64,000 bases of DNA. Origin: a virus. Position numbers and translations under genes: made by a program. The stretch covers positions 1-64,000 of the IMG/VR virus record IMGVR_UViG_3300006051_000001. One strand, written 5' to 3'. The first letter of the stretch is position 1. Every line of letters starts with the position of its first letter. Shown piece by piece: positions 1 through 64,000 of the stretch. The notes under the pieces are model-generated. The model was not told the origin of the DNA. It searched no databases and worked only from the letters and a program-made list of their open reading frames with translations.

Positions 1-2
1 AC

Positions 3-326
3 GTACCAGCTGAATCCGAAATCACCCGCATGCGTAAGATTCACAGCGATGCAGTGATCGATCCTGATGCTCCACCGAAGACCATGGAAGAACATATCGG
101 CGAAGTCGAGAAGTTCCTCACCAAACCTGCTGTACCGGCGGCCCTTGCTCCATGTGATGACGAGGTATTCAAGAAAGGTGTAAGTCTTGGTTTCTTCGAC
201 ATGCCTAAACTGGAGGCGGAAGCTTACTGCGTCGAACAGTCCAAGATAACTGGACGTAAGCATGACTGGCACTATGTTGGTGGTCGTGTTCACATCAAGG
301 CTATGCCTGAAGTAGAAGCTGAGTAA
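3..326 (+). CDS. Unknown small acidic protein, 5' end outside window
   Basis: The reading frame is open to the left window edge (codons from base 3), and the first ATG at base 30 has no ribosome binding site in front of it (the preceding bases read atcacccgc), so I read this as the C-terminal part of a gene that starts upstream. About 98 residues are visible after that ATG. The sequence is hydrophilic, with a Pro/Ala-rich stretch (PAVPAALAPCDDE) in the middle and an acidic end (PEVEAE). I see no domain I recognise. A strong terminator follows within 5 bases, so this is the last gene of its unit. Its function is unknown. Confidence 0.6.
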   Translation, partial: VPAESEITRMRKIHSDAVIDPDAPPKTMEEHIGEVEKFLTKPAVPAALAPCDDEVFKKGVSLGFFDMPKLEAEAYCVEQSKITGRKHDWHYVGGRVHIKAMPEVEAE

Positions 327-330
327 ACGA

Positions 331-370
331 GTAGCCTCCCTTCGGGGAGGTTGCTTCATTCTTTTTTTTT
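331..370 (+). terminator. Rho-independent terminator
   Basis: A CCTCCC / GGGAGG stem closes a TTCG tetraloop, with further weak pairs outside, and is followed by a run of nine T. It ends the partial gene at the left edge. Confidence 0.9.
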
Positions 371-640
371 GTAAGAAATGATCTCGGTGCTTATCTCTAT
401 GCATCACTCTAATTCATCTTGGGAAAGAGGAGGAAGGGTGGTGTTTACGAAGTAAACACCGGGTTGGTGGTGATAGGGATAGACTAGACTCCGTAGCGAA
501 ATGAGTGAAACGATATTGAGTAGGAGTATCTTTAGTAGCGAGGAACTCGCTAAGAGGAATTAAGTTTTAACAAAACGTCCTAATGATATTTATAGGGCGT
601 GTAAAAGGATAGGCCTACTGCCTATCCGAGTGAAAGTGCT
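371..640 (+). other. Intergenic region with several perfect hairpins, possible structured RNA
   Basis: No credible gene lies between 327 and 714. The region holds three perfect stem-loops: 440-460 (nine-base arms GGTGTTTAC / GTAAACACC around GAA), 536-552 (TAGCGAG / CTCGCTA, also around GAA) and 607-627 (GGATAGGC / GCCTATCC around CTACT). Purine-rich linkers join them. The last hairpin is followed by T-rich sequence and TTTATGC at 641-647, so it may be a terminator. The two identical GAA triloops suggest a folded RNA rather than random sequence, but I cannot match it to a known RNA family; group I intron core elements and tRNA arms were looked for by eye and not found. Confidence 0.4.
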
Positions 641-647
641 TTTATGC
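641..647 (+). promoter_or_regulatory. TTTATGC element, possible late start site
   Basis: TTTATGC follows the 607-627 hairpin and lies about 70 bases before the gene at 715. TATG is the core reported for phiKZ late promoters; the same heptamer recurs after hairpins throughout this window, so it may instead be part of the terminator. Confidence 0.35.
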
Positions 648-714
648 TCTTTACTTAAAAAGCCCTAATGAAATGTAGGCAACTGCTCTTAATTGTTTTT
701 CGAGGATTTCACCG

Positions 715-1221
715 ATGACTGAAGCTGAAGAGAAAGAGAAAGCAGCGAAGGCTGTAAAGGATACACAACCGGGTATGCACCTGCGATCTCTGCCCGACGC
801 TCGTGAATCGGGTGAGGTCATGATCGAACTCCCAACCACCATGCCGTTTGATGATGGCGTGAATGGATTGATTGAAAGTCTCGAAGCTAAGGGCTTTAAA
901 GTTCGTTGGCGCCGTGAAGGCGAGGCTTCTTTCGAAGATGCATCTGAAGGCATCGACACTGGTCGCCCAGTAGCCGGTACTCAGAATGGTGATAACAACA
1001 TCATCAATGGCGTGAGCTTACCGAAGGTGGACGATCACTCCGTCTACAAAGTGGTAAAGCTGGTGCGCCCTGAAGATACCGTCAAGGATGGCGAGAGCGG
1101 TTTGCTCTACCTGATGAATGGTAATGGTGATGTAAAGGAATACCTTCAGAATGAAGGATTCCTCGTTGTGGATGAAGAAGAACAGTTACACACTGCGATT
1201 CTGGAAGATGGTGAGGCGTAA
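715..1221 (+). CDS. Unknown protein, 168 aa
   Basis: A complete reading frame starting at the ATG after GAGGATTTCACCG, with a GAGG ribosome binding site. The protein begins with a charged helix (Glu/Lys/Ala-rich, residues 2-16), has a central segment rich in Gly/Asp/Asn, and ends acidic (DEEEQLHTAILEDGEA). No catalytic motif, signal peptide or membrane segment is visible. It stands alone between the hairpin-rich region and a terminator, convergent with the next gene. Coding character (third-position choice, downstream terminator) is good. I do not recognise the family. Confidence 0.75.
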   Translation: MTEAEEKEKAAKAVKDTQPGMHLRSLPDARESGEVMIELPTTMPFDDGVNGLIESLEAKGFKVRWRREGEASFEDASEGIDTGRPVAGTQNGDNNIINGVSLPKVDDHSVYKVVKLVRPEDTVKDGESGLLYLMNGNGDVKEYLQNEGFLVVDEEEQLHTAILEDGEA

Positions 1222-1228
1222 ACTTGCG

Positions 1229-1260
1229 GCATAAAGACGGGGTGGGATTACCCACCCTAT
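1229..1260. terminator. Hairpin terminator between convergent genes
   Basis: A GGGTGGG / CCCACCC stem with ATTA loop (1240-1257) preceded by GCATAAA, which is TTTATGC when read on the minus strand. It can therefore end the minus-strand gene at 1298-2137 in the style of the other hairpin-TTTATGC elements. Confidence 0.7.
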
Positions 1261-1276
1261 CCTAAACTGCTACAGT

Positions 1277-1286
1277 TATACATTAC
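1277..1286 (+). promoter_or_regulatory. Early-type promoter motif TATACATTAC, antisense to next gene
   Basis: A perfect copy of the decamer that also precedes the genes at 12640 and 27485. It points rightward into the 3' end of a minus-strand gene; the first plus-strand gene it could serve is phuZ, 935 bases on. Confidence 0.45.
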
Positions 1287-1297
1287 CAACACGTCAA

Positions 1298-2137
1298 TCA
1301 GTACTTAGGTCTTGCACCCAAGGACAGCTTAAGGATTTTACGCTTAAGCTCCTGATCAGCAAGCATGCCGACTTTCTTCCAATCGACGTTGAGGTAATCC
1401 ATGTACATCTGGTCAGCATCAGCGTAACTGTCGACAATCTCCCGGATACGTCCGAGACTTGCGCCAGCACGAATCTGACCTTCATCCAGATCGATGATCA
1501 GGTTGTTGTAGATGTACGCCTTGACGGCACGGAAGACGAGTTCCGCAAACTCCGAGTAGTACATCGGGTCAAGGTTGTTGAAGTTCGCCTCGTGGGACAC
1601 TCTGACACGTACTGCGCCGTCACCGACCAATTGGTTGATGTCGTTTACCAGAATCGTGTTAATACCTACGAGTTGAACGTATGCTGTACCCATTACGGTA
1701 CTGCCGCTAACGGCCCGCATGATGTCACGACCAACCATGAGCATATCGCCAGCACGACGATCGAAACCTGAGTTAGTACTGCTACTCAGGCCTTGAGTCA
1801 AACCGTAGATAAGTTCATGAACAGTTGTGATGTTCCGACCACCCAATGCTTCACGGGGGAATCGGTACACTACGTTGTAAGCATCGATGAAATCAACTTC
1901 CGCAAAACACAACGGAAGGAACATTTCAGTACCAGAGTTCAGGTTGACATCGATTGCAACACGAGCCTCAATAACAAGCTCGCGGATACGCTGATCAATT
2001 GACAGCCCATTGACGTTATCGAAATAACGCTCTTGGCGAGTTGGGTCGTAACGCTTTGGCATGAATGCTTGCTTCAAGATATCCGGTGGAATACCGTTCT
2101 TGACACGCATGATTGCCACTGTAACCGGATCTGACAT
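1298..2137 (-). CDS. Probable virion-type structural protein, 279 aa
   Basis: I chose the ATG at 2137 (protein begins MSDPVTVAIMRV) because a GGAGGG ribosome binding site sits seven bases in front of it; the longer reading from a TTG at 2152 would include that site inside the gene. The protein mixes hydrophobic and Asn/Asp/Tyr-rich segments, ends with a basic tail (KRKILKLSLGARPKY), and shows no enzyme motif. It has the composition of a tail or connector component, and lies alone on the minus strand while its neighbours are on the plus strand. Calling it structural is an inference from composition and strand only. Confidence 0.6.
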   Translation of the reverse strand: MSDPVTVAIMRVKNGIPPDILKQAFMPKRYDPTRQERYFDNVNGLSIDQRIRELVIEARVAIDVNLNSGTEMFLPLCFAEVDFIDAYNVVYRFPREALGGRNITTVHELIYGLTQGLSSSTNSGFDRRAGDMLMVGRDIMRAVSGSTVMGTAYVQLVGINTILVNDINQLVGDGAVRVRVSHEANFNNLDPMYYSEFAELVFRAVKAYIYNNLIIDLDEGQIRAGASLGRIREIVDSYADADQMYMDYLNVDWKKVGMLADQELKRKILKLSLGARPKY

Positions 2138-2220
2138 AACGAATCCCTCCAATAGGACTCAAGTGATTTCGCTTGAAGCCTCTTACCATTGTTGCACCAA
2201 CCATCCATTAGGAGCTGTAC

Positions 2221-3228
2221 ATGTCTGAAGTAATCAACACTGGCCTGATCAACGTTCGTCCTCGCACTATCCGTTTCTACGCCTGTGGTGGTACTGCAAT
2301 CAACCAACTGCGCGCTTACCGTGACAACCATCCGGGCGAGCCGCGTCTGCACGGCGACGAGAAATACAGCTACATCGATACTTCCTTCGCCAACCTCGAC
2401 GGCGCTCTGCTGTCCGAAACCTTCACCCTGAAAGGTGTCGATGGTTCCGGTTCCAACCGTAAACAGAACGCGGCGAAGATCGTTGCTGCGCTGCCTGAAA
2501 TCATGTTGGCTCATCAGGCTGCTGATTTCAACGTCGTGATCTTCTCTCTGTCGGGCGGTACTGGCTCTGTTGCCGGTCCGATCATTCTGAAAGAACTTCT
2601 GGCCAAAGGTCACAAAGCTGTCGGCGTTACTTCCGCAGCCTTCACCTCCGGCAAGAAATCCTCCAACGCCATCGATACCCTGACTGGCCTGGAGCTGGCT
2701 GTTGCGTCCGTCGGCCGTCCGGTTGTTCTGAGCTACACCCCGAACGATCCGAACAAGACCGATTCCGACAACAACATCAAACCACTGTTCGTTCTGCAAA
2801 CCCTGGCCAAATTGGCGAGCGGCAAGAACGGCCATCTGGATTCGTCCGACGTGGCGAACCTGTTCGACTTCCACACCGTAACCAACTACAAGCCATCGCT
2901 GGCTCTGCTGGATGTTTACGCCGGTGAAGAACAACTGAAAGCTGACGTCACCAGCGCCATCGGCATTGCCGGTTTGCTGAAAGACCGCACCAGCGTCATG
3001 CCAGCTATCAACGCTGCGTACGACACTGTGGGCTACCTGCCTGAAGACAACCGTGACTTCGCCAACTCCTTCTACTTCGTCGTTTCCATCGAGAAACTGA
3101 ACGGCGTCGTGAAAGACATGAACGACCGCAAAGCTCAGGCTGAACTGAAAGAACGCGTCACCAACACTGTCTCCACCCTTGCTACCGCTGGCGTTGTGGT
3201 AGATGAAGCAACCGGCCTGGTCCTCTAA
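2221..3228 (+). CDS. phuZ: PhuZ, phage tubulin/FtsZ-like GTPase
   Basis: This is the phage tubulin that builds the bipolar spindle which centres the phage nucleus and moves capsids. Visible motifs: a GTP-binding T1 loop ACGGTAINQL (residues 21-30), the tubulin signature G-box GGTGSVAGP (112-120) and a T7-type catalytic loop GHLDSSDVANLF (about 204-215) with Asp207 and Asp210 in the position that triggers GTP hydrolysis in a neighbouring subunit. Length (335 aa) fits PhuZ proteins of about 315-330 aa. TAGGAG lies six bases before the ATG. Codons are GC-optimised, as in chmA, suggesting high expression. The C-terminal tail is short and only mildly acidic compared with what I remember of other PhuZ tails. 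It is followed by a hairpin-TTTATGC element. Confidence 0.95.
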   Translation: MSEVINTGLINVRPRTIRFYACGGTAINQLRAYRDNHPGEPRLHGDEKYSYIDTSFANLDGALLSETFTLKGVDGSGSNRKQNAAKIVAALPEIMLAHQAADFNVVIFSLSGGTGSVAGPIILKELLAKGHKAVGVTSAAFTSGKKSSNAIDTLTGLELAVASVGRPVVLSYTPNDPNKTDSDNNIKPLFVLQTLAKLASGKNGHLDSSDVANLFDFHTVTNYKPSLALLDVYAGEEQLKADVTSAIGIAGLLKDRTSVMPAINAAYDTVGYLPEDNRDFANSFYFVVSIEKLNGVVKDMNDRKAQAELKERVTNTVSTLATAGVVVDEATGLVL

Positions 3229-3249
3229 GACCTGAGCCGTAATTAGACT

Positions 3250-3277
3250 GCGGGGCCAAGTGCCCCGCGGTTTATGC
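3250..3277 (+). terminator. Hairpin-TTTATGC element after phuZ
   Basis: GCGGGGC / GCCCCGC arms around CAAGT, followed by TTTATGC at 3271-3277. It ends phuZ; the TATG also stands 28 bases before the next start codon and could initiate its transcript. Confidence 0.7.
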
Positions 3278-3303
3278 TCTTAACATGAAACAGGTATACG
3301 AAC

Positions 3304-3528
3304 ATGGCTGTAAATCTGAATATGCGTTTTGTCTGTGACCACTGCGGTAACGTAGACGATCTGCATCACACTCATCAATCGGGCGGTAACGGTTTTGAAT
3401 GCCATCGTTGTAAGTTTGGCTACTGGCACAACCACTTCTCCGAAGACAAGTACGATGAAGTCCACCACGTCTGCACCAACCGCGTCAACCCATACTTCAA
3501 TGAAGACGGTTCACCGAAGTTCTGCTAG
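3304..3528 (+). CDS. Small zinc-knuckle protein, 74 aa
   Basis: The protein carries two CxxC pairs, CDHCG (residues 11-15) and CHRC (33-36), separated by a His-rich linker (DDLHHTHQ), which together make a plausible zinc ribbon. Further His and Cys residues follow (HNHF, HHVC) and the last residue is Cys. Its size and composition suggest a nucleic-acid-binding or adaptor protein, but no family is recognised. It sits between the phuZ terminator and its own strong terminator, so it is a one-gene unit. No clear Shine-Dalgarno is visible (AACAGGTATACGAAC before the ATG gives only AGGT). Confidence 0.75.
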   Translation: MAVNLNMRFVCDHCGNVDDLHHTHQSGGNGFECHRCKFGYWHNHFSEDKYDEVHHVCTNRVNPYFNEDGSPKFC

Positions 3529-3537
3529 AACCACAAA

Positions 3538-3585
3538 CGCTAGGAGATCCGTAAAACGGTCTCCTAGTGGCGTTCTTTCTTTTTT
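3538..3585 (+). terminator. Rho-independent terminator
   Basis: CGCTAGGAGA pairs with TCTCCTAGTG, an inner CCG/CGG extends the stem, and a T-rich tail (TTCTTTCTTTTTTG) follows. Confidence 0.85.
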
Positions 3586-3639
3586 GTTATCACGGTATTC
3601 ATTTGTAACTGAAACGGCTCCTATGCATCCTGTAGAGCC

Positions 3640-3661
3640 TTGTAGATGTATTTATCTACAA
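3640..3661. repeat. Perfect inverted repeat upstream of small-gene cluster
   Basis: TTGTAGAT and ATCTACAA arms (eight bases each) flank GTATTT, about 35 bases before the first gene of the cluster. It could be an operator or part of a leader; it lacks a following T run, so a terminator is less likely. CTATGC at 3621-3626 just before it is a possible late-type start site. Confidence 0.4.
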
Positions 3662-3695
3662 AACGACCTAATCATGTAGGCTATAGGGGACACGT

Positions 3696-4088
3696 ATGTT
3701 CGAGAATTTAGAGTTACCTGACAGGGTGCTAGATGAAAGACACTTCACAGTTGTCGACATCACCGATCAGGTCGATCTGCTTAAGAGACACGGTCCATTC
3801 CATGAACCAGTAATGGAAGCATGGATGGCGCGGCACTACGCTAAGAATCATGGCGTAGCTTGTGTTAGTGCTAGTTTGTTCGATAGACCAGCCGAGCACA
3901 GCATGTTTGAAAGAATGCAAATGTCGTTAACTGCGACAGAGCTAGGGCTTCGTCCTGTTGACTTCCTTCCAGAGCCAGAAGATAACTGGCTGGATGAATG
4001 CGGCGTCTGGTTCTACGTTCGTGGAAACTATTTAGCAATGGGGAATAGCCGTGCTATTGAAAAATGTTGGCGACGACTGCGTAATTGA
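3696..4088 (+). CDS. Unknown protein, 130 aa, first of small-gene cluster
   Basis: First gene of a run of eleven tightly packed or overlapping small genes. It starts at an ATG after ATAGGGGACACGT, with GGGG as ribosome binding site. Residues 16-27 read HFTVVDITDQVD, a hydrophobic strand ending in Asp-Ile that recurs near the start of several neighbours. The rest is mixed charged and aromatic, ending in a basic segment (EKCWRRLRN). There is no recognisable catalytic motif. The cluster's position beside phuZ and its compact small genes suggest host-takeover or accessory functions, but this is only inference. Confidence 0.65.
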   Translation: MFENLELPDRVLDERHFTVVDITDQVDLLKRHGPFHEPVMEAWMARHYAKNHGVACVSASLFDRPAEHSMFERMQMSLTATELGLRPVDFLPEPEDNWLDECGVWFYVRGNYLAMGNSRAIEKCWRRLRN

Positions 4089-4503
4089 TTTCTCAGAGAT
4101 CAGTGACAATTTCTTCGGTGAAGCTACAAAGTTTACAAAAGAGCCAACATCCAGAGATAGACGAACTGTAGAACGTGTAGTTGGCGAGATGTTCGATGAC
4201 TACATGACGAAGAGCATGACTTGGACTAAATCGTTCCATGACTTCAATGAGGGGTACTTCATCAATCGGTTGCCTAAGTGCTGCCGCGATCATCCGAACA
4301 TCCGTACGATCATTATCGATGTTTACGATGAGATCTCCGATGTGATGGCTGAGGTGATGTCATTGCCTACATGGTACGACGTATCAATGCGTGTATCAGG
4401 AACCGCCATCCGTATGGAGGTCGGTGAAGACCAGCGTATAGTTCAGTGGACAGAAGAGCACGGTCATGAGTATTCGACTAACTACAACGGTAAAGGATGG
4501 TGA
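4051..4503 (+). CDS. Unknown protein, 150 aa, VVDI-type motif
   Basis: The likely start is a GTG, preceded by GGGGAA at a spacing of seven; no ATG fits. It overlaps the previous gene by 38 bases, a coupling distance repeated at the next junction. The early segment CVIDFSEISDNF resembles the VVDI strand motif of the preceding gene. The middle is charged (RDRRTVERVVGEMFDDY) and the C-terminal part has hydrophobic strands. No enzyme signature is visible. Function unknown; possible distant paralogue of its neighbours. Confidence 0.55.
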   Translation: MLLKNVGDDCVIDFSEISDNFFGEATKFTKEPTSRDRRTVERVVGEMFDDYMTKSMTWTKSFHDFNEGYFINRLPKCCRDHPNIRTIIIDVYDEISDVMAEVMSLPTWYDVSMRVSGTAIRMEVGEDQRIVQWTEEHGHEYSTNYNGKGW

Positions 4504-4957
4504 TACTAACGTCCACGCTGTGGACGAGTGGTACTCACGGTTCAAATACACCATGGAGAACAATGGTACAGAGCTCCGTTGGCTTGACAGGGATGTAAGG
4601 AAGTTGATGGTAGACACCGCTCAACTGGTTCTTGATCCTTACTCATCCTCTCTCCAACAGCTCGTTACCAGAAACACCCGCAATCGGAGGCAGTACCTTG
4701 ACCTCTTAGATCAGCTGGTGGAGTTCGACAATGAAATTCGGGAGGTTATCAGGGCGTGCTGTGGCAACGGCGGTACAGTTGCTGACGTCTATATCCCCCA
4801 CGACAAACTTATACTCGTCTTCCAATTGGAAGAAGTTCGGAGGCCCAATGAAACTGGATTTGAAACTTATATCGAATCTTGTCGAGGAAGCGGTGAATAC
4901 ATCCACCCAGAACTCGACAAGCACCTCAGGCACTGGAGATCCATCGGCGGCGCCTAG
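4466..4957 (+). CDS. Unknown protein, up to 163 aa, start uncertain
   Basis: The frame is open from an ATG at 4466 that overlaps the previous gene by 38 bases, with only a weak GAAGAG upstream. A start at the GTG of VDEWYSRF near residue 19 is possible. The protein is hydrophilic, with a helical region rich in Leu, Gln and Arg (LDPYSSSLQQLVTRNTRNRR) and an acidic helix after it. The 3' 110 bases overlap the next gene, which has a better ribosome binding site. I recognise no domain. Confidence 0.45.
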   Translation: MSIRLTTTVKDGDTNVHAVDEWYSRFKYTMENNGTELRWLDRDVRKLMVDTAQLVLDPYSSSLQQLVTRNTRNRRQYLDLLDQLVEFDNEIREVIRACCGNGGTVADVYIPHDKLILVFQLEEVRRPNETGFETYIESCRGSGEYIHPELDKHLRHWRSIGGA

Positions 4958-5387
4958 CTATTCGTATAAGTACGTTATTGTTGATGTCGGTGACTTCAAC
5001 ATGACTGACATATCCGAAAGCACGTTGATCGATCCGGGCGCTCTACTGAAGGCTGTATTGAAGTACGAGTTCTGGGACGACGACTTCGACTTCAAACATC
5101 TGTCTCAGGACATCCCAGATCCGTCTGAAGGCAACGTATCTCTGGCACTCGACGCTTGGTACGCCGACAACGTAGATCGCATGCACGACACGTTTGAGTT
5201 TCTGCGTGATGTACGGCCGGCTGTTATCAGCGACTGCATCATCGTACACGGTCAATGCCTGATCGAAATCTGTAAGGCGTTGTCTCCTGAAGCCCAACTT
5301 GAATTGGACGATCCAGATCTCCACCTCGAGCCGGCTACGGATCTGGACGAGGATGACGCGGACGTTCAGGACGAAGGTGATGAATGA
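4848..5387 (+). CDS. Unknown acidic protein, 179 aa, VVDI-type motif
   Basis: I chose the ATG at 4848 (MKLDLKLISNLVEE) because CGGAGG lies four bases in front; the frame is open further upstream but without a site. After a Ser/Thr/Gly-rich linker (about 20-40) comes YKYVIVDVGDFNMTD, again the strand motif shared in this cluster. The C-terminus is very acidic (DLDEDDADVQDEGDE). It overlaps the preceding frame by 110 bases and the following gene by ATGA. Function unknown; the acidic tail could mimic DNA or bind a basic partner, which is speculation. Confidence 0.55.
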   Translation: MKLDLKLISNLVEEAVNTSTQNSTSTSGTGDPSAAPSYSYKYVIVDVGDFNMTDISESTLIDPGALLKAVLKYEFWDDDFDFKHLSQDIPDPSEGNVSLALDAWYADNVDRMHDTFEFLRDVRPAVISDCIIVHGQCLIEICKALSPEAQLELDDPDLHLEPATDLDEDDADVQDEGDE

Positions 5388-5791
5388 AACTCGGAAGGGG
5401 AACACCGCGTTCTCTGATCGTGGATATCGATAACGAATTCCACGAAGCTCTGGTACGTTTGGGCGATCATGTCCCTTCGTACGAGCGAAACCAGTTCATC
5501 CAGTACACCGCTAGCATTCTGTTGATGTCGTTGTTGATGTGCGATAGGGATGGTGCAGTCGATGCATTCGAACGCATTACCTCTCTTGCACACATCGATG
5601 ACCAGAAGAAGCATGCGACTATCTGGGGTGAGTTCTTAGCGTTAGCCAACTACTTCCACAGCCACTACTACCATCATGACGAATTGATAAGGGATCTTGA
5701 AGACATGATCCCTAAGAACCCGAAGGAATTCGCGGAGCTTATATTCGAGGTAGAGGTTGCTGAGAAGGGTGGTTATCTGAAGGTGAGTTGA
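5384..5791 (+). CDS. Unknown protein, 135 aa, VVDI-type motif
   Basis: Starts in an ATGA overlap with the stop of the previous gene, so translation is probably coupled. Residues 10-24 (SLIVDIDNEFHEALV) carry the same short hydrophobic strand followed by Asp-Ile-Asp seen in other genes of the cluster. The remainder looks mostly helical and includes a His-rich stretch (NYFHSHYYHHDEL). No catalytic pattern or membrane segment is evident. Function unknown. Confidence 0.6.
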   Translation: MKLGRGTPRSLIVDIDNEFHEALVRLGDHVPSYERNQFIQYTASILLMSLLMCDRDGAVDAFERITSLAHIDDQKKHATIWGEFLALANYFHSHYYHHDELIRDLEDMIPKNPKEFAELIFEVEVAEKGGYLKVS

Positions 5792-6229
5792 ATGACTACA
5801 AACCGTGACTCGATTCGGATCATTGCTGAGATCGACGGACACGGCAGCCAGTGCTTATTCAATATCGCTGATGACTTGCAGAAGATGCCAGACTTTGAAG
5901 GTGAAAGCCTCGATTATCTGGCATCTCTGGTTCTCAGTTCGATTGTTGACTATTGGTGTCTAGCGGAGATGGACGAACTGTCCTACATCCTAGGCGCCTG
6001 CGATGAGTACGATGATGTTGAAATAGGTCGTCGGGCTAAACGCGCACTAATGGATCTGTCGAAAGCCGATCTTATCGATTTCCCGGATTTCTATAACACC
6101 AAGCTAACTCTGGTTGAGATAGCGCAAGAGCAGGAGAAGAAAGGTTGGAAGAAGTACAGGTTCACTGAGCCTGAAGTTAACCCCAACCGGAAGTTCTTCG
6201 TTGTCTGGATGGAATACCTCGAAGATTAG
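5792..6229 (+). CDS. Unknown acidic helical protein, 145 aa
   Basis: The ATG directly follows the stop codon of the previous gene, with AAGGTGAG a few bases upstream. Residues 6-14 (DSIRIIAEI) are a possible counterpart of the cluster's shared strand. The middle is acidic and helical (LAEMDELSYILGACDEYDD), and the end is basic-aromatic (KKGWKKYRF). No known motif is seen. It is one link in an unbroken chain of coupled genes. Confidence 0.6.
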   Translation: MTTNRDSIRIIAEIDGHGSQCLFNIADDLQKMPDFEGESLDYLASLVLSSIVDYWCLAEMDELSYILGACDEYDDVEIGRRAKRALMDLSKADLIDFPDFYNTKLTLVEIAQEQEKKGWKKYRFTEPEVNPNRKFFVVWMEYLED

Positions 6230-6238
6230 GGAGGTCAG

Positions 6239-6556
6239 ATGTTGGAAACAGAACAATTTGTTATCGAGATAAATCCTAACCACGGCGTATCTGACTCCGC
6301 CGTGGGTTTTATGCTGTCTAACTGGGTATTGGACTCCGCTGCCCGTAAGGAATGGCTGAGTACGGAAGTGCTGGTTACCCTCACCCATGACTACAACCTC
6401 AACCTTAAAACCATTGAGAAGATGTCTGGTGATGTACTGGATGCCTTGGAGGACTGCGGGTTATATGCGCAACTGATGACCGACGATCGCAGGCTTAGCT
6501 CAGTAACATGTAGGGTTAAGCGCGATGTGGCATTAATTGATCTGGAGTGGACATGA
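6239..6556 (+). CDS. Unknown protein, 105 aa
   Basis: Preceded by a strong AGGGAGG ribosome binding site four bases before the ATG. The start (ETEQFVIEINPNHG) again shows a short hydrophobic strand with an acidic residue and Ile. The rest is mixed helical, with one Cys in the middle and one near the end. There is no recognisable domain. The next gene begins inside its last codons, pointing to coupling. Confidence 0.6.
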   Translation: MLETEQFVIEINPNHGVSDSAVGFMLSNWVLDSAARKEWLSTEVLVTLTHDYNLNLKTIEKMSGDVLDALEDCGLYAQLMTDDRRLSSVTCRVKRDVALIDLEWT

Positions 6557-6924
6557 AAGCAAATACGTTACCAGCTGTCGCCAACAAAACGATGATCGCT
6601 GTTCACAACGACTCACTCAACAGCTTCATTAATACCGAGGATCTATCAGAACACGTCAAGGTTCTATCAGGGATCGCGTTTGATTTCGTAGCAGCGATGC
6701 CAATCTGTCAATATGTTTATAACTGGCCGCCTGCTGAAATCATCCTCGATCGCTGCACCGGGAAGTCAAAGCTTTCCACGTTATACAACGCTTTGTTCGA
6801 TGAACTGTCTGAGAACGGATACCCAGTGTCTGTCCTTATGACCATGCAGGTTGTCCAACATGTCCCGAAACGATATACCTTGCTTTCCGTACCACTCGCG
6901 TCGCGCCTCGGGAGCCTCCACTGA
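6553..6924 (+). CDS. Unknown protein, 123 aa
   Basis: I take the ATG at 6553 (MKANTLPAVAN) with CTGGAG upstream; a GTG six bases earlier is an alternative. The first 60 residues are well-behaved (possible strand-helix pattern), whereas the last 25 (MQVVQHVPKRYTLLSVPLASRLGSLH) overlap the next gene and may be less constrained. No function can be assigned. Confidence 0.55.
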   Translation: MKANTLPAVANKTMIAVHNDSLNSFINTEDLSEHVKVLSGIAFDFVAAMPICQYVYNWPPAEIILDRCTGKSKLSTLYNALFDELSENGYPVSVLMTMQVVQHVPKRYTLLSVPLASRLGSLH

Positions 6925-7288
6925 TAAGGAGTTCATCGTTGTAGATATTAGCGACCTTGTTCGTGAGTTCTGCAATGATGTCGACAGGCAGGTGGAAAGT
7001 CTCTCGTACGACATCGAAGGCATCATCAGACAGTATTCGGCTTACCGCCATGTAGGACGGTATGATGAGATCGTAACAGGTCTGTCAAACAAGTTCCTAG
7101 AGCTAGGTTGCGTAAAAGTTGAAGATGATGCGCCAATAATAGCAAGAGCTGCCCTCACGTTGTATCGTGCTATCACCGACCATATTCGAGACTTAGAATA
7201 CTTGGTCGGAGCAATCCACGATGTGAAGTTGAAGCTGAACAGTATCAACCGGCAGATAAGATGTAACGCAATCATGATGGTTATCTAA
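6860..7288 (+). CDS. Unknown helical protein, 142 aa, VVDI-type motif
   Basis: The ATG at 6860 (MSRNDIPCFPY) is the first ATG of the frame and has GCAGGTTG upstream, a modest site; the gene overlaps its predecessor by 65 bases. After a basic, Ser-rich lead of about 25 residues comes KEFIVVDISDLVREFCND, the clearest copy of the cluster's shared motif. The rest is predicted helical with alternating charged residues. Function unknown. Confidence 0.6.
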   Translation: MSRNDIPCFPYHSRRASGASTDKEFIVVDISDLVREFCNDVDRQVESLSYDIEGIIRQYSAYRHVGRYDEIVTGLSNKFLELGCVKVEDDAPIIARAALTLYRAITDHIRDLEYLVGAIHDVKLKLNSINRQIRCNAIMMVI

Positions 7289-7306
7289 CCAGTACGGAGC
7301 TGTTTC

Positions 7307-7672
7307 ATGAAAAACCACTGTATCGTAGGCTACAGTCCGGGGTTCTACGATTACCTGCAATCAGTGGGGTATCGTGAAGTCCCGGAACAAGTGTCAGCGG
7401 ATGAACCGGACTCCCCTCTGGCCTCCATCGACACACAGTTCGTAAACTGGGAACGCGTTGAGTTCCTTGACTACCTGACCAATTGCATGATCGGTATCGA
7501 GTCTATTGATCCGGATTATCGGGCTACCGTTGAAAGTCTCTATGAGGCTATTGATGACGATGATTTGAGACAACTGGTCGAAGAAGGTTCGATCGAAGAT
7601 TTGATATTTAATGACCGAGGCTATTATCTGGCTCGGCTGGAGAGTGTAAATGCCCCTCAACGAATCTTTTAA
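7307..7672 (+). CDS. Unknown acidic protein, 121 aa
   Basis: ATG preceded by ACGGAG at a spacing of eight. The protein has a Gly-Tyr-rich start (IVGYSPGFYDYLQSVGY), a helix with Trp-Glu-Arg (NWERVEFLDYLTNC) and a strongly acidic segment (EAIDDDDLRQLVEEGSIEDL). No enzymatic or DNA-binding motif is visible. The following gene starts within its 3' end. Confidence 0.6.
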   Translation: MKNHCIVGYSPGFYDYLQSVGYREVPEQVSADEPDSPLASIDTQFVNWERVEFLDYLTNCMIGIESIDPDYRATVESLYEAIDDDDLRQLVEEGSIEDLIFNDRGYYLARLESVNAPQRIF

Positions 7673-8045
7673 AGGGAAGGTGCTCAGTTTCGAGCTGAGC
7701 TCTGGTATCCGGTATACGAACTACAAGCTGCTGGCCCTGCTCGATGTGGGGACGGTTGTAGCGGTGGGTTTCCAAGCAGCAGGGGAACATCACCAGAACT
7801 TCCCGTACATGCCAGCAGATACTCCAGATGACTTCACGGCGTATTCGTATGCCAAGTTCGTCGATCCGGAGAACAAGATCCTGTACGTTGGCGTCCCGTG
7901 GATCAAGGAAGGTTCGATTACCGTCCTCGACAACGTCAACTACAACTGCCTGCTCCTGAACCCAACCGCTGCCGAGATGGACACCTTCCGTTCAATCCTC
8001 GTGGCCTCTGGGTTCGAAGGACGATTCAAGCTCACCGTAGCCTGA
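7650..8045 (+). CDS. Unknown beta-rich protein, 131 aa, last of cluster
   Basis: GGAGAG lies five bases before the ATG inside the previous gene. The sequence alternates hydrophobic and polar residues with many Tyr, Asn and Gly (residues 10-45), suggesting a beta-sheet fold, and its codon choice is more GC-optimised than that of the other cluster members, hinting at higher expression. A fourteen-pair terminator follows immediately. I do not recognise the family. Confidence 0.65.
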   Translation: MPLNESFKGKVLSFELSSGIRYTNYKLLALLDVGTVVAVGFQAAGEHHQNFPYMPADTPDDFTAYSYAKFVDPENKILYVGVPWIKEGSITVLDNVNYNCLLLNPTAAEMDTFRSILVASGFEGRFKLTVA

Positions 8046-8050
8046 TCACG

Positions 8051-8098
8051 CACATCCGCCAGCCGAAAGGTTGGCGGATGTGTAGCGTCTTTTTTTTG
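8051..8098 (+). terminator. Strong rho-independent terminator
   Basis: A fourteen-pair stem (CACATCCGCCAGCC with GGTTGGCGGATGTG) closes a GAAA tetraloop and is followed by eight T. It ends the small-gene cluster. Confidence 0.95.
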
Positions 8099-8157
8099 TT
8101 TTGTTGAAAGATACAAACCGTGCCAACAATACGTAGAGTACCTCAGAGGTTTGATTG

Positions 8158-10287
8158 ATGGCTAACGATAACCCGTTCCTCTTACCAGTAGAGGAATACA
8201 AACGTGACATCGATGTCAAGAAAGGCTATATCCAACAGGTAGCCAAGTATCTTTCACTTCAGCTTAAACTCCCTTACGAGAACACGCTGAAGTACGTCCT
8301 TAAGAAAGTAGCTAAGGGCGGCATGTTTGCATTCAAAGATCCTGCAATGCAGCAGTTGATCAAGAAGGCTCGCGGTCACCGGGTAGAAGATGAAACCACC
8401 TTCCTCGGTTATATCGAAGAGATTCGTGAGTCCGGCCGTATCGTTTCCCCGTCGCTGGTGGTTTACGAACGCCCAGAAGTAGAACGTTCCGTTACAGCTG
8501 AATGGCTGGACGATAACATCGCGGCTCGTAAGAAGTCGAAGAAGGCGATGTTTGAGTTGAAGCAGATCGGTGAACTGATGAAGTCTGCTCTTGCGGACTA
8601 TGATCAGAACGCCCGTAAGATCCGTATCAACTCAGTTTCCGGTATGCGCGGCTTTGAAGGTAACCCAATCTTCTTGGCAACCGGTCACTCCAGTCTGACA
8701 TCTATGTGTCGGGCAGCAGCGGGGTACGGTAACGCCACTGTTGAAAGGTTCATGGCGGGGTCGAAGCATTACCATACGCCAGAGATAGCCAAAGCCAACC
8801 TGACAGCCATTACGACTATTGAGCAACTAAGTCGTGTCCAGTTGGTGATCGATGAGTACAACCTCGTCTATCCAAACGTGGATGACGTGGTAGCAATGGT
8901 TAAGCGTTCTGCCGAATTGTACTGGGACATTCCTCACGAGATGGAATTGATCCGCGGTATGGCAGAAGGGATGACTCCACTGGAACGTGCCACCGTCTGC
9001 TACTCGGGCGACATGTACCACTTGGCTAAGTTCAACCCAGAAGTTGTTCGTAACCTGATGGGTGAGATGATCGCCATTAATATCGATGACATGGAAGACG
9101 TTGATACTGACGCCATCCTCATGACTGTCGATACCACGGCCATCGCTTACATCAACGCCCTGTGTGCAAACATCCTGAAAGGTAGTACGCACAAGCTGGT
9201 TAAAGAGAACAACCCGGCAGGGTGGCAGACCATCGGTCGTACAGCACAACGCTTTAAAGAGGCGTCTGCGAAGTACGCAACCCTGATCACTAACCTATTT
9301 GCGCCTAAGCATCTTCCGCCGACTGTAGCCGCTCTCAAGGGCATTCAGCGCCGTGTATGTCTGGCAGCAGATACCGACTCCTCCATCTTCAGTACTGAAT
9401 ACTGGGTTGAGTGGTACACCGGCAGCATGAAGCGTGGGGAAGTAGAGGACCGTATCTGGTATCTCGCCACCTACATGTCGTGCCAGTGCATTGCGCACAG
9501 TCTGGCAATGTTGTCGGCTAACGTTGGTGTGGAACGTTCGCAACTCTTCCGTCTGGCAATGAAGAACGAGTACGCCTTCCCGGTGTTTGCTCTGACCAAC
9601 CTTGCTAAGCATTACTTCTCCTTCATGTCCATGCGGGAAGGTAACGTTTACGAAGAGAATGAACTGGAGATCAAAGGTGTGGAGCTGCGTGGTTCTACTG
9701 CGCCTAAGCACATCTTGAAGGCGGCTGAGGAGATGATGGAGAACATCGCTACTCACGTCAACGAAGGTCGGAAGATGAATGCGGGTAAACTCCTGCGGTT
9801 CGTTGCTGATCACGAGATCGAAACCATCCAGTCCATTAAGCGTGGGGAATACAAATACCTACGTTCTGCTCAGATCAAGCCGGACAGTAACAAGATGCTT
9901 CACCACGAACTGTGGCAAGAAGTGTTTGCTCCTAAGTACGGTGAATCTGTAGCGCCACCGTATCCATGCGTAAAGATCACTTCTGAGTTGTCTAACAAGA
10001 CTAAGACTCAGGAATGGTTGGCGGGTATGGAAGATCAGGAGCTGGCCAAGCGTATGGCAGCGTGGATGATCAAGTGGAATCGTAAAGAGATCACTACCTT
10101 CTATCTGCCGACCATGGTTATCAAGAATGGTGGTCTTCCAATCGAACTACAGGAAGCTGCAAACGTCCGGAAGTTGGCCTACCAGATCAACTCAGGCTTC
10201 TACCGGATCTTGGAGTCTACTGGCCTTCATTTGGTGGATCGTAACAACTACCGTCTCATCTACGACTTCTTGGGACTGACAGCATGA
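8158..10287 (+). CDS. Family B DNA polymerase, C-terminal half (palm motifs B and C, thumb)
   Basis: Residues about 153-162 read RKIRINSVSG, the polymerase motif B (compare the RKILINSLYG of T4 gp43), preceded by a Lys-rich helix typical of the fingers. Residues about 403-411 read AADTDSSIF, motif C with the paired catalytic aspartates. The downstream part resembles palm end and thumb. Missing are the exonuclease motifs and motif A; these are in a separate gene at 44816-46636. The ATG at 8158 follows AGAGGT; a TTG directly before it is less likely. 709 aa. The gene heads a unit of four, coupled by ATGA overlaps. The polymerase call rests on seen motifs; that the two halves assemble is inference. 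Confidence 0.85.
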   Translation: MANDNPFLLPVEEYKRDIDVKKGYIQQVAKYLSLQLKLPYENTLKYVLKKVAKGGMFAFKDPAMQQLIKKARGHRVEDETTFLGYIEEIRESGRIVSPSLVVYERPEVERSVTAEWLDDNIAARKKSKKAMFELKQIGELMKSALADYDQNARKIRINSVSGMRGFEGNPIFLATGHSSLTSMCRAAAGYGNATVERFMAGSKHYHTPEIAKANLTAITTIEQLSRVQLVIDEYNLVYPNVDDVVAMVKRSAELYWDIPHEMELIRGMAEGMTPLERATVCYSGDMYHLAKFNPEVVRNLMGEMIAINIDDMEDVDTDAILMTVDTTAIAYINALCANILKGSTHKLVKENNPAGWQTIGRTAQRFKEASAKYATLITNLFAPKHLPPTVAALKGIQRRVCLAADTDSSIFSTEYWVEWYTGSMKRGEVEDRIWYLATYMSCQCIAHSLAMLSANVGVERSQLFRLAMKNEYAFPVFALTNLAKHYFSFMSMREGNVYEENELEIKGVELRGSTAPKHILKAAEEMMENIATHVNEGRKMNAGKLLRFVADHEIETIQSIKRGEYKYLRSAQIKPDSNKMLHHELWQEVFAPKYGESVAPPYPCVKITSELSNKTKTQEWLAGMEDQELAKRMAAWMIKWNRKEITTFYLPTMVIKNGGLPIELQEAANVRKLAYQINSGFYRILESTGLHLVDRNNYRLIYDFLGLTA

Positions 10288-10502
10288 GTGATATCGAATC
10301 TATTGACATGTTCTCTGCGAATACCCAGTTCCCAGAAGCTGGGGATATTTGTGAACGCTTCATGGTTCAGATCTTTGGATCGGTTGCGAAGATCATGGAT
10401 CATATTCGCGATGAGATCGTGCGTGGCGAGAAGGCGGTGATCGGCATTGTTCTTAACCGTAAGGGTACTTCCATCGAGGAGTTCTTGGGGGTGAGTGAAT
10501 GA
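10284..10502 (+). CDS. Unknown small protein, 72 aa
   Basis: Begins in an ATGA overlap with the polymerase-half stop and ends in an ATGA overlap with the next gene, so it is translationally coupled on both sides. Predicted mostly helical (FMVQIFGSVAKIMDHIRDEI) with a short hydrophobic strand (AVIGIVLN). Its tight coupling to the polymerase suggests a replication-related accessory role, but nothing in the sequence proves this. Confidence 0.65.
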   Translation: MSDIESIDMFSANTQFPEAGDICERFMVQIFGSVAKIMDHIRDEIVRGEKAVIGIVLNRKGTSIEEFLGVSE

Positions 10503-10903
10503 GGCGGTACAGTGAACTACTGTTAAACAAACCTCTAGGTGATGGACCTAAGCCTCAGATCGATATGACCAAGGGCGGTCAGGGCTGGGTTCCTTGGCAG
10601 GCAGCGATGTACCCAGGTTCTAAGTTGTTCGAGTTGAAGGCTACCCACGGCCTTCCTCTCGATATAGCTGTGGACCGGGTCATCAATCTGGAGAAGCTTC
10701 GTATCGAATGGCCAAGCTTTATTGAAACGGCCAGGAAGAACGGGTGGTGGGATTACATGACGATCGAGGCTATGGAAGTAGCCCTGACGGATGCTGACGT
10801 AAACCGGTTGCTGCGGGATGAGATTATCCTTAGCGCCAAACAGTATATGTTGGCCAATCCAATCGATCTATCCACAGCTCTGGTCAGCAAGACAGGAGAG
10901 TAA
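10499..10903 (+). CDS. Unknown protein, 134 aa
   Basis: ATGA overlap with the previous gene. The protein starts basic (MRRYSELLLNK), contains a Gly/Trp-rich segment (KGGQGWVPWQAAMYPGS) and then helices. No motif is recognised. It shares the polymerase transcription unit, ahead of a tiny gene and a terminator. Confidence 0.65.
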   Translation: MRRYSELLLNKPLGDGPKPQIDMTKGGQGWVPWQAAMYPGSKLFELKATHGLPLDIAVDRVINLEKLRIEWPSFIETARKNGWWDYMTIEAMEVALTDADVNRLLRDEIILSAKQYMLANPIDLSTALVSKTGE

Positions 10904-10905
10904 CC

Positions 10906-11037
10906 ATGTTGATGAACGTCCTCTTGGGGCCTGACGGCTTACCAGCCATGTCACCAGTTCCCGGTGTAACTGAAGTGCCACCAGAGCCAGAAGTAGCCGA
11001 GGAACCTACCGAAGAAGTTGAACCGGTAGACGAGTAA
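10906..11037 (+). CDS. Tiny acidic Pro/Glu-rich protein, 43 aa
   Basis: A 43-codon frame starting at an ATG with GGAGAG five bases upstream and only two bases after the previous stop. The first 20 residues are hydrophobic with Gly and Pro (MLMNVLLGPDGLPAM), the rest is Pro/Glu/Val-rich (VPPEPEVAEEPTEEVEPVDE). The good ribosome binding site, spacing and immediate terminator make it a likely real small gene. Function unknown. Confidence 0.6.
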   Translation: MLMNVLLGPDGLPAMSPVPGVTEVPPEPEVAEEPTEEVEPVDE

Positions 11038-11046
11038 ACAGCATAC

Positions 11047-11078
11047 AGAGCGGGGCAGTGCCCCGCTCTGCTTTATGC
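11047..11078. terminator. Bidirectional hairpin with TTTATGC
   Basis: AGAGCGGGGC / GCCCCGCTCT arms around AGT, flanked by GCATAC on the left and TTTATGC (11072-11078) on the right, between convergent genes. TTTATGC overlaps the stop codon of the minus-strand gene. Confidence 0.8.
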
Positions 11079-12158
11079 CTTGGGCATGCGTTCTACAACC
11101 AGTCTCTGAAGCCGCTCATTCAAGAAAGAGGAGGCAGCTCCAGTAAGACCATTATCAAACGTCTTCTCTTCCTTGACTTGGATGAAGGTTCGTTTGAGGA
11201 TGGTTGTTTCTGGGAGGATGCGGTCATATCCGCTCTTAGCAGCCAATGCCAACATCACCGCAACGGAATCCATCTTCTGCGCCATGAGTGCCCACTCTAC
11301 TTGATAGGTAGGAGTCATGGATGGAAGACAAACGCTGTCGAGGTAGTTGCTGCCAAAGATAGTCGGAATAGAAGCCATCATCTGCCCACCAGTCATTGCC
11401 TTACCCGATACCTTATTAAAGACATCAAAGATAATAGCCTGACCTTCAGCATTGACGGATGTCTGGCTGGATGGGAGGTTGGTCCTGACGCTACACTCTT
11501 CACGAATGTTTAGATCGACCATCAGCTTATTGAACAGAGCCACGTTCAAGTGACTCTTAACCATGTTCAGTAGAACTACCTGAGTCAGGAAAGCTTCAAT
11601 CAACTTGCCGGGGTTAGCTGCCTGCCACATCTTCCACTGTGCCGCTAATAGAGGAATGTCGATGTTGATGACAGCCAAGTCTGGCTTATCGATAGTGATG
11701 GAGTTCTTGACACCCAGCTCTACCATCGTCAGATCACTGATTGGATGGTTGACCACGGTTACTGCCTGAAGGTCCTTCCAACCACGCCACAGATCCATGA
11801 CGGTGTAGGATTCATCCCGCGAATACAGGATGATCTCAGGACAACCCGGATAGAAGACGCCTTCTGTGAATAGGGTCCCTTTGCTGAAGCTGGAGGCAAT
11901 CCCCAGACCTGAACACATTCGTCTGGCAGAGATCTCACAGTCAGACATGTACTTGACCAGATCCCCACTGAATTCCACGTTGAGGCTGATCAGGATCTTG
12001 GACAATAAGTGAGAGCTGTCAACACGACCCGGATAACTGGTGCGCTCGGTTACGTACCGCTGGTAGTTCTCGTTAACCCGCCCACGCAGATAGTCCATCC
12101 GGGGGAAGGCAAACGGAGAATTCTCGAACCGTGTGGTTCTATTAAGTAGCTGATACAT
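11073..12158 (-). CDS. Unknown protein, 361 aa, probable late gene
   Basis: A complete minus-strand gene with CCGGGG before its ATG. The protein has Arg/Tyr-rich N-terminal sequence (RMDYLRGRVNENYQRYV), several hydrophobic strands in the middle (LAVINIDIPLLAAQWKMW) and a long Met/Ala-rich region. No enzyme motif is visible. As with other isolated minus-strand genes here it may encode a virion or assembly protein, but I cannot show that. It is the only minus-strand gene between phuZ and the RNAP block apart from the short gene at 27066. Confidence 0.65.
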   Translation of the reverse strand: MYQLLNRTTRFENSPFAFPRMDYLRGRVNENYQRYVTERTSYPGRVDSSHLLSKILISLNVEFSGDLVKYMSDCEISARRMCSGLGIASSFSKGTLFTEGVFYPGCPEIILYSRDESYTVMDLWRGWKDLQAVTVVNHPISDLTMVELGVKNSITIDKPDLAVINIDIPLLAAQWKMWQAANPGKLIEAFLTQVVLLNMVKSHLNVALFNKLMVDLNIREECSVRTNLPSSQTSVNAEGQAIIFDVFNKVSGKAMTGGQMMASIPTIFGSNYLDSVCLPSMTPTYQVEWALMAQKMDSVAVMLALAAKSGYDRILPETTILKRTFIQVKEEKTFDNGLTGAASSFLNERLQRLVVERMPKA

Positions 12159-12227
12159 TTCAATGCCCCGGATAGATGGTTGCGTAAAAAGTTACACATG
12201 TTCACTATTATATAGTAGATCCCTCGA

Positions 12228-12279
12228 AGACACTCGTAACCCGAGTGTCTCGACAGCGTCTGCTACCCCTGCACGCTGT
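12228..12279 (+). other. Tandem perfect hairpins in the chmA upstream region
   Basis: AGACACTCG / CGAGTGTCT (12228-12236 and 12242-12250) is followed by ACAGCGT / ACGCTGT (12253-12259 and 12273-12279) and T-rich sequence. They could terminate rightward transcripts, including antisense ones, before the chmA promoters. Confidence 0.45.
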
Positions 12280-12321
12280 TTAGAGTCATTTTATTTGGAT
12301 CGCGACCAACTTATTTTGGAT

Positions 12322-12393
12322 GATACATTACCGTCTAGCATATAGAAACACGCTGATGGATTTGAATCTAAAAACATTACAGGTATACATTAC
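12322..12393 (+). promoter_or_regulatory. Tandem early-type promoter motifs upstream of chmA
   Basis: Three copies of the same core in 72 bases: GATACATTAC (12322-12331), ACATTAC (12374-12380) and TATACATTAC (12384-12393). The motif resembles the phiKZ early promoter element TATATTAC. Repetition fits strong early expression of the shell protein. Confidence 0.6.
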
Positions 12394-12639
12394 CTTGATG
12401 AGTTTAACCATTAAAGATAAGGAACGTCGAATTGATCTAGGTAAAAAGTCACACAGCAACAGAATCTTAAGACCCGTAGCGTAAAGCCGATTAAGGTACA
12501 TTCGGTTCAAGCCCGTGCTATTCACGACGGTGGGTATTGCCGGGAATCCCTGATAGCGATAAGGGTAAGAGTACCGTAACGCCGTATTGGCACCATCGCA
12601 ATAAATGTGTACACAAAAAATCTTTAGGAGAGCAGTACT
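12394..12639 (+). other. Long untranslated leader of chmA
   Basis: If transcription starts near the last motif, chmA has a leader of about 240 bases, in contrast to about 42 bases between motif and start codon for the genes at 22472 and 27485. It holds no convincing small gene. Short pairings such as GGGAATCCC and CCCT..AGGG near 12541-12570 are visible. It ends in TAGGAGAG before a GTG start. Confidence 0.4.
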
Positions 12640-14652
12640 GTGAGCAAAGAAAACGACGGCTTCGAAATGAAAGACGAACCAACCACCCAACGCGCTGAAG
12701 CACCAGCTTCTGAGCGTCGCGAAGAACGCCGTGAAGAGCCACGCCGTGAAGAACGTAGCACCCGCCGTGATCGCGATGATCGTGAAGAAGGCGAAGAACG
12801 TGCGTTCACAATTGCAGACATCGGCCGTACCCTGAACGTTCGTCCTTCGAGCGGTGGCCTGTCCGACGCAGCTCTGTCTGCTCTGATGACCGCGTTCGAG
12901 AAGAACAAGGCATTCGACAAACCGAACCTGCCTGATGCAATCAAGCGCGACCGTTTCAAAGTGATTCCGCTGGACGGCTCCCTGGCCAAGTCCTCGCTGA
13001 ACTCGCTGCTGGTAACTCTGCCAATCGTCATCGGCGCTGGCAAGGCTACCCTGGTTTACGTTCTGACCATCGAACCAGCTGGCGGCCATGGCACTCGCAG
13101 CCAGGTCGATCGCGGTACGACCTACGACGCCATCGTCCTCCCTGAGGACCAACTGGCTACCAAGCCGTACAAACGCGCCATCGAAGATCAGGTCTCCGGC
13201 CTGAACAAAGATGCCAAGGTTGTGGTGATCGGTTCGCAAGTTCTGCTGTCGTCGGTTGTGGCGAAGCTGAACAAAGAAGAAAACAGCGCCGTCGTCGATC
13301 GTATCTTCGACAACGCCCTCGATGCACTGTGCGGCTATCGCGAAAACCTGGTCGACAAGGCCGGTGGTTCCCGCAACAGCGCATTCCGCATCAGCCCGAA
13401 AATGATCGGCCGCACCGGTCGTCTGGAAACCACCTGGAACTACAGTGGCCAGCCAGGCGAAGACAGCTCGGGTCAACCGATCCGTTCTGACTGCACCGGT
13501 AACCTGTTCTACAGCGAAGCCAGCAACGAAGACGACAACCAGTACGACCGTACCCCAATGGGCGAAATCCGTGCCGGTATCGACCTCTTCCTGGCCGACA
13601 ACCGTGAACAGCAGAACGGTCCTTCGTTCAGCCGTCGCCGCAAGTCGCAAGAAGATGGTGAACCGTTCATCCAAGCGGTATTGAACATCACCTCGATCGC
13701 GCCTGCTGCGAACTTCCCGTTCTCCCTGGAACTGGCGCTGCTGCTGTTGGCTCAGGCCAACCTGCAATCGAACGACTACCGCTGGGCTTCCCAGCTGCGT
13801 CCTCGCACTGCAATCAGCAACCCAGACGGCACCGGCGTGATGAAGCCTACCAGCAACATCAACTGCCTGCACCTCTTGAATCCGAACCGCGACTTCGCCA
13901 AGATCTTCGACGACGTGTCTCCGAACATGGACGACAACGATCTGAGCGATTACCTCGCGTTCACCGTGTTCCCGAAACTGGCGATCGGCATGATGATCCC
14001 ATCTTCGGGCGAGAAGTCCTCGGTTCTGTCGATCTTCGAAAGCATCGCGACCACTCGCGATACCGACGTTGCTCGTCGCCACACCAAGACGCTGTTCGAA
14101 GCTGCCGACGTTCTGTCGGGTAACCGCTTCAGCCGCGCCTACAAGGACCTGGCTGGTTCCGTCGACGTAGCTCCAGTTCGTTCGATGGGTACTCGTCAAC
14201 TGATCGGTACTTGGGTCGACACTCAGGGCAACCTGCGTGACCTGCGTGAATGGAACGTCCAGTCTCTCCTCACCGAAGTTGGCGAGAAGAACATCGATCT
14301 GGTGCAGGACTTCCAGTACACCTACGAAAACGACCGCAACACCGTGGACTTCTGCCTGGCAGAACGTCTGGGCTACCTCCAGAAGGTTGTTCCGGGCATC
14401 CGCGTTACCACCACTGCACCGCTGCTGGGCTTCGAGCCTGACTTCCTGGAAGCGCTGTCGCGTTCCCTGGACGCAGCTGACATGTCGAGCTACATGACTG
14501 CCGAAGGCGGTCTGAACACTCGTCGTCACGTTGGTGGCAGCGCCTACTCGCAGCTGGCAACTTCCGACATCGGCATCAGCCGTCGTCGTGGTTCCGACCG
14601 TACCACTGCCGATCGTGGCCGTGGCGGTCTGTTCGACTCGATCGACTACTAA
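12640..14652 (+). CDS. chmA: Chimallin (ChmA), phage nucleus shell protein
   Basis: In this phage group chimallin self-assembles into the protein lattice enclosing replicating phage DNA. The call rests on length (670 aa; relatives are about 600-630), strong GC-optimised codon use implying very high expression, repeated early-type promoter motifs, and direct linkage to the RNAP beta-prime N-half, the same order as phiKZ gp54-gp55. Residues 1-55 are an extended Arg/Glu/Asp tail (REERREEPRREERSTRRDRD); residues about 56-615 are a mixed fold; the end is Arg/Gly-rich (RRRGSDRTTADRGRGG). It starts with GTG after TAGGAGAG. The charged N-terminal tail seems longer than I remember in relatives. I could not align it, so some doubt remains. 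Confidence 0.85.
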   Translation: MSKENDGFEMKDEPTTQRAEAPASERREERREEPRREERSTRRDRDDREEGEERAFTIADIGRTLNVRPSSGGLSDAALSALMTAFEKNKAFDKPNLPDAIKRDRFKVIPLDGSLAKSSLNSLLVTLPIVIGAGKATLVYVLTIEPAGGHGTRSQVDRGTTYDAIVLPEDQLATKPYKRAIEDQVSGLNKDAKVVVIGSQVLLSSVVAKLNKEENSAVVDRIFDNALDALCGYRENLVDKAGGSRNSAFRISPKMIGRTGRLETTWNYSGQPGEDSSGQPIRSDCTGNLFYSEASNEDDNQYDRTPMGEIRAGIDLFLADNREQQNGPSFSRRRKSQEDGEPFIQAVLNITSIAPAANFPFSLELALLLLAQANLQSNDYRWASQLRPRTAISNPDGTGVMKPTSNINCLHLLNPNRDFAKIFDDVSPNMDDNDLSDYLAFTVFPKLAIGMMIPSSGEKSSVLSIFESIATTRDTDVARRHTKTLFEAADVLSGNRFSRAYKDLAGSVDVAPVRSMGTRQLIGTWVDTQGNLRDLREWNVQSLLTEVGEKNIDLVQDFQYTYENDRNTVDFCLAERLGYLQKVVPGIRVTTTAPLLGFEPDFLEALSRSLDAADMSSYMTAEGGLNTRRHVGGSAYSQLATSDIGISRRRGSDRTTADRGRGGLFDSIDY

Positions 14653-14675
14653 GTCGGCAGATGCGGTAAACTGAC

Positions 14676-14716
14676 ACGGGAGGAGGGGTTACCCCTCCTC
14701 CTGTTTCTTTTTTCTT
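14676..14716 (+). terminator. Rho-independent terminator after chmA
   Basis: A long GC stem (ACGGGAGGAGGGGT with ACCCCTCCTCCTGT) is followed by TTCTTTTTTC. Partial read-through could feed the RNAP gene only 18 bases downstream. Confidence 0.85.
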
Positions 14717-14733
14717 TATCTGCGAGAAGTGCC

Positions 14734-16224
14734 ATGGATTTGATTAATTACGATATCTACGAGCCACGTCAGCGTTATCCGGGGCGGAAGGGTATCTATC
14801 CGATGATTGAAGACTTCGACAAGATGTTCAAGAACTTGAGCATTAAGCCGATGTTAGCAAACGATCTGGATCTCGAAACAGATGAAGGTAAGCAGAAGTT
14901 CAACGATCTGGTCTACACTAAGTACGACGGGGATGTATTCTCGAACGTGCCATCGTGCCCATGCCGTAAGACTTCCGGTGGTAGCCGTATTCATGACAAC
15001 TGCATTCACTGTGGTTATGAAGTTCTGCCGATCACTGAACAGACGATCGAACCTATCGTCTGGGTAATGGCGCCCCCAGAAGTTCCTGGGTTCATCAACT
15101 TGACAATCTACCGGTTGCTCAAGGCCAGATTCACCAAGTCCTCATTCAGCGTCTTCGACTACATCCTTGATCCAAAGTACCGCCCTCCTAAGCTTAACAG
15201 CAAAGAAGAGCGTCTTATTGAAGCGATCGTACCTACTCGTGGGTTGGTCTACTTCCATAAGAACTTCGATGAGATCATGTCCAAGTTGTGCGCAATCAGG
15301 CACTTCGTAACAGCGGCCAAAGCTGCTAGCACGATGCGATTCATCGATCTACACAAACACCTGATCTTCTGTCGTTACATGCCGTTCCCATCCAAGATTG
15401 GTTTCATCGTCGAAGATGTGGGCGACCGTACGTATGTCGATCCAAAGATGGCGCCCGCACTGGATGCGCTCATCTGTCTTGGCAAGGTAGCATCGGCCAA
15501 GCGCATCTCGCTGTACGATCTTGAATCCCGGATCGCACGGTCAAGCAATAAGCTCTGCACCTATTACTCTGGTAACGAGCATCTCAAAATCTTTGACAAG
15601 AAAGGAGTATTGCGAAAACTGGTTTACGGTGTATCCCCGCACTTTACCTTCCGGACGGTGATTACCTCGAACCACAAACCTCACGATCACGAGTCTCTCG
15701 AGATTCCATGGGGTTCCGCTGTTCTGACGTTTAAGCTACACATCGCGAACAAGCTACGGAAGGAGAAGTATACTCCTAACGAAATCTTGACGCTGATCTA
15801 CGATAACGTCCTCCGCACACACCACCGCATTGAGAAGATCTTCGACGAGCTGATCGCCGAGTCTCCGGGTGGACGTGGGATGATGGCAGGCTTTACGCGG
15901 TTTCCATCGCTTAAGCGTGGTTCTACGCAAGGCTTCTATATCGACACGATCAAACGTGACCCTACCCAATTGAGTACATCCATCTCTGTGTTGACGCTTG
16001 TAGCGCCTAACGCCGACTTCGATGGTGACTACATGTCTGGACAATTGGCACTGGATAACGTGACTACACGGGCTTTCGAGCGCCTGAAACCAAGTACTGG
16101 GTTCATGGATCTCAAGAAGGTCTTCGGAGTGAGCAACCACGCCAACATACCGGCGCCGGTGATCTCAACTATCAACGCACGTATTGAGGAAGGAAACGAC
16201 CTATCAGTACCCATGGGAGATTGA
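14734..16224 (+). CDS. Non-virion RNA polymerase, beta-prime N-terminal subunit
   Basis: Residues 426-432 read NADFDGD, the universal catalytic motif of cellular beta-prime whose three Asp hold the active-site Mg2+. A zinc site near the N-terminus has Cys75, Cys77, Cys90 and Cys93 (CPC..CIHC), like the beta-prime zinc ribbon. The chain stops at 496 aa, soon after the active site; the rest of beta-prime is in the gene at 29697-31676. By position after chmA it corresponds to phiKZ gp55 of the non-virion enzyme, which transcribes phage genes after infection. GAGAAG lies before the ATG. The next gene begins one base after the stop. Confidence 0.92.
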   Translation: MDLINYDIYEPRQRYPGRKGIYPMIEDFDKMFKNLSIKPMLANDLDLETDEGKQKFNDLVYTKYDGDVFSNVPSCPCRKTSGGSRIHDNCIHCGYEVLPITEQTIEPIVWVMAPPEVPGFINLTIYRLLKARFTKSSFSVFDYILDPKYRPPKLNSKEERLIEAIVPTRGLVYFHKNFDEIMSKLCAIRHFVTAAKAASTMRFIDLHKHLIFCRYMPFPSKIGFIVEDVGDRTYVDPKMAPALDALICLGKVASAKRISLYDLESRIARSSNKLCTYYSGNEHLKIFDKKGVLRKLVYGVSPHFTFRTVITSNHKPHDHESLEIPWGSAVLTFKLHIANKLRKEKYTPNEILTLIYDNVLRTHHRIEKIFDELIAESPGGRGMMAGFTRFPSLKRGSTQGFYIDTIKRDPTQLSTSISVLTLVAPNADFDGDYMSGQLALDNVTTRAFERLKPSTGFMDLKKVFGVSNHANIPAPVISTINARIEEGNDLSVPMGD

Positions 16225-16225
16225 C

Positions 16226-16852
16226 ATGGCTTACATCGTAAGTGCTGATGATGACGTAATCCACGCTGCCACTCACGGCATCATGGACAGGGATGACTTG
16301 AGCTTCCTGCGAGATCGCATGGACAGCGCAATGACATCTGCTGGCGGATATGCATCCAGCTTCTTAAAGGCAGCTAGCGAAAAGCTGGCTAACTTCGATC
16401 TCGGCCGTCTACGGGATCGCGTGAGCGGCCTGCGGGATAGGTTCGGGAAACGTTGGGATGAAGATCGCATCGTTCTTCTGGCAACTCGTGAAGGGTTGCG
16501 TAATGCTAAACCGAAGATGCGTCGATTCACAATGGCTGAACCAAGAACCCGACTTCTCTGGCAACAGGGACGCTTGGAAGGCTATGGCGAATTGTACGAA
16601 GACGAAGAACCAGGCATGATCGGACGGGATCACACTCCGTACCGTGAAATCATGAACGGCGCTTACGTCAGCCACGACATTCCGGATGAGGATCACTTCG
16701 TGACCTACCTCGGCGTGCAGGATGAACATGGTGATGAACCATGTACGTTCAATGAGAAAGAAATGACCCGTCATGGGACATGGGCAGCTCAGCGTGGTTT
16801 CATCGATGAAGGCAAGCAAGATCCACTCAGCCCGATTGGTAACACACTGTAA
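16226..16852 (+). CDS. Unknown protein coupled to RNAP beta-prime N-half, 208 aa
   Basis: Start chosen at the ATG 16226 (MAYIVSADDDV) with GGGAGA four bases upstream, one base after the RNAP gene; a longer frame starting at 16184 lies inside that gene and lacks a site. The N-terminal part is helical with Arg/Asp-rich repeats (FDLGRLRDRVSGLRDRFGKRWD); the C-terminal part is acidic and His-rich. No known motif. Tight coupling to the polymerase subunit suggests related timing, not necessarily a related job. Confidence 0.7.
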   Translation: MAYIVSADDDVIHAATHGIMDRDDLSFLRDRMDSAMTSAGGYASSFLKAASEKLANFDLGRLRDRVSGLRDRFGKRWDEDRIVLLATREGLRNAKPKMRRFTMAEPRTRLLWQQGRLEGYGELYEDEEPGMIGRDHTPYREIMNGAYVSHDIPDEDHFVTYLGVQDEHGDEPCTFNEKEMTRHGTWAAQRGFIDEGKQDPLSPIGNTL

Positions 16853-16859
16853 AACGTAG

Positions 16860-16897
16860 AGCCCGGTGAAAGCCGGGCTTTATGCCACCCACTTTAT
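16860..16897 (+). terminator. Hairpin-TTTATGC element
   Basis: AGCCCGG / CCGGGCT stem followed by TTTATGCC and later TTTATTTTTG. The TATG (16881-16884) is 33 bases before the next start codon. Confidence 0.75.
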
Positions 16898-16916
16898 TTT
16901 TGTTAGGAATAGATGT

Positions 16917-17453
16917 ATGTTTTTAGTTAACGCGATGTTCAAACAACCCACCGCAGAAGATCCTGAAGCATTCGTAGAAATGACCCTCGAAGGGTCAAGC
17001 TTCGATACACGCGAAGATATCCTTCCAGAGTTAGGTATTGCTCTGAGTACAACTGACATCAGGTTTAGCTGGGAAGAAGCCCATGGTTTCGTAGCCGTAT
17101 TACGTGGATATGGTAAAGACATATCCACGTACATGGTTCCTTTCAAGTTCGATAGTGCTGAATTCGGTGCTGATGAGTTCAGTCTGTTAGACGGACATCG
17201 TGTTGCCGAAAGAATCGGCATGATCGTTGCCGGTCAAGTGGAAGAGTATGATAGACCATCGTGCATCTACTTCATGGATGAGTTGGAAGATATCAGCTAT
17301 AAACCTTACGTCAAAGGAATGTATCGTAACCGTAAGTACGGGGCAGCTTTCTTCGTACATGGAGCAAGGCGGGGAATACACGCTAAACCACCATCTAAAG
17401 ATCCAGGAGCTGAACATGTCGAAACACGTAGGGCAATACACGACCCGTTGTGA
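16917..17453 (+). CDS. Unknown protein, 178 aa
   Basis: Start chosen at the ATG 16917 (MFLVNAMFKQPTAED) with TAGGAA upstream; the frame is open earlier but there it would cross the terminator. The protein alternates strands and acidic loops, with GFVAVLRGYGKDI near the middle, and ends basic with a GARRGIHAKPPSKDP segment. No domain is recognised. The next gene starts 38 bases before its end with a much better site. Confidence 0.6.
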   Translation: MFLVNAMFKQPTAEDPEAFVEMTLEGSSFDTREDILPELGIALSTTDIRFSWEEAHGFVAVLRGYGKDISTYMVPFKFDSAEFGADEFSLLDGHRVAERIGMIVAGQVEEYDRPSCIYFMDELEDISYKPYVKGMYRNRKYGAAFFVHGARRGIHAKPPSKDPGAEHVETRRAIHDPL

Positions 17454-17634
17454 AATCGCATTAGCTATCCTAAGCATGGAGGAGGATAACGCACTTACGC
17501 CAGAACAGGGCGATGTATTAGTTGTAGCCACGATGGAAGCTCCAGATGACGCTGTAATGGAAATCTCTCTCGCTGATACCGGTTATCTGGTTAAGCTCAC
17601 CTCAGGCAAGACTACTATCACGGTAGATCCGTAG
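17416..17634 (+). CDS. Unknown small protein, 72 aa
   Basis: The ATG at 17416 (MSKHVGQYTTRCE) has CAGGAG six bases upstream, inside the previous gene (38-base overlap). The protein has a helix (EIALAILSMEEDN) followed by a run of strands (QGDVLVVATMEAPDD, GYLVKLTSGKTTITV), suggesting a small beta fold. It is the last gene before a terminator. Function unknown. Confidence 0.65.
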   Translation: MSKHVGQYTTRCEIALAILSMEEDNALTPEQGDVLVVATMEAPDDAVMEISLADTGYLVKLTSGKTTITVDP

Positions 17635-17644
17635 GCAGCATAAA

Positions 17645-17685
17645 CACGGGGAGCTTCGGCTCCCTAGTGCTTACTTCTTTTTTTT
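17645..17685 (+). terminator. Rho-independent terminator
   Basis: GGGAGC-TTCG-GCTCCC stem extended by CAC/GTG, followed by CTTCTTTTTTTT. GCATAAA just upstream (17638-17644) is the mirror of the TTTATGC element although the next gene is on the same strand. Confidence 0.9.
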
Positions 17686-17724
17686 GTCCAAATAGGATGT
17701 CCGATTCTATTAGGCAGATCCGTT

Positions 17725-18150
17725 ATGGCCACTAAAGTAGCAACACTCGGTAAGGCCGGTTGTGTCGAAGATATTGATCTCAAGATCGATTACATGATGT
17801 GCTGTTACTTCTTTTCGAAATACAGCCAGACAACCTACTTCAAAGACAACGTACACTCGCTTACAAAGGTCATACAGCAATACGGCAACGATCCCTTTGC
17901 CATTGCTGAGAAGTTGAAACAAGACCTCTACAGCTTCCTCTCAGAAGGTTTCACGAATGTGACCTTGGATGTTACTTTGGACACCACAACGGTGGGTCCA
18001 GGTATTTCTTTACTAATCGAGGGAATAGTAAGCGACGGAGACAGCATCGATGTAGATTCACGAAGCATCGGTTACGCTCTCACCGCCAAAGATTCCATGC
18101 TTAAAACCATCCTAAACACCAACAGCGGTACTCCGCTGTACTCTTCCTAA
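17725..18150 (+). CDS. Unknown protein, 141 aa
   Basis: ATG with only a weak upstream site (GGCAGATCCGTT). The N-terminal half contains Cys and Tyr/Phe-rich helices (IDYMMCCYFFSKYSQTTYF), the C-terminal half is Thr/Ser/Asp-rich with strands (VTLDVTLDTTTVG). No motif assigns a function. It may be co-transcribed with the abundant-protein gene nine bases downstream. Confidence 0.6.
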   Translation: MATKVATLGKAGCVEDIDLKIDYMMCCYFFSKYSQTTYFKDNVHSLTKVIQQYGNDPFAIAEKLKQDLYSFLSEGFTNVTLDVTLDTTTVGPGISLLIEGIVSDGDSIDVDSRSIGYALTAKDSMLKTILNTNSGTPLYSS

Positions 18151-18159
18151 GGAAGCACC

Positions 18160-18678
18160 ATGTCCACCGAAATCAAAGAAGCAGCAGTTGAAGCAGCAGC
18201 CCCTCAAGCAATCATGATGCCAGAAACTCCTGAGCAGCTGAAAGTGTTCGTGGCCGCCGCCGTGACCGATCTGCTGAACATCCCGGAAAACGCTACCCAC
18301 TTCGCCCGCGTCGTTCTGTCCGGCGCCCTGCGCGCTCTGAACAACGAAGCTCAGCACAAAGCCCAACTGGCCATGCGTCCGGTCCTGACCCGCACTCCGT
18401 ACCCAGGTTGCCTGCGCGCCGTGATCACCGCCAATGCCGAAGCCAGCGACGAGCCGCTGACCGTGGACATCACCATCCGCGAAGTTGGCAGCGAAGAGTG
18501 GACCGACTCGAAAGCCTCCCCAGTAGTTCTGCAAGAGCTGGCCAAGCTGGTTCTGTCGCAAGCTACCGTGCCTGGCGACGTGTGGTACATCACCACCAAC
18601 CAAGCGGTCGACAAGCAGCTGGACGCAGCCGCTGAAGCCCTGCTGAACCAGGCTCAAGCTGACGCCGAACCGGTTTAA
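18160..18678 (+). CDS. Unknown, probably abundant Ala-rich protein, 172 aa
   Basis: Codon choice is strongly GC-optimised (ctg, gcc, acc, cgc), like chmA and phuZ and unlike its immediate neighbours, which suggests very high expression. AAGGAA precedes the ATG. The protein is acidic and Ala/Leu-rich, with helical ends (EIKEAAVEAAAPQA; AAEALLNQAQADAEPV) and a beta-containing middle (CLRAVITANAEAS, LTVDITIREVG). Its size and abundance would suit a nucleus-associated or DNA/RNA-coating protein, but there is no direct evidence. Two stem-loops follow. Confidence 0.75.
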   Translation: MSTEIKEAAVEAAAPQAIMMPETPEQLKVFVAAAVTDLLNIPENATHFARVVLSGALRALNNEAQHKAQLAMRPVLTRTPYPGCLRAVITANAEASDEPLTVDITIREVGSEEWTDSKASPVVLQELAKLVLSQATVPGDVWYITTNQAVDKQLDAAAEALLNQAQADAEPV

Positions 18679-18709
18679 TTACCGGCATGACAGGGAGCTT
18701 CGGCTCCCT
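18670..18709 (+). terminator. Two hairpins after abundant-protein gene
   Basis: CCGGT / ACCGG has the stop codon in its loop; AGGGAGC-TTCG-GCTCCCT (18692-18709) follows but has no T run, so termination may be partial. Confidence 0.6.
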
Positions 18710-18727
18710 CGTCTCAAGGAGTTCTTT

Positions 18728-19429
18728 ATGTCCCGCACTGGTTTACCTCGTGAAAGAAAGCCTGTAATCCGCAACAAGCCCCGTGAGGATCTTGAGGATA
18801 AGGGCTCTGAAGCTTATCGGGCTTATGTCGCGGAAGGTCTGGAACGGATGGCTAAGGCTGCCACAGAGATCAACGACTCCACGGCTGAGCGTAAGCGTAA
18901 AGTCCCTGAGCAATACTTCGTCAACATCCTACTGCCGGTTCTGCGTAAGTGGATTCGTCGGGAAGAAGTTGAAATCGGCCACTACCTGAACGTAGCCGAT
19001 GGTCTCAACAATGAGATCGAAGTTGTCGATCAGGAAGGCGTGAAACTGTACGATGTGCCCCCATTGTTTGTAGACGTACCCACTCGAGTGGCGCGTCATG
19101 AACCGGGTGTCAACATTCCGACCATCCACAAGATGGTTCAGATTCAGGGGATGCATGTTGATAACAACGACATGCGTCAGGTCTTTACGATCGAGAACGA
19201 TCTGGTAGACATCCTGGCTCCGCGTGCAGAAGACGCCTCCAAGACGCGATGCTTGGTGATGTTGTGCCACATCTACGACCGCTATGAGCTACCTCTTGAG
19301 GAACTCGTTGGCGAAACCCTCGCTCCCGTTATTGCAGCGGCCTTACGGGCTGCTAAAAAGCCCGGCTCTAAAGCCATTGTAGAGAGCGGTAATAATGCAA
19401 GATCAGACGACGACTTTATCATCGACTAA
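18728..19429 (+). CDS. Unknown protein upstream of SbcD-like nuclease, 233 aa
   Basis: AAGGAG lies six bases before the ATG. The N-terminus is very basic (TGLPRERKPVIRNKPRED), followed by a helical region and a beta-rich segment (DVPPLFVDVPTRVARHEPG). The C-terminus is Lys/Ala-rich and then acidic (DDDFIID). It overlaps the nuclease gene by 35 bases, so the two are probably co-translated. It does not look like an SbcC ATPase: no Walker motifs or long coiled coil. A DNA-binding partner is possible but unproven. Confidence 0.7.
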   Translation: MSRTGLPRERKPVIRNKPREDLEDKGSEAYRAYVAEGLERMAKAATEINDSTAERKRKVPEQYFVNILLPVLRKWIRREEVEIGHYLNVADGLNNEIEVVDQEGVKLYDVPPLFVDVPTRVARHEPGVNIPTIHKMVQIQGMHVDNNDMRQVFTIENDLVDILAPRAEDASKTRCLVMLCHIYDRYELPLEELVGETLAPVIAAALRAAKKPGSKAIVESGNNARSDDDFIID

Positions 19430-20582
19430 AGGCACCGTCATTAAGGTGGGGCTTAGCCGCCTCACCTACGCTATCAGACAAGCGGGTGACCTGCTTATCG
19501 CTGTTATCAGCGACGTACACCTCGGCCATAGCCGAGTCAAGTCTGCAAAGATTATCGATGTACTGGAGAAGACCTTCCACGAAGCGCGCATGATTGCTCT
19601 GGATGTGATCATTATCTCCGGTGATCTGTTTGACAAGCGTCTGGCTTATGACAGCGATGACGCGTTTGTAATCACCCGGTGGATGGAACGGTTCCTGAGA
19701 CTGGCTGCGAAACACAACGTAGCTATACGAATCCTTGAGGGTACGCCTAGCCACGACAACAGACAGTCCCGCTGGATGATTCAGTACAACGAAATGATTG
19801 AGGCTAACGCCGACATCAAGTACTACGAGAACATCGTCATTGATGAACTCATCCCCGGTGGTCCGACTGTTCTGTATATTCAGGATGAAGTGAACCACGA
19901 CGCTAACAAGACCTGGAAGATGGTTCAGGAATTGATGCGGGAGCAAGGCGTAGATCAGGTAGACTTTGCCGTAATGCACGGCATGTTCACTTATCAGGAG
20001 CCTGTACGCAGTATCTCGAGCCACCTTGAGGAACGGTACGAAGCAATCGTGCGCCACTTGATCATCATTGGTCACAACCACCATCACACGACCAGTGGAA
20101 AGATTCGAGTACCATCTTCTACAGAAAGACTTAGGTTTAACGAAGAGGATGACAAAGGACATCTCCAGTTCTGCTATTCCCCAACGGATGGCGTTTACGA
20201 TGAGTTCTTTGTGGTCAATGAAGAAGCAACACTCTTCACGACAATAGATGTAGTGGGCAAGACACTCAACCAAGTGATCGCAACCCTCAAGAAACTCAAT
20301 GGCAGCCCAGACGGTAGTTGGTTCCGTTTGAAGCTTAGCCGAAACGATGAGGCTTATACAGCCTTAACCCGAATAACCGTAGAGTTCCCGCAGTTCAACA
20401 TCTCCACCAAAGTAGTGGATGGCGTTGGCGACCTCGATGTAGATGACACTGGATTGGTTGTTGAGACCGTGACCCTGACTTCGATCAGGCCAGACACGCT
20501 CATGCAGCTTATCCTCCCACGTCTCGATGGTACGCCTGATGACATCATGAGGGAGATCGTGAAGGTGCTGGAGAAAGGCTAA
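19395..20582 (+). CDS. SbcD/Mre11-like metallophosphoesterase nuclease
   Basis: The calcineurin-type metal-binding motifs are in order: ISDVHLGH (residues 38-45, Asp40 and His42), SGDLFDKR (75-82, Asp77), EGTPSHDNR (115-123, His120 with Asp121 in place of the usual GNHD), MHGMF (194-198) and GHNHHH (226-231). This matches Mre11/SbcD double-strand-break nucleases, which trim DNA ends. The C-terminal about 130 residues are a capping region. Length 395 aa fits. No SbcC/Rad50 partner is seen in this window. It starts within the previous gene, with GAGAGCGG upstream. Likely role: processing phage or host DNA during replication and repair. Confidence 0.88.
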   Translation: MQDQTTTLSSTKGTVIKVGLSRLTYAIRQAGDLLIAVISDVHLGHSRVKSAKIIDVLEKTFHEARMIALDVIIISGDLFDKRLAYDSDDAFVITRWMERFLRLAAKHNVAIRILEGTPSHDNRQSRWMIQYNEMIEANADIKYYENIVIDELIPGGPTVLYIQDEVNHDANKTWKMVQELMREQGVDQVDFAVMHGMFTYQEPVRSISSHLEERYEAIVRHLIIIGHNHHHTTSGKIRVPSSTERLRFNEEDDKGHLQFCYSPTDGVYDEFFVVNEEATLFTTIDVVGKTLNQVIATLKKLNGSPDGSWFRLKLSRNDEAYTALTRITVEFPQFNISTKVVDGVGDLDVDDTGLVVETVTLTSIRPDTLMQLILPRLDGTPDDIMREIVKVLEKG

Positions 20583-20595
20583 CAGGAAGAGATAC

Positions 20596-21453
20596 ATGAC
20601 CGTTGAGAATATTTCACGAGAGAAGCTGTCCGAAAGAGCCATGGGACAGTTTCCAATCTCCATTGCTACAAGTCTGGCAATTGAGTCTCTGGTCGGTATC
20701 CTTCCTGAGGCTCCTACGGACGCGCCTGAGATCTTCAAGCGCGACCTGCTACTGATCAACATCCGTACCCTTATCCGCAACCTACTGGGCTCTGTGGACA
20801 AGGAGGCACGCGCATTACTCGAAGAGTACACGATGGCTGAAGCCGTCAGTAACGAGATGCGTGTAATCGAAGAGATCATCTCTGAGACTTCGGATGGTCG
20901 CTGTGAAGTGAAGTTCTATCACTGCACTTACGGTGATGTTCCACGCAAGTACAAGCAAGCGTTGTTGAAAGGTCCAACCACAACAGCGCAACACATGTAC
21001 TGGGCTCAGAAGAATCTGGTGATCAAGAATCTCCTGACTCAATTCGAGAGCGGTTCTCCTATTGAACAGTGGACAACTGACTTCCCGGACTTCAATTACA
21101 AGACAGTGCTTCTGACGCATTATCCGGTGGACCTGCTACAAAGGTATCGGTTCACCTCGCTAGCGCTCTTAGAATCGCACACAGGGGCTATAAAGACACC
21201 TCTTATGTGGAACACGAAGTTAGTCAGTGGGAAGGAACATCCGAACCTTCCTTTTGACAAGATGACCTTGCAGATGTTTGGTGATGGGATTCTATTCAGC
21301 CCGATGCCTATCAAGATCCGCAAACGTGTTCTGGAGCTAGCCGAGACCTACAAATGGACTCCGGCTACCACTAAGGCTTTGATCATCGACTCAGCTGCGT
21401 CTCGGAAAGACCCAGCCTTGGAGATGTTGATCAAGGATCTCTATAGTGCGTAA
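20596..21453 (+). CDS. Unknown protein between nuclease and ssb, 285 aa
   Basis: AGGAAGAG precedes the ATG. The protein has a helical N-terminal half (including two Ile/Leu-rich helices, residues 45-80), a basic patch (PRKYKQALLKG), and a conserved-looking segment FNYKTVLLTHYPVDLLQRYR. No nucleotide-binding or catalytic signature could be identified. Placement between the SbcD-like nuclease and ssb suggests a replication or repair role. I do not recognise the family. Confidence 0.7.
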   Translation: MTVENISREKLSERAMGQFPISIATSLAIESLVGILPEAPTDAPEIFKRDLLLINIRTLIRNLLGSVDKEARALLEEYTMAEAVSNEMRVIEEIISETSDGRCEVKFYHCTYGDVPRKYKQALLKGPTTTAQHMYWAQKNLVIKNLLTQFESGSPIEQWTTDFPDFNYKTVLLTHYPVDLLQRYRFTSLALLESHTGAIKTPLMWNTKLVSGKEHPNLPFDKMTLQMFGDGILFSPMPIKIRKRVLELAETYKWTPATTKALIIDSAASRKDPALEMLIKDLYSA

Positions 21454-21518
21454 ATAGTTATGAATAGGGACAATGGAATGTCCAGAAACCACATTCATCC
21501 TCCCTCAGGTGATTTTAC

Positions 21519-22331
21519 ATGTCGCAACAACCCGAAAAGAAACGCCGCGAACCAGAAGCCATTGACGACGGTAAACTCCGTCTGTACGGCGCTCCTCAAA
21601 AGGAAGGCGCACGTCAGACAATGATCCGGGTGAAGCTGGATTCGAACAACAACAACCCGATCATCGAGGTCGACTTCGGCTACAAGACCGAACCGAAAGC
21701 GGGCAAGTCTGAAGGCTTCCCTGTCAAGATCGATACGCCGATGGCGCCGATCCCTTTCCGTACCCTGATGAACCTGATCGTCCGCGTTGCGAACTACAAC
21801 GGCGAAGTGTCGTTCGAAGTCGACAACTGGGGCTTCCCATTCATGTGGGATGCGGATCAGCGTAAGAGCGTTCGTGCCAAAGAGAAGATGATCATCTCTC
21901 GCTTCCAAGTGGCCAAACGTGAAGACGGCGTTGTAACCTTCGGCATCACTGCCAAAGGCAAGCCAGACATGGTTCACGAGTTCAAATCTGACGAATACCA
22001 CATGATCATGCAAAATGGTCAGCCGGTTGACGTGAAGATCTCCAGCCGTGAAGCAGCGATCGCTACAGCCGAAGCCTGGCTGGAAGTGTACTACGAGCGT
22101 TTCACTAACAAGTGGGAAGAGCCTGAGTACCAGAAGAAGCGCCGCCTGGAAAACATGCAGAAAGCTCAAGGTGGTGGTGGCGGTTACCAACAGCAGCGTC
22201 AGAACAATGGCGGCGGTGGTGGCAACTACAACAACAACCAACAGCAGCGTCCTCCTCAGCAACAGCAACAGCAATCTGCGCCGAACCTCGGCGACGGTGG
22301 CAACGGCTTTGACGACGATATCCCTTTCTAG
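21519..22331 (+). CDS. ssb: Single-stranded DNA-binding protein
   Basis: The last nine residues, NGFDDDIPF, are the classic acidic tip of bacterial SSB that binds replication and repair proteins. It follows a long disordered linker (about residues 205-260) rich in Gly, Gln and Asn, with runs of Gly and Gln. The N-terminal about 200 residues are beta-rich with basic and aromatic residues, consistent with an OB-type domain although divergent. AGGTGA precedes the ATG. Size is 270 aa, longer than typical bacterial SSB (about 175). It is followed by a strong terminator. Role: coating single-stranded phage DNA during replication. Confidence 0.85.
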   Translation: MSQQPEKKRREPEAIDDGKLRLYGAPQKEGARQTMIRVKLDSNNNNPIIEVDFGYKTEPKAGKSEGFPVKIDTPMAPIPFRTLMNLIVRVANYNGEVSFEVDNWGFPFMWDADQRKSVRAKEKMIISRFQVAKREDGVVTFGITAKGKPDMVHEFKSDEYHMIMQNGQPVDVKISSREAAIATAEAWLEVYYERFTNKWEEPEYQKKRRLENMQKAQGGGGGYQQQRQNNGGGGGNYNNNQQQRPPQQQQQQSAPNLGDGGNGFDDDIPF

Positions 22332-22353
22332 GGTCTGAGAGCATTTAGCGTTT

Positions 22354-22394
22354 GTGATACAGGGCCTCACAGCCTTGTATCACGGGCTTTATGC
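22354..22394 (+). terminator. Long hairpin-TTTATGC terminator after ssb
   Basis: GTGATACA and TGTATCAC plus inner pairs give about twelve pairs around CTCACA, followed by GGGCTTTATGCC. Confidence 0.8.
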
Positions 22395-22418
22395 CGCCTT
22401 AACGTAAAAATACACAGG

Positions 22419-22428
22419 CATACATTAC
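22419..22428 (+). promoter_or_regulatory. Early-type promoter motif CATACATTAC
   Basis: Matches the TATACATTAC family at nine of ten positions and ends 43 bases before the chosen start codon at 22472, almost the same spacing as at 27433. Confidence 0.6.
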
Positions 22429-22471
22429 TTATTAGAGCAAGCACCATATAGTGACCAAGCGGAGTGTATTG

Positions 22472-24061
22472 ATGGAATTCAGCATCACTGGATTTACCAA
22501 ACGAAGTTTCTCAGCCGTCGCAGTTTCTCATCCCGGTGAAAACGATATCATCATCAATGCCGCAGGTTACGCTAACGCGAAACCCGGTGCAGTAAAGAAT
22601 GATGAAGAGTTCGGAATGCGCGTCGAGCTGTTCAGCGAGATCAACGATCTCATCAGCCGTTATAGCAAGGGGGAACAACAAAAGCTGTACGATTGCTACG
22701 CCCGCCTTGACACGGTGCTGGACTCGTACGGTACAGATGTGAAAGCCAGTGAGTTCATGGAGCTGTTGCAAGATATCGTTAAAGGTATCTTCGACATCGT
22801 GAAGTTCGAAGACCTGCGTGATTACCTGACCAGTAATAAGAACATCAAGTTCCCCGCAGAACTGGCTGACACTTACGTTACAGCAGATAAGATCACTCCG
22901 ATCTACATGGAGCGTACTTATCTGAAACGGGAATACATCGATCTGGCAGCAGTGGCATTGGGCCTGCGGTGCATGATTCCTGTTTGGGGTGCTTTCCTTC
23001 CAATCGCTATAAAGGAAGAAGGGCCGAAGAAGAAGGAGTACGTTGCGTACAAGCTTCTGGATACCTGCCTGCTTAAGGAGTGTCCTGCATTCGATCGTCT
23101 GGAAACTTACGTTCGGGCAAACACTACCGAGATGGAACACGAGATGGCTATCATCTTCGAGTTCCTGTCATCTGAGGAGATCCCTGTCTTCTTGATGGCA
23201 TTGGCATTGATCCGTAAGGTTTCGATTGCACCGTTGTCCGCTGAGACGGATAAGGATCACTTGATGAAGGTGGTCTTCAACTACGTCTGCGGTAACAACA
23301 ACAGACTTCCAGCGGCATTCGGCGGTAACATCCGTTCGAAGATCGATGTGGAAGCAGCAACAGACGACAATAGTTCGGTCTGGTGCTACTACAAAATGAA
23401 GGAGCAGATCAGTACTGGCGACCTCTGCATCTTCCAGCTGTACATCACCGATTATCTTGAAGCGGCTCGCGCCATTGATCAAGAGATCACCGACGAACAA
23501 ACCGAGATGTGCGTAGCACGCGCGCAGAAGCTGGCACGGTTTGATCCGAATGACGCACAGATCGCTCTCTGCATCTGGGTAATGTCTACAGTGGTAGCAG
23601 GTTGTGCGATCGAGATGTTCGACCGTAACACTCTGTTCACGGCCATGGGTATCTCCCAGACCGTACTGTGGAAGTGGGGTTTCCATCAATTGGCAATCCT
23701 GCAAACAGCAGCTCCCGTCCAGATGGCTGACGACGAGATGATGACCCCGGTTCCTAGAACCAAGATCAGCGACGAGAACATGAAACAACTGGAATACATC
23801 TATCCTTACACAATGCCGGAGAGCAAGAAGGATAGTGGTCAATCACCAAACGTTGGGGTACGTGGGGTAGAAGACGCGGCAAATGTATTCTTCAAGAACG
23901 AATGGGAACCTCAGTGCCCGCGCCAATTGGCAGCGAAGTTCGAAAGGTCAGACGTTACCCGGCGTCTCCAGGTTTCCAGTGACTTCCGCGATGAGCTGGC
24001 TGAGTTGTTTATCAAGCTGGACGGTTACGTACGTCACATCCCTATCCCGGTAATGGACTGA
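22472..24061 (+). CDS. Candidate fifth subunit of the non-virion RNA polymerase (gp68-like)
   Basis: Start chosen at ATG 22472 (MEFSITGFTKRS) with GCGGAG seven bases upstream; the frame is open from a GTG at 22451. The 529-aa protein is mostly helical, with no catalytic motif. It lies upstream of two further genes and then the RNAP beta and beta-prime C-halves, the position of phiKZ gp68, the extra subunit of about this size required for promoter recognition. It also has the same promoter type as the beta C-half gene. The assignment is by size and synteny only; no sequence motif proves it. Confidence 0.5.
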   Translation: MEFSITGFTKRSFSAVAVSHPGENDIIINAAGYANAKPGAVKNDEEFGMRVELFSEINDLISRYSKGEQQKLYDCYARLDTVLDSYGTDVKASEFMELLQDIVKGIFDIVKFEDLRDYLTSNKNIKFPAELADTYVTADKITPIYMERTYLKREYIDLAAVALGLRCMIPVWGAFLPIAIKEEGPKKKEYVAYKLLDTCLLKECPAFDRLETYVRANTTEMEHEMAIIFEFLSSEEIPVFLMALALIRKVSIAPLSAETDKDHLMKVVFNYVCGNNNRLPAAFGGNIRSKIDVEAATDDNSSVWCYYKMKEQISTGDLCIFQLYITDYLEAARAIDQEITDEQTEMCVARAQKLARFDPNDAQIALCIWVMSTVVAGCAIEMFDRNTLFTAMGISQTVLWKWGFHQLAILQTAAPVQMADDEMMTPVPRTKISDENMKQLEYIYPYTMPESKKDSGQSPNVGVRGVEDAANVFFKNEWEPQCPRQLAAKFERSDVTRRLQVSSDFRDELAELFIKLDGYVRHIPIPVMD

Positions 24062-24101
24062 AAAGTTCAATCCCCTAGAGTATTAAGCACAGGAGTAATT
24101 C

Positions 24102-25691
24102 ATGGAACTTGTTAAACTTATCTTCGTGGAAACTGAAGGCAGCGACACTCCAGTCATTCGCCCTTACGAAACCTCGTTGAAGAAAGACGACCTCGATCTG
24201 TTTGCAAAGGCAACCGATGATGGTGCGAACCTCAGCACTATCCGGCTGGCCAAGGTTGTAGCTCCACTCCTCGGTCCATCGAACCGCCGGCAGCACAAGT
24301 CCCACATCGCCAACGGCTGGTCCGAATCCCGGATCATGTTCGGCATGGTTGTTAAGGTGATGAACCGTGACAACGCCAGCACCTACGAGTATATCGTGGG
24401 CTATACCGACAACAGCGAACACGCCCGTCGTGGCGACACCGCGAAGTTCGATGCTGGCATGAAAATGTACTTCAATAACATTACGAGGGTTCACATGCAG
24501 GAATCCCGTCACCGTAATGATAACATCTGGGTGCCGAAGATTCAGGCGCATGACCAGATCCTCCTGCGTTCCAGCCTGACCGGTTCTGATCGTGGCACTA
24601 CCCGTGGCGGCGATCGTCCAGTTACTCTGCGTCCTACCGACTTGTTCAAGCGCGGTGGTGCAGATGCGGCATTCGGGTCGTTCATGCGTGATAACGATTC
24701 GAACGTAAACAATACCGTTGGTTCGTTCAGCTCGGCTATCCGTGCATCGAACGTTGTCAACAACAGCCAGACCGCATACGCGGCCCGTAACCTGAATGCG
24801 TGGATGCAGGCGAGTAATTCGCCTAACGATGCGTACGTTGGTGACGGTAATGATGAAGACACCATCCAGGCAGCTTCTGATCGTTTGGCAGAGAACTCTC
24901 TGGAACTCGATCCGTATCTGGAGCGTATCAAGCGTGATACCAATATTCTCCGTGAAGGTTGCATTACTTTCGGCGAACTGATGGACATGAACGAAGACTT
25001 CGATGAAGATCGTCAGTTGATGTTCGTTCCGTTGGACAAGCGTAAGCGCGGTGGTTTCATCAACAACTCCGCATGGGGTGAAGATACCAACGAGGCAATC
25101 GCTGCGACCATCATCGCAAACTCCCTGCCCGGCATTCTGATCAACTCGATGTATTCGTCGGTATCTGGTCTGGTGCTGAACAGCCGTGCGCGCTTCGGCG
25201 AGTACAAAGTGGTCTGCTCTGAGCCAACTCCGTTTGCTCCAGGCATGTCGGTTAAGGCGAACTGGCCATACTTCGAAAGTCAGATCGAACACGTTCTGAT
25301 GGAAGAAGTTGGTTGCGGTGGTGCGTTTGAGTTTGAAGCGTACATCGACGCGAACATCGACCAGTACATCAAGATCCGTATCCGGATGGATGGTGGTGAA
25401 GAAGCATCGTTCAACTTCCCAGCTTACGCGTCCAGTCTTCTGGCGCCTACGCAGGATAAAGACTTCAAGTCGCTGGACAAAATGTCGAAAGGCGTTATCG
25501 ATCTGGCTTCCGGTCTGTCGAACATGCGGATGTCTCGCGCAGGCATCGGGTCTCAAGAAGATGGTCTCAACACTGGCAGCGAAAGCCGCATCAAGTTGGG
25601 CGCCAGCAAAGAGCCTCGTTCTCGTGACAATGATTACAGAGCCGCTCCAGCAGCAGCCTCTGGCGATAAGAAAGGTGGTAAGGGCTGGTAA
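24102..25691 (+). CDS. Unknown 529-aa protein, positional match to phiKZ gp69
   Basis: CAGGAG precedes the ATG. The N-terminal 150 residues look like a mixed alpha/beta domain, residues about 165-275 are Asn/Ser/Asp-rich with low complexity, and a second folded region (about 285-480) follows. The last 50 residues are a Lys/Arg/Gly/Ala tail ending KKGGKGW. The next gene ends GGRGGRGW, so the two share a C-terminal Gly-Gly-basic-Gly-Trp signature. In phiKZ the gene at this place (gp69) has, as I recall, been reported as a factor for protein import into the phage nucleus; a similar role is inference from position. Confidence 0.65.
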   Translation: MELVKLIFVETEGSDTPVIRPYETSLKKDDLDLFAKATDDGANLSTIRLAKVVAPLLGPSNRRQHKSHIANGWSESRIMFGMVVKVMNRDNASTYEYIVGYTDNSEHARRGDTAKFDAGMKMYFNNITRVHMQESRHRNDNIWVPKIQAHDQILLRSSLTGSDRGTTRGGDRPVTLRPTDLFKRGGADAAFGSFMRDNDSNVNNTVGSFSSAIRASNVVNNSQTAYAARNLNAWMQASNSPNDAYVGDGNDEDTIQAASDRLAENSLELDPYLERIKRDTNILREGCITFGELMDMNEDFDEDRQLMFVPLDKRKRGGFINNSAWGEDTNEAIAATIIANSLPGILINSMYSSVSGLVLNSRARFGEYKVVCSEPTPFAPGMSVKANWPYFESQIEHVLMEEVGCGGAFEFEAYIDANIDQYIKIRIRMDGGEEASFNFPAYASSLLAPTQDKDFKSLDKMSKGVIDLASGLSNMRMSRAGIGSQEDGLNTGSESRIKLGASKEPRSRDNDYRAAPAAASGDKKGGKGW

Positions 25692-25734
25692 AGCCCTTTT
25701 CACAAAACCCTATTAATGACCACGGGAATCAGTG

Positions 25735-27009
25735 ATGAGTGTAAGTAAGCTCGATCGAATGAATGCCTTCAATCGGAAGATCCTACTCGAAGTAGGCGTT
25801 TTCGAAGAAGAAGTTGATGATGGGCATCTGTCCTATCTGAAGGACGGTAAGCCGTCTCCAGTAACCTTGAACAAGACGCGCCTGTGCATTACTGTACAGC
25901 GTATCCTGAAAGAAGGTCTGGGTGAAGAACGTACCGGGTTCCAGCCTCTTGCTGAGCAGATCACCGAAGGTCCAAGTCCTGTACTGAACGCCTTCAAGAA
26001 CTACATCGGTGAGCGCATCAAGGCAACGGTTCGCCATATCGGCCTGTCGTTGATGGAACTGGCATCCGACTCCAAGCGGCATAAAGGCATGTCTGCCAAG
26101 GCTTCCAAGTATCTGACCGCTCTGGCAGGTATTGGTGAAGTCGATGAAAAGACTGTCGATACCATGCGCAAGGTGTTCGATGCGGTAAGTCAGGTTCCTG
26201 AGAAGCACCTGATCTCCATTATCCTGAAGGCTAAGACCGACGACGGTAGTCTGCGTCAATCGTTCGTATCCTTTCCGATCATGGATGAAGCCGATAGCGA
26301 AGAGACCGAAACCTTCTTTGGCGTGAAGATGCCACGGAAGACCAAGGACAAAGCGCTGATTGTATCGGTTCTCGAATACATCCTGGGCGACGAGCCAGCT
26401 CGCAAGATGTACACCTCCGGCAGTAAGAACGGCAACTCGCCGTACTTCCACAGCCTGTTGTTGTCCTTCCACAAGCTGGCAACTCGGTTGAACGACATCC
26501 TCAACGTGCATTCGGCCAAGTGCCCATCGTTCGAAGAGCTGAAGTTCAATCTGGACTGGACCGACGAACTCGATAACTTCGACGACTTCGCGAAGGTTTG
26601 CAGCCGAGCAGTTCCTGCTCTGCCGGGTAACACCGGTAAGGAAATCGACGAAGAACGTTCTGCGTTCGAAGCAAGTGCAAGTGATGTTGGTGCCGATGAT
26701 GATCTGCCGTGGAATGAACCTAAAGCCAAACTCAGCATCGGTAGCGATGACGAGAAGCGTCCGGCCGCTGGTTCGAGTTTCCGCGACACTGTTAACAGCT
26801 CTCGTTCGAGCCGTGATCGTGATGATGATCGCTCGGATAGCCGTTCGAATCATGGAAGCTTCCGTGACCTGATGGGTGGCAAGAGCCGTGACCGCGATCG
26901 TGATGATCGTGACAGCCGTCGTGAAAGCCCGAGCTGGCGCTCAGGCCGTGACCGTGACGACCGTGACCGTGATAGCGGCCGTGGTGGACGCGGTGGCCGT
27001 GGCTGGTAA
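25735..27009 (+). CDS. Protein with RD/RS/RGG-rich tail, positional match to phiKZ gp70
   Basis: Start at ATG 25735 (or the GTG just before it) with GGGAA upstream. Residues 1-310 are a mostly helical folded part; residues about 320-424 are low-complexity, first acidic (DVGADDDLPWNEPKAK), then dense in Arg-Asp, Arg-Ser and finally Gly-Arg repeats, ending GGRGGRGW. RGG and RD/RS tails are typical of RNA-binding and condensate-forming proteins. Lying between the gp69-like gene and the RNAP genes, it is a candidate nucleus-associated RNA-binding protein. The folded part has no motif I recognise. Confidence 0.7.
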   Translation: MSVSKLDRMNAFNRKILLEVGVFEEEVDDGHLSYLKDGKPSPVTLNKTRLCITVQRILKEGLGEERTGFQPLAEQITEGPSPVLNAFKNYIGERIKATVRHIGLSLMELASDSKRHKGMSAKASKYLTALAGIGEVDEKTVDTMRKVFDAVSQVPEKHLISIILKAKTDDGSLRQSFVSFPIMDEADSEETETFFGVKMPRKTKDKALIVSVLEYILGDEPARKMYTSGSKNGNSPYFHSLLLSFHKLATRLNDILNVHSAKCPSFEELKFNLDWTDELDNFDDFAKVCSRAVPALPGNTGKEIDEERSAFEASASDVGADDDLPWNEPKAKLSIGSDDEKRPAAGSSFRDTVNSSRSSRDRDDDRSDSRSNHGSFRDLMGGKSRDRDRDDRDSRRESPSWRSGRDRDDRDRDSGRGGRGGRGW

Positions 27010-27023
27010 TTAGCAGCATAGAG

Positions 27024-27060
27024 AGGCGGGGACTTCCCCGCCTATTCTACTTTTCTTTTT
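27024..27060. terminator. Bidirectional terminator between convergent genes
   Basis: AGGCGGGG / CCCCGCCT with ACTT loop, T-rich on the right (CTACTTTTCTTTTT) and CAGCATAGAG on the left, so it can serve both strands. Confidence 0.85.
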
Positions 27061-27065
27061 GTCCC

Positions 27066-27407
27066 CTAACTAGCGTTCAGGCTAGTACGGTAGATTTGTT
27101 TAAACCGCGCAACCAAGGCCATGTCAGGCACGAGGATGTGGTTGATCGTTTCATCAATCTGGTGGATAGAGGTAAACCCGTTAACTCGCATCACCAGATA
27201 ATGATCCTCAAGTGGTACGCTGTTCGCTAAAAGGAACTGCGTTAGGTCGAACCTGTAGAGATATCCAGTCTCAGGAGCTACCGGTACTTGACGGGTGGAA
27301 TCCGATTCTCTGAAGTACATGATCAGAGAGTCTACGTACGTCCGATATTCTTGAGTGAGTGTGAAGCTTGAGGGAGACGCTACGATCCACTTGGAGATGC
27401 CAGTCAT
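27066..27407 (-). CDS. Unknown small protein, 113 aa, minus strand
   Basis: A complete frame with TAGGTAA upstream of its ATG. The protein has alternating strands and helices with many Tyr/Phe residues (YLYRFDLTQFLLAN, HYLVMRVNGF) and no known motif. It is a single minus-strand gene embedded in the plus-strand RNAP block, sharing its upstream region with the promoter of the beta C-half gene. Isolated minus-strand genes here look late and structural, so a small tail or baseplate part is possible. Confidence 0.6.
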   Translation of the reverse strand: MTGISKWIVASPSSFTLTQEYRTYVDSLIMYFRESDSTRQVPVAPETGYLYRFDLTQFLLANSVPLEDHYLVMRVNGFTSIHQIDETINHILVPDMALVARFKQIYRTSLNAS

Positions 27408-27432
27408 GTGCTTACCTATAAAAGTCTTGAGT

Positions 27433-27442
27433 TATACATTAC
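27433..27442 (+). promoter_or_regulatory. Early-type promoter motif TATACATTAC
   Basis: Perfect copy of the decamer, 42 bases before the start codon of the RNAP beta C-half. Confidence 0.65.
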
Positions 27443-27484
27443 CGAAATAGAATCTCAGCCCAAAGTAATAAGGAGACCGATTGA

Positions 27485-29665
27485 ATGAATCCATTTGATC
27501 CAACCGATCATTTACCTCAAGAGCGCTACACCATTCCGCCGGAGATGGTTCCGATCAGTGGTTTGAACTCTCAATTCAAATGTGTCTCTGGTGCCCGTCA
27601 GGCAATGTTCACCGGTAACCTGTCCCAAGTATTGATCGTGGATGGCCGTACCCGTAAACGCCAGCAGACTGGGTTGGAACGTGAGATTGCCAAAGCTACA
27701 TTTAACCATCAGTTTCCTCGTGAAGCTGTGGTACTGGCAATCATCCCCCGCTTTACATCCCGTAACTTCGGCGATAAGTTCCAGATCAACCCGTTCGATC
27801 TGGTGATCTACGAGGATTGGGAAACGAAAGAACTGGACGTGGTTGAACTCAGCAAGTTTCACGTAATGCACCAGCATTACGGGTTTGAGTTCGAGTACGA
27901 TCAGGACGTCTACGACGCCATCACCAAAGGTAAGCGCTTCAAGGCAGGTACTGTAATTGCTCGTTCTCCGGCTGTAACGGATGATGGCGACTACATGTAC
28001 GGTCTGGAAACCAACGTCTGCATGATCTCTGATCCGGCAGGTACTGAAGACGGTGTAAAGATCAGTCAGAGTTATGCCAAGCGTATTCGCTCGACAGGCT
28101 TTGAAAGTCGGATTGCTCGCTTCGGCGGCAGCCATTACCCGATTAACTGGAACGGTAACCTGGAAGAGTACAAACCTATTCCAGACATCGGTGATTTCAT
28201 CCAGTCAAACGGTCTGATCTGCGCTTCACGGCCTTTCGATCCAAAGTACGATCCAGTCTACATGACTCGTACTAAGCTGCTTAAACCGCAGTATGGGTTG
28301 GATACACCGCTGTACGGCGTACCTAACGCTCAGGTCGTAGACATCCGAGTCCTTCATAACGATAGGCTGTCTTCCCCGAAACTACCTAAGGAAATGACTA
28401 AACAGTTCCTGAAGTACTACGAGGCTGACCAAGAGTTCTACACCAAGATCGTTAAGACGTGCCTCTGCCGGAAAGGTAACTTCCTGGCTGACGACGTTGC
28501 AATGTCTCCACGTCTGCGCATCCTCCTGTACGAAGCAATCGCACGTAGCGGTGAGCGTCTGCTGGAAGAAGGCATCTGGCCGAAGAGCAAAGCCGACCAA
28601 CTGCGTGTTCGCACGAAGTATCGCGGTGAGATCTTGGATGAGTTCCGTGTGGAAATCATCTATCAGTACAAGACCTCTGTGGGCGAAGGCCCTAAGGTTA
28701 CTGACCAATCTGGTGGTAAAGGCGTTACTTCGGCGGTTGCTCCAGACGAAGACATGCCTACTGACGAGAACGGCGTACGCGCCGACGTAGTGATCTTCTC
28801 GAACTCTACGGTAAACCGCCTGAACAACGGTCGTCAGCATACTCAGGTTATCGGCGCTGCTGGTCGTGACATCATCAAACGTGTACGTAAGTCCTACGGT
28901 CTGCCACCTGTTGGCGCGATCGACAAGGCTGAAGTCAAGCGTGTGGTGACGTCTCAGAACAACGTGGCTGTGACCATGAAGAACTTTGCGTACATCATCG
29001 GCTTCTATAAGCTGGTGGCTCCGGCGATGTACGAACGTCTTACTCGCAACGATATCATTCCGCAAGGTATTCACTTGCAGCATGTAATCGAAGTGATCAT
29101 GGACGGTGAAGTTGACCACGGTCTGTTCCTGCAACTCGCTTCCAGTGATGAGGTCTACATGGACCAAGTCATCCGGGAGATCGAGGCTGGTCCGTACATG
29201 CCAGACTTGACTCCGGTTAAGTATCGGAATCTGGCTGGTGAGATGGTAACTACCAAGACCAAGATCCTGATCGGTCCTGACTACTACCTGCCTTTGGAGA
29301 AGACGGCTACCGACGGTTCCGGTGTATCGTCCTCCAAGACAAACCACTTCGGCGTTACTGCCCGTCTGACGAATGCTGACAAGTATTCCAGCCCTGGCCG
29401 TGAAACCGTAACCAAATCTACCGGTGAGTCCGAAGCGCGTAACCACGCTCACGCCTACGGTGCTGAGCCCCTTGCTCACATCATGGACTTGAACTACAAC
29501 CCGGTGGTTCACAAAGAAGCCTGTATGACGATCCTCACTCACGAGACACCGACCAACATCGAATGTCTTGTTGACCGTGAGAAGTTTAAGCTTGGTGGAC
29601 ATCGTCCGCTGGCTTACGTTCGCCACATGATGGCCGTATCTGGTAAGAATATCTCCAGGGAGTAA
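27485..29665 (+). CDS. Non-virion RNA polymerase, beta C-terminal subunit
   Basis: Conserved beta-subunit features in order: GTEDGVKISQSYAKRI (about 190-206, the counterpart of the beta EDG motif), then DQSGGKGVTSAV followed by EDMPTDENG and ADVVIFSNSTVNRLNNGR (about 405-450), the beta segment for nucleotide and nascent RNA contacts. 726 aa. The gene corresponds to phiKZ gp71-73, which in that phage is broken by an intron; here it is a single open frame with no insertion. AGGAGA precedes the ATG. Its partner beta N-half (phiKZ gp123 type) is not in this window. It belongs to the enzyme that transcribes phage genes inside the infected cell. Confidence 0.93.
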   Translation: MNPFDPTDHLPQERYTIPPEMVPISGLNSQFKCVSGARQAMFTGNLSQVLIVDGRTRKRQQTGLEREIAKATFNHQFPREAVVLAIIPRFTSRNFGDKFQINPFDLVIYEDWETKELDVVELSKFHVMHQHYGFEFEYDQDVYDAITKGKRFKAGTVIARSPAVTDDGDYMYGLETNVCMISDPAGTEDGVKISQSYAKRIRSTGFESRIARFGGSHYPINWNGNLEEYKPIPDIGDFIQSNGLICASRPFDPKYDPVYMTRTKLLKPQYGLDTPLYGVPNAQVVDIRVLHNDRLSSPKLPKEMTKQFLKYYEADQEFYTKIVKTCLCRKGNFLADDVAMSPRLRILLYEAIARSGERLLEEGIWPKSKADQLRVRTKYRGEILDEFRVEIIYQYKTSVGEGPKVTDQSGGKGVTSAVAPDEDMPTDENGVRADVVIFSNSTVNRLNNGRQHTQVIGAAGRDIIKRVRKSYGLPPVGAIDKAEVKRVVTSQNNVAVTMKNFAYIIGFYKLVAPAMYERLTRNDIIPQGIHLQHVIEVIMDGEVDHGLFLQLASSDEVYMDQVIREIEAGPYMPDLTPVKYRNLAGEMVTTKTKILIGPDYYLPLEKTATDGSGVSSSKTNHFGVTARLTNADKYSSPGRETVTKSTGESEARNHAHAYGAEPLAHIMDLNYNPVVHKEACMTILTHETPTNIECLVDREKFKLGGHRPLAYVRHMMAVSGKNISRE

Positions 29666-29672
29666 TCCCTGG
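29655..29672 (+). other. Stem-loop enclosing the stop codon of the beta gene
   Basis: CCAGGGA / TCCCTGG arms flank GTAA, and TAA in the loop is the stop of the beta C-half gene. It could modulate termination or readthrough, or protect the 3' end of the upstream coding region. Confidence 0.4.
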
Positions 29673-29696
29673 CGGTACAACGTAGGAGCGTGTTAA

Positions 29697-31676
29697 TTGG
29701 CAAGTCACCGTCGATTCAGAGCCCGTGATCTGTTCGAACAAATGGTACATCTTTGGCCGTGTAAAGAATACGAGGAGTTCATCCTCGAGTTTGATGACGG
29801 CGATACGATGACCACCACAACAATCAATACCCAGATCTCCCGCAAGCTCTGGTTGCCACACGAGGTGTACAACAAACTCGGCATCTATAAACGTCACCAC
29901 ATCGGTAACGGTTCGATGTCCAATGAACGCATCCATGAAGTACAGGCTGCGATCACTGAAGACATGTACAACACGTACGGTGAGAAAGGCTTTAACCGTG
30001 AAGAGTTGTGGCGACACAACTATTACGGCACCAACCGTCTGTACAACGAATCGATCATCGAGTATGCGGCGTATGTTCGCGGCAGTAACTCGTTCGACTT
30101 CAGCCATCTGTACGAGTATCCGCCAATCCACAAGATCCGGACCGAATGTAAGCCTAACAAGCTATCAATCGAGAAGGCTTACGATGCGGCGAAGTTGGTT
30201 CTGGAACGTGACCCTGCATTGGCACGTAACGTAATCATCTCTGACCTGCGGGCTGGTCTGCTCAAGATGGAGCAGTTGCTTCAGATCCTCATCGTGCGTG
30301 GCTACAACACCGACATCGATGGGCACGTATACAGCAAACCAATCATGGGCAACTACTTCGCAGGGATTCATGATCCAGCTGAAGCCATGATGGAATCCAC
30401 ACTGGCCGCTAAGGCTATCATCTTTACTGGTGCGCCGCTCGAACAAACCGAGTATGCAAACCGGAAGATGCAGTTCACTACCCAGCAGGTTGACTTGCTG
30501 GTAATGGCTGACTGTGGATCGACTGAGTACGGAGAGATTGAGATCACCAAGTTCAGGTTCAAAGCCATGGACGGTCTCAACTATCTCGATCCTGATACCA
30601 ACAAGCTGAAACCCCTGCGGATGGCTGACACTCACCTGATCGGTGAGACACGCAAGTTCCGTCTGGCGTTCAACTGTAAGTACCGGCATCACAACAACGT
30701 CTGCAAGATGTGCTACGGCTTGCTGGCGTATAACGTGCCGTTCGGTGCTAACATCGGCCACATCGCATCTACAATGACCCAATCGGAAGTATCTCAGGCA
30801 GTGTTGAAGGTTAAGCACTCTGAGGCGTCTGCTTCTTCTGATCCGATCATCATTCAAGATGAAGAAAGACCGTACATCCTCCCAGCATCTGAAGGTCACC
30901 AGATTCGTCTGAACCCAAGGCTGGGCGTTAAGGGTATTCCGCTGATGCTTCGCGGTGGTTACTCTCAGGGTGTTCACAACGCATCGAAGCTGCCTGTACT
31001 GAAACGTAACGATCTGCGTGCTGGCGTAAACATCGCCAAGTTCAGTCAGTTCCGTGAAGTCAGCTTTGAGCTGCCTAGCGAGAACAAGCAGTCGAACCGG
31101 GTACACGTCACGGTATCCCGTGGCGCTCGCATGTCGAACCTGACTCGTGAGTTCCTGGACTACTTCCTGAAGAAAGGCTTCCGAATCGATGATGATGGTT
31201 ATTATCGGATTGATCTGAAGGATTGGAACTTCGACCTGCCAGCCTTTGAAATGCCAAACCGTCACGGTAGCATGAAGGATCACGCAGCAGTAGTGGAAGT
31301 AATGATCCGCTCTACTCGTGACTCTAACCAGCGTCACCTCGGCCGGTTGAAGCAACTCAAGGACTATGCTAACCCAACTGAAGCAATGTTGGATACGCAT
31401 GAACTGATCGCGCTGAAGGTTCCTGTTCACTTCACCCACGTCGCTATTGTGTTGCTGTCTATGATGGTATCCAGTACGAAGTCCGGTGATTACAGGATTC
31501 CACCTCTGGGCGAACCTACACGGTTTGCTAAATACGATCACGTAATCAGTGGTCGTTCCATGGGTGCGTTCTTCGCCTATCAGGGTGGTCGTAACCTGCT
31601 AGATACACTTGAGCAGTACATGATGAACGAACGGGAACAACATCTGCTTGATCCACTGCTGATGCCCGGCTGGTAA
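29697..31676 (+). CDS. Non-virion RNA polymerase, beta-prime C-terminal subunit
   Basis: Residues about 333-372 carry VCKMCYGLLAYNVPFG and then NIGHIAS and MTQSEVSQAVLKVKHS, the counterpart of the beta-prime C-half sequence C..CYG, GE.VG..AAQSIGEPGTQLT and the trigger-loop helix start. It corresponds to phiKZ gp74 and completes the beta-prime begun by the gene at 14734. 659 aa. The start is a TTG with TAGGAG eight bases upstream; no nearby ATG fits. It follows the beta gene by 31 bases with a stem-loop between. Acts with the other non-virion RNAP subunits in phage transcription. Confidence 0.92.
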   Translation: MASHRRFRARDLFEQMVHLWPCKEYEEFILEFDDGDTMTTTTINTQISRKLWLPHEVYNKLGIYKRHHIGNGSMSNERIHEVQAAITEDMYNTYGEKGFNREELWRHNYYGTNRLYNESIIEYAAYVRGSNSFDFSHLYEYPPIHKIRTECKPNKLSIEKAYDAAKLVLERDPALARNVIISDLRAGLLKMEQLLQILIVRGYNTDIDGHVYSKPIMGNYFAGIHDPAEAMMESTLAAKAIIFTGAPLEQTEYANRKMQFTTQQVDLLVMADCGSTEYGEIEITKFRFKAMDGLNYLDPDTNKLKPLRMADTHLIGETRKFRLAFNCKYRHHNNVCKMCYGLLAYNVPFGANIGHIASTMTQSEVSQAVLKVKHSEASASSDPIIIQDEERPYILPASEGHQIRLNPRLGVKGIPLMLRGGYSQGVHNASKLPVLKRNDLRAGVNIAKFSQFREVSFELPSENKQSNRVHVTVSRGARMSNLTREFLDYFLKKGFRIDDDGYYRIDLKDWNFDLPAFEMPNRHGSMKDHAAVVEVMIRSTRDSNQRHLGRLKQLKDYANPTEAMLDTHELIALKVPVHFTHVAIVLLSMMVSSTKSGDYRIPPLGEPTRFAKYDHVISGRSMGAFFAYQGGRNLLDTLEQYMMNEREQHLLDPLLMPGW

Positions 31677-31690
31677 TTGACAAACATATC

Positions 31691-31715
31691 GGCGGGGTAA
31701 TCCCCGCCTTTATGC
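31691..31715 (+). terminator. Hairpin-TTTATGC element
   Basis: GGCGGGG-TAAT-CCCCGCC directly followed by TTTATGC (31709-31715); TATG is 25 bases before the next start codon. Confidence 0.75.
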
Positions 31716-31738
31716 TCCAATTTATAAGAGAGGTTGTA

Positions 31739-32155
31739 ATGGCTAAGCAACAATTTGTATCTGTAAGGTTTGAAGGGGATAGCGCCTCGACTCTCTTCAG
31801 CGGAGTCGTTTATAAGAAGCTACCCGTTAAAGACGATGCGTTACGTTTCCTACATATCGAACGTAAAGGCAACACTAACTTCATCTTCGATGCTACCCGC
31901 GCCGTAGACGAGCTTCCAGACTCTCTGGCGATAACTTGGGAACGTGAAGGTGCCGGCGCAACATTCACACTGGCCGAGCGTAAGTACGCGGTCAGCATCT
32001 ATACGGTAATTGATGTTGAGCGTGACAGCCCGTTCTACTTCCTTGACGAACTTCCTGACGGCACATGGCGTCTATGCCACAGCAAGTTCTTTATCCCATG
32101 GCATCATGATTGCGTAGAAACAATCACAATCCAGAAGGTCCAATACACTGACTGA
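31739..32155 (+). CDS. Unknown protein, 138 aa
   Basis: Start at ATG 31739 (MAKQQFVSVRFEGD) with GAGAGG five bases upstream. Beta-rich sequence (FVSVRFEGD, YAVSIYTVIDVERD) and a His/Trp-containing end (FFIPWHHDCVETITIQ). No known domain. It is a single-gene unit between two hairpins. Confidence 0.65.
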   Translation: MAKQQFVSVRFEGDSASTLFSGVVYKKLPVKDDALRFLHIERKGNTNFIFDATRAVDELPDSLAITWEREGAGATFTLAERKYAVSIYTVIDVERDSPFYFLDELPDGTWRLCHSKFFIPWHHDCVETITIQKVQYTD

Positions 32156-32183
32156 GTTGTCCAAGGAAGTCCAGTAGTGTCCG

Positions 32184-32222
32184 AGGCGGAGTGATCTCCG
32201 CCTTAACTCTGGGTTTTCTTTT
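32184..32222 (+). terminator. Rho-independent terminator
   Basis: AGGCGGAG-TGAT-CTCCGCCT followed by GGGTTTTCTTTTG. The next 85 bases before the helicase gene contain an AT-rich stretch (GTATATCTATTATAGG, 32241-32256) that may be its promoter. Confidence 0.8.
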
Positions 32223-32306
32223 GTGGTAAGAACTAACTAGAGACGTATATCTATTATAGGCGAAGTGTGCCGTAAACGCACTAGGTAGATATTTGGGGAG
32301 AACGTC

Positions 32307-33827
32307 TTGAAGATCGACGTCTATAGCCATTCGTTCATGGTCAGTGATTTGAACGAGCGACAGAAGAAAGCCGTCGAACAGTTCTGCAAAACACTCATCC
32401 AGCATGAGATGGTTATTGAAGACGGCCGTAAGGAAATGGTGGCTGCACGGGTGTTCGCATCCTCTACAGCTGCCAGACAGTACTACCGTTTCCACATCAA
32501 CATGAAGGTAGAATTCTTCCAGACCCTGAACTACAACTTCATTAAGTCTGATGAATTCACAATCGTTAAGCACGATAACACTCCAACGGATCGCTTCAAG
32601 GTTGAACATGAAGTAATCCACTTGTGGCCACCCCGTCATCCTCAACCGGCTATCATTAACCACGTTGTGAATGAGGAGGGTAGTAACAAGGTCGTAACCC
32701 TCCAGACTGGTAAGGGTAAGACGGAGCTGACGAAGCACTGCATGCACCAACTGGGGCTACGCACTGCTATCTTCATGAAGGGTGGTTATCTAGACCGTTG
32801 GGTGCCTGACCTTGAGTCATCATTCAAACTGAAGCGCGGTCAACTCCTTGTTGTCCGAGGAAGTCCAGCGCTGAAGGGTCTGATGGAAATGGTGCTGGAG
32901 AAGCGTGACATCGGTAAGGTCATCCTTATCTCCACAAACACCTACGTCAACTACATCAAGGAATTCGAAGCGGAAGGGTACGATTCAGGTTTCCCTATCG
33001 CTCCTATCGACTTCTTTGAGATGTGCGGTATCGGTTTCGGTGTACTCGATGAGGGTCACCAATATCCACACGCCATCATGAAATTCTTCGCGTACATGAA
33101 CATCCACAAGTTCCTGACCTTGTCTGCAACACTCGACACCAAAGACAAGTTCATGAACAAAATGTACGAGATCATGTACCCAAGGCCTGCTCGATATAAC
33201 GGGGATTATTACGATGCGTTCATTGACGTGTCGGCAATCATCTACCAGTTGAGTAACGCCAAAGCGATTCGATGTAAGGGGTTCGGTGGAGCGTACAGCC
33301 ACACGGCTTTCGAAGCGTCACTGATGTTGGCAAAGAACAAGAAGCTTCTTGAGAAGTATCTTGAGATGATTGCGTACTACCTCCAGACGGACTTCGTCGA
33401 TGTAATGGAGAAAGGACAAAAGTCAATCGTATTCTGCGCTACCATCAAACTCTGTACGATACTGACTAAGTTCTTGCAAAAGAAGTTCCCGAAGCTGCTC
33501 GTAGCTCGCTACGTGTCCGGGGACAAGATGTCTGTGTTGGAGCGCTCAGACATCGGCGTTAGTACAGTACTATCGGCAGGTACTGCGGTAGACATCAAGA
33601 ACCTCCGCTATAACCTGATGACAACTGCAATCGATTCGCAGCAATCGAACGAACAAACCTTGGGACGTACACGTCTGCTGAAAGACTGGCCTGACATTAC
33701 TCCACGGTTCCGTTACTTCGTTTGCAGCAGCATTGAGAAGCACATGCTCTACCATCGCAACAAGCTTGACTACTTTAAAGGGAAGGTTAAGTCCCACGGT
33801 CAAGAGCAATCACCTTTCTACATTTAA
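32307..33827 (+). CDS. Superfamily 2 DNA/RNA helicase (UvsW-like)
   Basis: Helicase motifs in order: Walker A TGKGKT (residues 134-139), motif II DEGH (248-251), motif III SAT (273-275) and motif VI EQTLGRTRL (about 449-457). The spacing and DExH-type box fit UvsW-like superfamily 2 translocases that remodel branched DNA in phage recombination and replication. 506 aa. The start is a TTG with GGGGAG six bases upstream; the next ATG (residue 11) lacks a site. The N-terminal 110 residues may be a substrate-binding domain. It follows the RNAP block and is flanked by its own terminators. Confidence 0.88.
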   Translation: MKIDVYSHSFMVSDLNERQKKAVEQFCKTLIQHEMVIEDGRKEMVAARVFASSTAARQYYRFHINMKVEFFQTLNYNFIKSDEFTIVKHDNTPTDRFKVEHEVIHLWPPRHPQPAIINHVVNEEGSNKVVTLQTGKGKTELTKHCMHQLGLRTAIFMKGGYLDRWVPDLESSFKLKRGQLLVVRGSPALKGLMEMVLEKRDIGKVILISTNTYVNYIKEFEAEGYDSGFPIAPIDFFEMCGIGFGVLDEGHQYPHAIMKFFAYMNIHKFLTLSATLDTKDKFMNKMYEIMYPRPARYNGDYYDAFIDVSAIIYQLSNAKAIRCKGFGGAYSHTAFEASLMLAKNKKLLEKYLEMIAYYLQTDFVDVMEKGQKSIVFCATIKLCTILTKFLQKKFPKLLVARYVSGDKMSVLERSDIGVSTVLSAGTAVDIKNLRYNLMTTAIDSQQSNEQTLGRTRLLKDWPDITPRFRYFVCSSIEKHMLYHRNKLDYFKGKVKSHGQEQSPFYI

Positions 33828-33830
33828 GAA

Positions 33831-33856
33831 GCGGGGAGAAATCCCCGCCTTTATGT
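33831..33856 (+). terminator. Hairpin-TTTATG element
   Basis: GCGGGGA-GAAA-TCCCCGC followed by CTTTATG; the TATG (33852-33855) is 19 bases before the next ATG. Confidence 0.7.
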
Positions 33857-33873
33857 CCCCTTAGGAGGAAAAG

Positions 33874-34077
33874 ATGTCTCTGAATCAACTCACCATGAAA
33901 GCTGAATACGTATTCAGTTCTATCGATCCTAATCGTGTACTGAGCGATGAATCAAAGCTTTACATGATTCACCGTCGAGCGCTTGTTCGTGGTGACGCTA
34001 AGGCTTGGGAGATCGATAACGAGGTTATCGCCAAGCGCACTACTCTGGCCGAACACTATTCGCTGGAGGATTACTGA
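33874..34077 (+). CDS. Unknown small protein, 67 aa
   Basis: A strong TTAGGAGG site precedes the ATG. The protein is hydrophilic, with a central helix (SKLYMIHRRALVRGDAKAWEID), and ends in Leu-Glu-Asp-Tyr. It overlaps the next gene by one base, forming a coupled trio. No function can be assigned. Confidence 0.65.
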   Translation: MSLNQLTMKAEYVFSSIDPNRVLSDESKLYMIHRRALVRGDAKAWEIDNEVIAKRTTLAEHYSLEDY

Positions 34078-34460
34078 TGGCAGTGCTACTGACCAATTCT
34101 ACCGTAGTTGGGTTAGATGACATCCCAGAAGAGCTTTATCCCGGAGGTCCTGAATTCAAGGTCCACGTAGCCTTCTATCTGTCGAGTGTAACCATCACAC
34201 TTGTTAACCCGATGAATGGGATCATGCTCCGAGATAAGTTCACCGAGACGCGTACGAAGCTGTTGCGTGACCATCTCCACCCACTGCGTGAGAACGCCTT
34301 ACTCACTAAGGCTCAGTTCATGTGTGAAGTGGAACGTATGACAGAAGTATTCTTCTGTCGTCTGCGGGAATACAAAGGGTTCATCGGTATCAACAGAACC
34401 GGAATGCATGATACAAACACCTACGACGAAGAATCTGAAACAAACGGGGAACGTGTATGA
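34077..34460 (+). CDS. Unknown protein, 127 aa
   Basis: Starts at TGATG overlapping the previous stop, with CTGGAGG upstream. Strand-rich N-terminal half (FKVHVAFYLSSVTITLVN) and a charged helix in the middle (RTKLLRDHLHPLREN), with an acidic polar tail. No known motif. Coupled on both sides. Confidence 0.65.
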   Translation: MAVLLTNSTVVGLDDIPEELYPGGPEFKVHVAFYLSSVTITLVNPMNGIMLRDKFTETRTKLLRDHLHPLRENALLTKAQFMCEVERMTEVFFCRLREYKGFIGINRTGMHDTNTYDEESETNGERV

Positions 34461-34717
34461 AGAATGAAATGGTTACAATCGAAGTACCTGAACTGAATGA
34501 GTATCGTCAGATCGGTGAAATTATCTCAAGGGTGATTGGTGTAGAGATCGACGAGGGGAAGATGCTTGAGCTGATGACTACCCTCAACTACCACAAGTAC
34601 AACATCCTCAAGATGACTCAGACCCCTGAGCAGGTTGCTGAGATGGCTAAGTACTTGCTGGCTAAAGGTGGTGCGCAAGATCGACCGGTCGATTGGCCGA
34701 AGTTTGTAAGAGAATAG
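34457..34717 (+). CDS. Unknown small protein, 86 aa
   Basis: ATGA overlap with the previous gene. A short strand (MVTIEVPEL) is followed by helices (YRQIGEIISRVIGVEIDEGK, EQVAEMAKYLLAKGG). Last gene of the trio before a bidirectional terminator. No family recognised. Confidence 0.65.
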   Translation: MKNEMVTIEVPELNEYRQIGEIISRVIGVEIDEGKMLELMTTLNYHKYNILKMTQTPEQVAEMAKYLLAKGGAQDRPVDWPKFVRE

Positions 34718-34723
34718 TAAACA

Positions 34724-34770
34724 GCATAAAGCCCGGCATTGAGCCGGGCTTTATGTCACTCTTTTTTTTT
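34724..34770. terminator. Bidirectional palindromic terminator, copy 1
   Basis: CATAAAGCCCGGC (34725-34737) and GCCGGGCTTTATG (34743-34755) are perfect thirteen-base arms, then TCACTC and nine T. A nearly identical element is at 63386-63431. It separates convergent genes. Confidence 0.92.
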
Positions 34771-34776
34771 GCCGTA

Positions 34777-36483
34777 TTACTGAGCGTCAGCGTAGTACAG
34801 GATCACGTTCTGACGTTCTTCTTCGTTCGGCACGTAGCGCAGGATCTGGTCGAGCTTGTAGATCTTGGCTTCACGCTGACGGGTGCCTGGAGCGCGGGTG
34901 GTGATCAGCAACGATACCAGGTCTTCGAAGGTCAGTGCAGCAGACTTCGAAATACCCAGCTGGTTGTAACCACGGCGTGCAATTTCCGGCAGGAACAGCA
35001 GGGTGTAGTTGGTGTTGATGAAGTCCAGCAGGATGTTCCAGCCTTCTGTGAAGCCGACGCTGTCACGAGCCATCACTTGACGGATAGCTTTGTACAGCAT
35101 GACTTGCGCTTTGCCGGCGGTATCGTCGGACAGGTTCTTGCCGTACTTGGACATTACGTCCTTGTATTCGTCAAGCTTGGATTTCAGCAGGATGTTGTCC
35201 ATGGATGCTTCCGTTGGAGTTTCAGCGAGGGTTTCGAGAATGCGTTGACCGCTGAACTCGTTGGACAGACCCAGACGAGCCTTCAGGCTGTCGACCAGAT
35301 CTTCTTTCGGGAGATCAGTTTCGATCTGACCCAGCAGAGCCGAACGCAGTTCGAGGTGAGTCCACTGGGAAGCGGTCTTACGCTCGCGCATGCGGTCTTC
35401 GATCAGAACGCCATGTTCGGTAACGGCTGGTTGCTCGCCGCTCTGTACGAACGCCTTGACGGCTTCGTGAGTCCAGTTGTTCGGCAGGCGATAGCGTTTG
35501 TAGAGCTCATCGTAGATCAGCTCTTCGTCCATGCCCTTTGGAGTCAGGATCAGACCATCGACCCAGTCGGCCAGTTCGCCGCCAGTCCAGTTGATCATGG
35601 ATTGACCACGACGCAAGTCGATAGGCCAGCTACCACGAGCAGTCTTGGTTGGTTGAGCTTTGGTTTCGACGTAGGTCAGCAGGGTGTCGCGATCCCAGGC
35701 AGCCAGAGCATCAGCAGGCAGAACGCCGGTCAGAGTTGCACGCAGGCCTTCCAGAGAGGTAGGTTCGGCAGGAGTCGGATCTTCTTCTTCGTCAGGCTGC
35801 GCTTCGTCTTCTTCATCGACCTTGGCGTCTTCTTCGTCTTCAGCTTCCGGCGGAGGCTCGACAGGATCGACTTCGTCCACCGAAGAATCGGATTCGACCG
35901 CGACTTCTTCAGCTGGTTCAACGATTTCGGCTGGTTCTTCAACCACATCACCAGCGGCCAGTTGCGCAGCAGCGGCAGCAGCTTCTTCGTCGAGAGCAGT
36001 GGTGAGGTCTTTGGCAGCGTCTTCGATGCTGACTTTCTCAGCCGCCGGGTCCATCTGTTCGATGTAACCGACCTTGGAAGCATCGATAGCCGCTTGCTCG
36101 TCTTCAACCGATTCTTCGGCAGGCTTGACTTCTTCTTCGTCAGCCATCAGTAGGCGAACCATTTCAACGGTGTTGGCTTCGCCTGCTTCGTCGAAGAAGT
36201 ATTCCTTGAACAGACTGGTCACGTCAGCATCGAAGTGGTCAGTACCCAGGGAATCCTGATCAGCAACTGCCGCCAACTGGTCTTCGACAGCGCGTTTCAG
36301 GAACGCAGCGTCGGTGCCATTGGTATCCGCCGGCTCATCGCCCTCAGCTACGTCTACCGGCTCTTCAGAGCCTTCCTGTGCAACGATCGGAGCTACTTGC
36401 TCCGGTTGTGCCTGTTCTTGCTGCTGATCGACTACAGGAGTCTCAGGAGCGTTCTGATCAACAGCGTCGTTGTTCTGTTCCAT
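34777..36483 (-). CDS. Large acidic protein upstream-tailed, probable virion protein, 568 aa
   Basis: The N-terminal 245 residues are low-complexity and very acidic (Glu, Asp, Ala, Pro; for example PPEAEDEEDAKVDEEDEAQ), while residues about 250-568 are a normal mixed region with Trp and Arg (SWPIDLRRGQSMINWTGG). A Ser-Leu-Glu sequence (TSLEGLRATL) at the border fits the S/A/G-X-E pattern cut by phiKZ-type head proteases, so the acidic part could be a propeptide. It is the last of three minus-strand genes, five bases after the virion RNAP gene. GC-optimised codons suggest abundance. No known domain. Confidence 0.65.
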   Translation of the reverse strand: MEQNNDAVDQNAPETPVVDQQQEQAQPEQVAPIVAQEGSEEPVDVAEGDEPADTNGTDAAFLKRAVEDQLAAVADQDSLGTDHFDADVTSLFKEYFFDEAGEANTVEMVRLLMADEEEVKPAEESVEDEQAAIDASKVGYIEQMDPAAEKVSIEDAAKDLTTALDEEAAAAAAQLAAGDVVEEPAEIVEPAEEVAVESDSSVDEVDPVEPPPEAEDEEDAKVDEEDEAQPDEEEDPTPAEPTSLEGLRATLTGVLPADALAAWDRDTLLTYVETKAQPTKTARGSWPIDLRRGQSMINWTGGELADWVDGLILTPKGMDEELIYDELYKRYRLPNNWTHEAVKAFVQSGEQPAVTEHGVLIEDRMRERKTASQWTHLELRSALLGQIETDLPKEDLVDSLKARLGLSNEFSGQRILETLAETPTEASMDNILLKSKLDEYKDVMSKYGKNLSDDTAGKAQVMLYKAIRQVMARDSVGFTEGWNILLDFINTNYTLLFLPEIARRGYNQLGISKSAALTFEDLVSLLITTRAPGTRQREAKIYKLDQILRYVPNEEERQNVILYYADAQ

Positions 36484-36488
36484 GGGGA

Positions 36489-37775
36489 TTAGTTCCTAAG
36501 GAATGTCTCTAAGAAGAGAGGAGTTGTTTTGAGTTCTTTAGCGTGAGCAGAACCCATCATTACGGCCATCATCGTGGAAGGGATCTCACCTACCATCGAA
36601 CCGATGGAATCAGGATAAGCGGAGAGCTTATCACCGAAGCACACCTCACAGCAGTCTGTGCGTGGAGTGATGCAGAACGCCGGACTGAACATAGGGTAGA
36701 CTTTACCCAAGTACTGACCGATGTTTTCGGCAGACAGCTTAACCGATTCCTTGCCGTCAACAATGGTGCGGCCAATGAGGTCTTCACTGACCTTAATGTC
36801 AAGCTGATCGGTAGTACCGCAGAAGCCCTTAACTACACGGGCGTTCTGGAAGATACGACCCATCAAGTCCACGTCCTCACCGGCGAGTGCAGTCATCGCA
36901 CCCCGGAAGTAAGAACCAGCACGCAACGAGTTCACCATGTGAGGGAACTTGGTTACGTCCAGACCTTCTTGAAGAGAAGTAGTAACGAGCGTTGCACGCC
37001 CACCTTCTTCGAAGCCGGCTTCAGGACCGTGAATCTGGAACATTCGTTTCAAAGCAGTGTTCAAGGATTTACGTTTGTACAGGAAGCCCTCAGACGGATC
37101 ACCTTTAAGGTTGTCCGAATAGTCCTTAACCAACGCATCCTGAATACGTGCCTGAATAACTGGGTCGTCCAGCTGATCCTTATACAGCTCCAGCATTTCC
37201 TTCAGGATCTTATCCCGATTAGGAGACGGCTGAAGAGCATGCTCAGTAACGGATGGAACAAACATCTCGTAACCGGCCAAGTCAGATACAGCCTTACCGA
37301 AGCGCAGATAATGGCGGACGTAGATCACACCCGGCTTCTCTGGGACTTCGTTGTCAATCATCGCACCGATGATGAACCGCTCCAGACCACCGAGGTTGAT
37401 TGGACCTTCGGCGTATTCAAACAGATCACCACCAGCGTAAACCAGAACACGGCTATTGAATAGCAGGTCACCCCAAGTACCGTCGGGAAGATCCTTGGTC
37501 AGGTTCTCCACATCGCCAGCCTTGATAGGCCCGCAGGAGTCGTGATAGATGTAAGGGATCTCGTAAGGCTTAGCACCCTCCAGAACCGTCCAGCCCCACT
37601 TACCGTCACCATCAGGTACGTATACCTGAACGTTCTCCTTGGTGTGCTTCAAGCCCCACTGGAGGTCACCGTTCTTAACGTCGTCGATAACGACGGAGAA
37701 GGCACGTAAGATCCACGCACGATTGTAGTGGACCTTTGCCTTCATCGATTGGATGAAGAAATCATACTTCCGCAT
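36489..37775 (-). CDS. Virion RNA polymerase, beta-prime C-terminal subunit
   Basis: The C-terminal 60 residues show the beta-prime C-half pattern: RTDCCEVCFGDKLSAYPDS, then SMVGEIPSTMMAVMMGSAHA, matching the cellular C..CYG..LA and GE.VG..AAQSIGEPGTQLT segment. The chain stops shortly after, at 428 aa, as expected for a split subunit. Because the non-virion beta-prime C-half is the gene at 29697, this second copy, on the opposite strand and in a likely late unit, is best explained as the virion RNAP part (phiKZ gp80 type), injected with the DNA to start early transcription. GGAG precedes the ATG, and it overlaps the upstream gene by 14 bases. Confidence 0.85.
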   Translation of the reverse strand: MRKYDFFIQSMKAKVHYNRAWILRAFSVVIDDVKNGDLQWGLKHTKENVQVYVPDGDGKWGWTVLEGAKPYEIPYIYHDSCGPIKAGDVENLTKDLPDGTWGDLLFNSRVLVYAGGDLFEYAEGPINLGGLERFIIGAMIDNEVPEKPGVIYVRHYLRFGKAVSDLAGYEMFVPSVTEHALQPSPNRDKILKEMLELYKDQLDDPVIQARIQDALVKDYSDNLKGDPSEGFLYKRKSLNTALKRMFQIHGPEAGFEEGGRATLVTTSLQEGLDVTKFPHMVNSLRAGSYFRGAMTALAGEDVDLMGRIFQNARVVKGFCGTTDQLDIKVSEDLIGRTIVDGKESVKLSAENIGQYLGKVYPMFSPAFCITPRTDCCEVCFGDKLSAYPDSIGSMVGEIPSTMMAVMMGSAHAKELKTTPLFLETFLRN

Positions 37776-38658
37776 GTCCAGCTCCGAAGATGGGTTGGTA
37801 TACGTCGAACAGTTTAAGCTTCACCTGTTCAGCACGGCGGCGATCGTCCATCTCGTAGAACAGATCGTCGAGACAGTTACCGATAGAGACCTTGGCATCC
37901 TCGAAGCTCTCGTTAGAGATCACTGCGAGCGAGAAGATGTCGTTGATAGCCTCTTCCATTGGCTTCTCGATCAAACGCCCCACAGCCAAGCCGTAGAGTG
38001 CTTCCATCGATACACCCAGACCCTCATCGTTGCTGCCCATCTCTGCGCCGATCGAGTCTTTGTTAGTTTTCACCAAACGGGACAATCGTTTGAGTAACTC
38101 ACCATCGCGAGTCATTGTAATCTCATTGACGTTGTCAGCTACAACCGCGGCTTTACAAACACGACGCACGTTCTTAGTGAAGTTGTCGTGGATCTCGAGG
38201 ATCTGCTCTTGCAGCAGGTCTTCGGAGTAAGTACCCAATTGTGCCACAAGCTTGACGAACGCTTCATCGACGTCTTCAGCGGAATCAAGAAGGTCGACAA
38301 GGATCGTGGGCGTATCCGTTGGGTCGAAGTTTACGATGATCTCGTAGATCTCCGCCAACATGGCGATAGGGATGTCAGGTGACAGTTCCACACCGCAAAT
38401 ATTCAGGGATGTTTCAGCTGCAATACGCAGCACTTCATCGAGACTGGAGACGATCTCCGTCGGATCGATGTTCTGATCATTCAACTTAGAGAACAGAAGA
38501 TCCATCTCATCGAGATGGCTGGTCGTGTTGGATTTGATCAGCGACTTGTTCAGGTTAACGTAGATCTCTTCAAGCTCTGGAGAGCAGCGATCCCGAGCGA
38601 GTGTCCGCACTGATAGTTCTGTGACGAAATCATCGTCGGCCTGCATTGGCTTGTCCAT
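37762..38658 (-). CDS. Unknown helical protein in virion RNAP unit, 298 aa
   Basis: Start chosen at ATG 38658 (MDKPMQADDDFVTEL) because GGGAGGG lies five bases upstream; the frame is open nine codons further. The protein is acidic and almost wholly helical by composition. It overlaps the virion RNAP gene, suggesting coupled translation and a packaged or assembly-related role. No motif is recognised. Confidence 0.7.
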   Translation of the reverse strand: MDKPMQADDDFVTELSVRTLARDRCSPELEEIYVNLNKSLIKSNTTSHLDEMDLLFSKLNDQNIDPTEIVSSLDEVLRIAAETSLNICGVELSPDIPIAMLAEIYEIIVNFDPTDTPTILVDLLDSAEDVDEAFVKLVAQLGTYSEDLLQEQILEIHDNFTKNVRRVCKAAVVADNVNEITMTRDGELLKRLSRLVKTNKDSIGAEMGSNDEGLGVSMEALYGLAVGRLIEKPMEEAINDIFSLAVISNESFEDAKVSIGNCLDDLFYEMDDRRRAEQVKLKLFDVYQPIFGAGHAEV

Positions 38659-38680
38659 CAAAGCCCTCCCGGTTAAACCG

Positions 38681-38711
38681 TACATTAATAGATATAGCTA
38701 CCCTATATATG
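38681..38711 (+). promoter_or_regulatory. Divergent promoter region
   Basis: Between divergent genes: TACATTAATA (38681-38690) resembles the early motif only partly, and CCCTATATATGGG (38701-38713) is a near-palindrome containing TATG 36 bases before the next start codon, a late-type candidate. Confidence 0.4.
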
Positions 38712-38746
38712 GGTTCGCTTAAAGCTTCATACTAGAGAGGTTCAGT

Positions 38747-39226
38747 ATGCGTAATAATAATTCCGAGCGATTCGTTGCTCACGGAAACTCGATCGAAGCT
38801 ACTAATGCTGAAGTTGAGAAAGAAGTTCAGGGTTATCAGGATACTTTGGCCGTCAGTCTGAATGCTGCGATTCAGCCAGTAAAAGACCTCGCCGAGTCCA
38901 TCAACGTATTGCATGCCGAAGGTCGTCAAGAGGACGTGCCTAAATTGACCGGCCTGGTGAAGATGCTCGCTCGTGACGCTGACGTCTTGATTGCCGAGAA
39001 GAAAGTGGTTGATGAGGAACTGGCCAAGCTTCAGGCTAATCCACCAACCAAGAAGCGCCATCTGTCGAACCACCACGCCGGCCTGATGGCTGCTGGTGCT
39101 AAGTACCTCGGTCTGTCCCAGCGTGCGACGAACACCGTAGGTAACATCCTCGGCGATTACATGGATTTGATCGATCCGCTCAAATCTAAACCTGAAACCG
39201 CAGAACAAAGTGAGGCTGTATCGTGA
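38747..39226 (+). CDS. Unknown protein, 159 aa, probable virion-type
   Basis: GAGAGG precedes the ATG. Helical charged N-terminal region (AEVEKEVQGYQDTLAVSLN), a second charged helix (ADVLIAEKKVVDEELAKL), then a basic-Gly/Ala segment. It overlaps the following large gene by four bases (GTGA), so both are one unit. The first gene of a divergent pair with the virion RNAP operon. Function unknown. Confidence 0.65.
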   Translation: MRNNNSERFVAHGNSIEATNAEVEKEVQGYQDTLAVSLNAAIQPVKDLAESINVLHAEGRQEDVPKLTGLVKMLARDADVLIAEKKVVDEELAKLQANPPTKKRHLSNHHAGLMAAGAKYLGLSQRATNTVGNILGDYMDLIDPLKSKPETAEQSEAVS

Positions 39227-41067
39227 GTGACGAACAGATCGTAGATCAACCTGAAGAAGAACGCCCGGTCGTATTGGAAGAGCAGATCTCCAAACCGGCT
39301 GAGTTCACTCCGACTCCTGCTGAAGAGCCTGTAGATCTCAGCGAGCCTCAGTGGCAAGCGATCGATGAACTACCATCGGGCTTCGCTCACGAGCCAGCAC
39401 ATGAGCATCCAGCGCAAGAAGCTGAAGCTCTGGGTGACCTGATGGCCGCGCTTCCTGTCAGTGAGCAGATCGTCGATCTGTCCGTACCGACTCCGGAAGC
39501 TGACCCTACGCCAACTCGCGAAATGATCGGCGACTACACGCCGAACATGAACGTCAATGACGATCAGGGTATCTTGACCGTATTGACCGACGAACAACTG
39601 GCGAAGTTCTCTCGCGACAATCCGTCCGTTCTGCTGTCCAACTTCTCGGCTTCCGAACTGGACGTCATGTACGACCAGATCGAGCGTCAAGTAGCAGCCG
39701 CTCAAGCATCTCGTGAAGAACTCGTGAAGAACGGCGGTGGTGCCGGTCTCTACGCTGGCCGTACTGACGATGGCGAAGTGATCTACATCACCGTCAACGA
39801 AGGTAAGGCGATGGGTGCGATTGACGACTATCGCAAAACCACCGCCCCATACCGCGACAACGATGATCTCTTCGGCGACGACAGCGAATGGACCAACCTG
39901 CCTAAGGTCGGTGATACTCCGATTGCTCCTGGCCGTCTGGACCACGAGAAGTCGAAAGACCCGGTCATGCGTATCCGTGGTCGTCTGGGTATGGCTGTTG
40001 AATACACCAACCCGTTCTGGGCGTCAGGCCTACACATGGTTATCGAAGGCGCTGGTGCGCTGGAAGAACTCTCTCTGGATCAGAAGATCCTGACTGAGAA
40101 AGCCGAGATGGGTCGTGACAGCAGCGGTTATGTCTACAGTGCTTCGGCTCTGTACCTGAACCGTCCTGTGGTTGACTTCGCTCTGAGTCAAGTGCGTAGC
40201 ACCACCATCGGTACTACTGATCCGCAAGTGCTGAAGAGCCTCCTGCTGATTACTGATATCGATCCGCTGGCGCTGGCCATGGCTTCTGCCAACATGCCTA
40301 ACGGCTTCCTGCTGGAACGTCCTTGCCTGGAACAGATCGGCGGTTGCGGTTACGTTACCAAGCGTCAGGTGAACCTGCGCCGTATGCTGATGGTTCGTCG
40401 TTCGAAGTTGTCGGATGACCAAGCTCAGTTCATGAGCAAGCGTGCTGGTACTGTTGACATCAAGACTGTTCTCGGCTACCAAGCCAAGATGCGTCCTGAG
40501 ATCAGCCGTATCGTCCAACTGAAAGGCGGCATGATCCTGCGCTTCAAGGTTCCTACCATCGCTGAATACGAGCGTATCGCTTCGGCATGGCTGGACTACA
40601 TGGATCAGCAGTCCCGTAAGGTTGCTGCCAGCAATGCTAACCAGCAAGAGCGTGAAGCGTTCCTGTTGAAGGCATCTCGTGTCTCCGTTCTGATGGCCTA
40701 CGGTCACTGGATCGAAGCTATCCTCGAAACCAACCCTGACGATCTGGCTGCTGAGCCTAAAGTAATGATCGAACGCGTTGGCGAAGAAGGTAGTCCTGAG
40801 CAGTACCAGTCTGACGTTCAAATGCAGCGTCTGTTGGTATCTCTGGCTGTCGATCAGGATCTGAGCGATCAGATCATCGAAGAGCTCAGCGAGTTCATCA
40901 ACCAGATGACCATGTCTACACCGGTTATCCCGAAGATGAAGTGCCCGAACTGCGGTAAACAGATGCACGGCGACGATGCTTCGAAGCATCCACACCTTGT
41001 AAACCTGAACGCCGTAGAAGTTTTTTTTACCCTACTCCGCCTCAGAATGCAAAAGCTGTCAAGCTAA
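39223..41067 (+). CDS. Virion-type protein, zero-frame part before a frameshift site
   Basis: Residues 1-115 are acidic and Pro/Glu-rich; the rest is well folded in composition and ends with a zinc-knuckle-like CPNCGKQM (about 575-582). The frame runs on to 614 residues, but the last 13 (TLLRLRMQKLSS) come after a run of eight T at 41021-41028 and look like wrong-frame sequence. The minus-one frame continues without a stop from that run to 41546. So the natural product is probably a fusion of about 775 residues. The start is a GTG in a four-base overlap with the previous gene. Function not recognised; a tail or baseplate component is possible. Confidence 0.75.
   Translation: MSDEQIVDQPEEERPVVLEEQISKPAEFTPTPAEEPVDLSEPQWQAIDELPSGFAHEPAHEHPAQEAEALGDLMAALPVSEQIVDLSVPTPEADPTPTREMIGDYTPNMNVNDDQGILTVLTDEQLAKFSRDNPSVLLSNFSASELDVMYDQIERQVAAAQASREELVKNGGGAGLYAGRTDDGEVIYITVNEGKAMGAIDDYRKTTAPYRDNDDLFGDDSEWTNLPKVGDTPIAPGRLDHEKSKDPVMRIRGRLGMAVEYTNPFWASGLHMVIEGAGALEELSLDQKILTEKAEMGRDSSGYVYSASALYLNRPVVDFALSQVRSTTIGTTDPQVLKSLLLITDIDPLALAMASANMPNGFLLERPCLEQIGGCGYVTKRQVNLRRMLMVRRSKLSDDQAQFMSKRAGTVDIKTVLGYQAKMRPEISRIVQLKGGMILRFKVPTIAEYERIASAWLDYMDQQSRKVAASNANQQEREAFLLKASRVSVLMAYGHWIEAILETNPDDLAAEPKVMIERVGEEGSPEQYQSDVQMQRLLVSLAVDQDLSDQIIEELSEFINQMTMSTPVIPKMKCPNCGKQMHGDDASKHPHLVNLNAVEVFFTLLRLRMQKLSS
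41020..41030 (+). other. Run of eight T, frameshift site
   Basis: GTTTTTTTTAC read as GTT TTT TTT ACC in the upstream frame. Slipping back one base gives TTT TTT TAC and enters the long downstream frame. It may be a programmed minus-one site, a real mutation or a homopolymer sequencing error. Confidence 0.6.
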
Positions 41068-41546
41068 CTCCCAACGGCGAAGTGTATCACCACATCGGCC
41101 TCCACGATTTCGGCAGAGAGATCACTCCGTTCACGGAAGGTACTCCTCTGTACAACTTAATCATGGGTAAGACCGTGAAGGACGACTTCACTTCGCAGTT
41201 GATGTTCCTTGAAGCTTACGACGAAACCTTCGGTATCTTCGACCACGCCACATTCGACCACAACGACCCAATGTCTATCATCGCGATGCATCCATCCGAA
41301 GATATGATCACTGGGTCACGGTTGGTGTCGTACTCGAGGGAACTGATGGCCTGTCGTATTCCTGAGCTGACCAATAAGCCTATCGATGAACTGATGAGAT
41401 TACCCAAGTGGTATTTGGATGATCTTCTGAAGGATGGGCGTAAGGCACGGACTCGGGAAGATGCTGAAGTGGAGAAGATGCAGAACGATCTCAAGGCTAG
41501 TGCCGAAGCTGCGGCTGAACGTTCGCAGAACGGTGAGAAACCGTAG
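41028..41546 (+). CDS. Minus-one-frame continuation of the preceding gene
   Basis: From the T run the frame reads YPTPPQNAKAVKLTPNGEVY and continues for about 172 residues to a basic/acidic helical C-terminus (EDAEVEKMQNDLKASAEA). The only start codon near its beginning (GTG 41082) has no ribosome binding site (preceding bases CCCAACGGCGAA), so independent translation is unlikely. Coding character is good. It ends next to a perfect bidirectional terminator. I take it as the second part of one protein with 39223-41067. Confidence 0.7.
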   Translation, partial: YPTPPQNAKAVKLTPNGEVYHHIGLHDFGREITPFTEGTPLYNLIMGKTVKDDFTSQLMFLEAYDETFGIFDHATFDHNDPMSIIAMHPSEDMITGSRLVSYSRELMACRIPELTNKPIDELMRLPKWYLDDLLKDGRKARTREDAEVEKMQNDLKASAEAAAERSQNGEKP

Positions 41547-41549
41547 ACA

Positions 41550-41583
41550 GCATAAAGGGCGGGGTAATCCCCGCCCTTTATGC
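41550..41583. terminator. Perfect bidirectional palindromic terminator
   Basis: GCATAAAGGGCGGGG-TAAT-CCCCGCCCTTTATGC: fifteen-base perfect arms with TTTATGC pointing outward on both strands, between convergent genes. Confidence 0.9.
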
Positions 41584-41587
41584 CCTA

Positions 41588-42922
41588 TCAGTCTTTCAGT
41601 ACCGATGCAACGTCTTTGCGGTGAACCGAGATCGCAGTGTTCTCGATCAGGGTCAGCTTCGACTTGTTATCGATAGCAAAGCCATCGATCTTCTTCACGA
41701 CCACGAGGGTAGCCTTACAGAGATCGTACGAAACCTTGTTACGGGTATCGGTCAAGAAGCCCATGCACTGACTGATCGACGTGAAGCCGGTCAATACAGA
41801 GGACAGCGACTTGAGGAACGGTACGAGCTTGTTGGCGTAGACTTGTTCCAACCCAGGCTTGAGACCTTTGTTGTTGAAGCCCTTAACCTTAGCCAACACT
41901 GGATCGGTACGCCCACGAGCCCAGCTGATCGTGCCGCTGATCTCTTCCGCCCACTTGGTAGGCTTGTAGTCGATGATGAGCTTCTTGAAGTCATCTTCTT
42001 TGATCTGCGTGCGTTCGTTCATCTGGCTGCGGTAAGCGCCCTTAACGTAACTGGCGATCGACTCGAACGAAGTCAACTTACCGTTGACGTTCATCTGCTT
42101 GACGTTATAGCCGTAGCTAAGCGCCAGCTTGAACATGGCCGCGTTGGTCATGTCGAACAGTTCCATCTTGGCGATGGCCACGTCAACGTCAGCTTCGGTC
42201 TCAGCCTTAGCCAGACCGATCAGGAAGTCTTCAACAGCTTCGGCGAATGGAGGAAGCTTGGTCTTGATGACACCACAGAGGAGTACCATCTCTTCAAGCT
42301 GCTTCTCAGGAGCCAGCAGTTGGCGATCCTTGAAGCTGTTCCACTTACCGTTGATGTTGCGCATCTCGCTGGCGATAGTACCGTCACGAACACGACGAGC
42401 CATCTGAGAGACGGCTGAGTTGTTCGACAGGATCTTGTCGACTTCGATGATGTACTTCTGGAGGGAACCGAGCTTCTGCTCAAGATCGTCCACCGCCGCA
42501 GTCGCTTGACCAGCCTGACTCAACCAGTTCCAAAGCTTATTGCAAGCTTCGATGATGTAAGCCAGCACGCTGCCCAGCGCATTCACTACCGCCTCGTAGG
42601 CGGTCTTAACGAAGCTCTCAGTGGATACTTCGTAGTTGGTGCGACTAGGCTCCTGCGTGAAGCTGTTGATCGGGTAACGATCGATCAACTTGCCAAGCAC
42701 TGGGTAAGTACCAGTCAGTGCTTTGATGTTCTCCATGTCGCTACGGCAAACGTATTTACGCTTGACGATTGTTTCGTACGTTTCGAAGACCAGCATCATG
42801 TCGTCGAATTCTTTCGCGTGGACGGGGTTAGGCGTCTCATCGATGATCGCAACAGGGGTGTCGTCGTTCTCAATCTCGGCGGATTCAACCGAGAGGTCGG
42901 CTAATGTGATACTGGCATTCAT
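41588..42922 (-). CDS. Inner-body-like virion protein with protease cleavage motif, 444 aa
   Basis: The first about 100 residues are acidic, then VSTESF (99-104) precedes an amphipathic helical region (VVNALGSVLAYIIEACNKLW). The same STE-SF or SME-SF arrangement occurs in the genes at 53537 and 55321. phiKZ inner-body proteins are known to be cut by a head protease after S/A/G-X-E, so this is a likely propeptide junction. The rest is helical and charged. It is the third gene of a minus-strand unit. The family link is by motif and layout; no alignment was possible. Confidence 0.65.
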   Translation of the reverse strand: MNASITLADLSVESAEIENDDTPVAIIDETPNPVHAKEFDDMMLVFETYETIVKRKYVCRSDMENIKALTGTYPVLGKLIDRYPINSFTQEPSRTNYEVSTESFVKTAYEAVVNALGSVLAYIIEACNKLWNWLSQAGQATAAVDDLEQKLGSLQKYIIEVDKILSNNSAVSQMARRVRDGTIASEMRNINGKWNSFKDRQLLAPEKQLEEMVLLCGVIKTKLPPFAEAVEDFLIGLAKAETEADVDVAIAKMELFDMTNAAMFKLALSYGYNVKQMNVNGKLTSFESIASYVKGAYRSQMNERTQIKEDDFKKLIIDYKPTKWAEEISGTISWARGRTDPVLAKVKGFNNKGLKPGLEQVYANKLVPFLKSLSSVLTGFTSISQCMGFLTDTRNKVSYDLCKATLVVVKKIDGFAIDNKSKLTLIENTAISVHRKDVASVLKD

Positions 42923-42959
42923 GTTCTCGTCCCTCAGGTCATGCAGATGAAAGGTGTAA

Positions 42960-43394
42960 TCAGGCAGCAGCTTCAGCGTCTGCTTTCAAGATGTTCACCG
43001 CTTGGGTGATCTTGTACTTGTTAACGCCGCTGGAGGCGTACTCAGGCATTACCTTAATCAGGGTAGCCGCGAATGGAGCTTCACCGACCAGCTCATCGAT
43101 GCAGCAGCCGTATACCAGCTGGTAACGACGCGACCACAGCTGGAAGCCGTACTCGACAGCGCGATCAACGTCGAACGGAGCGACTTCGTTGATCTGGTAC
43201 ATGGTGCTACGAACTTCGCCGACGTTCTGGGTGTAGTAGTCACGAACAGCACTGTCTTGCAGTGGAGCGCCTGGCAGGGTAACCAGAGTTGCAGCCGCGC
43301 AGCCCAGAACCGAAGCCAGCAGGTAACGACGGTTTTCGATCTCGGTGCCTTCAGTGAGAGTGGCAACGAGGGCATTAACTTTAAGTGGGTTCAT
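42960..43394 (-). CDS. Unknown protein with one hydrophobic segment, 144 aa
   Basis: ATGA overlap with the end of the metalloprotease gene. Residues 25-45 (LLASVLGCAAATLVTLPGA) form a hydrophobic helix that could span a membrane or insert in a core; the remainder is polar with Tyr/Asp and an Ala-rich acidic end (KADAEAAA). It lies between the metalloprotease and an inner-body-like protein and may be a head component. Function unknown. Confidence 0.65.
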   Translation of the reverse strand: MNPLKVNALVATLTEGTEIENRRYLLASVLGCAAATLVTLPGAPLQDSAVRDYYTQNVGEVRSTMYQINEVAPFDVDRAVEYGFQLWSRRYQLVYGCCIDELVGEAPFAATLIKVMPEYASSGVNKYKITQAVNILKADAEAAA

Positions 43395-44707
43395 TGGTTC
43401 AATCCTTTCAGGGAAGCGGACAGTTCGTACAAACGATTGTTAGCGAGGTCTTCCTTCAGATCGTTGGAAGCATGATCTTGACGAATACCGCGAATCATCT
43501 CATAGGTAAAAGCGCCGATCTTCCGAATCACATCGCCGAAGCCATGGATCTTAGAAATCTCATCGTCGATTACCGCGAGGTCTTCAAGAGCCGCATTACG
43601 CGTCTTCTTATCAAGCTTTGGATCTTTGAGCAGGGTTACCAGCTCACGGCGAATCATAGCGATCCGTTGCTCCGGTTGTGGATACGAAGCACCGTCCAAC
43701 ATCCCGAGACCAGACGTGAAGATCACGTTGATGGAGAAGGTCTTGGCAACGCTCCAGATGGACGCAAGTGCAAAGGCCGCACGTCCGGCTTCCGACAGCG
43801 CCTTAAATGGCAGGCCGACGATCTGAAGGCCGTTAGACAGAAGACCTACCCACTTGGCGTCAAAGCCTGAGCGAGCAAAGACACCTTTGGCACGTTCACG
43901 CTTGGCAATGGCACGTACCAGCGCAGCACCCAGCATCCAGCGAGCAGAGAATTGATCCGCTACTGTTTCGGCAAGACGCTTATCGTACCAGCGAGTACCA
44001 GCCTTCTCTTGCATACGAACAACCTGACCTTGCAATACAAGAGCAGTGATCTCAGCAGGAGAGGCATCATCAGGCAGAACCTTGGGGTCCATTGCCGACA
44101 GCTTCATGGCAGCCTTACCGATGAGGATACGCTTCTCAAGAGGTACGTCTGGATTGATGGCGCCAACAACCTCAGCAAGGATGATGTTGGTACGCAGCGT
44201 TTCACACATGAACTCGTAGTTAGTCCAAGCGTGGCCGACCTCATGGAAGTAGAGAGCTGTCAGTTCGTCAGGTTCAAACAAACCCTCGAACATAGACTTA
44301 CTCATCTCCATGTCGTTACGCAGCTTCGTGAAGAAACCTGTAACACGACCTTTCTTGAGATCGATCGTACCCGTTACCAACTGAGCGCCGGTCAGGTTGT
44401 TGAAGTCGTACTTCTCGATACGCTTGAGCGCATCAAGGTTGATCGGGTTGATAGCGTTCAGGTTTGGGAGGTGACACTCGACACGATACGATTCGAGGAA
44501 GTTCAACTCTTCAACGTAGACCGCTTCCATCCAGACGCCAGTAGCGTCTTTGGTCAACATGGTGATCTCAGCCAAGTACTGACGCACCGCATGGGGGTCG
44601 TCGAGATTATCCTGAACTTGAGCAAACAGCTTGGTGATTTGTTTCGGCAACTCGGAGTTCGTTTGGAATGCAATAGCCTCCAACGACTCGTCAATCTTAC
44701 TGGACAT
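43391..44707 (-). CDS. Predicted zinc metalloprotease (HExxH), 438 aa
   Basis: ALYFHEVGHAW (residues 151-161) is a canonical HExxH zincin motif with catalytic Glu156, and AETVADQFSARW contains Glu247 and Asp251, an ExxxD third-ligand motif about 90 residues later, as in gluzincins such as the M48 group. A hydrophobic segment lies near residues 302-325 (FALASIWSVAKTFSINVIF). The N-terminus is acidic with SLE. AGGAG precedes the ATG, and CTATGAT about 20-30 bases upstream is a late-type start candidate. In a virion-gene unit it may act in head maturation or be packaged. The protease call is from motifs; substrate unknown. Confidence 0.72.
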   Translation of the reverse strand: MSSKIDESLEAIAFQTNSELPKQITKLFAQVQDNLDDPHAVRQYLAEITMLTKDATGVWMEAVYVEELNFLESYRVECHLPNLNAINPINLDALKRIEKYDFNNLTGAQLVTGTIDLKKGRVTGFFTKLRNDMEMSKSMFEGLFEPDELTALYFHEVGHAWTNYEFMCETLRTNIILAEVVGAINPDVPLEKRILIGKAAMKLSAMDPKVLPDDASPAEITALVLQGQVVRMQEKAGTRWYDKRLAETVADQFSARWMLGAALVRAIAKRERAKGVFARSGFDAKWVGLLSNGLQIVGLPFKALSEAGRAAFALASIWSVAKTFSINVIFTSGLGMLDGASYPQPEQRIAMIRRELVTLLKDPKLDKKTRNAALEDLAVIDDEISKIHGFGDVIRKIGAFTYEMIRGIRQDHASNDLKEDLANNRLYELSASLKGLNQ

Positions 44708-44815
44708 AAATCGACTCCTGCCCCAGTGGGTATCATAGCAATTAGAGGAACTGTTAATCGTACAAATTTAATCGCGTGACCAATGCTTTACAGGAACGTA
44801 GATTCGAGGTTAGCA

Positions 44816-46636
44816 ATGAAGAAGTTTCTCACACCAGCAGAGATCGATGTACATCTCGCACACATTCCAAAAGATCAAATTGTATCCCGTGAGTGCAAGC
44901 ATGCCACTTACGTTCGTCACCGTGGTGGCGATCAGCAAGACTGTCTGGTGATCAAAGAGTGGGTCACCCTTAAAGACGGTTCACGGTTCCCACGCGTCAG
45001 GATGGTTGAGAACTACAAGCGTCCGTACTGGGTAACGAAAGAACCATTCCGTACTCACCCTGACAAGATTCAGTTCGAAGAGCTGAAGCGTCTGGACATG
45101 TTCCGTGTACCGCAGTGCAAACTGCGTCAAGACATCTGCTTCCGCATTCGTGGGCTGCAACCAAACAACCCAATGAAGGTGTTGGCTCGCAGTCCTTACT
45201 TGTACGGGCTCGACACTGGCCCTGAAGTCTTCATGAAGCAGAGCTACGCCGACAAGTGGCCCAATGCCTTCCAGCCGAACAGAGTGTCCGTAATCGACGC
45301 CGAGACCGACGTGAACGGTCTGCTGCACTCTAAGCTACAGTTGCCGATTCTTTGGTCATTGGTTAGCGATGATGAGATCGTCCTCTACGTGAACGATACG
45401 TGGGCGTTTGACATCGACAACTACGAAGAGCAGATCCACAAAGAATACCAATCGGTAATCGGACAGTGGGCTGCGGCCATCCGTAAGAAGATGACCAACA
45501 AGAAGACTGGCGAGTGTCCTGATTGGGTGGACATGATCGAGAAGATCCCAGTCCGCGTCGAGCGTCTGAAGAATGACTTCGACATCACTAAGGGGATGGT
45601 CGATCGTCTGCATGAAACACAACCGGATCTGGTAACAGGCTGGAACGTATTCTTCGATGCTAAATGTATCGAGAACTCCGTAACCAACGCTGGCTACGAT
45701 TTGGCTGACGTCATGTCTGATCCTCGTGTTCCTTACGAGTGGCGCGGTGCGTTGCTGACTGAAGGTCAGGCTGTTAAACGTACGTCGTCTGGACGTGAGA
45801 TGCGTCTTGATCCGCAAGAACGTTGGAACAAGGTACTCAACACAGCCTCATGGCGCATGCAGGACATGATGCAGCTGTATTGGCAGTTGCGTAAGGCCAA
45901 GGGTAAGGAATCTGGTGGTTACGGCTTAGACGCTGTTCTAGACCGTCAGTTGTCTGTGGGTAAGCTCAAGTACGATACCGAAGATACTTCGGTGCCGCCT
46001 GGGACACTTCACTGGCACATGGACATGCAGCGGAACTACAAGGTTCGCTACGGCGTGTACAACATCATCGACTCCTTGGCAGTTTGGGCGCTCGATAAGA
46101 AGAACCAAGACTTGAGTTCTCAGATCTCATCTCTTGCAGGTCCACTGGATTACTCCAACTTCAACTCGCAGCCGAAGATCAACGTCACTGACATGCTCTT
46201 CAGCACGATCAAGAAGCTGGGCAAAGTAATCTGCTCCACATCTGATCAAATGGCCGATGAGAACGATGCGCTGCTCTCCGGTAAGGATGGGTGGATCGTA
46301 ACCTTCCCAAGCCACATTGTTGCGGATACGGGACTGTTCTTATTTGAGGACATGCCTGAGATCCGATCAATGATCCACATGTTCAACGCGGATGCTGACG
46401 TGGAAACTACGTATCCGATTTCTGAGATCATTCAGAACCTCTCCAGTGAGACGACAATTGCAGAACCTTGTCGTGTGATGGGTGTAGGGCGTGAAGCACT
46501 GCGTCTTGCAAGTATCAACCTTACTGGTGGTCGTGTGAACTCGGTCGAGATTGTGGAATCCATCTGTAAGATGCCGATGTTCGATGAATGGCTGGAACAA
46601 GCTACCATTGACATCGAAGAGATCAAAGCAGCATAA
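44816..46636 (+). CDS. Family B DNA polymerase, N-terminal half (3'-5' exonuclease and motif A)
   Basis: Start at ATG 44816 (MKKFLTPAEID) with CGAGG upstream. Exonuclease motifs: SVIDAETD (Exo I, Asp161 and Glu163), VTGWNVFFDAK (Exo II, 273-283) and YNIIDSLAVW (Exo III, about 415-424). Near residues 524-534, ADADVETTYPISEII lines up with polymerase motif A (T4 DLTSLYPSII), providing one catalytic Asp. The chain ends about 70 residues later without motifs B and C, which are in the gene at 8158-10287. 606 aa. Proofreading and first part of the polymerase active site; it must join the other half to work (inference). Confidence 0.85.
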   Translation: MKKFLTPAEIDVHLAHIPKDQIVSRECKHATYVRHRGGDQQDCLVIKEWVTLKDGSRFPRVRMVENYKRPYWVTKEPFRTHPDKIQFEELKRLDMFRVPQCKLRQDICFRIRGLQPNNPMKVLARSPYLYGLDTGPEVFMKQSYADKWPNAFQPNRVSVIDAETDVNGLLHSKLQLPILWSLVSDDEIVLYVNDTWAFDIDNYEEQIHKEYQSVIGQWAAAIRKKMTNKKTGECPDWVDMIEKIPVRVERLKNDFDITKGMVDRLHETQPDLVTGWNVFFDAKCIENSVTNAGYDLADVMSDPRVPYEWRGALLTEGQAVKRTSSGREMRLDPQERWNKVLNTASWRMQDMMQLYWQLRKAKGKESGGYGLDAVLDRQLSVGKLKYDTEDTSVPPGTLHWHMDMQRNYKVRYGVYNIIDSLAVWALDKKNQDLSSQISSLAGPLDYSNFNSQPKINVTDMLFSTIKKLGKVICSTSDQMADENDALLSGKDGWIVTFPSHIVADTGLFLFEDMPEIRSMIHMFNADADVETTYPISEIIQNLSSETTIAEPCRVMGVGREALRLASINLTGGRVNSVEIVESICKMPMFDEWLEQATIDIEEIKAA

Positions 46637-46640
46637 GGAA

Positions 46641-46683
46641 CCAGCACACTACAGAGTGATCTGTAGTGTGCTGGGGTTTATGC
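46641..46683. terminator. Bidirectional hairpin terminator
   Basis: CCAGCACACTACAGA and TCTGTAGTGTGCTGG are perfect fifteen-base arms around GTGA, followed by GGTTTATGC which runs into the stop codon of the convergent gene. Confidence 0.88.
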
Positions 46684-49620
46684 CTGCATTGGCTGGTGAA
46701 GCTTGAAGTTCACTTCGATAGCGTCAACAACCGAGTACGTGCCATCGGCCTGAGATTCCAGAGCCTTAGCAATACACAGACGAGACGAAGCATCCATCAA
46801 GGTGATCACGTCGTAGTCTTTATCAGCACCACCCAACCCAGTGAGACTAGCGCCGATAACGTCGTTAGCACCAAGGTTGTTGTAGATGTCGGTTTCGATC
46901 ACGTTACGAGATACACGCTGGTTATCAAGACCTGCCACCACACGAGCAATCGTAGTGACTTCCATCGCGTCCCGAAGGTCAGTATTACCGTACACCTCTT
47001 TGCTGACCCAGAGGGTCACTGTCAGAGACTGAGACGTGTGCAGGGTTACCAGCTCACTGTCTTGTACAGTTGCTTCCACGAACTTCAGAGTGTTGCGAGG
47101 CTGGAAGAACAAGTCGGTACGTTCGAACAGTTCTTGACGAACCGGAGCAAGCACTTCGTTGATCCACTCATTGAGGATCTGAGGTACTTCCTTCACGTAA
47201 GTCAGATCACCACCTTTGGTAGCGTAGCGATACACGCCATCGAACAAGCAGACATCCCACCAGTGGATAACGTTACGTTCCGATTCGTAGATCGGGTTAC
47301 CGTTCTCGTCGAGGACTGCGTCGTTGATGTAGTGCAGGACTGTCTTGTTGCCGTCGGCATTAAGAACGAAGTCGCCTTTCCTGTGCTTGATCTTGAGTTG
47401 CTTGATACCATCAACCACTTCAAAGACCGGCTGCTTGTCAGCATCGAACTCGTAGTAGTTCTTATCCCACGTCTGATACACAACTGCATCGTAGGTCTGA
47501 ACTTTACGCAGGCCTGCCAAGTCACGGCAAAGCGCCCACAGACCAGTCAGCTCATCGCCCAGCTTGATCGTCAGCTCTTCGTGGTAAATACCAGTCGAAC
47601 CATCAGGTAAGAGGAAGTCACCCAACACCTGATCCACTTCAGTAGTCTTCGCATCTTCAACAGCGTAATCGGACACCGACCAGATCAGCGAGAACTGGTT
47701 GGTCAGGTAAGTAGACAGATTACGTGCTTCAGGTTCGTACATGCTGAAGTTAGACAACGTCAGCTCATGGTCACCGTTGATGTCCCAGTTACTGTCGAGA
47801 CGGAACGTGTAGATACGCTCACCGTTCTTAGCGATCTGCACACCGTTAACGTAAGCGTAGTCACTCTCACCAACAGGTTTGAATGCAAGCTGTACGTGAA
47901 CCTGATCATCTCTCAGCGCTTGCCACGCATCGTTAGACGAGCTGCGAACTGTCAGCAGATAACCAGCATCATCGCGAACGACAGACATGGTGTTGCTGGA
48001 GCTTACAGTCAAGCCCAAGGTATCGTTACTGGCGAGGAACGACTTGACGTCGATCTCTGGAGCGTTCAAGTAGTACGGCCGTACTTCGAAGTTGAAGTTG
48101 GCAGTGTCGAGAACGTAGTGCAGTGGAGTCCAGAGGTAAGTGCCATCGGAGACCTTGTTGATCAGTGGATCACCTTTCAACAGATCGATCGCTTTACGAT
48201 CAGCATCCTTAACGATAGTCAACACGCCATCGATGTACCGATACAGAGTCTTCGGAGTCACCGTGAAACGCTGACCATTGTCGACGACCGTTTCGTATTG
48301 CAGCAGATCAGCGATAGCGAACTTGGCCGTGATAACAGCGGAGTCGATACCTGTGGTCGCTACACCTGCTTCGTTCACCGGCATGGCGCGAGTGGCGAGG
48401 AAGGTACGTTCGGTAACCACGTCTGTAGGCTTCATCGAGTCGAAACCCAATTCGTCCAGAGTGGTCTTCATCTGCAAGTCACTGACCGGGATAACCGCAT
48501 CACCAACTGCGTTGTTGAGAACACGACTACGACGCTGTTCAAACGTCGGAGCATCAGCACCACCACTGATCAGATCGGTGGAAACAATGCTGATTGTGTT
48601 CATCGTAGACAACGGAGCCTTATAGACACCAGCATCATCGTTATCAAGGTCGCTGTAAGTCGCTACGAACGCTTCCGGCGGCAGACCTGACAAAGACATC
48701 GTCATCTGGCCTTTCGTCGTGTATACGTCAACACGGATGTCTTTCGTGGTGAGGTTGGTTGCGAAGTAAACGTACGGCAGCTCAATCGTCAGCTCGTTGT
48801 TCACCAACTTGTACAGCAGAGTCGGGTCAGTCGGGTCGAACGATTGGATGCTGTTGGTCGTCTTGATCTCATCCCACCCTTTGGTGGCAGTGTTACGAGA
48901 GAACGCCCGAACGTAGTAGAACTTATCAGTCAGGGTCAGAACCTTCTTCAGGGACTTGGCGCCAGACAGACTGTAGGTGTACGACGTCAGCAACATCTGC
49001 TTGATCGGCACATCCACACGAAGCATCTCAACGACACCGCCGTTGTTTGGATCAACGAGAGTCCTGACAGGTTGTGTCTTGACCTTGTTACCCGAAAGCT
49101 TCTGAAGAGGCGATGGGCGACTGCCATCGTAAACCACATCGATACCACCGTTACGCTTCACGATGAAGTTGATAGCGTATTGGAAAGTGAACGCGACGTT
49201 GTTCACGACAATCCGAGTGTGCTTCGGAATGGTCAGGCGCTTAGTGCCGGTATTGCCGACAGGTACAGCGCTAGCGATGATCTCATCGACCGAGAAGAAC
49301 CAACTGAAGGTTCCGTCAGCAGGAGTATCGAACATCCCCTCGAAGTCTTTGTCGGACAGGTGATAGAACAGAGTCTCATCGTCCACAGCCTGAATCGGAT
49401 ACTGGCGTGTGTTGAGAACCTGGTCTTCCTGAATGCCAGCCAACCCTAGGACGACAGACATTTCCATCAAGTGAGGAAACGGCGCGGATGGGTTGGTTAC
49501 AATCGTTGCACCGTCGAACGCTTCCTCGGTCATTCCCATCAGTAGAGGAATGATTCGAGTTGGTTCGTACTGCATCTCCGCCATCTCATCGAGAATGGTG
49601 GTGTGATCAATTGTAGTCAT
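46678..49620 (-). CDS. Large virion protein, possibly baseplate, 980 aa
   Basis: A long protein rich in strands, Thr, Val, Asp and Asn, without enzyme motifs. A segment near residues 365-400 (APTFEQRRSRVLNNAVGD followed by VIPVSDLQMK) resembles the Glu/Arg-rich stretch before the core of baseplate J-like wedge proteins, but this is only a visual impression. It begins two bases after the stop of the gene at 49623, forming a two-gene minus-strand unit. Its size and composition fit a tail or baseplate structural protein of a myovirus. Start ATG has a weak site (GGGTCTC). Confidence 0.6.
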   Translation of the reverse strand: MTTIDHTTILDEMAEMQYEPTRIIPLLMGMTEEAFDGATIVTNPSAPFPHLMEMSVVLGLAGIQEDQVLNTRQYPIQAVDDETLFYHLSDKDFEGMFDTPADGTFSWFFSVDEIIASAVPVGNTGTKRLTIPKHTRIVVNNVAFTFQYAINFIVKRNGGIDVVYDGSRPSPLQKLSGNKVKTQPVRTLVDPNNGGVVEMLRVDVPIKQMLLTSYTYSLSGAKSLKKVLTLTDKFYYVRAFSRNTATKGWDEIKTTNSIQSFDPTDPTLLYKLVNNELTIELPYVYFATNLTTKDIRVDVYTTKGQMTMSLSGLPPEAFVATYSDLDNDDAGVYKAPLSTMNTISIVSTDLISGGADAPTFEQRRSRVLNNAVGDAVIPVSDLQMKTTLDELGFDSMKPTDVVTERTFLATRAMPVNEAGVATTGIDSAVITAKFAIADLLQYETVVDNGQRFTVTPKTLYRYIDGVLTIVKDADRKAIDLLKGDPLINKVSDGTYLWTPLHYVLDTANFNFEVRPYYLNAPEIDVKSFLASNDTLGLTVSSSNTMSVVRDDAGYLLTVRSSSNDAWQALRDDQVHVQLAFKPVGESDYAYVNGVQIAKNGERIYTFRLDSNWDINGDHELTLSNFSMYEPEARNLSTYLTNQFSLIWSVSDYAVEDAKTTEVDQVLGDFLLPDGSTGIYHEELTIKLGDELTGLWALCRDLAGLRKVQTYDAVVYQTWDKNYYEFDADKQPVFEVVDGIKQLKIKHRKGDFVLNADGNKTVLHYINDAVLDENGNPIYESERNVIHWWDVCLFDGVYRYATKGGDLTYVKEVPQILNEWINEVLAPVRQELFERTDLFFQPRNTLKFVEATVQDSELVTLHTSQSLTVTLWVSKEVYGNTDLRDAMEVTTIARVVAGLDNQRVSRNVIETDIYNNLGANDVIGASLTGLGGADKDYDVITLMDASSRLCIAKALESQADGTYSVVDAIEVNFKLHQPMQA

Positions 49621-49622
49621 GA

Positions 49623-50693
49623 TTAGAGACCCTTCGTCAGAGCTTTGTACTGTTCGTTTTCAATCCACCACTGGAGTTCGTTCGTTTCCAGATCGATCCA
49701 TGGATAGCCGTTGTAGTTTGTCGCAGCGTAGAAGGCATAAGGCACTTTGGTGTATTTCTGAGTGCGGGTGGAATCTTGCATGCCTTTGTTAGTGCGAGCA
49801 ATCCGGTAGTTGAATTCAAGCAACTGGATCGGATCGTTGTACACAGCGCCAACCGAGGTGAAGGTTACGGAGAGTTGCTTGTTCTCAAACTCAGCCGCTT
49901 CCTCACGGTTAAAGCCGAAGCCTGCACCGATGGAAAGGTTGGTCGGTACGGAAGCACCGGTGTGGAACCACTGAACGATCTTCTGCCCATTCGTATCCAA
50001 CTTGAAGCGTTCAATACGAGTGAAGTAATCCATCTCGTTCTGAACACGTTGAGCTGGATGGGGGATGATCGGACCAATCCGAAGATAGGTCATGTACAAC
50101 AACCAAGTGTGGAACAATGCGAGAACCGCGTTGCCCTTAAAGTTGTTGAACGTACAGGTCAAGTCAAACCGACCATTATACTCAGCGATCGAGTCGTTCA
50201 TAATCCAGGTCTCTTTAGCGATACCTTCAGGACTACTATAGATGTTGACGCCGATGTCAGGCGGTGAGCTCATGGTCATGATGCTGTTTGTCAGCAACGT
50301 GATGTAAGGATTCAGGTTATCCACGAGGGCCGATTGTTTGGCCGTCTTGTATGTTGTGGGGTCCAACATCATCCTTACAGCGTATTGATATGACAGAGGG
50401 TCTTGCGTCATAAGCGCAGCGAGTTGTCGGACGGGCGATATGTTATCGTACGACAGGTTGAGGTTTGGGCGTGTAAACAACACCAAGCCTTGCAACTCTC
50501 TATGAAGCGGTAAAGGCGCTAAGTTGGGCAGTCGGTTGAGTCCGAAGAACATGTCGCTATAGCGGCTGAACTCGGCACCGGCACCCATAGTCCTGGAGAT
50601 GCTATCAAGTAATGCGTAAGAGTTGTCGAGTCCGCCAGCGTCAGCAACGGACTTCATAATCGTGTTATAGAGAAAATCATCTGCTGTGGACAT
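49623..50693 (-). CDS. Virion-type structural protein, 356 aa
   Basis: First gene of the minus-strand pair; GAGG lies six bases before its ATG. The protein is rich in Asn, Tyr, Phe and Leu with mixed strands and helices (LVLFTRPNLNLSYDNI; YWFH-like aromatic patches such as VLALFHTWLLYMTYL). No catalytic motif. Composition and its pairing with a probable baseplate protein suggest a tail component. Family not recognised. Confidence 0.62.
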   Translation of the reverse strand: MSTADDFLYNTIMKSVADAGGLDNSYALLDSISRTMGAGAEFSRYSDMFFGLNRLPNLAPLPLHRELQGLVLFTRPNLNLSYDNISPVRQLAALMTQDPLSYQYAVRMMLDPTTYKTAKQSALVDNLNPYITLLTNSIMTMSSPPDIGVNIYSSPEGIAKETWIMNDSIAEYNGRFDLTCTFNNFKGNAVLALFHTWLLYMTYLRIGPIIPHPAQRVQNEMDYFTRIERFKLDTNGQKIVQWFHTGASVPTNLSIGAGFGFNREEAAEFENKQLSVTFTSVGAVYNDPIQLLEFNYRIARTNKGMQDSTRTQKYTKVPYAFYAATNYNGYPWIDLETNELQWWIENEQYKALTKGL

Positions 50694-50828
50694 GGGAAAC
50701 CTCAGTCTTTCGTTTATTCCTAGAAATACAAAGAGAAGGGATGCGCCCCTTCACTGAAAACCATCACCATCCCCATCTATGCAGGCGGTTTATCCATCGG
50801 CGATAATTGCCTTAGGAGTAAAATAAAG
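50694..50828. promoter_or_regulatory. Divergent intergenic region with hairpin and late-type TATG
   Basis: GAAGGG-ATGCGC-CCCTTC (50735-50752) stands in the middle, and CTATGCAG (TATG 50778-50781) lies 48 bases before the plus-strand gene. No clear motif serves the minus-strand gene. Confidence 0.4.
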
Positions 50829-52037
50829 ATGATTGCTGAAATCCTCAAAGCTGCGGGTGCTGTTGCCGGAGGTGCGATCCTTCATGCAACTGCAAAGGCT
50901 ATTGGCGAGAACGTAGCCACCAAAGTCGTTGACACCTCGCTCAATAAAATGGTCGATGTCTTGACTGGCCAATGGGCCGGCGGCGCTGGTCAGAACTACA
51001 TCTCCAAAACCCAATCCGTGCGTATCGAACCGTTCACTCTGATCGATTCGCGTGCAGTGCGTTTGCCGTACATGAAGGACGTGATGAACGTCGCTCAGCG
51101 GCTGTTCACTTCGTACTATCTGTTGTCGGTTGCTTCTGACAACAAGGTTGGCGGCGTGCGCGTTGCGAAGTACCTCGACAAATTTGCACCTGATCGTGAC
51201 TTGCACGAAGCGACGAAAGAGTTTCTTTCGATGGAGTCATATCAATTCGGCCTGCCTTTCGTTGGCGAAGCCGCTGGCCTGAACCGCTATTCGGACTACA
51301 CCACCGAAGCGTTCGATCCAACCAAAGGCCCAGGCGCGCCAGCCCAAGGTAATGGCGCTACCTACGCTGCTGGCACCGCTAGCACCCTGAAAGACGTCGG
51401 TAACCTGGCTGTTGGTCAGATCGTTGACGTGAAGATTCAGGACGGTCAGAACTCCGCCACCATCCCAGTCTCCATTCGCATGCGCACCATCGGCATGGAA
51501 CCGGTTACTCTGGTTGAACTGCTATCTCTGGTCGGCGCTGATCAAAGCACCTCCACCCGGTGGCGTAAGTTCAAGGTCGGCGAACTGACCTTGTGGAAAG
51601 ACCTGGTTATGGCTCAAGACCGTATCGACGATTATCGCCGTGCAGTTGTGAACGACAAGTCGGGCTACTTCCGCAAAGCTCACAAGCGCCAGAACCGCGG
51701 CATCGTCGCCAACCTGCTGACTTCCCGCCCATCGATCGGCGACGCCACTTCGGTCTGCATCATCACCAAAGATACACAGCGTGAAGTTGAAGGCAAGATG
51801 AACGGTCGCTTCTCTGACTTCGCTACACGTCAGCAGATGTTCGAAGGCGGTCTGATGATGCTCCTGTTCGTTATCGACCCGGACATGGAAACTCTGACCA
51901 TCTACACCCGCGACATCGAAGACTACGGTGTTTACACTATGTCCGATATCAAGTCGGCTGGTCCTTCGAGCGGCAACACCGATCTGTCCGAGATCATGCG
52001 TTCCTATCTGGAAGGCAAAGTCCCAGGCCGTCTGTAA
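50829..52037 (+). CDS. Abundant virion-type protein, 402 aa
   Basis: TTAGGAG precedes the ATG. A helical Gly/Ala-rich N-terminus (AAGAVAGGAILHATAKAIGE) is followed by a mixed domain, a Pro/Gly/Ala-rich loop (KGPGAPAQGNGATYAAGTA) and strands. Codons are strongly GC-optimised, suggesting a high-copy structural protein such as a tail or head component. No enzyme motif is seen. It heads a plus-strand run of structural-type genes. Exact role unknown. Confidence 0.68.
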   Translation: MIAEILKAAGAVAGGAILHATAKAIGENVATKVVDTSLNKMVDVLTGQWAGGAGQNYISKTQSVRIEPFTLIDSRAVRLPYMKDVMNVAQRLFTSYYLLSVASDNKVGGVRVAKYLDKFAPDRDLHEATKEFLSMESYQFGLPFVGEAAGLNRYSDYTTEAFDPTKGPGAPAQGNGATYAAGTASTLKDVGNLAVGQIVDVKIQDGQNSATIPVSIRMRTIGMEPVTLVELLSLVGADQSTSTRWRKFKVGELTLWKDLVMAQDRIDDYRRAVVNDKSGYFRKAHKRQNRGIVANLLTSRPSIGDATSVCIITKDTQREVEGKMNGRFSDFATRQQMFEGGLMMLLFVIDPDMETLTIYTRDIEDYGVYTMSDIKSAGPSSGNTDLSEIMRSYLEGKVPGRL

Positions 52038-52063
52038 TCATCACGAAATAAGAGAAGAGTCCA

Positions 52064-52966
52064 ATGGATATCTTAAGCTGGGTTAGTTCCATCCTCCCGA
52101 CCTTCGGGAAGAAAGACGTGCGTGAGAAGTTGCGCACCATCTCGAAGAAACTGACGGACATCGTCAAGCCTTCGGTTGAGCTGTTTCGTGAAGAGATCAA
52201 GGAACGCCAACTGAAGTCTGCTTACGGTAAGTCCTTCTTCAAGGACATCGTGGGCGTTCTTCCGTCGCGTCTCCAAGGCGGCGATAGCCCGTTCAGCTTC
52301 GTGCTGACCATGGCGATCGACAACGCGGTCAAGCTGCTCGACCAGCTCGAGCAGTACGTTACCAAGAACATGGGTGAGACCATCCATATCGAAGGTATCA
52401 CGTACCAGAAGGCGTCGGTGATTCGTCTCATCGAGATGATCGACTTCTTCGCGGATTACTCCAACCGGAACCTGTCCTACCTTGTTGCGTCTGAGACCAA
52501 CATCGAAGCGTTCGACAAGCCCGACGGTAATCCGTTTACGCCTTTCGCCTTGAAGTATCTTCAGAACAACAAGCTGCCCTACATTCAAATGTTGGGCCTA
52601 TTGCTGAATGACCCGAAGAAGATCATGGGCGACATCAACGGCATCCCGGAAGTCGTAATGACTGACGCCGGTGTCGGTGAAGTGCCTGCTCTGGCAGGCG
52701 GTGCTGCTGACCCTCTTCGTCTGGGCGCGTTCCCGATCGTTACCAGTGTGTTCCACTGGGTTGGCCTGCGTAACGTCGATTACGATATCGAGCGCTACGA
52801 GTTGGCCAAGAAAGAACGCCGTGACATCGAGATGCGTCTCGAGACTCTGCGTCAGCGTCGCTCGGGCAACCAAGACGCTCAGGCCGAAGTCATCATCGGC
52901 AACTACGAGCGTGAGCTGACTCTGGCCCGTGCCAAGGTCACCACGATGGAGGAGAAGCTGCGATGA
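52064..52966 (+). CDS. Virion-type protein with C-terminal coiled coil, 300 aa
   Basis: AAGAG precedes the ATG. Helical throughout; residues about 245-300 (ERYELAKKERRDIEMRLETL onward) form a charged heptad-like coiled coil at the C-terminus. A basic N-terminal half and hydrophobic middle are consistent with an assembly or structural protein. It overlaps the next gene by ATGA. No known family. Confidence 0.66.
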   Translation: MDILSWVSSILPTFGKKDVREKLRTISKKLTDIVKPSVELFREEIKERQLKSAYGKSFFKDIVGVLPSRLQGGDSPFSFVLTMAIDNAVKLLDQLEQYVTKNMGETIHIEGITYQKASVIRLIEMIDFFADYSNRNLSYLVASETNIEAFDKPDGNPFTPFALKYLQNNKLPYIQMLGLLLNDPKKIMGDINGIPEVVMTDAGVGEVPALAGGAADPLRLGAFPIVTSVFHWVGLRNVDYDIERYELAKKERRDIEMRLETLRQRRSGNQDAQAEVIIGNYERELTLARAKVTTMEEKLR

Positions 52967-53478
52967 GCAACCTCGTATATACACACCGTGGCTTCCCATG
53001 CGTGATGGATATCGAGATTTCCCAAGGGGCTGTTTACGAAGCCCCTGAGGTCAGCACGATCTATCGTGAACGCATGCAGCAAACTCGCCCTGGGTTTGAA
53101 GTCGAACTCGATCAGGTTGAAATGCTATTAGGTGAGTGGACTCGTACTGGTGGCTTCTTCACCCCGAGTCTGCACCCGTCGGTACGTCTGAGCGGCTCTG
53201 TGCAGTCGTTCATTGCCGAGACAGCGCTCTTCCTGACCAAGCGTATCACTCGCCGTCGCGTCAGCTTCCAAGACCGCGGTATGCTGATGAAGCAAGACAT
53301 CGCTGTGGCCACACGTCTCCCAACCTTCACTGATGACGAGCGTGCGGCATTGACTGAACTCTCTGGTATGAAACCAGAAGTTCTGATCCAGTTCTGGATC
53401 ACCCGGCTGGGCCTGGACGATCTGTCTTGCTCCATGCAGTTGTATGTAGGTGACCGTTCCAATTCGGACATGATGTAA
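52963..53478 (+). CDS. Unknown virion-type protein, 171 aa
   Basis: Coupled by ATGA to the previous gene. Polar with aromatic and Arg-rich segments (LFLTKRITRRRVSFQDRG), ending with strands (CSMQLYVGDRSNSDMM). No motif recognised; grouping with structural genes suggests a minor virion or assembly protein. Confidence 0.65.
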   Translation: MSNLVYTHRGFPCVMDIEISQGAVYEAPEVSTIYRERMQQTRPGFEVELDQVEMLLGEWTRTGGFFTPSLHPSVRLSGSVQSFIAETALFLTKRITRRRVSFQDRGMLMKQDIAVATRLPTFTDDERAALTELSGMKPEVLIQFWITRLGLDDLSCSMQLYVGDRSNSDMM

Positions 53479-53494
53479 TAATGTGCGTATACGC

Positions 53495-53513
53495 CGTCGG
53501 TTGCGCACCGACG
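53495..53513 (+). terminator. Hairpin without T run
   Basis: CGTCGGT-TGCGC-ACCGACG, a perfect seven-base stem between two genes; followed by ATTAATATCC rather than T, so attenuation or mRNA 3'-end protection is as likely as termination. Confidence 0.5.
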
Positions 53514-53536
53514 ATTAATATCCCTAGGAGTTTCAC

Positions 53537-54874
53537 ATGAGCAAATCTCTGCACGCAGCCCTTCTTCAATACGGCGTCGAATCCGGCGAGATCGAGCCAG
53601 AAGAAGTGATCTACCCGGCCGGTGAAGAAGAAATCACCGTCATCACCGACGAAACCATGTCGGACCTGGAAGAAGCCGTTGCCGAACTGGCCGACGACGT
53701 CGAAAAGGTTGAAGACCACGAAAACGGCGCCGAAAAGGTGATCGAGGCTGTTGAATCCCTGGAAGCCTACGTTGTTCAGTTCGAACGTCTGGGCGAAGCC
53801 GGCATCAGCATCAACACCACCGCGGCCAACTTCGCGCTGCAAGGCATCGTCGCTTCCCTGGAAGGCCGCAACATTCCTGCCGCCGTCTACAGCACCGAAG
53901 CCTTCGCGCTGCAAGAGTCGTTCGAAGCTGACGACAAAGAAGCCGACAAAGGTCCTGGCCTGCTGGGCAAGGGTAAAGCCCTGCTGACCAAGCTGTGGAA
54001 CATGTTGAAAGCCGCTGCTGGCGCTGTGAAGCAAGCCATCATCGACTTCTTCGCCACCATGGGCAAATCCGCTGCCGCCATCAAGGCCGGCGGTGAGAAG
54101 CTGAAGCGTGTTGGCGCATCGATCAAAGACAGCAAAACTGTCTCCCTGAAAGGTGGCTCGTATAGCGCTCTGACCGTTGGCGGTTCGGTTGATCCGATCA
54201 AGGCAATGGGTGACGTTAATAGCGGCTACAAGACCGCTGTTGTTGACAACATCACCAAGCTGCGCATCGTGGTTAACCCACTGGTGAAAGCTCTGCGCAA
54301 CCCAACTCCAGGCGGCGTCAAGTCGGCTGCTGAAGGTATCGACGTCAAGTCGCTGGCTTCCGCAAGCGCTTCCCTGCCAGGCGGCTTCGTTGCTCACTTC
54401 ACCGTTGGTTCGGGTGAAGGCGTTGCAGCTCTGACCGGCACTACCTTCAAGATCGAGAAGACCAAAGGCGGCGAAGCTGCTAAGGACTTCAACGCTCTGT
54501 CCGGTGGTGACATCGTCAAGCTGGGTACTGCTGTTGTTGCCACTGCTGACCTGATGGTCAAAGCCAAGTCCGACGCTGACGCCATCATCAAGTCGAACGA
54601 CGAGCTGCTGTCGGCCGCTACCACCGCGATCAACGCTGCCAAGGACGACGAAGCTCAGGGCGCTGCTCGCGAGCTGCTGAAGACCGCTACCAAGCTGATG
54701 TCCGTTACCAAGGGCTTCGTACCTACCTACGTTCGCTACATGGCTACCACTGCCAAGGTTGCGTACAAAGCTGGTATGGCCTCGGCTTCGGCTCACGGCA
54801 AGAAAGACAAAGCTGAAGACGGCGCGGCTGATAAGCCAGCTGACCCAAAGCTGCTGAAAAACGAGGACAAGTAA
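53537..54874 (+). CDS. Inner-body-like virion protein with cleavage motif, 445 aa
   Basis: TAGGAG precedes the ATG. Residues 1-115 are acidic; VYSTEAFALQESFEAD (117-132) offers two S-X-E type sites at STE-A and possibly QE-S, matching the STE-SF pattern of 41588 and 55321. Then comes a basic amphipathic region (LGKGKALLTKLWNMLKAAAG) and a long Ala/Val/Lys-rich body. Very strong GC-optimised codons indicate high copy number, as for phiKZ inner-body proteins. The 3' end is followed by an open minus-one frame carrying a separate domain (see next entry). Confidence 0.7.
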   Translation: MSKSLHAALLQYGVESGEIEPEEVIYPAGEEEITVITDETMSDLEEAVAELADDVEKVEDHENGAEKVIEAVESLEAYVVQFERLGEAGISINTTAANFALQGIVASLEGRNIPAAVYSTEAFALQESFEADDKEADKGPGLLGKGKALLTKLWNMLKAAAGAVKQAIIDFFATMGKSAAAIKAGGEKLKRVGASIKDSKTVSLKGGSYSALTVGGSVDPIKAMGDVNSGYKTAVVDNITKLRIVVNPLVKALRNPTPGGVKSAAEGIDVKSLASASASLPGGFVAHFTVGSGEGVAALTGTTFKIEKTKGGEAAKDFNALSGGDIVKLGTAVVATADLMVKAKSDADAIIKSNDELLSAATTAINAAKDDEAQGAARELLKTATKLMSVTKGFVPTYVRYMATTAKVAYKAGMASASAHGKKDKAEDGAADKPADPKLLKNEDK

Positions 54875-54939
54875 AATCCGCCGAGGACGCTCCGGCGTCC
54901 GTCACCTCGAACGTTGAAAAGTTCGTTAAAGAAGGTGAC

Positions 54940-55212
54940 TTGGACCACATTCGTACAGCTCTACGTTTGGAGCTGAACAATGCGAAGTTGTCCTCGAAGG
55001 ATTTCGTTGAGATGGTTAAGTGGGTGAAGGCCAACGTCAAAGGGTTGTTCGTACCTTACGATGAAGGTTCCTTCGCCAGGGAGATGAAAGAGAGTAAGTC
55101 GGATTGGGACGAGGACTACTTCCATATGCAAGTAGTCTACCTGAAAACCAACTTCTCTGAAAAGCGTCTCCAACACCTCATCCGTGTTAACGAGCACTTG
55201 TCGAAGAAGTGA
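54940..55212 (+). CDS. Small domain protein or minus-one extension of preceding gene, about 90 aa
   Basis: The frame is open from 54844, before the stop of the previous gene, and reads NVEKFVKEGDLDHIRTALRL onward; a domain of this look (a short Glu/Leu helix pair, then GLFVPY and acidic Trp-Asp segment) seems familiar from C-terminal tails of phage proteins, though I cannot name it. The only start codon is a TTG at 54940, which falls inside that domain, with GAAGGTGAC before it. Either it is translated from TTG or it is fused to the inner-body-like protein by minus-one slippage near CTGAAAAACGAG (54854-54865). Confidence 0.5.
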   Translation: MDHIRTALRLELNNAKLSSKDFVEMVKWVKANVKGLFVPYDEGSFAREMKESKSDWDEDYFHMQVVYLKTNFSEKRLQHLIRVNEHLSKK

Positions 55213-55232
55213 TCTAATCGCTTCTAGTATAG

Positions 55233-55260
55233 CGGGGGTGGAAACACCCCCGTTCTATGC
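55233..55260 (+). terminator. Hairpin with TATGC
   Basis: CGGGGGTG-GAAA-CACCCCCG followed by TTCTATGC; TTTATG recurs at 55265-55270, about 50 bases before the next ATG. Confidence 0.75.
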
Positions 55261-55320
55261 CGCGTTTATGATATAGCTTCCGCTATCAACACCATCCTAC
55301 TTGTGCAACGGGTGATAACA

Positions 55321-56628
55321 ATGACACGGTTCTCCGACGAATTCAAACAGTCGATGCTTGGCGACGGTTCTTTCGAATCCGCCATCGTCGATGAAAGCGC
55401 TTACCAAGAAACAGGCATCACTCCTGAGCTGGTTATCCAGACTCAAGAAGAACGTGCAGAGCTCGCTGATGCTCTGGATCAGGTTGATGAAATCGGTGAT
55501 GACCGTAAAGACATCGACGCTGCCGCTGCTGTAACTGACGCTGTTGTATCGGCAGTAAGCGCTGCTGAAACCATGCCCGCTGCTGCATCGGAAACCTTCG
55601 CTGAGATTGCGAACGTAACCATCGCTTCGGCTGCTCAAGTGCTGGACATGGAAATGCCTCGTCTCGAGACTGATCCACACACCGGCGCTATCACCGAAGC
55701 ATCCATGGAAAGCTTCAGCAGCTGGTTCTCCGGCGCTGCCAAGTCCTTCATGGAAGCCAGTGCGAACTTCTTTGCTCGTATCGGTCTGGGTATCTCCCGT
55801 CTGAACGACAGCTCCCAAGGTCTGACTAAGCGCTGCATGCGCGTTCGTACCGTGATGGGTGATCGTAAAGGCAACGGCGGTAAGCCAATCAAGCTGAGCT
55901 CCGGCGTGCAGCGCCATCTGGTGCTGGGTGATGGTTATGCCTCCAGTCCTATCGAAGCTCTCACCGAGTTCTCGGTTACCAACATCAGCGTTACTCGTGT
56001 AATCAACGAGTACCACAAGCGTCTGGGTGATCTGATCAAGGATCGTATCTTCGCAGCTGTTGCGTCTGGTCAGAAGAACGACATCTTCGTTGACCTGAAG
56101 AGTTCCGACCTGCTGGAAGATCTCGAGAAGATCCTCGGCCGTCAGCCGAAGAACCTGATGGGTAACCAGATCTACGGGTTCAACGATCGCCCTGTCAACA
56201 AGGTGCTGACCGTAACCCTGCAATCGGGCATGCCTAACGCCATCGACCTGATCCGTCACCTCGATGCTCCGAACTCTCTGAGCAACGAACAGATCAGCGC
56301 GATGCTGGGTTCTCTGGAAGGTTTGATCGCTGAGCAACTGATTGCTCTCGAGAAGATCACCAGTCAGTCCAAGGCTTCGTTCAAGTCCCTGCAAGACGTG
56401 ATCAAGAAGTTCAACGGCATGGCTGAAGAAGCTGAGATCGCTCAGCTCAAAGCCGGCGGCGCTGAAGCACCTGTTGCCATCAACTCGATGGAACTGCTGC
56501 GCGTCGAGAACCAACTGGTTTCCGAACTCGGCCGCGTCTGCGACCGTCTGGTTGATTACCAGCGTGACATGATCGACCGTATCGACTCGTTGTTGACTTT
56601 GGTCGAAGAGTCGGTCTTCCAAGACTGA
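55321..56628 (+). CDS. Inner-body-like virion protein with cleavage motif, 435 aa
   Basis: Start at ATG 55321 (MTRFSDEFKQSML); a GTG six codons upstream is possible, and the site (CGGGTGA) is weak. Residues 1-127 are acidic and Ala-rich; ASMESFSSWFSG (127-138) places an S-X-E junction directly before an amphipathic segment, as in the genes at 41588 and 53537. The remainder is helical with charged residues and ends acidic. Likely a packaged inner-body or core protein processed during head maturation; paralogy is inferred from layout, not alignment. Confidence 0.68.
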   Translation: MTRFSDEFKQSMLGDGSFESAIVDESAYQETGITPELVIQTQEERAELADALDQVDEIGDDRKDIDAAAAVTDAVVSAVSAAETMPAAASETFAEIANVTIASAAQVLDMEMPRLETDPHTGAITEASMESFSSWFSGAAKSFMEASANFFARIGLGISRLNDSSQGLTKRCMRVRTVMGDRKGNGGKPIKLSSGVQRHLVLGDGYASSPIEALTEFSVTNISVTRVINEYHKRLGDLIKDRIFAAVASGQKNDIFVDLKSSDLLEDLEKILGRQPKNLMGNQIYGFNDRPVNKVLTVTLQSGMPNAIDLIRHLDAPNSLSNEQISAMLGSLEGLIAEQLIALEKITSQSKASFKSLQDVIKKFNGMAEEAEIAQLKAGGAEAPVAINSMELLRVENQLVSELGRVCDRLVDYQRDMIDRIDSLLTLVEESVFQD

Positions 56629-56645
56629 TCTCACTGACCTGCGTG

Positions 56646-56673
56646 GGGAGGGGTCAGCCCCTCCCTTCGTATG
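56646..56673 (+). terminator. Hairpin with TATGC
   Basis: GGGAGGGG-TCAG-CCCCTCCC followed by TTCGTATGCC; TATG is 24 bases before the next start codon. Confidence 0.75.
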
Positions 56674-56696
56674 CCGCTTATTCAAGGTGCTAGACC

Positions 56697-58460
56697 ATGC
56701 CTAAAATCACAGTGGAGCTGGCTTCTAACTACGAGAACATCACACGCCCTGTTGCGATGTCGATCGCTCGTGACGTGATGAAGCTTTGCAACATCGATCC
56801 TAATACTCCTCTGTACATGCCGGGTGAGTTCGACCAGATTAATCAGGCTGGTACTACTCTAGACGGTGAAGCCCCGATGTCTTTTGGTGGTAACCAGAAG
56901 ATCAAGGTGGTCGTCGAAGAAACCCTTCGTAATGAATCGGTCATGCAGCAGGTCATTAAGCAAAATGAAATGCCTGCAATGTTTGAAGACAGGAGGTTGG
57001 GTATCAGTATCCGTCCTGTCTACATGCAGTCTGACCTGACTCTTACTTTCCAGTACACTTGCGCTAGCCGTCAGCAAGCCAAGAAGTGGCAGGATGGGTT
57101 TGCAGCTCGACGTGCAGAGAACCGTACTTCGACCTCTCATCAGATCGAATACGAGATCCCAATTCAAGAAGGTGTGTTAGCGTTGCTTGCGCACTTGCAT
57201 TCGTTGAGGGAGAAGATTGCCGGATATGGCGAGACAGTAGCTGAGTGGTTCAAGTCGTGTCAAAGACGACCGTTCCAATTACTCGCTACTCAAGACAAGG
57301 ACATGAAGAAGTCCATGGTGTCTGTTCCTGAGACTCAGGTTCAGATTACGGGGTGGTGGGATTTCACTGACATTCCGAAGGAGCAGAAGAACGGTGACAC
57401 CAGTACGTGGAACATTGAGTTCTCGTATCGCGTCATGTATCACCGCTGCACTCATCTGTACCTTGTCTATCCACTGGTAGTTCACCAGTCGCACATCTCT
57501 CGGAACTACTTCGATTCTAAGCCTCGGTTCAGTCTTGAAGATCTCCCCAAGGAAAGTGCTATCGGTATCCGTGCGCTGGACTACATGGATCATTACGTCG
57601 ATTCGTTCCCACAACCGGCGGATGGTCTGCGTTACCCGACGTACGATGAATGGATTCCGGGAAAGGCTCAGCAGCCTCCGAAGAGTATTCCCGCTGCAAG
57701 TTGGATGCTCTCGCTTGATCCGAAAGATCCTCAGAAGATCGGCAACCTTACTCAACTACCCGATATCCGTTTCACTAAAGAGATGGATACGTACATGCGT
57801 GCAAACTACGCAGGTCTGGGTAAGCGGGGACAGGCAACGGTTCTGTTCACGATCTATCAAGACGACACGCCAATGGGTGAGTCGTGGATCGAGATCGATA
57901 AGGATCTGAACATCAGAGCGACCGACGTTCTGGATCTGCGTAAGCAGTACCACTTGCGGATGTCTTTCCCGACGTACTATCCGAAGTTCACCAAAGACGC
58001 TGTAAGGCAGATGCAGCTCAACAGCATGGCCACACTGCAAGTCTTCCAGTCAATCCTCCCACGATTGAACGTGGAGTACGCCAAGGCCATCTTCCTTGAT
58101 GACCAGTATCTCCCGATCGATTACATCGTCTGGTTCTACAAGTACCTGCAAGATCACGGCCTCGGTTACAACAACGACGGTGGTGGCAATCAGGATAACG
58201 GTGGGGCTTCTGGTGGCGGACACGTCAATACCGGCACTGGTGTTCCGGGTTACGTGGGTGGTCCTGGTGGTAATCACAACGGTGATGGATCTAACGGTTC
58301 TGGCAGTAACGGTCACACCGGCGGTAACATCGGCAATGGTGGTGATCGTGATCCGGGGGTTCCTTATCCTGACGATTGGACCAACGGTGGCGTCTGGACT
58401 AAACGCAGCATGAGTGGTGCGCGTTACGTGCAGTTCCTGTACATCGTCCATAAGAAGTAA
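56697..58460 (+). CDS. Virion-type protein with Gly/Asn-rich insertion, 587 aa
   Basis: AAGGTG precedes the ATG. Residues 1-480 are a mixed fold rich in Gln, Tyr and Trp; residues about 487-555 are a low-complexity stretch of Gly, Asn, Asp and Ser (GGGNQDNGGASGGGH and onward), followed by a short structured end (WTKRSMSGARYVQFLYIVHKK). The insertion looks like a flexible linker between a body and a terminal anchor, as in tail or baseplate adhesin-like parts. No enzyme motif. Probably a tail component. Confidence 0.62.
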   Translation: MPKITVELASNYENITRPVAMSIARDVMKLCNIDPNTPLYMPGEFDQINQAGTTLDGEAPMSFGGNQKIKVVVEETLRNESVMQQVIKQNEMPAMFEDRRLGISIRPVYMQSDLTLTFQYTCASRQQAKKWQDGFAARRAENRTSTSHQIEYEIPIQEGVLALLAHLHSLREKIAGYGETVAEWFKSCQRRPFQLLATQDKDMKKSMVSVPETQVQITGWWDFTDIPKEQKNGDTSTWNIEFSYRVMYHRCTHLYLVYPLVVHQSHISRNYFDSKPRFSLEDLPKESAIGIRALDYMDHYVDSFPQPADGLRYPTYDEWIPGKAQQPPKSIPAASWMLSLDPKDPQKIGNLTQLPDIRFTKEMDTYMRANYAGLGKRGQATVLFTIYQDDTPMGESWIEIDKDLNIRATDVLDLRKQYHLRMSFPTYYPKFTKDAVRQMQLNSMATLQVFQSILPRLNVEYAKAIFLDDQYLPIDYIVWFYKYLQDHGLGYNNDGGGNQDNGGASGGGHVNTGTGVPGYVGGPGGNHNGDGSNGSGSNGHTGGNIGNGGDRDPGVPYPDDWTNGGVWTKRSMSGARYVQFLYIVHKK

Positions 58461-58469
58461 TCGGTTATG

Positions 58470-58502
58470 GAGAGTGGGGTAATCCCACTCTCTTTTATTT
58501 TG
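58470..58502 (+). terminator. Rho-independent terminator
   Basis: GAGAGTGGG / CCCACTCTC arms around GTAAT, then TTTTATTTTG. Confidence 0.85.
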
Positions 58503-58515
58503 TTGGAGGACCATC

Positions 58516-59874
58516 ATGTCGTTTATTGAAATCCCGGACGAAGTTCCGGTAGTGAAACCGAATCTTAAGATCGCTGATTCTACTTATCACGGTCAAGTCG
58601 TAGAAACCCGTAAACAGGACTTCTTCTCGCTGGCCACTTTTGGCTCTGGCATGAAGATGGCTTGCGACTATTACTCGCAGGTTGCAGGTAAGGATAACGC
58701 AGCGGCATCTTACCAAGATGACCTACCGCCAGTCTTTGGCCAATACCACCTCGTCCGCGGCTTTGAGCTGATCATCACCACGCCTCTGTCTCACCAACAG
58801 AACAACGATGGCGCAGGGGAATGGGTATCGACTGGCTCCGGTACTGTCTACAGCTGTATCACGCCACAGAACGGCGAGATGTTCATTGCCGACATCGGTA
58901 ACGGACAGGAAGCATTCTTCCAAGTCAACAACCCGCGTCGTCAGGGCATCTATCCTGAATCCCCAACCGAGATCGATTTCAAGATCACGTTCCCTGCAAC
59001 CAAGGAGCTGATCGAGCGTCTCAATAAGTACCGCGTAGTTGAGACCTTCTACTTCCATCGTGAGAACTATCGCAATGGCGTGAAGTGTCTGCTGCGTCGT
59101 GAAGAGGTAGATATCAACCGCCGTCTGGTTGATGCGTTCCGTCGGATGGTTCCTCTGTACTTCCGTGACTTCTTCGCCGATCGCTTCAACACCTTCTTGG
59201 TGCCGGGTCAGCTCACCAGCACTTACGATCCGAACGTCGTCAAGTTCCTGAAGTCGATCCTCGGGACTGAGCATCATCACCTGATGAACACGCTCACAGA
59301 ACTCGGCGTAGCACATGACGTATATTCTAACCAGATTACGTTATTTGATGTAATTGCTAAGCGTGACTACAACCTCCTGTACAGCGCCTCACGCCATCTT
59401 CAGGTCGCACACGTTGAACGCATGCGCCAACACGCTCTCATGCGCTCTATCGTCTTCAGCGGCGTTAAACAGATGCTTATCGCGGTTGATGTCGCTAATA
59501 GCAACAACAATCCGATCTGCCCACCGGGCGCGTGGGGTCAATTGCAGGACGGTGGTGTACGTCAGCCAAACATGCGCTCGATTCTTCCTAACTTGGATCT
59601 GACTGATCCTGCCCCAGCTGGTCCGCCAGTAACTGAATTGGTCAAGCCTATCTTGGTTGACGACTTCTACGTTCTGAGCCAGCAGTTCTACGACGATGTT
59701 CCTGGGCAGAGCAAGTTGGAAGTTCTGGTTGGACAGACCCTGCGTGGTCAGGCAATCGATCTGGAAGTGTTGGCCGACGTGGCTGATGCATCCATCAAGT
59801 TCGATAACCTCGAGCGGTTCTATTACACGCCGATCATTCTGGCTCTCATCAAGATGGCCTCAGGTGTACTCTAA
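58516..59874 (+). CDS. Virion-type protein, 452 aa
   Basis: TTGGAGGA precedes the ATG. The protein is mixed alpha/beta with aromatic residues, without a catalytic motif. An Arg-rich helical middle (RRLVDAFRRMVPLYFRDFF) and a Pro-rich loop (DLTDPAPAGPPVTE) are visible. It overlaps the next gene by one base and belongs to a run of at least three coupled genes typical of tail or baseplate operons. Family not recognised. Confidence 0.62.
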   Translation: MSFIEIPDEVPVVKPNLKIADSTYHGQVVETRKQDFFSLATFGSGMKMACDYYSQVAGKDNAAASYQDDLPPVFGQYHLVRGFELIITTPLSHQQNNDGAGEWVSTGSGTVYSCITPQNGEMFIADIGNGQEAFFQVNNPRRQGIYPESPTEIDFKITFPATKELIERLNKYRVVETFYFHRENYRNGVKCLLRREEVDINRRLVDAFRRMVPLYFRDFFADRFNTFLVPGQLTSTYDPNVVKFLKSILGTEHHHLMNTLTELGVAHDVYSNQITLFDVIAKRDYNLLYSASRHLQVAHVERMRQHALMRSIVFSGVKQMLIAVDVANSNNNPICPPGAWGQLQDGGVRQPNMRSILPNLDLTDPAPAGPPVTELVKPILVDDFYVLSQQFYDDVPGQSKLEVLVGQTLRGQAIDLEVLADVADASIKFDNLERFYYTPIILALIKMASGVL

Positions 59875-60497
59875 TGAGATCACAACCGATTTCCAAGTCT
59901 GCGAACTTCAGGTTCTCAGCGGATACCGTGCATGATACCGACGATACGTCGTTCCTGATCTTCAACAAGCAGGCGCTTCATCTGTACGAGATCGACTACA
60001 GTCACTTCAAGGCCATGAACGGAATCCTGAACCAACCTATCGTTGGCCGGTATACCGAACGTGAGATGGATAACCTGACGAAGGAGATGGTTCCTACGGC
60101 GAGTTGTATCTGGGATATGGTTAAGCAGTTTCTGGACGGAGCCCACATTCGGATTCCCTGCCCAAAGACAGCTGCGCTTATCTACAAGACGATTGCTCGT
60201 CACGTTGAGGCTCACCTACTGGCTATGCGAACTATCAAGATGTACGAGGCTCCAGATCCTGAGGACTTCCGTGCATTGACAGAGTTCGCTGTCGGCATTC
60301 GCACCAACGCCATGCGTAGCGATCTTGACATCGACGGCAAGCAGGCTCAAGGCATCAACCGTACTCAGCTCCCAGTCCGTGCGTCGTTCAGTCGTCAAAC
60401 GGTTACTGAGGACCTTGAGAAGAAGCCTGACATTCCAAGAGTGATGCAGAAGATGGACTGCATCGATCGGTATCTGGAGTCGATAGGTGGCCGTTGA
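59874..60497 (+). CDS. Virion-type or assembly protein, 207 aa
   Basis: Starts in TAATG overlapping the previous stop. Largely helical, with Cys in mid-sequence and a basic segment (LPVRASFSRQTVTEDLEKK) near the end. Overlaps the next gene by eleven bases. No motif is recognised. Its operon position suggests a tail-assembly part. Confidence 0.6.
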   Translation: MRSQPISKSANFRFSADTVHDTDDTSFLIFNKQALHLYEIDYSHFKAMNGILNQPIVGRYTEREMDNLTKEMVPTASCIWDMVKQFLDGAHIRIPCPKTAALIYKTIARHVEAHLLAMRTIKMYEAPDPEDFRALTEFAVGIRTNAMRSDLDIDGKQAQGINRTQLPVRASFSRQTVTEDLEKKPDIPRVMQKMDCIDRYLESIGGR

Positions 60498-61902
60498 ATT
60501 AGATTCCTCGCCGATTGCCCAAGAGCTCGCCCTCATCGTTAAGGAAGGTGGTAGTCCTTACTTCTTGTTCGCAGTGACCATCCACTGTGGCGGTAAAGAC
60601 ATTGCCCCTCACCAAGTGTTGAGGTTCGACGTTGGGCGCAACTACCGTGGCGCTTACACGGATGACCTATCTATCGTGCTGGCGCTTGGCGCCGGTACAT
60701 TGATGAACGACATTGGTCCGTATCAAGACGACATCAAGATCACCATCAACATCTCCAATGCTGATACAACCGGTACGCAGAAGACCGATCAAGCGGTGAT
60801 GTCCAGAACGTACGTCGCGTATCTGGGTGATGAGATCCCACGTCCATCCGATACAGCGTATAACCCATCGTTGCAGGATACCGAGACAGCTAACCGCAGC
60901 TCTATCAAGAACACGACGTTTGTGTTGGAGATGGCAGCCGTTAGTCAGTTGAGGAAGCAAAGCCTCGGAACGATCGGTAAAGCATGCCCTCCTTACGAGC
61001 TCATGCGTACGCTGATGACGAAAGCGTGTCAAGCGTTGAAGTTGGGTAAGGATGAAGTCATCGACAAGTTCGATATGACCGAGGCCAACAACCAGACTCC
61101 TCGTGACCACGTCATCGTTCCGGATAACACGCCTGTCTTGGAGATCCCTGATTACATCCAGAACAAGTCTGGTGGGATTTACTCGACAGGTCTTGGGTTC
61201 TATATCCAAGGACAATGTCTGTTCACTTGGCCGATGTACGATACCACCCGTCAAGACTCCGCTAAGCGAGTGTTGCAGGTTGTGATGGCTCCTAGTCGTC
61301 ACTCTGCTGTTCTCGATAAAACGTGGCGTGACGGTGGGCGGATGATCAGCATTTACTCGGCTGGTGTTTCTAAGATCCTCGACGATTCATTGGGTCAGCT
61401 GAACATCGGGGGTAACGCCGTTCGTTACACCAACGCTAACCAGTTGGTAGACGGTGGTCCTGTAGTTGCCGGTAACAAGATGACAGCCAGTCGTACAACC
61501 AACAACCAAGAGTTCTCGACAACGGTTGTGGGTAACGGTCAGAACCTCGCTAAAGCCGCTGGATCGAAAGTAACCGATAACGTGTACTTGGAGGCCAGCA
61601 AGCTGGCGAAACGTTCAGGTGCGATGATGGTGATCCCTTGGAAGCGAAGTAATCCAGAGCTCATCACTCCGGGTATGGCTACCGAGATCAATTACGATCA
61701 TGATGGCATTATCCGGACGATCGAAGGTACTGTGGTTTCATGCTACAGCTCTTACGAGTTGGAAGGTCAAGGCATGAACGCTGGTCGGTGGTACGCTGCA
61801 TCTGTAGTAACGGTCTTCATCGATCGGAATGATCCTGACTATATCGCTTACCTACAAGGTGGCGGTACGATCAGTGCTGTTCCAGAGATGGGTGAGATCT
61901 AA
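60487..61902 (+). CDS. Virion-type protein, 471 aa, possibly tail or baseplate
   Basis: GTG start with CTGGAG seven bases upstream, overlapping the preceding gene. Beta-rich with Gly, Asn and Thr (VLALGAGTLMNDIGPYQDD; TINISNADTTGT), a helical middle, then repeated Gly/Asn turns toward the end. The composition resembles tail-tube or hub proteins, but no signature confirms it. It closes the coupled set and is followed by an early-like motif and a terminator. Confidence 0.6.
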   Translation: MAVELDSSPIAQELALIVKEGGSPYFLFAVTIHCGGKDIAPHQVLRFDVGRNYRGAYTDDLSIVLALGAGTLMNDIGPYQDDIKITINISNADTTGTQKTDQAVMSRTYVAYLGDEIPRPSDTAYNPSLQDTETANRSSIKNTTFVLEMAAVSQLRKQSLGTIGKACPPYELMRTLMTKACQALKLGKDEVIDKFDMTEANNQTPRDHVIVPDNTPVLEIPDYIQNKSGGIYSTGLGFYIQGQCLFTWPMYDTTRQDSAKRVLQVVMAPSRHSAVLDKTWRDGGRMISIYSAGVSKILDDSLGQLNIGGNAVRYTNANQLVDGGPVVAGNKMTASRTTNNQEFSTTVVGNGQNLAKAAGSKVTDNVYLEASKLAKRSGAMMVIPWKRSNPELITPGMATEINYDHDGIIRTIEGTVVSCYSSYELEGQGMNAGRWYAASVVTVFIDRNDPDYIAYLQGGGTISAVPEMGEI

Positions 61903-61914
61903 CAATCGCTGAGT

Positions 61915-61924
61915 CACACATTAC
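61915..61924 (+). promoter_or_regulatory. Weak early-type motif CACACATTAC
   Basis: Matches TATACATTAC at seven or eight positions and lies 100 bases before the next start codon but upstream of a terminator hairpin, so a working promoter here is doubtful. Confidence 0.3.
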
Positions 61925-61942
61925 CGACGTAGAATCTAATCA

Positions 61943-61970
61943 CCGGGGGAGTAATTCCCCGGCCTTTTTC
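61943..61970 (+). terminator. Rho-independent terminator
   Basis: CCGGGGGA-GTAA-TTCCCCGG followed by CCTTTTTC. Confidence 0.85.
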
Positions 61971-62025
61971 TGCATCGGTAAGAAGGAACCATTTTGAATG
62001 CATTCTAATTTCAAGGAACTTAACC

Positions 62026-62781
62026 ATGAACACTACTCTGTCCCCAGACAGACCTGTAGTTGAGAGGAATACAATACTCAACTTAATTGTCAGAACCGAC
62101 AACGGCAAACAAGAGTACGGACTCTTCCTCGTCCTCGAAAGCTTTGATTATAACGACGCAATGGCAGAAGTTCGTATCGACGGCGCTGTGAAGTCCGAAG
62201 ATGTATTCTCCAAGCTCACACGGCAGCTTGTGGAACGCAAAACGATCATGCCTGTTGAATCGTACACTTTGGATTTAGGAGAGCGTGGGCGAGCTTGTGG
62301 AGCCTTGAAGGATAGCTACCATCATCAGCTCAACGACTGGTCTAGCATGGCCAAGGTGTTGATGACTGAAGTTGAGAAACATCACTTCGACTTCATGGGT
62401 CCTGAAGGACTCCTCCATCTACTCAAGGTCAATAACGGCCCGACGCTTGGACAGGTCTTCATCGAAATCAAAACGGGGAACTACGAATACACAACGCTGG
62501 ACATCATCGGACCTGAAGGGGCTGACTACCCTGAAGACTTCAAAGGCATGATTCAGCGGGAGATCACACGTTTCCTCAGAGACAAGTACAGCGACGTTCC
62601 ATTCGAGCTCATGGTTAGTATCCGCCAGTCGGATCTGTCCAAAGCTATCGAGGTGTTACATGTCGTCAAGTCAAGCTCTAATCACAGACATTTTCAAATC
62701 GGAGTTACTAAACGATTTAGACGGCCCGATGCTGGTGTCGTTGGCAATACAAGCGTGGCTCACCAATCACTTACTGGATGA
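62026..62781 (+). CDS. Unknown protein, 251 aa
   Basis: AAGGAAC precedes the ATG. Mixed alpha/beta (NLIVRTDNGKQEYGLFLVLE; LGQVFIEIKTGNYEYTTLDI). The final 40 residues overlap the next gene by 122 bases and become Arg/Ser/His-rich (SSSNHRHFQIGVTKRFRRP), unlike the rest, which suggests the overlapping gene constrains this stretch or that the frame was altered by an indel. No known domain. Possibly a small tail or assembly protein. Confidence 0.58.
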   Translation: MNTTLSPDRPVVERNTILNLIVRTDNGKQEYGLFLVLESFDYNDAMAEVRIDGAVKSEDVFSKLTRQLVERKTIMPVESYTLDLGERGRACGALKDSYHHQLNDWSSMAKVLMTEVEKHHFDFMGPEGLLHLLKVNNGPTLGQVFIEIKTGNYEYTTLDIIGPEGADYPEDFKGMIQREITRFLRDKYSDVPFELMVSIRQSDLSKAIEVLHVVKSSSNHRHFQIGVTKRFRRPDAGVVGNTSVAHQSLTG

Positions 62782-62938
62782 CTTGCTTTACTCGTTTCAA
62801 CTGAACAACATCACCTTCATTCAAACAGACCAATTCCTTCACTTATACGTTCGAGGACAAAGATTGAAAGTCCCACTCATCAACTTCATTACAGGAGAAC
62901 GCTATGGCCAAGCGGAGAACACCGGACGAGATCAGTAA
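62660..62938 (+). CDS. Unknown small protein, 92 aa
   Basis: CGAGGTG precedes the ATG within the previous gene. Hydrophobic helical first half (LLNDLDGPMLVSLAIQAWL) and a strand-rich second half (ITFIQTDQFLHLYVRGQRL). Overlaps both neighbours, so the three genes are coupled. Function unknown. Confidence 0.58.
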   Translation: MSSSQALITDIFKSELLNDLDGPMLVSLAIQAWLTNHLLDDLLYSFQLNNITFIQTDQFLHLYVRGQRLKVPLINFITGERYGQAENTGRDQ

Positions 62939-63380
62939 AGCCAAGGATGACATCATCACTACGCTTTCCATCGCGGCTCTCTCAGGGGCTGATAACGCCA
63001 AGATCCAACAGATCGCTTACTCGCTAATCGACAGAGCGCCAGGCGCTATGAAGAAAAGCTTCCTCCTTCCGTTGGCTCAGAGTGAAGAAGCTCTGGACAT
63101 CGTGTTGGAAGAGATGTGCTTCCCTCAGACAGAGAAGTGGATCGGCACTGCCCGCATTAACGATTACGAATATGACATCACCTTGAAGTGGACTGACACT
63201 TTGACGTATGTCCAATCCGAAGTCGTCGAACTCATCGCATCACAATTCCTTCAACGTGGTTTCACATCGGGTCGCCTTTACCTTCGCTTCACCCATCCTC
63301 AATACCGCTTCGAAGATAGCACCAGCGTCGACATGCAAACCTTCTGTGACCAAACACAGATGGGCTTGAAAGTTGCCTGA
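62904..63380 (+). CDS. Unknown protein, 158 aa
   Basis: ACAGGAGA precedes the ATG. A basic, helical N-terminus (AKRRTPDEISKAKDDIITTL) is followed by strands (YEYDITLKW; LYLRFTHPQYRF). Last gene of the plus-strand run before a bidirectional terminator. No family recognised; likely a minor structural or assembly protein. Confidence 0.62.
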   Translation: MAKRRTPDEISKAKDDIITTLSIAALSGADNAKIQQIAYSLIDRAPGAMKKSFLLPLAQSEEALDIVLEEMCFPQTEKWIGTARINDYEYDITLKWTDTLTYVQSEVVELIASQFLQRGFTSGRLYLRFTHPQYRFEDSTSVDMQTFCDQTQMGLKVA

Positions 63381-63385
63381 CACGA

Positions 63386-63431
63386 CATAAAGCCCGGCAT
63401 TGCGCCGGGCTTTATGCTCACTCTTTTTTTT
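63386..63431. terminator. Bidirectional palindromic terminator, copy 2
   Basis: Thirteen-base perfect arms CATAAAGCCCGGC and GCCGGGCTTTATG, then CTCACTC and eight T; nearly the same 45 bases as at 34724-34770. Confidence 0.92.
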
Positions 63432-63433
63432 GC

Positions 63434-64000
63434 TTACTCTGGGTCTTTGTCGCTGTACTGACGAAGACTTGCGTTGGCGTGCAGATACGCCGACTGAGCA
63501 ATGCCACCCAGAACCGGGAGGATGGTGCGAGGACCAGTACCGATACGCCCCATGATCTTCGATACGATTGCCGGACCTTGCTTAACCCGGTTCTTGTCGA
63601 TGCCGCCGCTCATGGACTTCAGGTCGCTGATAGCGATACGCAGATCACGCTTGATGTCGCCCATCAGCTTACCAACGTTACCGAGACCACGGCAGATGTC
63701 ACGGATCTCGCCGAAACCGCAGACGAAGGTGCCTTCATTGATCTTGGTGGACGAGCGGGTAACTTTGATAGCGGCGTTCAGCACGTTGATATCGTTGTCA
63801 CCAGCGGATACGGCCACGTCATTCAGACCTGGGTACTCGTAGAACTCGTTGGTGCCGTTCGGAGTGCCTTGCGGCAGATCGGCTTCAGCGACTTCCTGAC
63901 CACCCTTCAACTTGTCAGTGACAGTCTTGGAGAGCTTGGAGTACATCTTGATCCAGTCTTCAGTCAGGGTCTTACTGAAGTTGCAGGCGGTGTCCAAAGA
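63434..64000 (-). CDS. C-terminal part of a probable virion protein, cut by window edge
   Basis: The minus-strand frame is open to the window end (codons Ser-Leu-Asp before the TTG at 63997), so the N-terminus lies outside. About 188 residues are visible: a Lys-rich start, an acidic/Gly segment (FYEYPGLNDVAVSAGDND), then basic helices (LRIAISDLKSMSGGIDKNR). GC-optimised codons like those of the inner-body-like genes suggest an abundant structural protein, possibly another inner-body member. The assignment is tentative. Confidence 0.55.
   Translation of the reverse strand, partial: SLDTACNFSKTLTEDWIKMYSKLSKTVTDKLKGGQEVAEADLPQGTPNGTNEFYEYPGLNDVAVSAGDNDINVLNAAIKVTRSSTKINEGTFVCGFGEIRDICRGLGNVGKLMGDIKRDLRIAISDLKSMSGGIDKNRVKQGPAIVSKIMGRIGTGPRTILPVLGGIAQSAYLHANASLRQYSDKDPE

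Follow-up and report, generated by a model that had tools for sequence, protein, structure and literature searches.

Matched, lineage-varying C-termini of PicA and a neighbouring gp70-family protein suggest a shared attachment tag at the phage-nucleus gate

Why should two adjacent and apparently unrelated phage proteins end in the same few residues, and does that ending mark proteins for the phage nucleus? The locus that raises the question lies in a stretch of 64,000 nucleotides, hereafter the window, which comprises bases 1–64000 of a 188,198-base virus record (IMGVR_UViG_3300006051_000001) and belongs to a chimallivirus, a nucleus-forming jumbo phage. The initial annotation had described, beside a candidate shell protein with charged tails, one product that ends KKGGKGW and a second that carries about 100 residues of arginine repeats ending GGRGGRGW, and both descriptions are correct (..DKKGGKGW and ..GRGGRGGRGW, respectively; Table 1). 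Within a single genome, two adjacent tryptophan ends are unusual without being decisive, because the chance is ~0.1% per pair and there are some 200 pairs; it is the comparison across phages that shows them not to be a matter of chance. Terminal tryptophan closes the products of 6 of the 165 conserved families in the window's 95%-identical relative. RNAP beta′ of the window likewise ends MPGW, an ending that relatives do not share, and the product of an ORF at 4051–4503 ends NGKGW, its terminal W being present in some relatives only.

The block runs, in order, through ChmA, parts of the nvRNAP, the gp61 family, a gp68-type nvRNAP subunit, PicA, the gp70 family, and RNAP beta and beta′, and synteny comparison found the same gene order in 20 reference phages. 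The shell protein is assigned to the chimallin family on its core sequence, which matches the phrog_4795 nuclear shell protein (E = 2e-36, spanning residues 10–638) and exceeds the family cut-off for Pfam PF25677, Chimallin_Phikzvirus (E = 1e-10). Family match and a position between the gp68 and gp70 genes, which the PicA gene occupies in all phages compared, identify the product of 24102–25691 as a predicted PicA/Imp1. The product that follows fits the gp70/gp64 family, with a homologous core and then a tail predicted to be disordered. Its AlphaFold2 model was built from a 57-sequence alignment; the core fold gave no match in the PDB at E ≤ 0.001 and 13 significant matches in BFVD, of which the named ones are phage proteins of unknown function. 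Searches with phmmer using either PicA or gp70 returned no matches.

Table 1. Features of the shell and import gene block in the window
Feature	Coordinates	Strand	Basis
ChmA (chimallin), nuclear shell protein, 670 aa, GTG start	12640..14652	+	phrog_4795, PF25677, synteny with 20 phages
ChmA N-terminal R/E/D tail, residues 1–54	12640..12801	+	65% charged vs 23% in core
ChmA C-terminal R/G tail, residues 640–670, ends FDSIDY	14557..14649	+	charge covaries with PicA and gp70 tails
phiKZ gp59-family homolog, 208 aa	16226..16852	+	phiPA3 055 homolog, annotated similar to phiKZ gp059
phiPA3 gp61/phiKZ gp67 family	21519..22331	+	phrog_3284; orthologs in 22/22 phages
nvRNAP subunit, phiKZ gp68 family	22451..24061	+	phrog_3209; phiPA3 062/phiKZ gp068 by synteny
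PicA/Imp1 (phiKZ gp69, phiPA3 gp63), 529 aa	24102..25691	+	phrog_3141 E=3e-58; phiPA3 063, annotated similar to phiKZ gp069
PicA C-terminal tail past family core, residues 477–529	25530..25688	+	PHROG match stops at residue 476; 32% charged
PicA C-terminal tripeptide KGW	25680..25688	+	covaries with gp70 end
gp70/gp64-family shell-associated protein, 424 aa	25735..27009	+	phrog_3520 E=2e-48; phiPA3 064, annotated similar to phiKZ gp070
gp70 folded core, residues 1–303	25735..26643	+	AlphaFold2, most residues pLDDT >90
gp70 R174 and residue 175, candidate binding site for C-termini	26254..26259	+	R174 invariant; residue 175 covaries (exploratory)
gp70 disordered RD/RS/RG tail, residues 304–424	26644..27006	+	AlphaFold2 pLDDT mostly <50
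gp70 C-terminal tripeptide RGW	26998..27006	+	covaries with PicA end

Two further members of the block deserve mention. The gp59-family protein, which gave no PDB fold match at E ≤ 0.001, is a homolog of phiKZ gp59, which we take to be Imp3. Imp1 function is reported to require Imp3, and one review counts Imp3 among the proteins from ChmA proximity labelling, in wording that would fit the gp64/gp70 family as well. The gp61/gp67-family protein, presumably ChmC, has a G/N/Q-rich tail whose last residues are FDDDIPF. That the shell protein and the PicA and gp70 genes belong together, as first proposed, agrees with published work, in which their three phiPA3 relatives all map to the nuclear shell: microscopy showed phiPA3 gp63 and gp64 there, and the two proteins also co-purified with ChmB (PMC10643120). 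In 201phi2-1 and Goslar, ChmA self-assembles into the shell through its N- and C-terminal segments (PMC9365700), and PicA, which is phiKZ gp69 and phiPA3 gp63, is an essential import factor (PMC11087766).

All three proteins carry the tails that had been noticed in the window. The N-terminal tail of about 50 Arg/Glu/Asp residues in ChmA is present (24% R); across the window's clade this tail is charged, but some other phages have a neutral one; the Arg/Gly end proposed for the same protein holds for composition (19% R and 16% G in the final 31 residues) and fails at the very terminus. The gp70 tail contains 19% R and 25% D/E, is 47% charged, and holds 20 RD/DR dipeptides in 121 residues vs 1 in the 303-residue core, so by its alternating R/D composition it would class as an arginine-rich mixed-charge domain. 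Nearly all relatives have a low-complexity tail after the gp70 core, of variable composition: RD/RG-rich in the window's clade, DT01, Moabite, Centimanus, EaH1, pVa-21 and SPLA10, and Q/M/P/G-rich in the phiKZ group.

Within a phage, the ends of PicA and gp70 are matched beyond chance and ancestry. In most chimalliviruses the two ends are alike and the letters vary between phages, the last residues pairing as W/W, F/F, Y/Y, L/L, I/I or V/V; among 93 loci, with those on viral contigs located via the neighbouring gp66, for which IMG/VR contains about 257 matching loci, we found endings such as RSW/RSW, RDW/RDW, RSY/RSY, GSL/GSL and TSL/TSL, as well as FGF/FGF, GLI/GLI, GLV/GLV and GLL/GLL. The last residue was identical at 57 of the 93 loci, where 15 were expected, and class-matched at 75, where 30 were expected (both P ≤ 5e-5, the smallest value that 20,000 permutations can give). 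When loci were dereplicated at 38% gp68 identity, 11/28 remained identical vs 2.7 expected. When each trait was simulated in turn on a tree of 68 non-redundant phages (concatenated gp66, gp68, gp55 and beta), this tree-aware null gave 14.4 class matches (SD 5.7; maximum 38 in 5,000 simulations) vs 51/68 observed with the hydrophobics split into L/M and I/V, or 54 with them pooled. The match is limited to the last three residues: identity in the 68 phages stood at 45 vs 11.0 expected at position −1, 26 vs 7.7 at −2 and 20 vs 7.8 at −3, and the match is absent by −6.

Two later scans of IMG/VR supplied a held-out set of 25 new contigs, 24 of them with both genes. Identical last residues occurred at 16/24 of these loci (3.4 expected), and at 14/21 (3.3 expected) in lineages with <70% gp68 identity to any phage already used. 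They brought new endings (QGV/GGV, NFI/SFI, TSY/RPY) and also a W/W pair in two lineages only 28–30% identical to any first-set phage. Sister lineages change both ends together, from I to L twice and from L to V, I to V and F to Y. An independent-pairs test, which counts separate switches only, gave 3/0/0 for aromatic vs aliphatic, 1/0/0 for W vs F and 5/0/2 for I/V vs L/M, with none opposed; the switches are few, and p did not fall below 0.06.

The match is also restricted to these two proteins. Genome-wide tests covered eight related genomes and the window's own, the whole genome of LucasX being left aside. Across the 165 conserved families of these nine genomes, PicA and gp70 alone track the residue of the lineage in each of the eight that were scored, and other conserved W ends of the window's clade show no lineage tracking in other clades. 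In a screen of all pairs across eight genomes, PicA/gp70 came out on top among 6,614 independent family pairs, with 8/8 classes and 13/24 letters identical against 8 for the next best; apparent rival pairs in the initial screen proved to be paralogous families on the same ORF and disappeared once these were excluded. Comparisons of the PicA and gp70 ends with those of ChmA, ChmC, gp55, gp66, gp68 and beta stayed near expectation (two of many controls reached P ~0.02, none nearing the PicA/gp70 pair), and the last residue of ChmA gave no match in the 93-locus test. We therefore abandoned the idea of a general C-terminal signal of shell or nuclear proteins, which the initial annotation had put forward. 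Its literal Gly-Gly-basic-Gly-Trp motif was likewise rejected as a family motif: two IMG/VR contigs with 95%-identical relatives retain GG-K/R-GW, more distant phages do not, and the motif is confined to the window's species group rather than conserved across chimalliviruses. Other lineages use other letters, and the pair stays matched.

Matching is common and not universal, given that 14/68 phages are exceptions, mostly in an enterobacterial-type clade and its near kin, where gp70 gained a C-terminal Arg, often after an aromatic residue. Ten further reference phages gave five matches (Phabio, RVTF4, phiKZ, Viktualia and Goslar), four of them in relatives of the phiKZ group, which the earlier loci had covered, and four failures. 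In PCH45, PicA and gp70 both end in R.

The chemistry of the three tails, first noted as RD/RGG-type, varies jointly across phages. For the tails of gp70 and PicA and the C-terminal one of ChmA, the charged fractions are correlated pairwise (r = 0.66, 0.66 and 0.64) in phylogenetic contrasts with the core-protein background removed (P about 1e-9 to 4e-8). The ChmA N-terminal tail is more weakly correlated with the same three (0.35–0.43), the charge of the gp68 C-terminus reaches 0.38–0.40 with all of them, and the ChmC tail shows no covariation with them in these contrasts.

Taken together, the matched, lineage-varying ends suggest that the two proteins share an attachment tag which co-evolves at the phage-nucleus gate. 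We think it reasonably probable that the PicA and gp70 ends are one C-terminal docking peptide, read by a common pocket in the import machinery. This peptide would sit at the end of disordered tails on two folded proteins that are unrelated to each other, and would comprise about three residues, small or basic ones and then a hydrophobic last residue with a free carboxylate. Both copies would enter one pocket, or a pair of equivalent ones, in an import-machinery partner that they share at the shell. A change of the pocket in a lineage would change both peptides in step, and because both would follow the pocket, each lineage would have its private ending, which is W for the clade of the window and F, Y, L, I or V for others. 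The charge of the surrounding tails would be tuned together with that of the ChmA C-terminal tail, so that the tails would share an electrostatic environment at the shell.

Published observations on PicA bear on what such a peptide might do. PicA is required for protein import and forms a punctum at the nuclear periphery in phiKZ, phiPA3 and the E. coli phage Goslar (PMC11087766); a PicA-sfGFP fusion still reaches the nuclear periphery, yet does not rescue a Goslar PicA knockdown, which its authors read as a sign that the PicA C-terminus matters. Rescue of that knockdown by untagged PicA is also published. Goslar's own PicA and gp70 homolog (Goslar_00173) end KGNF and VNRF. Localisation of a fusion with a blocked C-terminus means that the end is not a shell-targeting signal, unless untagged phage PicA carries the tagged copy along. 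The matched C-terminus is therefore probably not needed for localisation, and the end would serve a step after it. The common signal first suggested is genuine and evolves jointly in PicA and gp70, but is probably dispensable for localisation. The comparisons themselves establish the lineage-matched ends, their confinement to two genes and three residues, and the joint variation of tail charge; we infer from them that both ends share a receptor, that this receptor belongs to the import complex and that the ends act once localisation is complete.

Alternative readings differ over the receptor. A covariation scan of ~4,200 alignment columns in twelve block proteins yielded leads, none significant given thousands of columns: gp70 residue 175, ChmA residue 438 (Y438) and gp66 residue 198 (A198). 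The first of these suggests that the gp70 folded core might itself be the receptor, its pocket taking its own C-terminus, from a neighbouring copy, together with that of PicA in one shell assembly; self-binding by gp70 would account for a match limited to this pair. Where the ends are L/I/V, residue 175 is in most lineages a bulky aliphatic (V/L/I/M); where they are aromatic, several separate lineages have a small residue (A/S/T) instead. It lies beside the invariant R174, the pattern expected of a size-complementary pocket with an arginine for the carboxylate. However, the lead is exploratory, residue 175 being the third of ~4,200 columns and scoring no higher than gp66 A198 or ChmA Y438, and L105 breaks the pattern; we rate a gp70 receptor as rather unlikely. 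Like-with-like packing of the tails in a mixed oligomer, where symmetry would favour identical ends and need no separate receptor, would fit the predominance of full identity among class-matched loci, and the single PicA punctum suggests a higher-order state (PMC11087766). Against such packing, only three residues match, the tails before them are dissimilar in sequence and the gp70 tail is predicted to be disordered, which together leave it with little probability.

Hydrophobic C-terminal residues are typical handles for quality-control and processing factors, and hosts differ among lineages, so the ends might instead meet a host or phage factor of this kind (a protease or a tail-recognition chaperone) that both proteins avoid or use alike. 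Such a factor would be expected to hit many proteins, not just two conserved families, and we consider it very improbable. Least credible of all is that the match arose by chance, by common descent or by copying of DNA from one gene to the other. The two genes do lie side by side, and phages of one clade do inherit the same ends, but the tree-aware null, the held-out lineages and the all-pairs screen contradict this reading, as do the codons, which are the same in only 43/101 identical end residues and therefore speak against copying between the two genes. Duplication or homology of PicA and gp70 was likewise rejected (hhalign probability 0.1%), in agreement with the initial impression that the two proteins are unrelated.

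The docking peptide resembles PDZ ligands and similar C-terminal short linear motifs, which use about the last three residues, a hydrophobic end residue and a free carboxylate; the peptide of PicA and gp70 likewise has about three last residues, a hydrophobic end and a presumed free carboxylate. Unlike PDZ ligands, it occurs in two ligands whose specificity shifts in step between lineages, and its receptor is putative. The long R-D repeats of the gp70 tail are similar to the arginine-rich mixed-charge domains of nuclear speckles (PMC9324279), although this is a phage protein and its tail composition is replaceable in chimalliviruses by neutral Q/G/M/P tails; the window's RD/RGG tail itself stands against a neutral Q/M/P/G tail in the phiKZ group. 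With respect to the closest known systems, the gp70-family product is the ortholog of phiPA3 gp64/phiKZ gp70, in a conserved gene block, and the phiPA3 protein is found at the nuclear shell (PMC10643120). By sequence and gene order, its partner is the ortholog of PicA/Imp1 of phiKZ, phiPA3 and Goslar, whose C-terminus was already suspected to be important from the non-rescue by PicA-sfGFP; the peptide matched with a neighbouring gene and its switching between lineages, found here, are not described in the available excerpts of that report (PMC11087766). Our literature search found no paper on a matched C-terminal motif.

The co-evolving three-residue end ties gp64/gp70 to the essential import factor PicA, pinpoints the residues to remove and allows the receptor to be hunted by sequence comparison. 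The pair also illustrates how unrelated proteins can retain one short motif jointly while its specificity changes again and again, the behaviour expected if ligands and pocket evolve together. A further possibility, which we regard as somewhat doubtful, is that PicA and gp70 fit the same co-evolving pocket (possibly the gp70 core) as a lineage-private key of the import gate, separating the import of co-infecting phages. If this is true, the import gate of one phage would reject the parts of another, and co-infecting phages would keep separate import systems.

The product of a short window ORF ending NYNGKGW is possibly a third bearer, in the W clade (the window's own) only, of the W ending seen on PicA and the gp70-family protein. 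The W end recurs in the orthologs of two of the three other W-clade genomes (IRDW, NKRW), and a terminal W is absent from the ortholog of the third and from those of other clades. Another W-ended family, which bears a putative GNAT-like resemblance by eye, carries the terminal W in 5/5 W-clade genomes, preceded by varying residues (LLAW, LLTW, VWGW, VLGW, SIAW). A further W-ended protein, encoded in genome G001, keeps its terminal W in the W clade as well as in DT01, G012 and G013, whereas the ends of PicA and the gp70-family protein switch.

Coordinates of the features discussed (G and L numbers denote compared genomes and loci)
Feature	Location	Strand	Length
ORF ending NYNGKGW	window 4051-4503	+	150 aa
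W-ended family	G000 133545-134387 (outside the window); L127 (G001 242886-243317)		about 143-280 aa
W-ended protein	G001 84980-85786		268 aa
phiPA3 gp61-family protein	window 21519-22331		
Viktualia gp70 gene	L231 4616-6007	+	

The deposited Viktualia annotation lays a minus-strand CDS across the gp70 gene; the plus strand is open, its product ends GNGMGLI, and the minus-strand CDS is probably a misannotation.

In LucasX, Moabite, Centimanus, PhiEaH1 and KpLz-2_45 (genes L017, L018, L019, L020 and L031), the C-terminus of RNAP beta is extended by a long polyacidic stretch, which the window's RNAP beta lacks. In most phages, the last residues of the phiPA3 gp61-family protein and its orthologs, FDDDIPF or a variant of it, form an acidic-hydrophobic tip that follows a G/N/Q-rich linker and resembles the bacterial SSB C-terminal tip.
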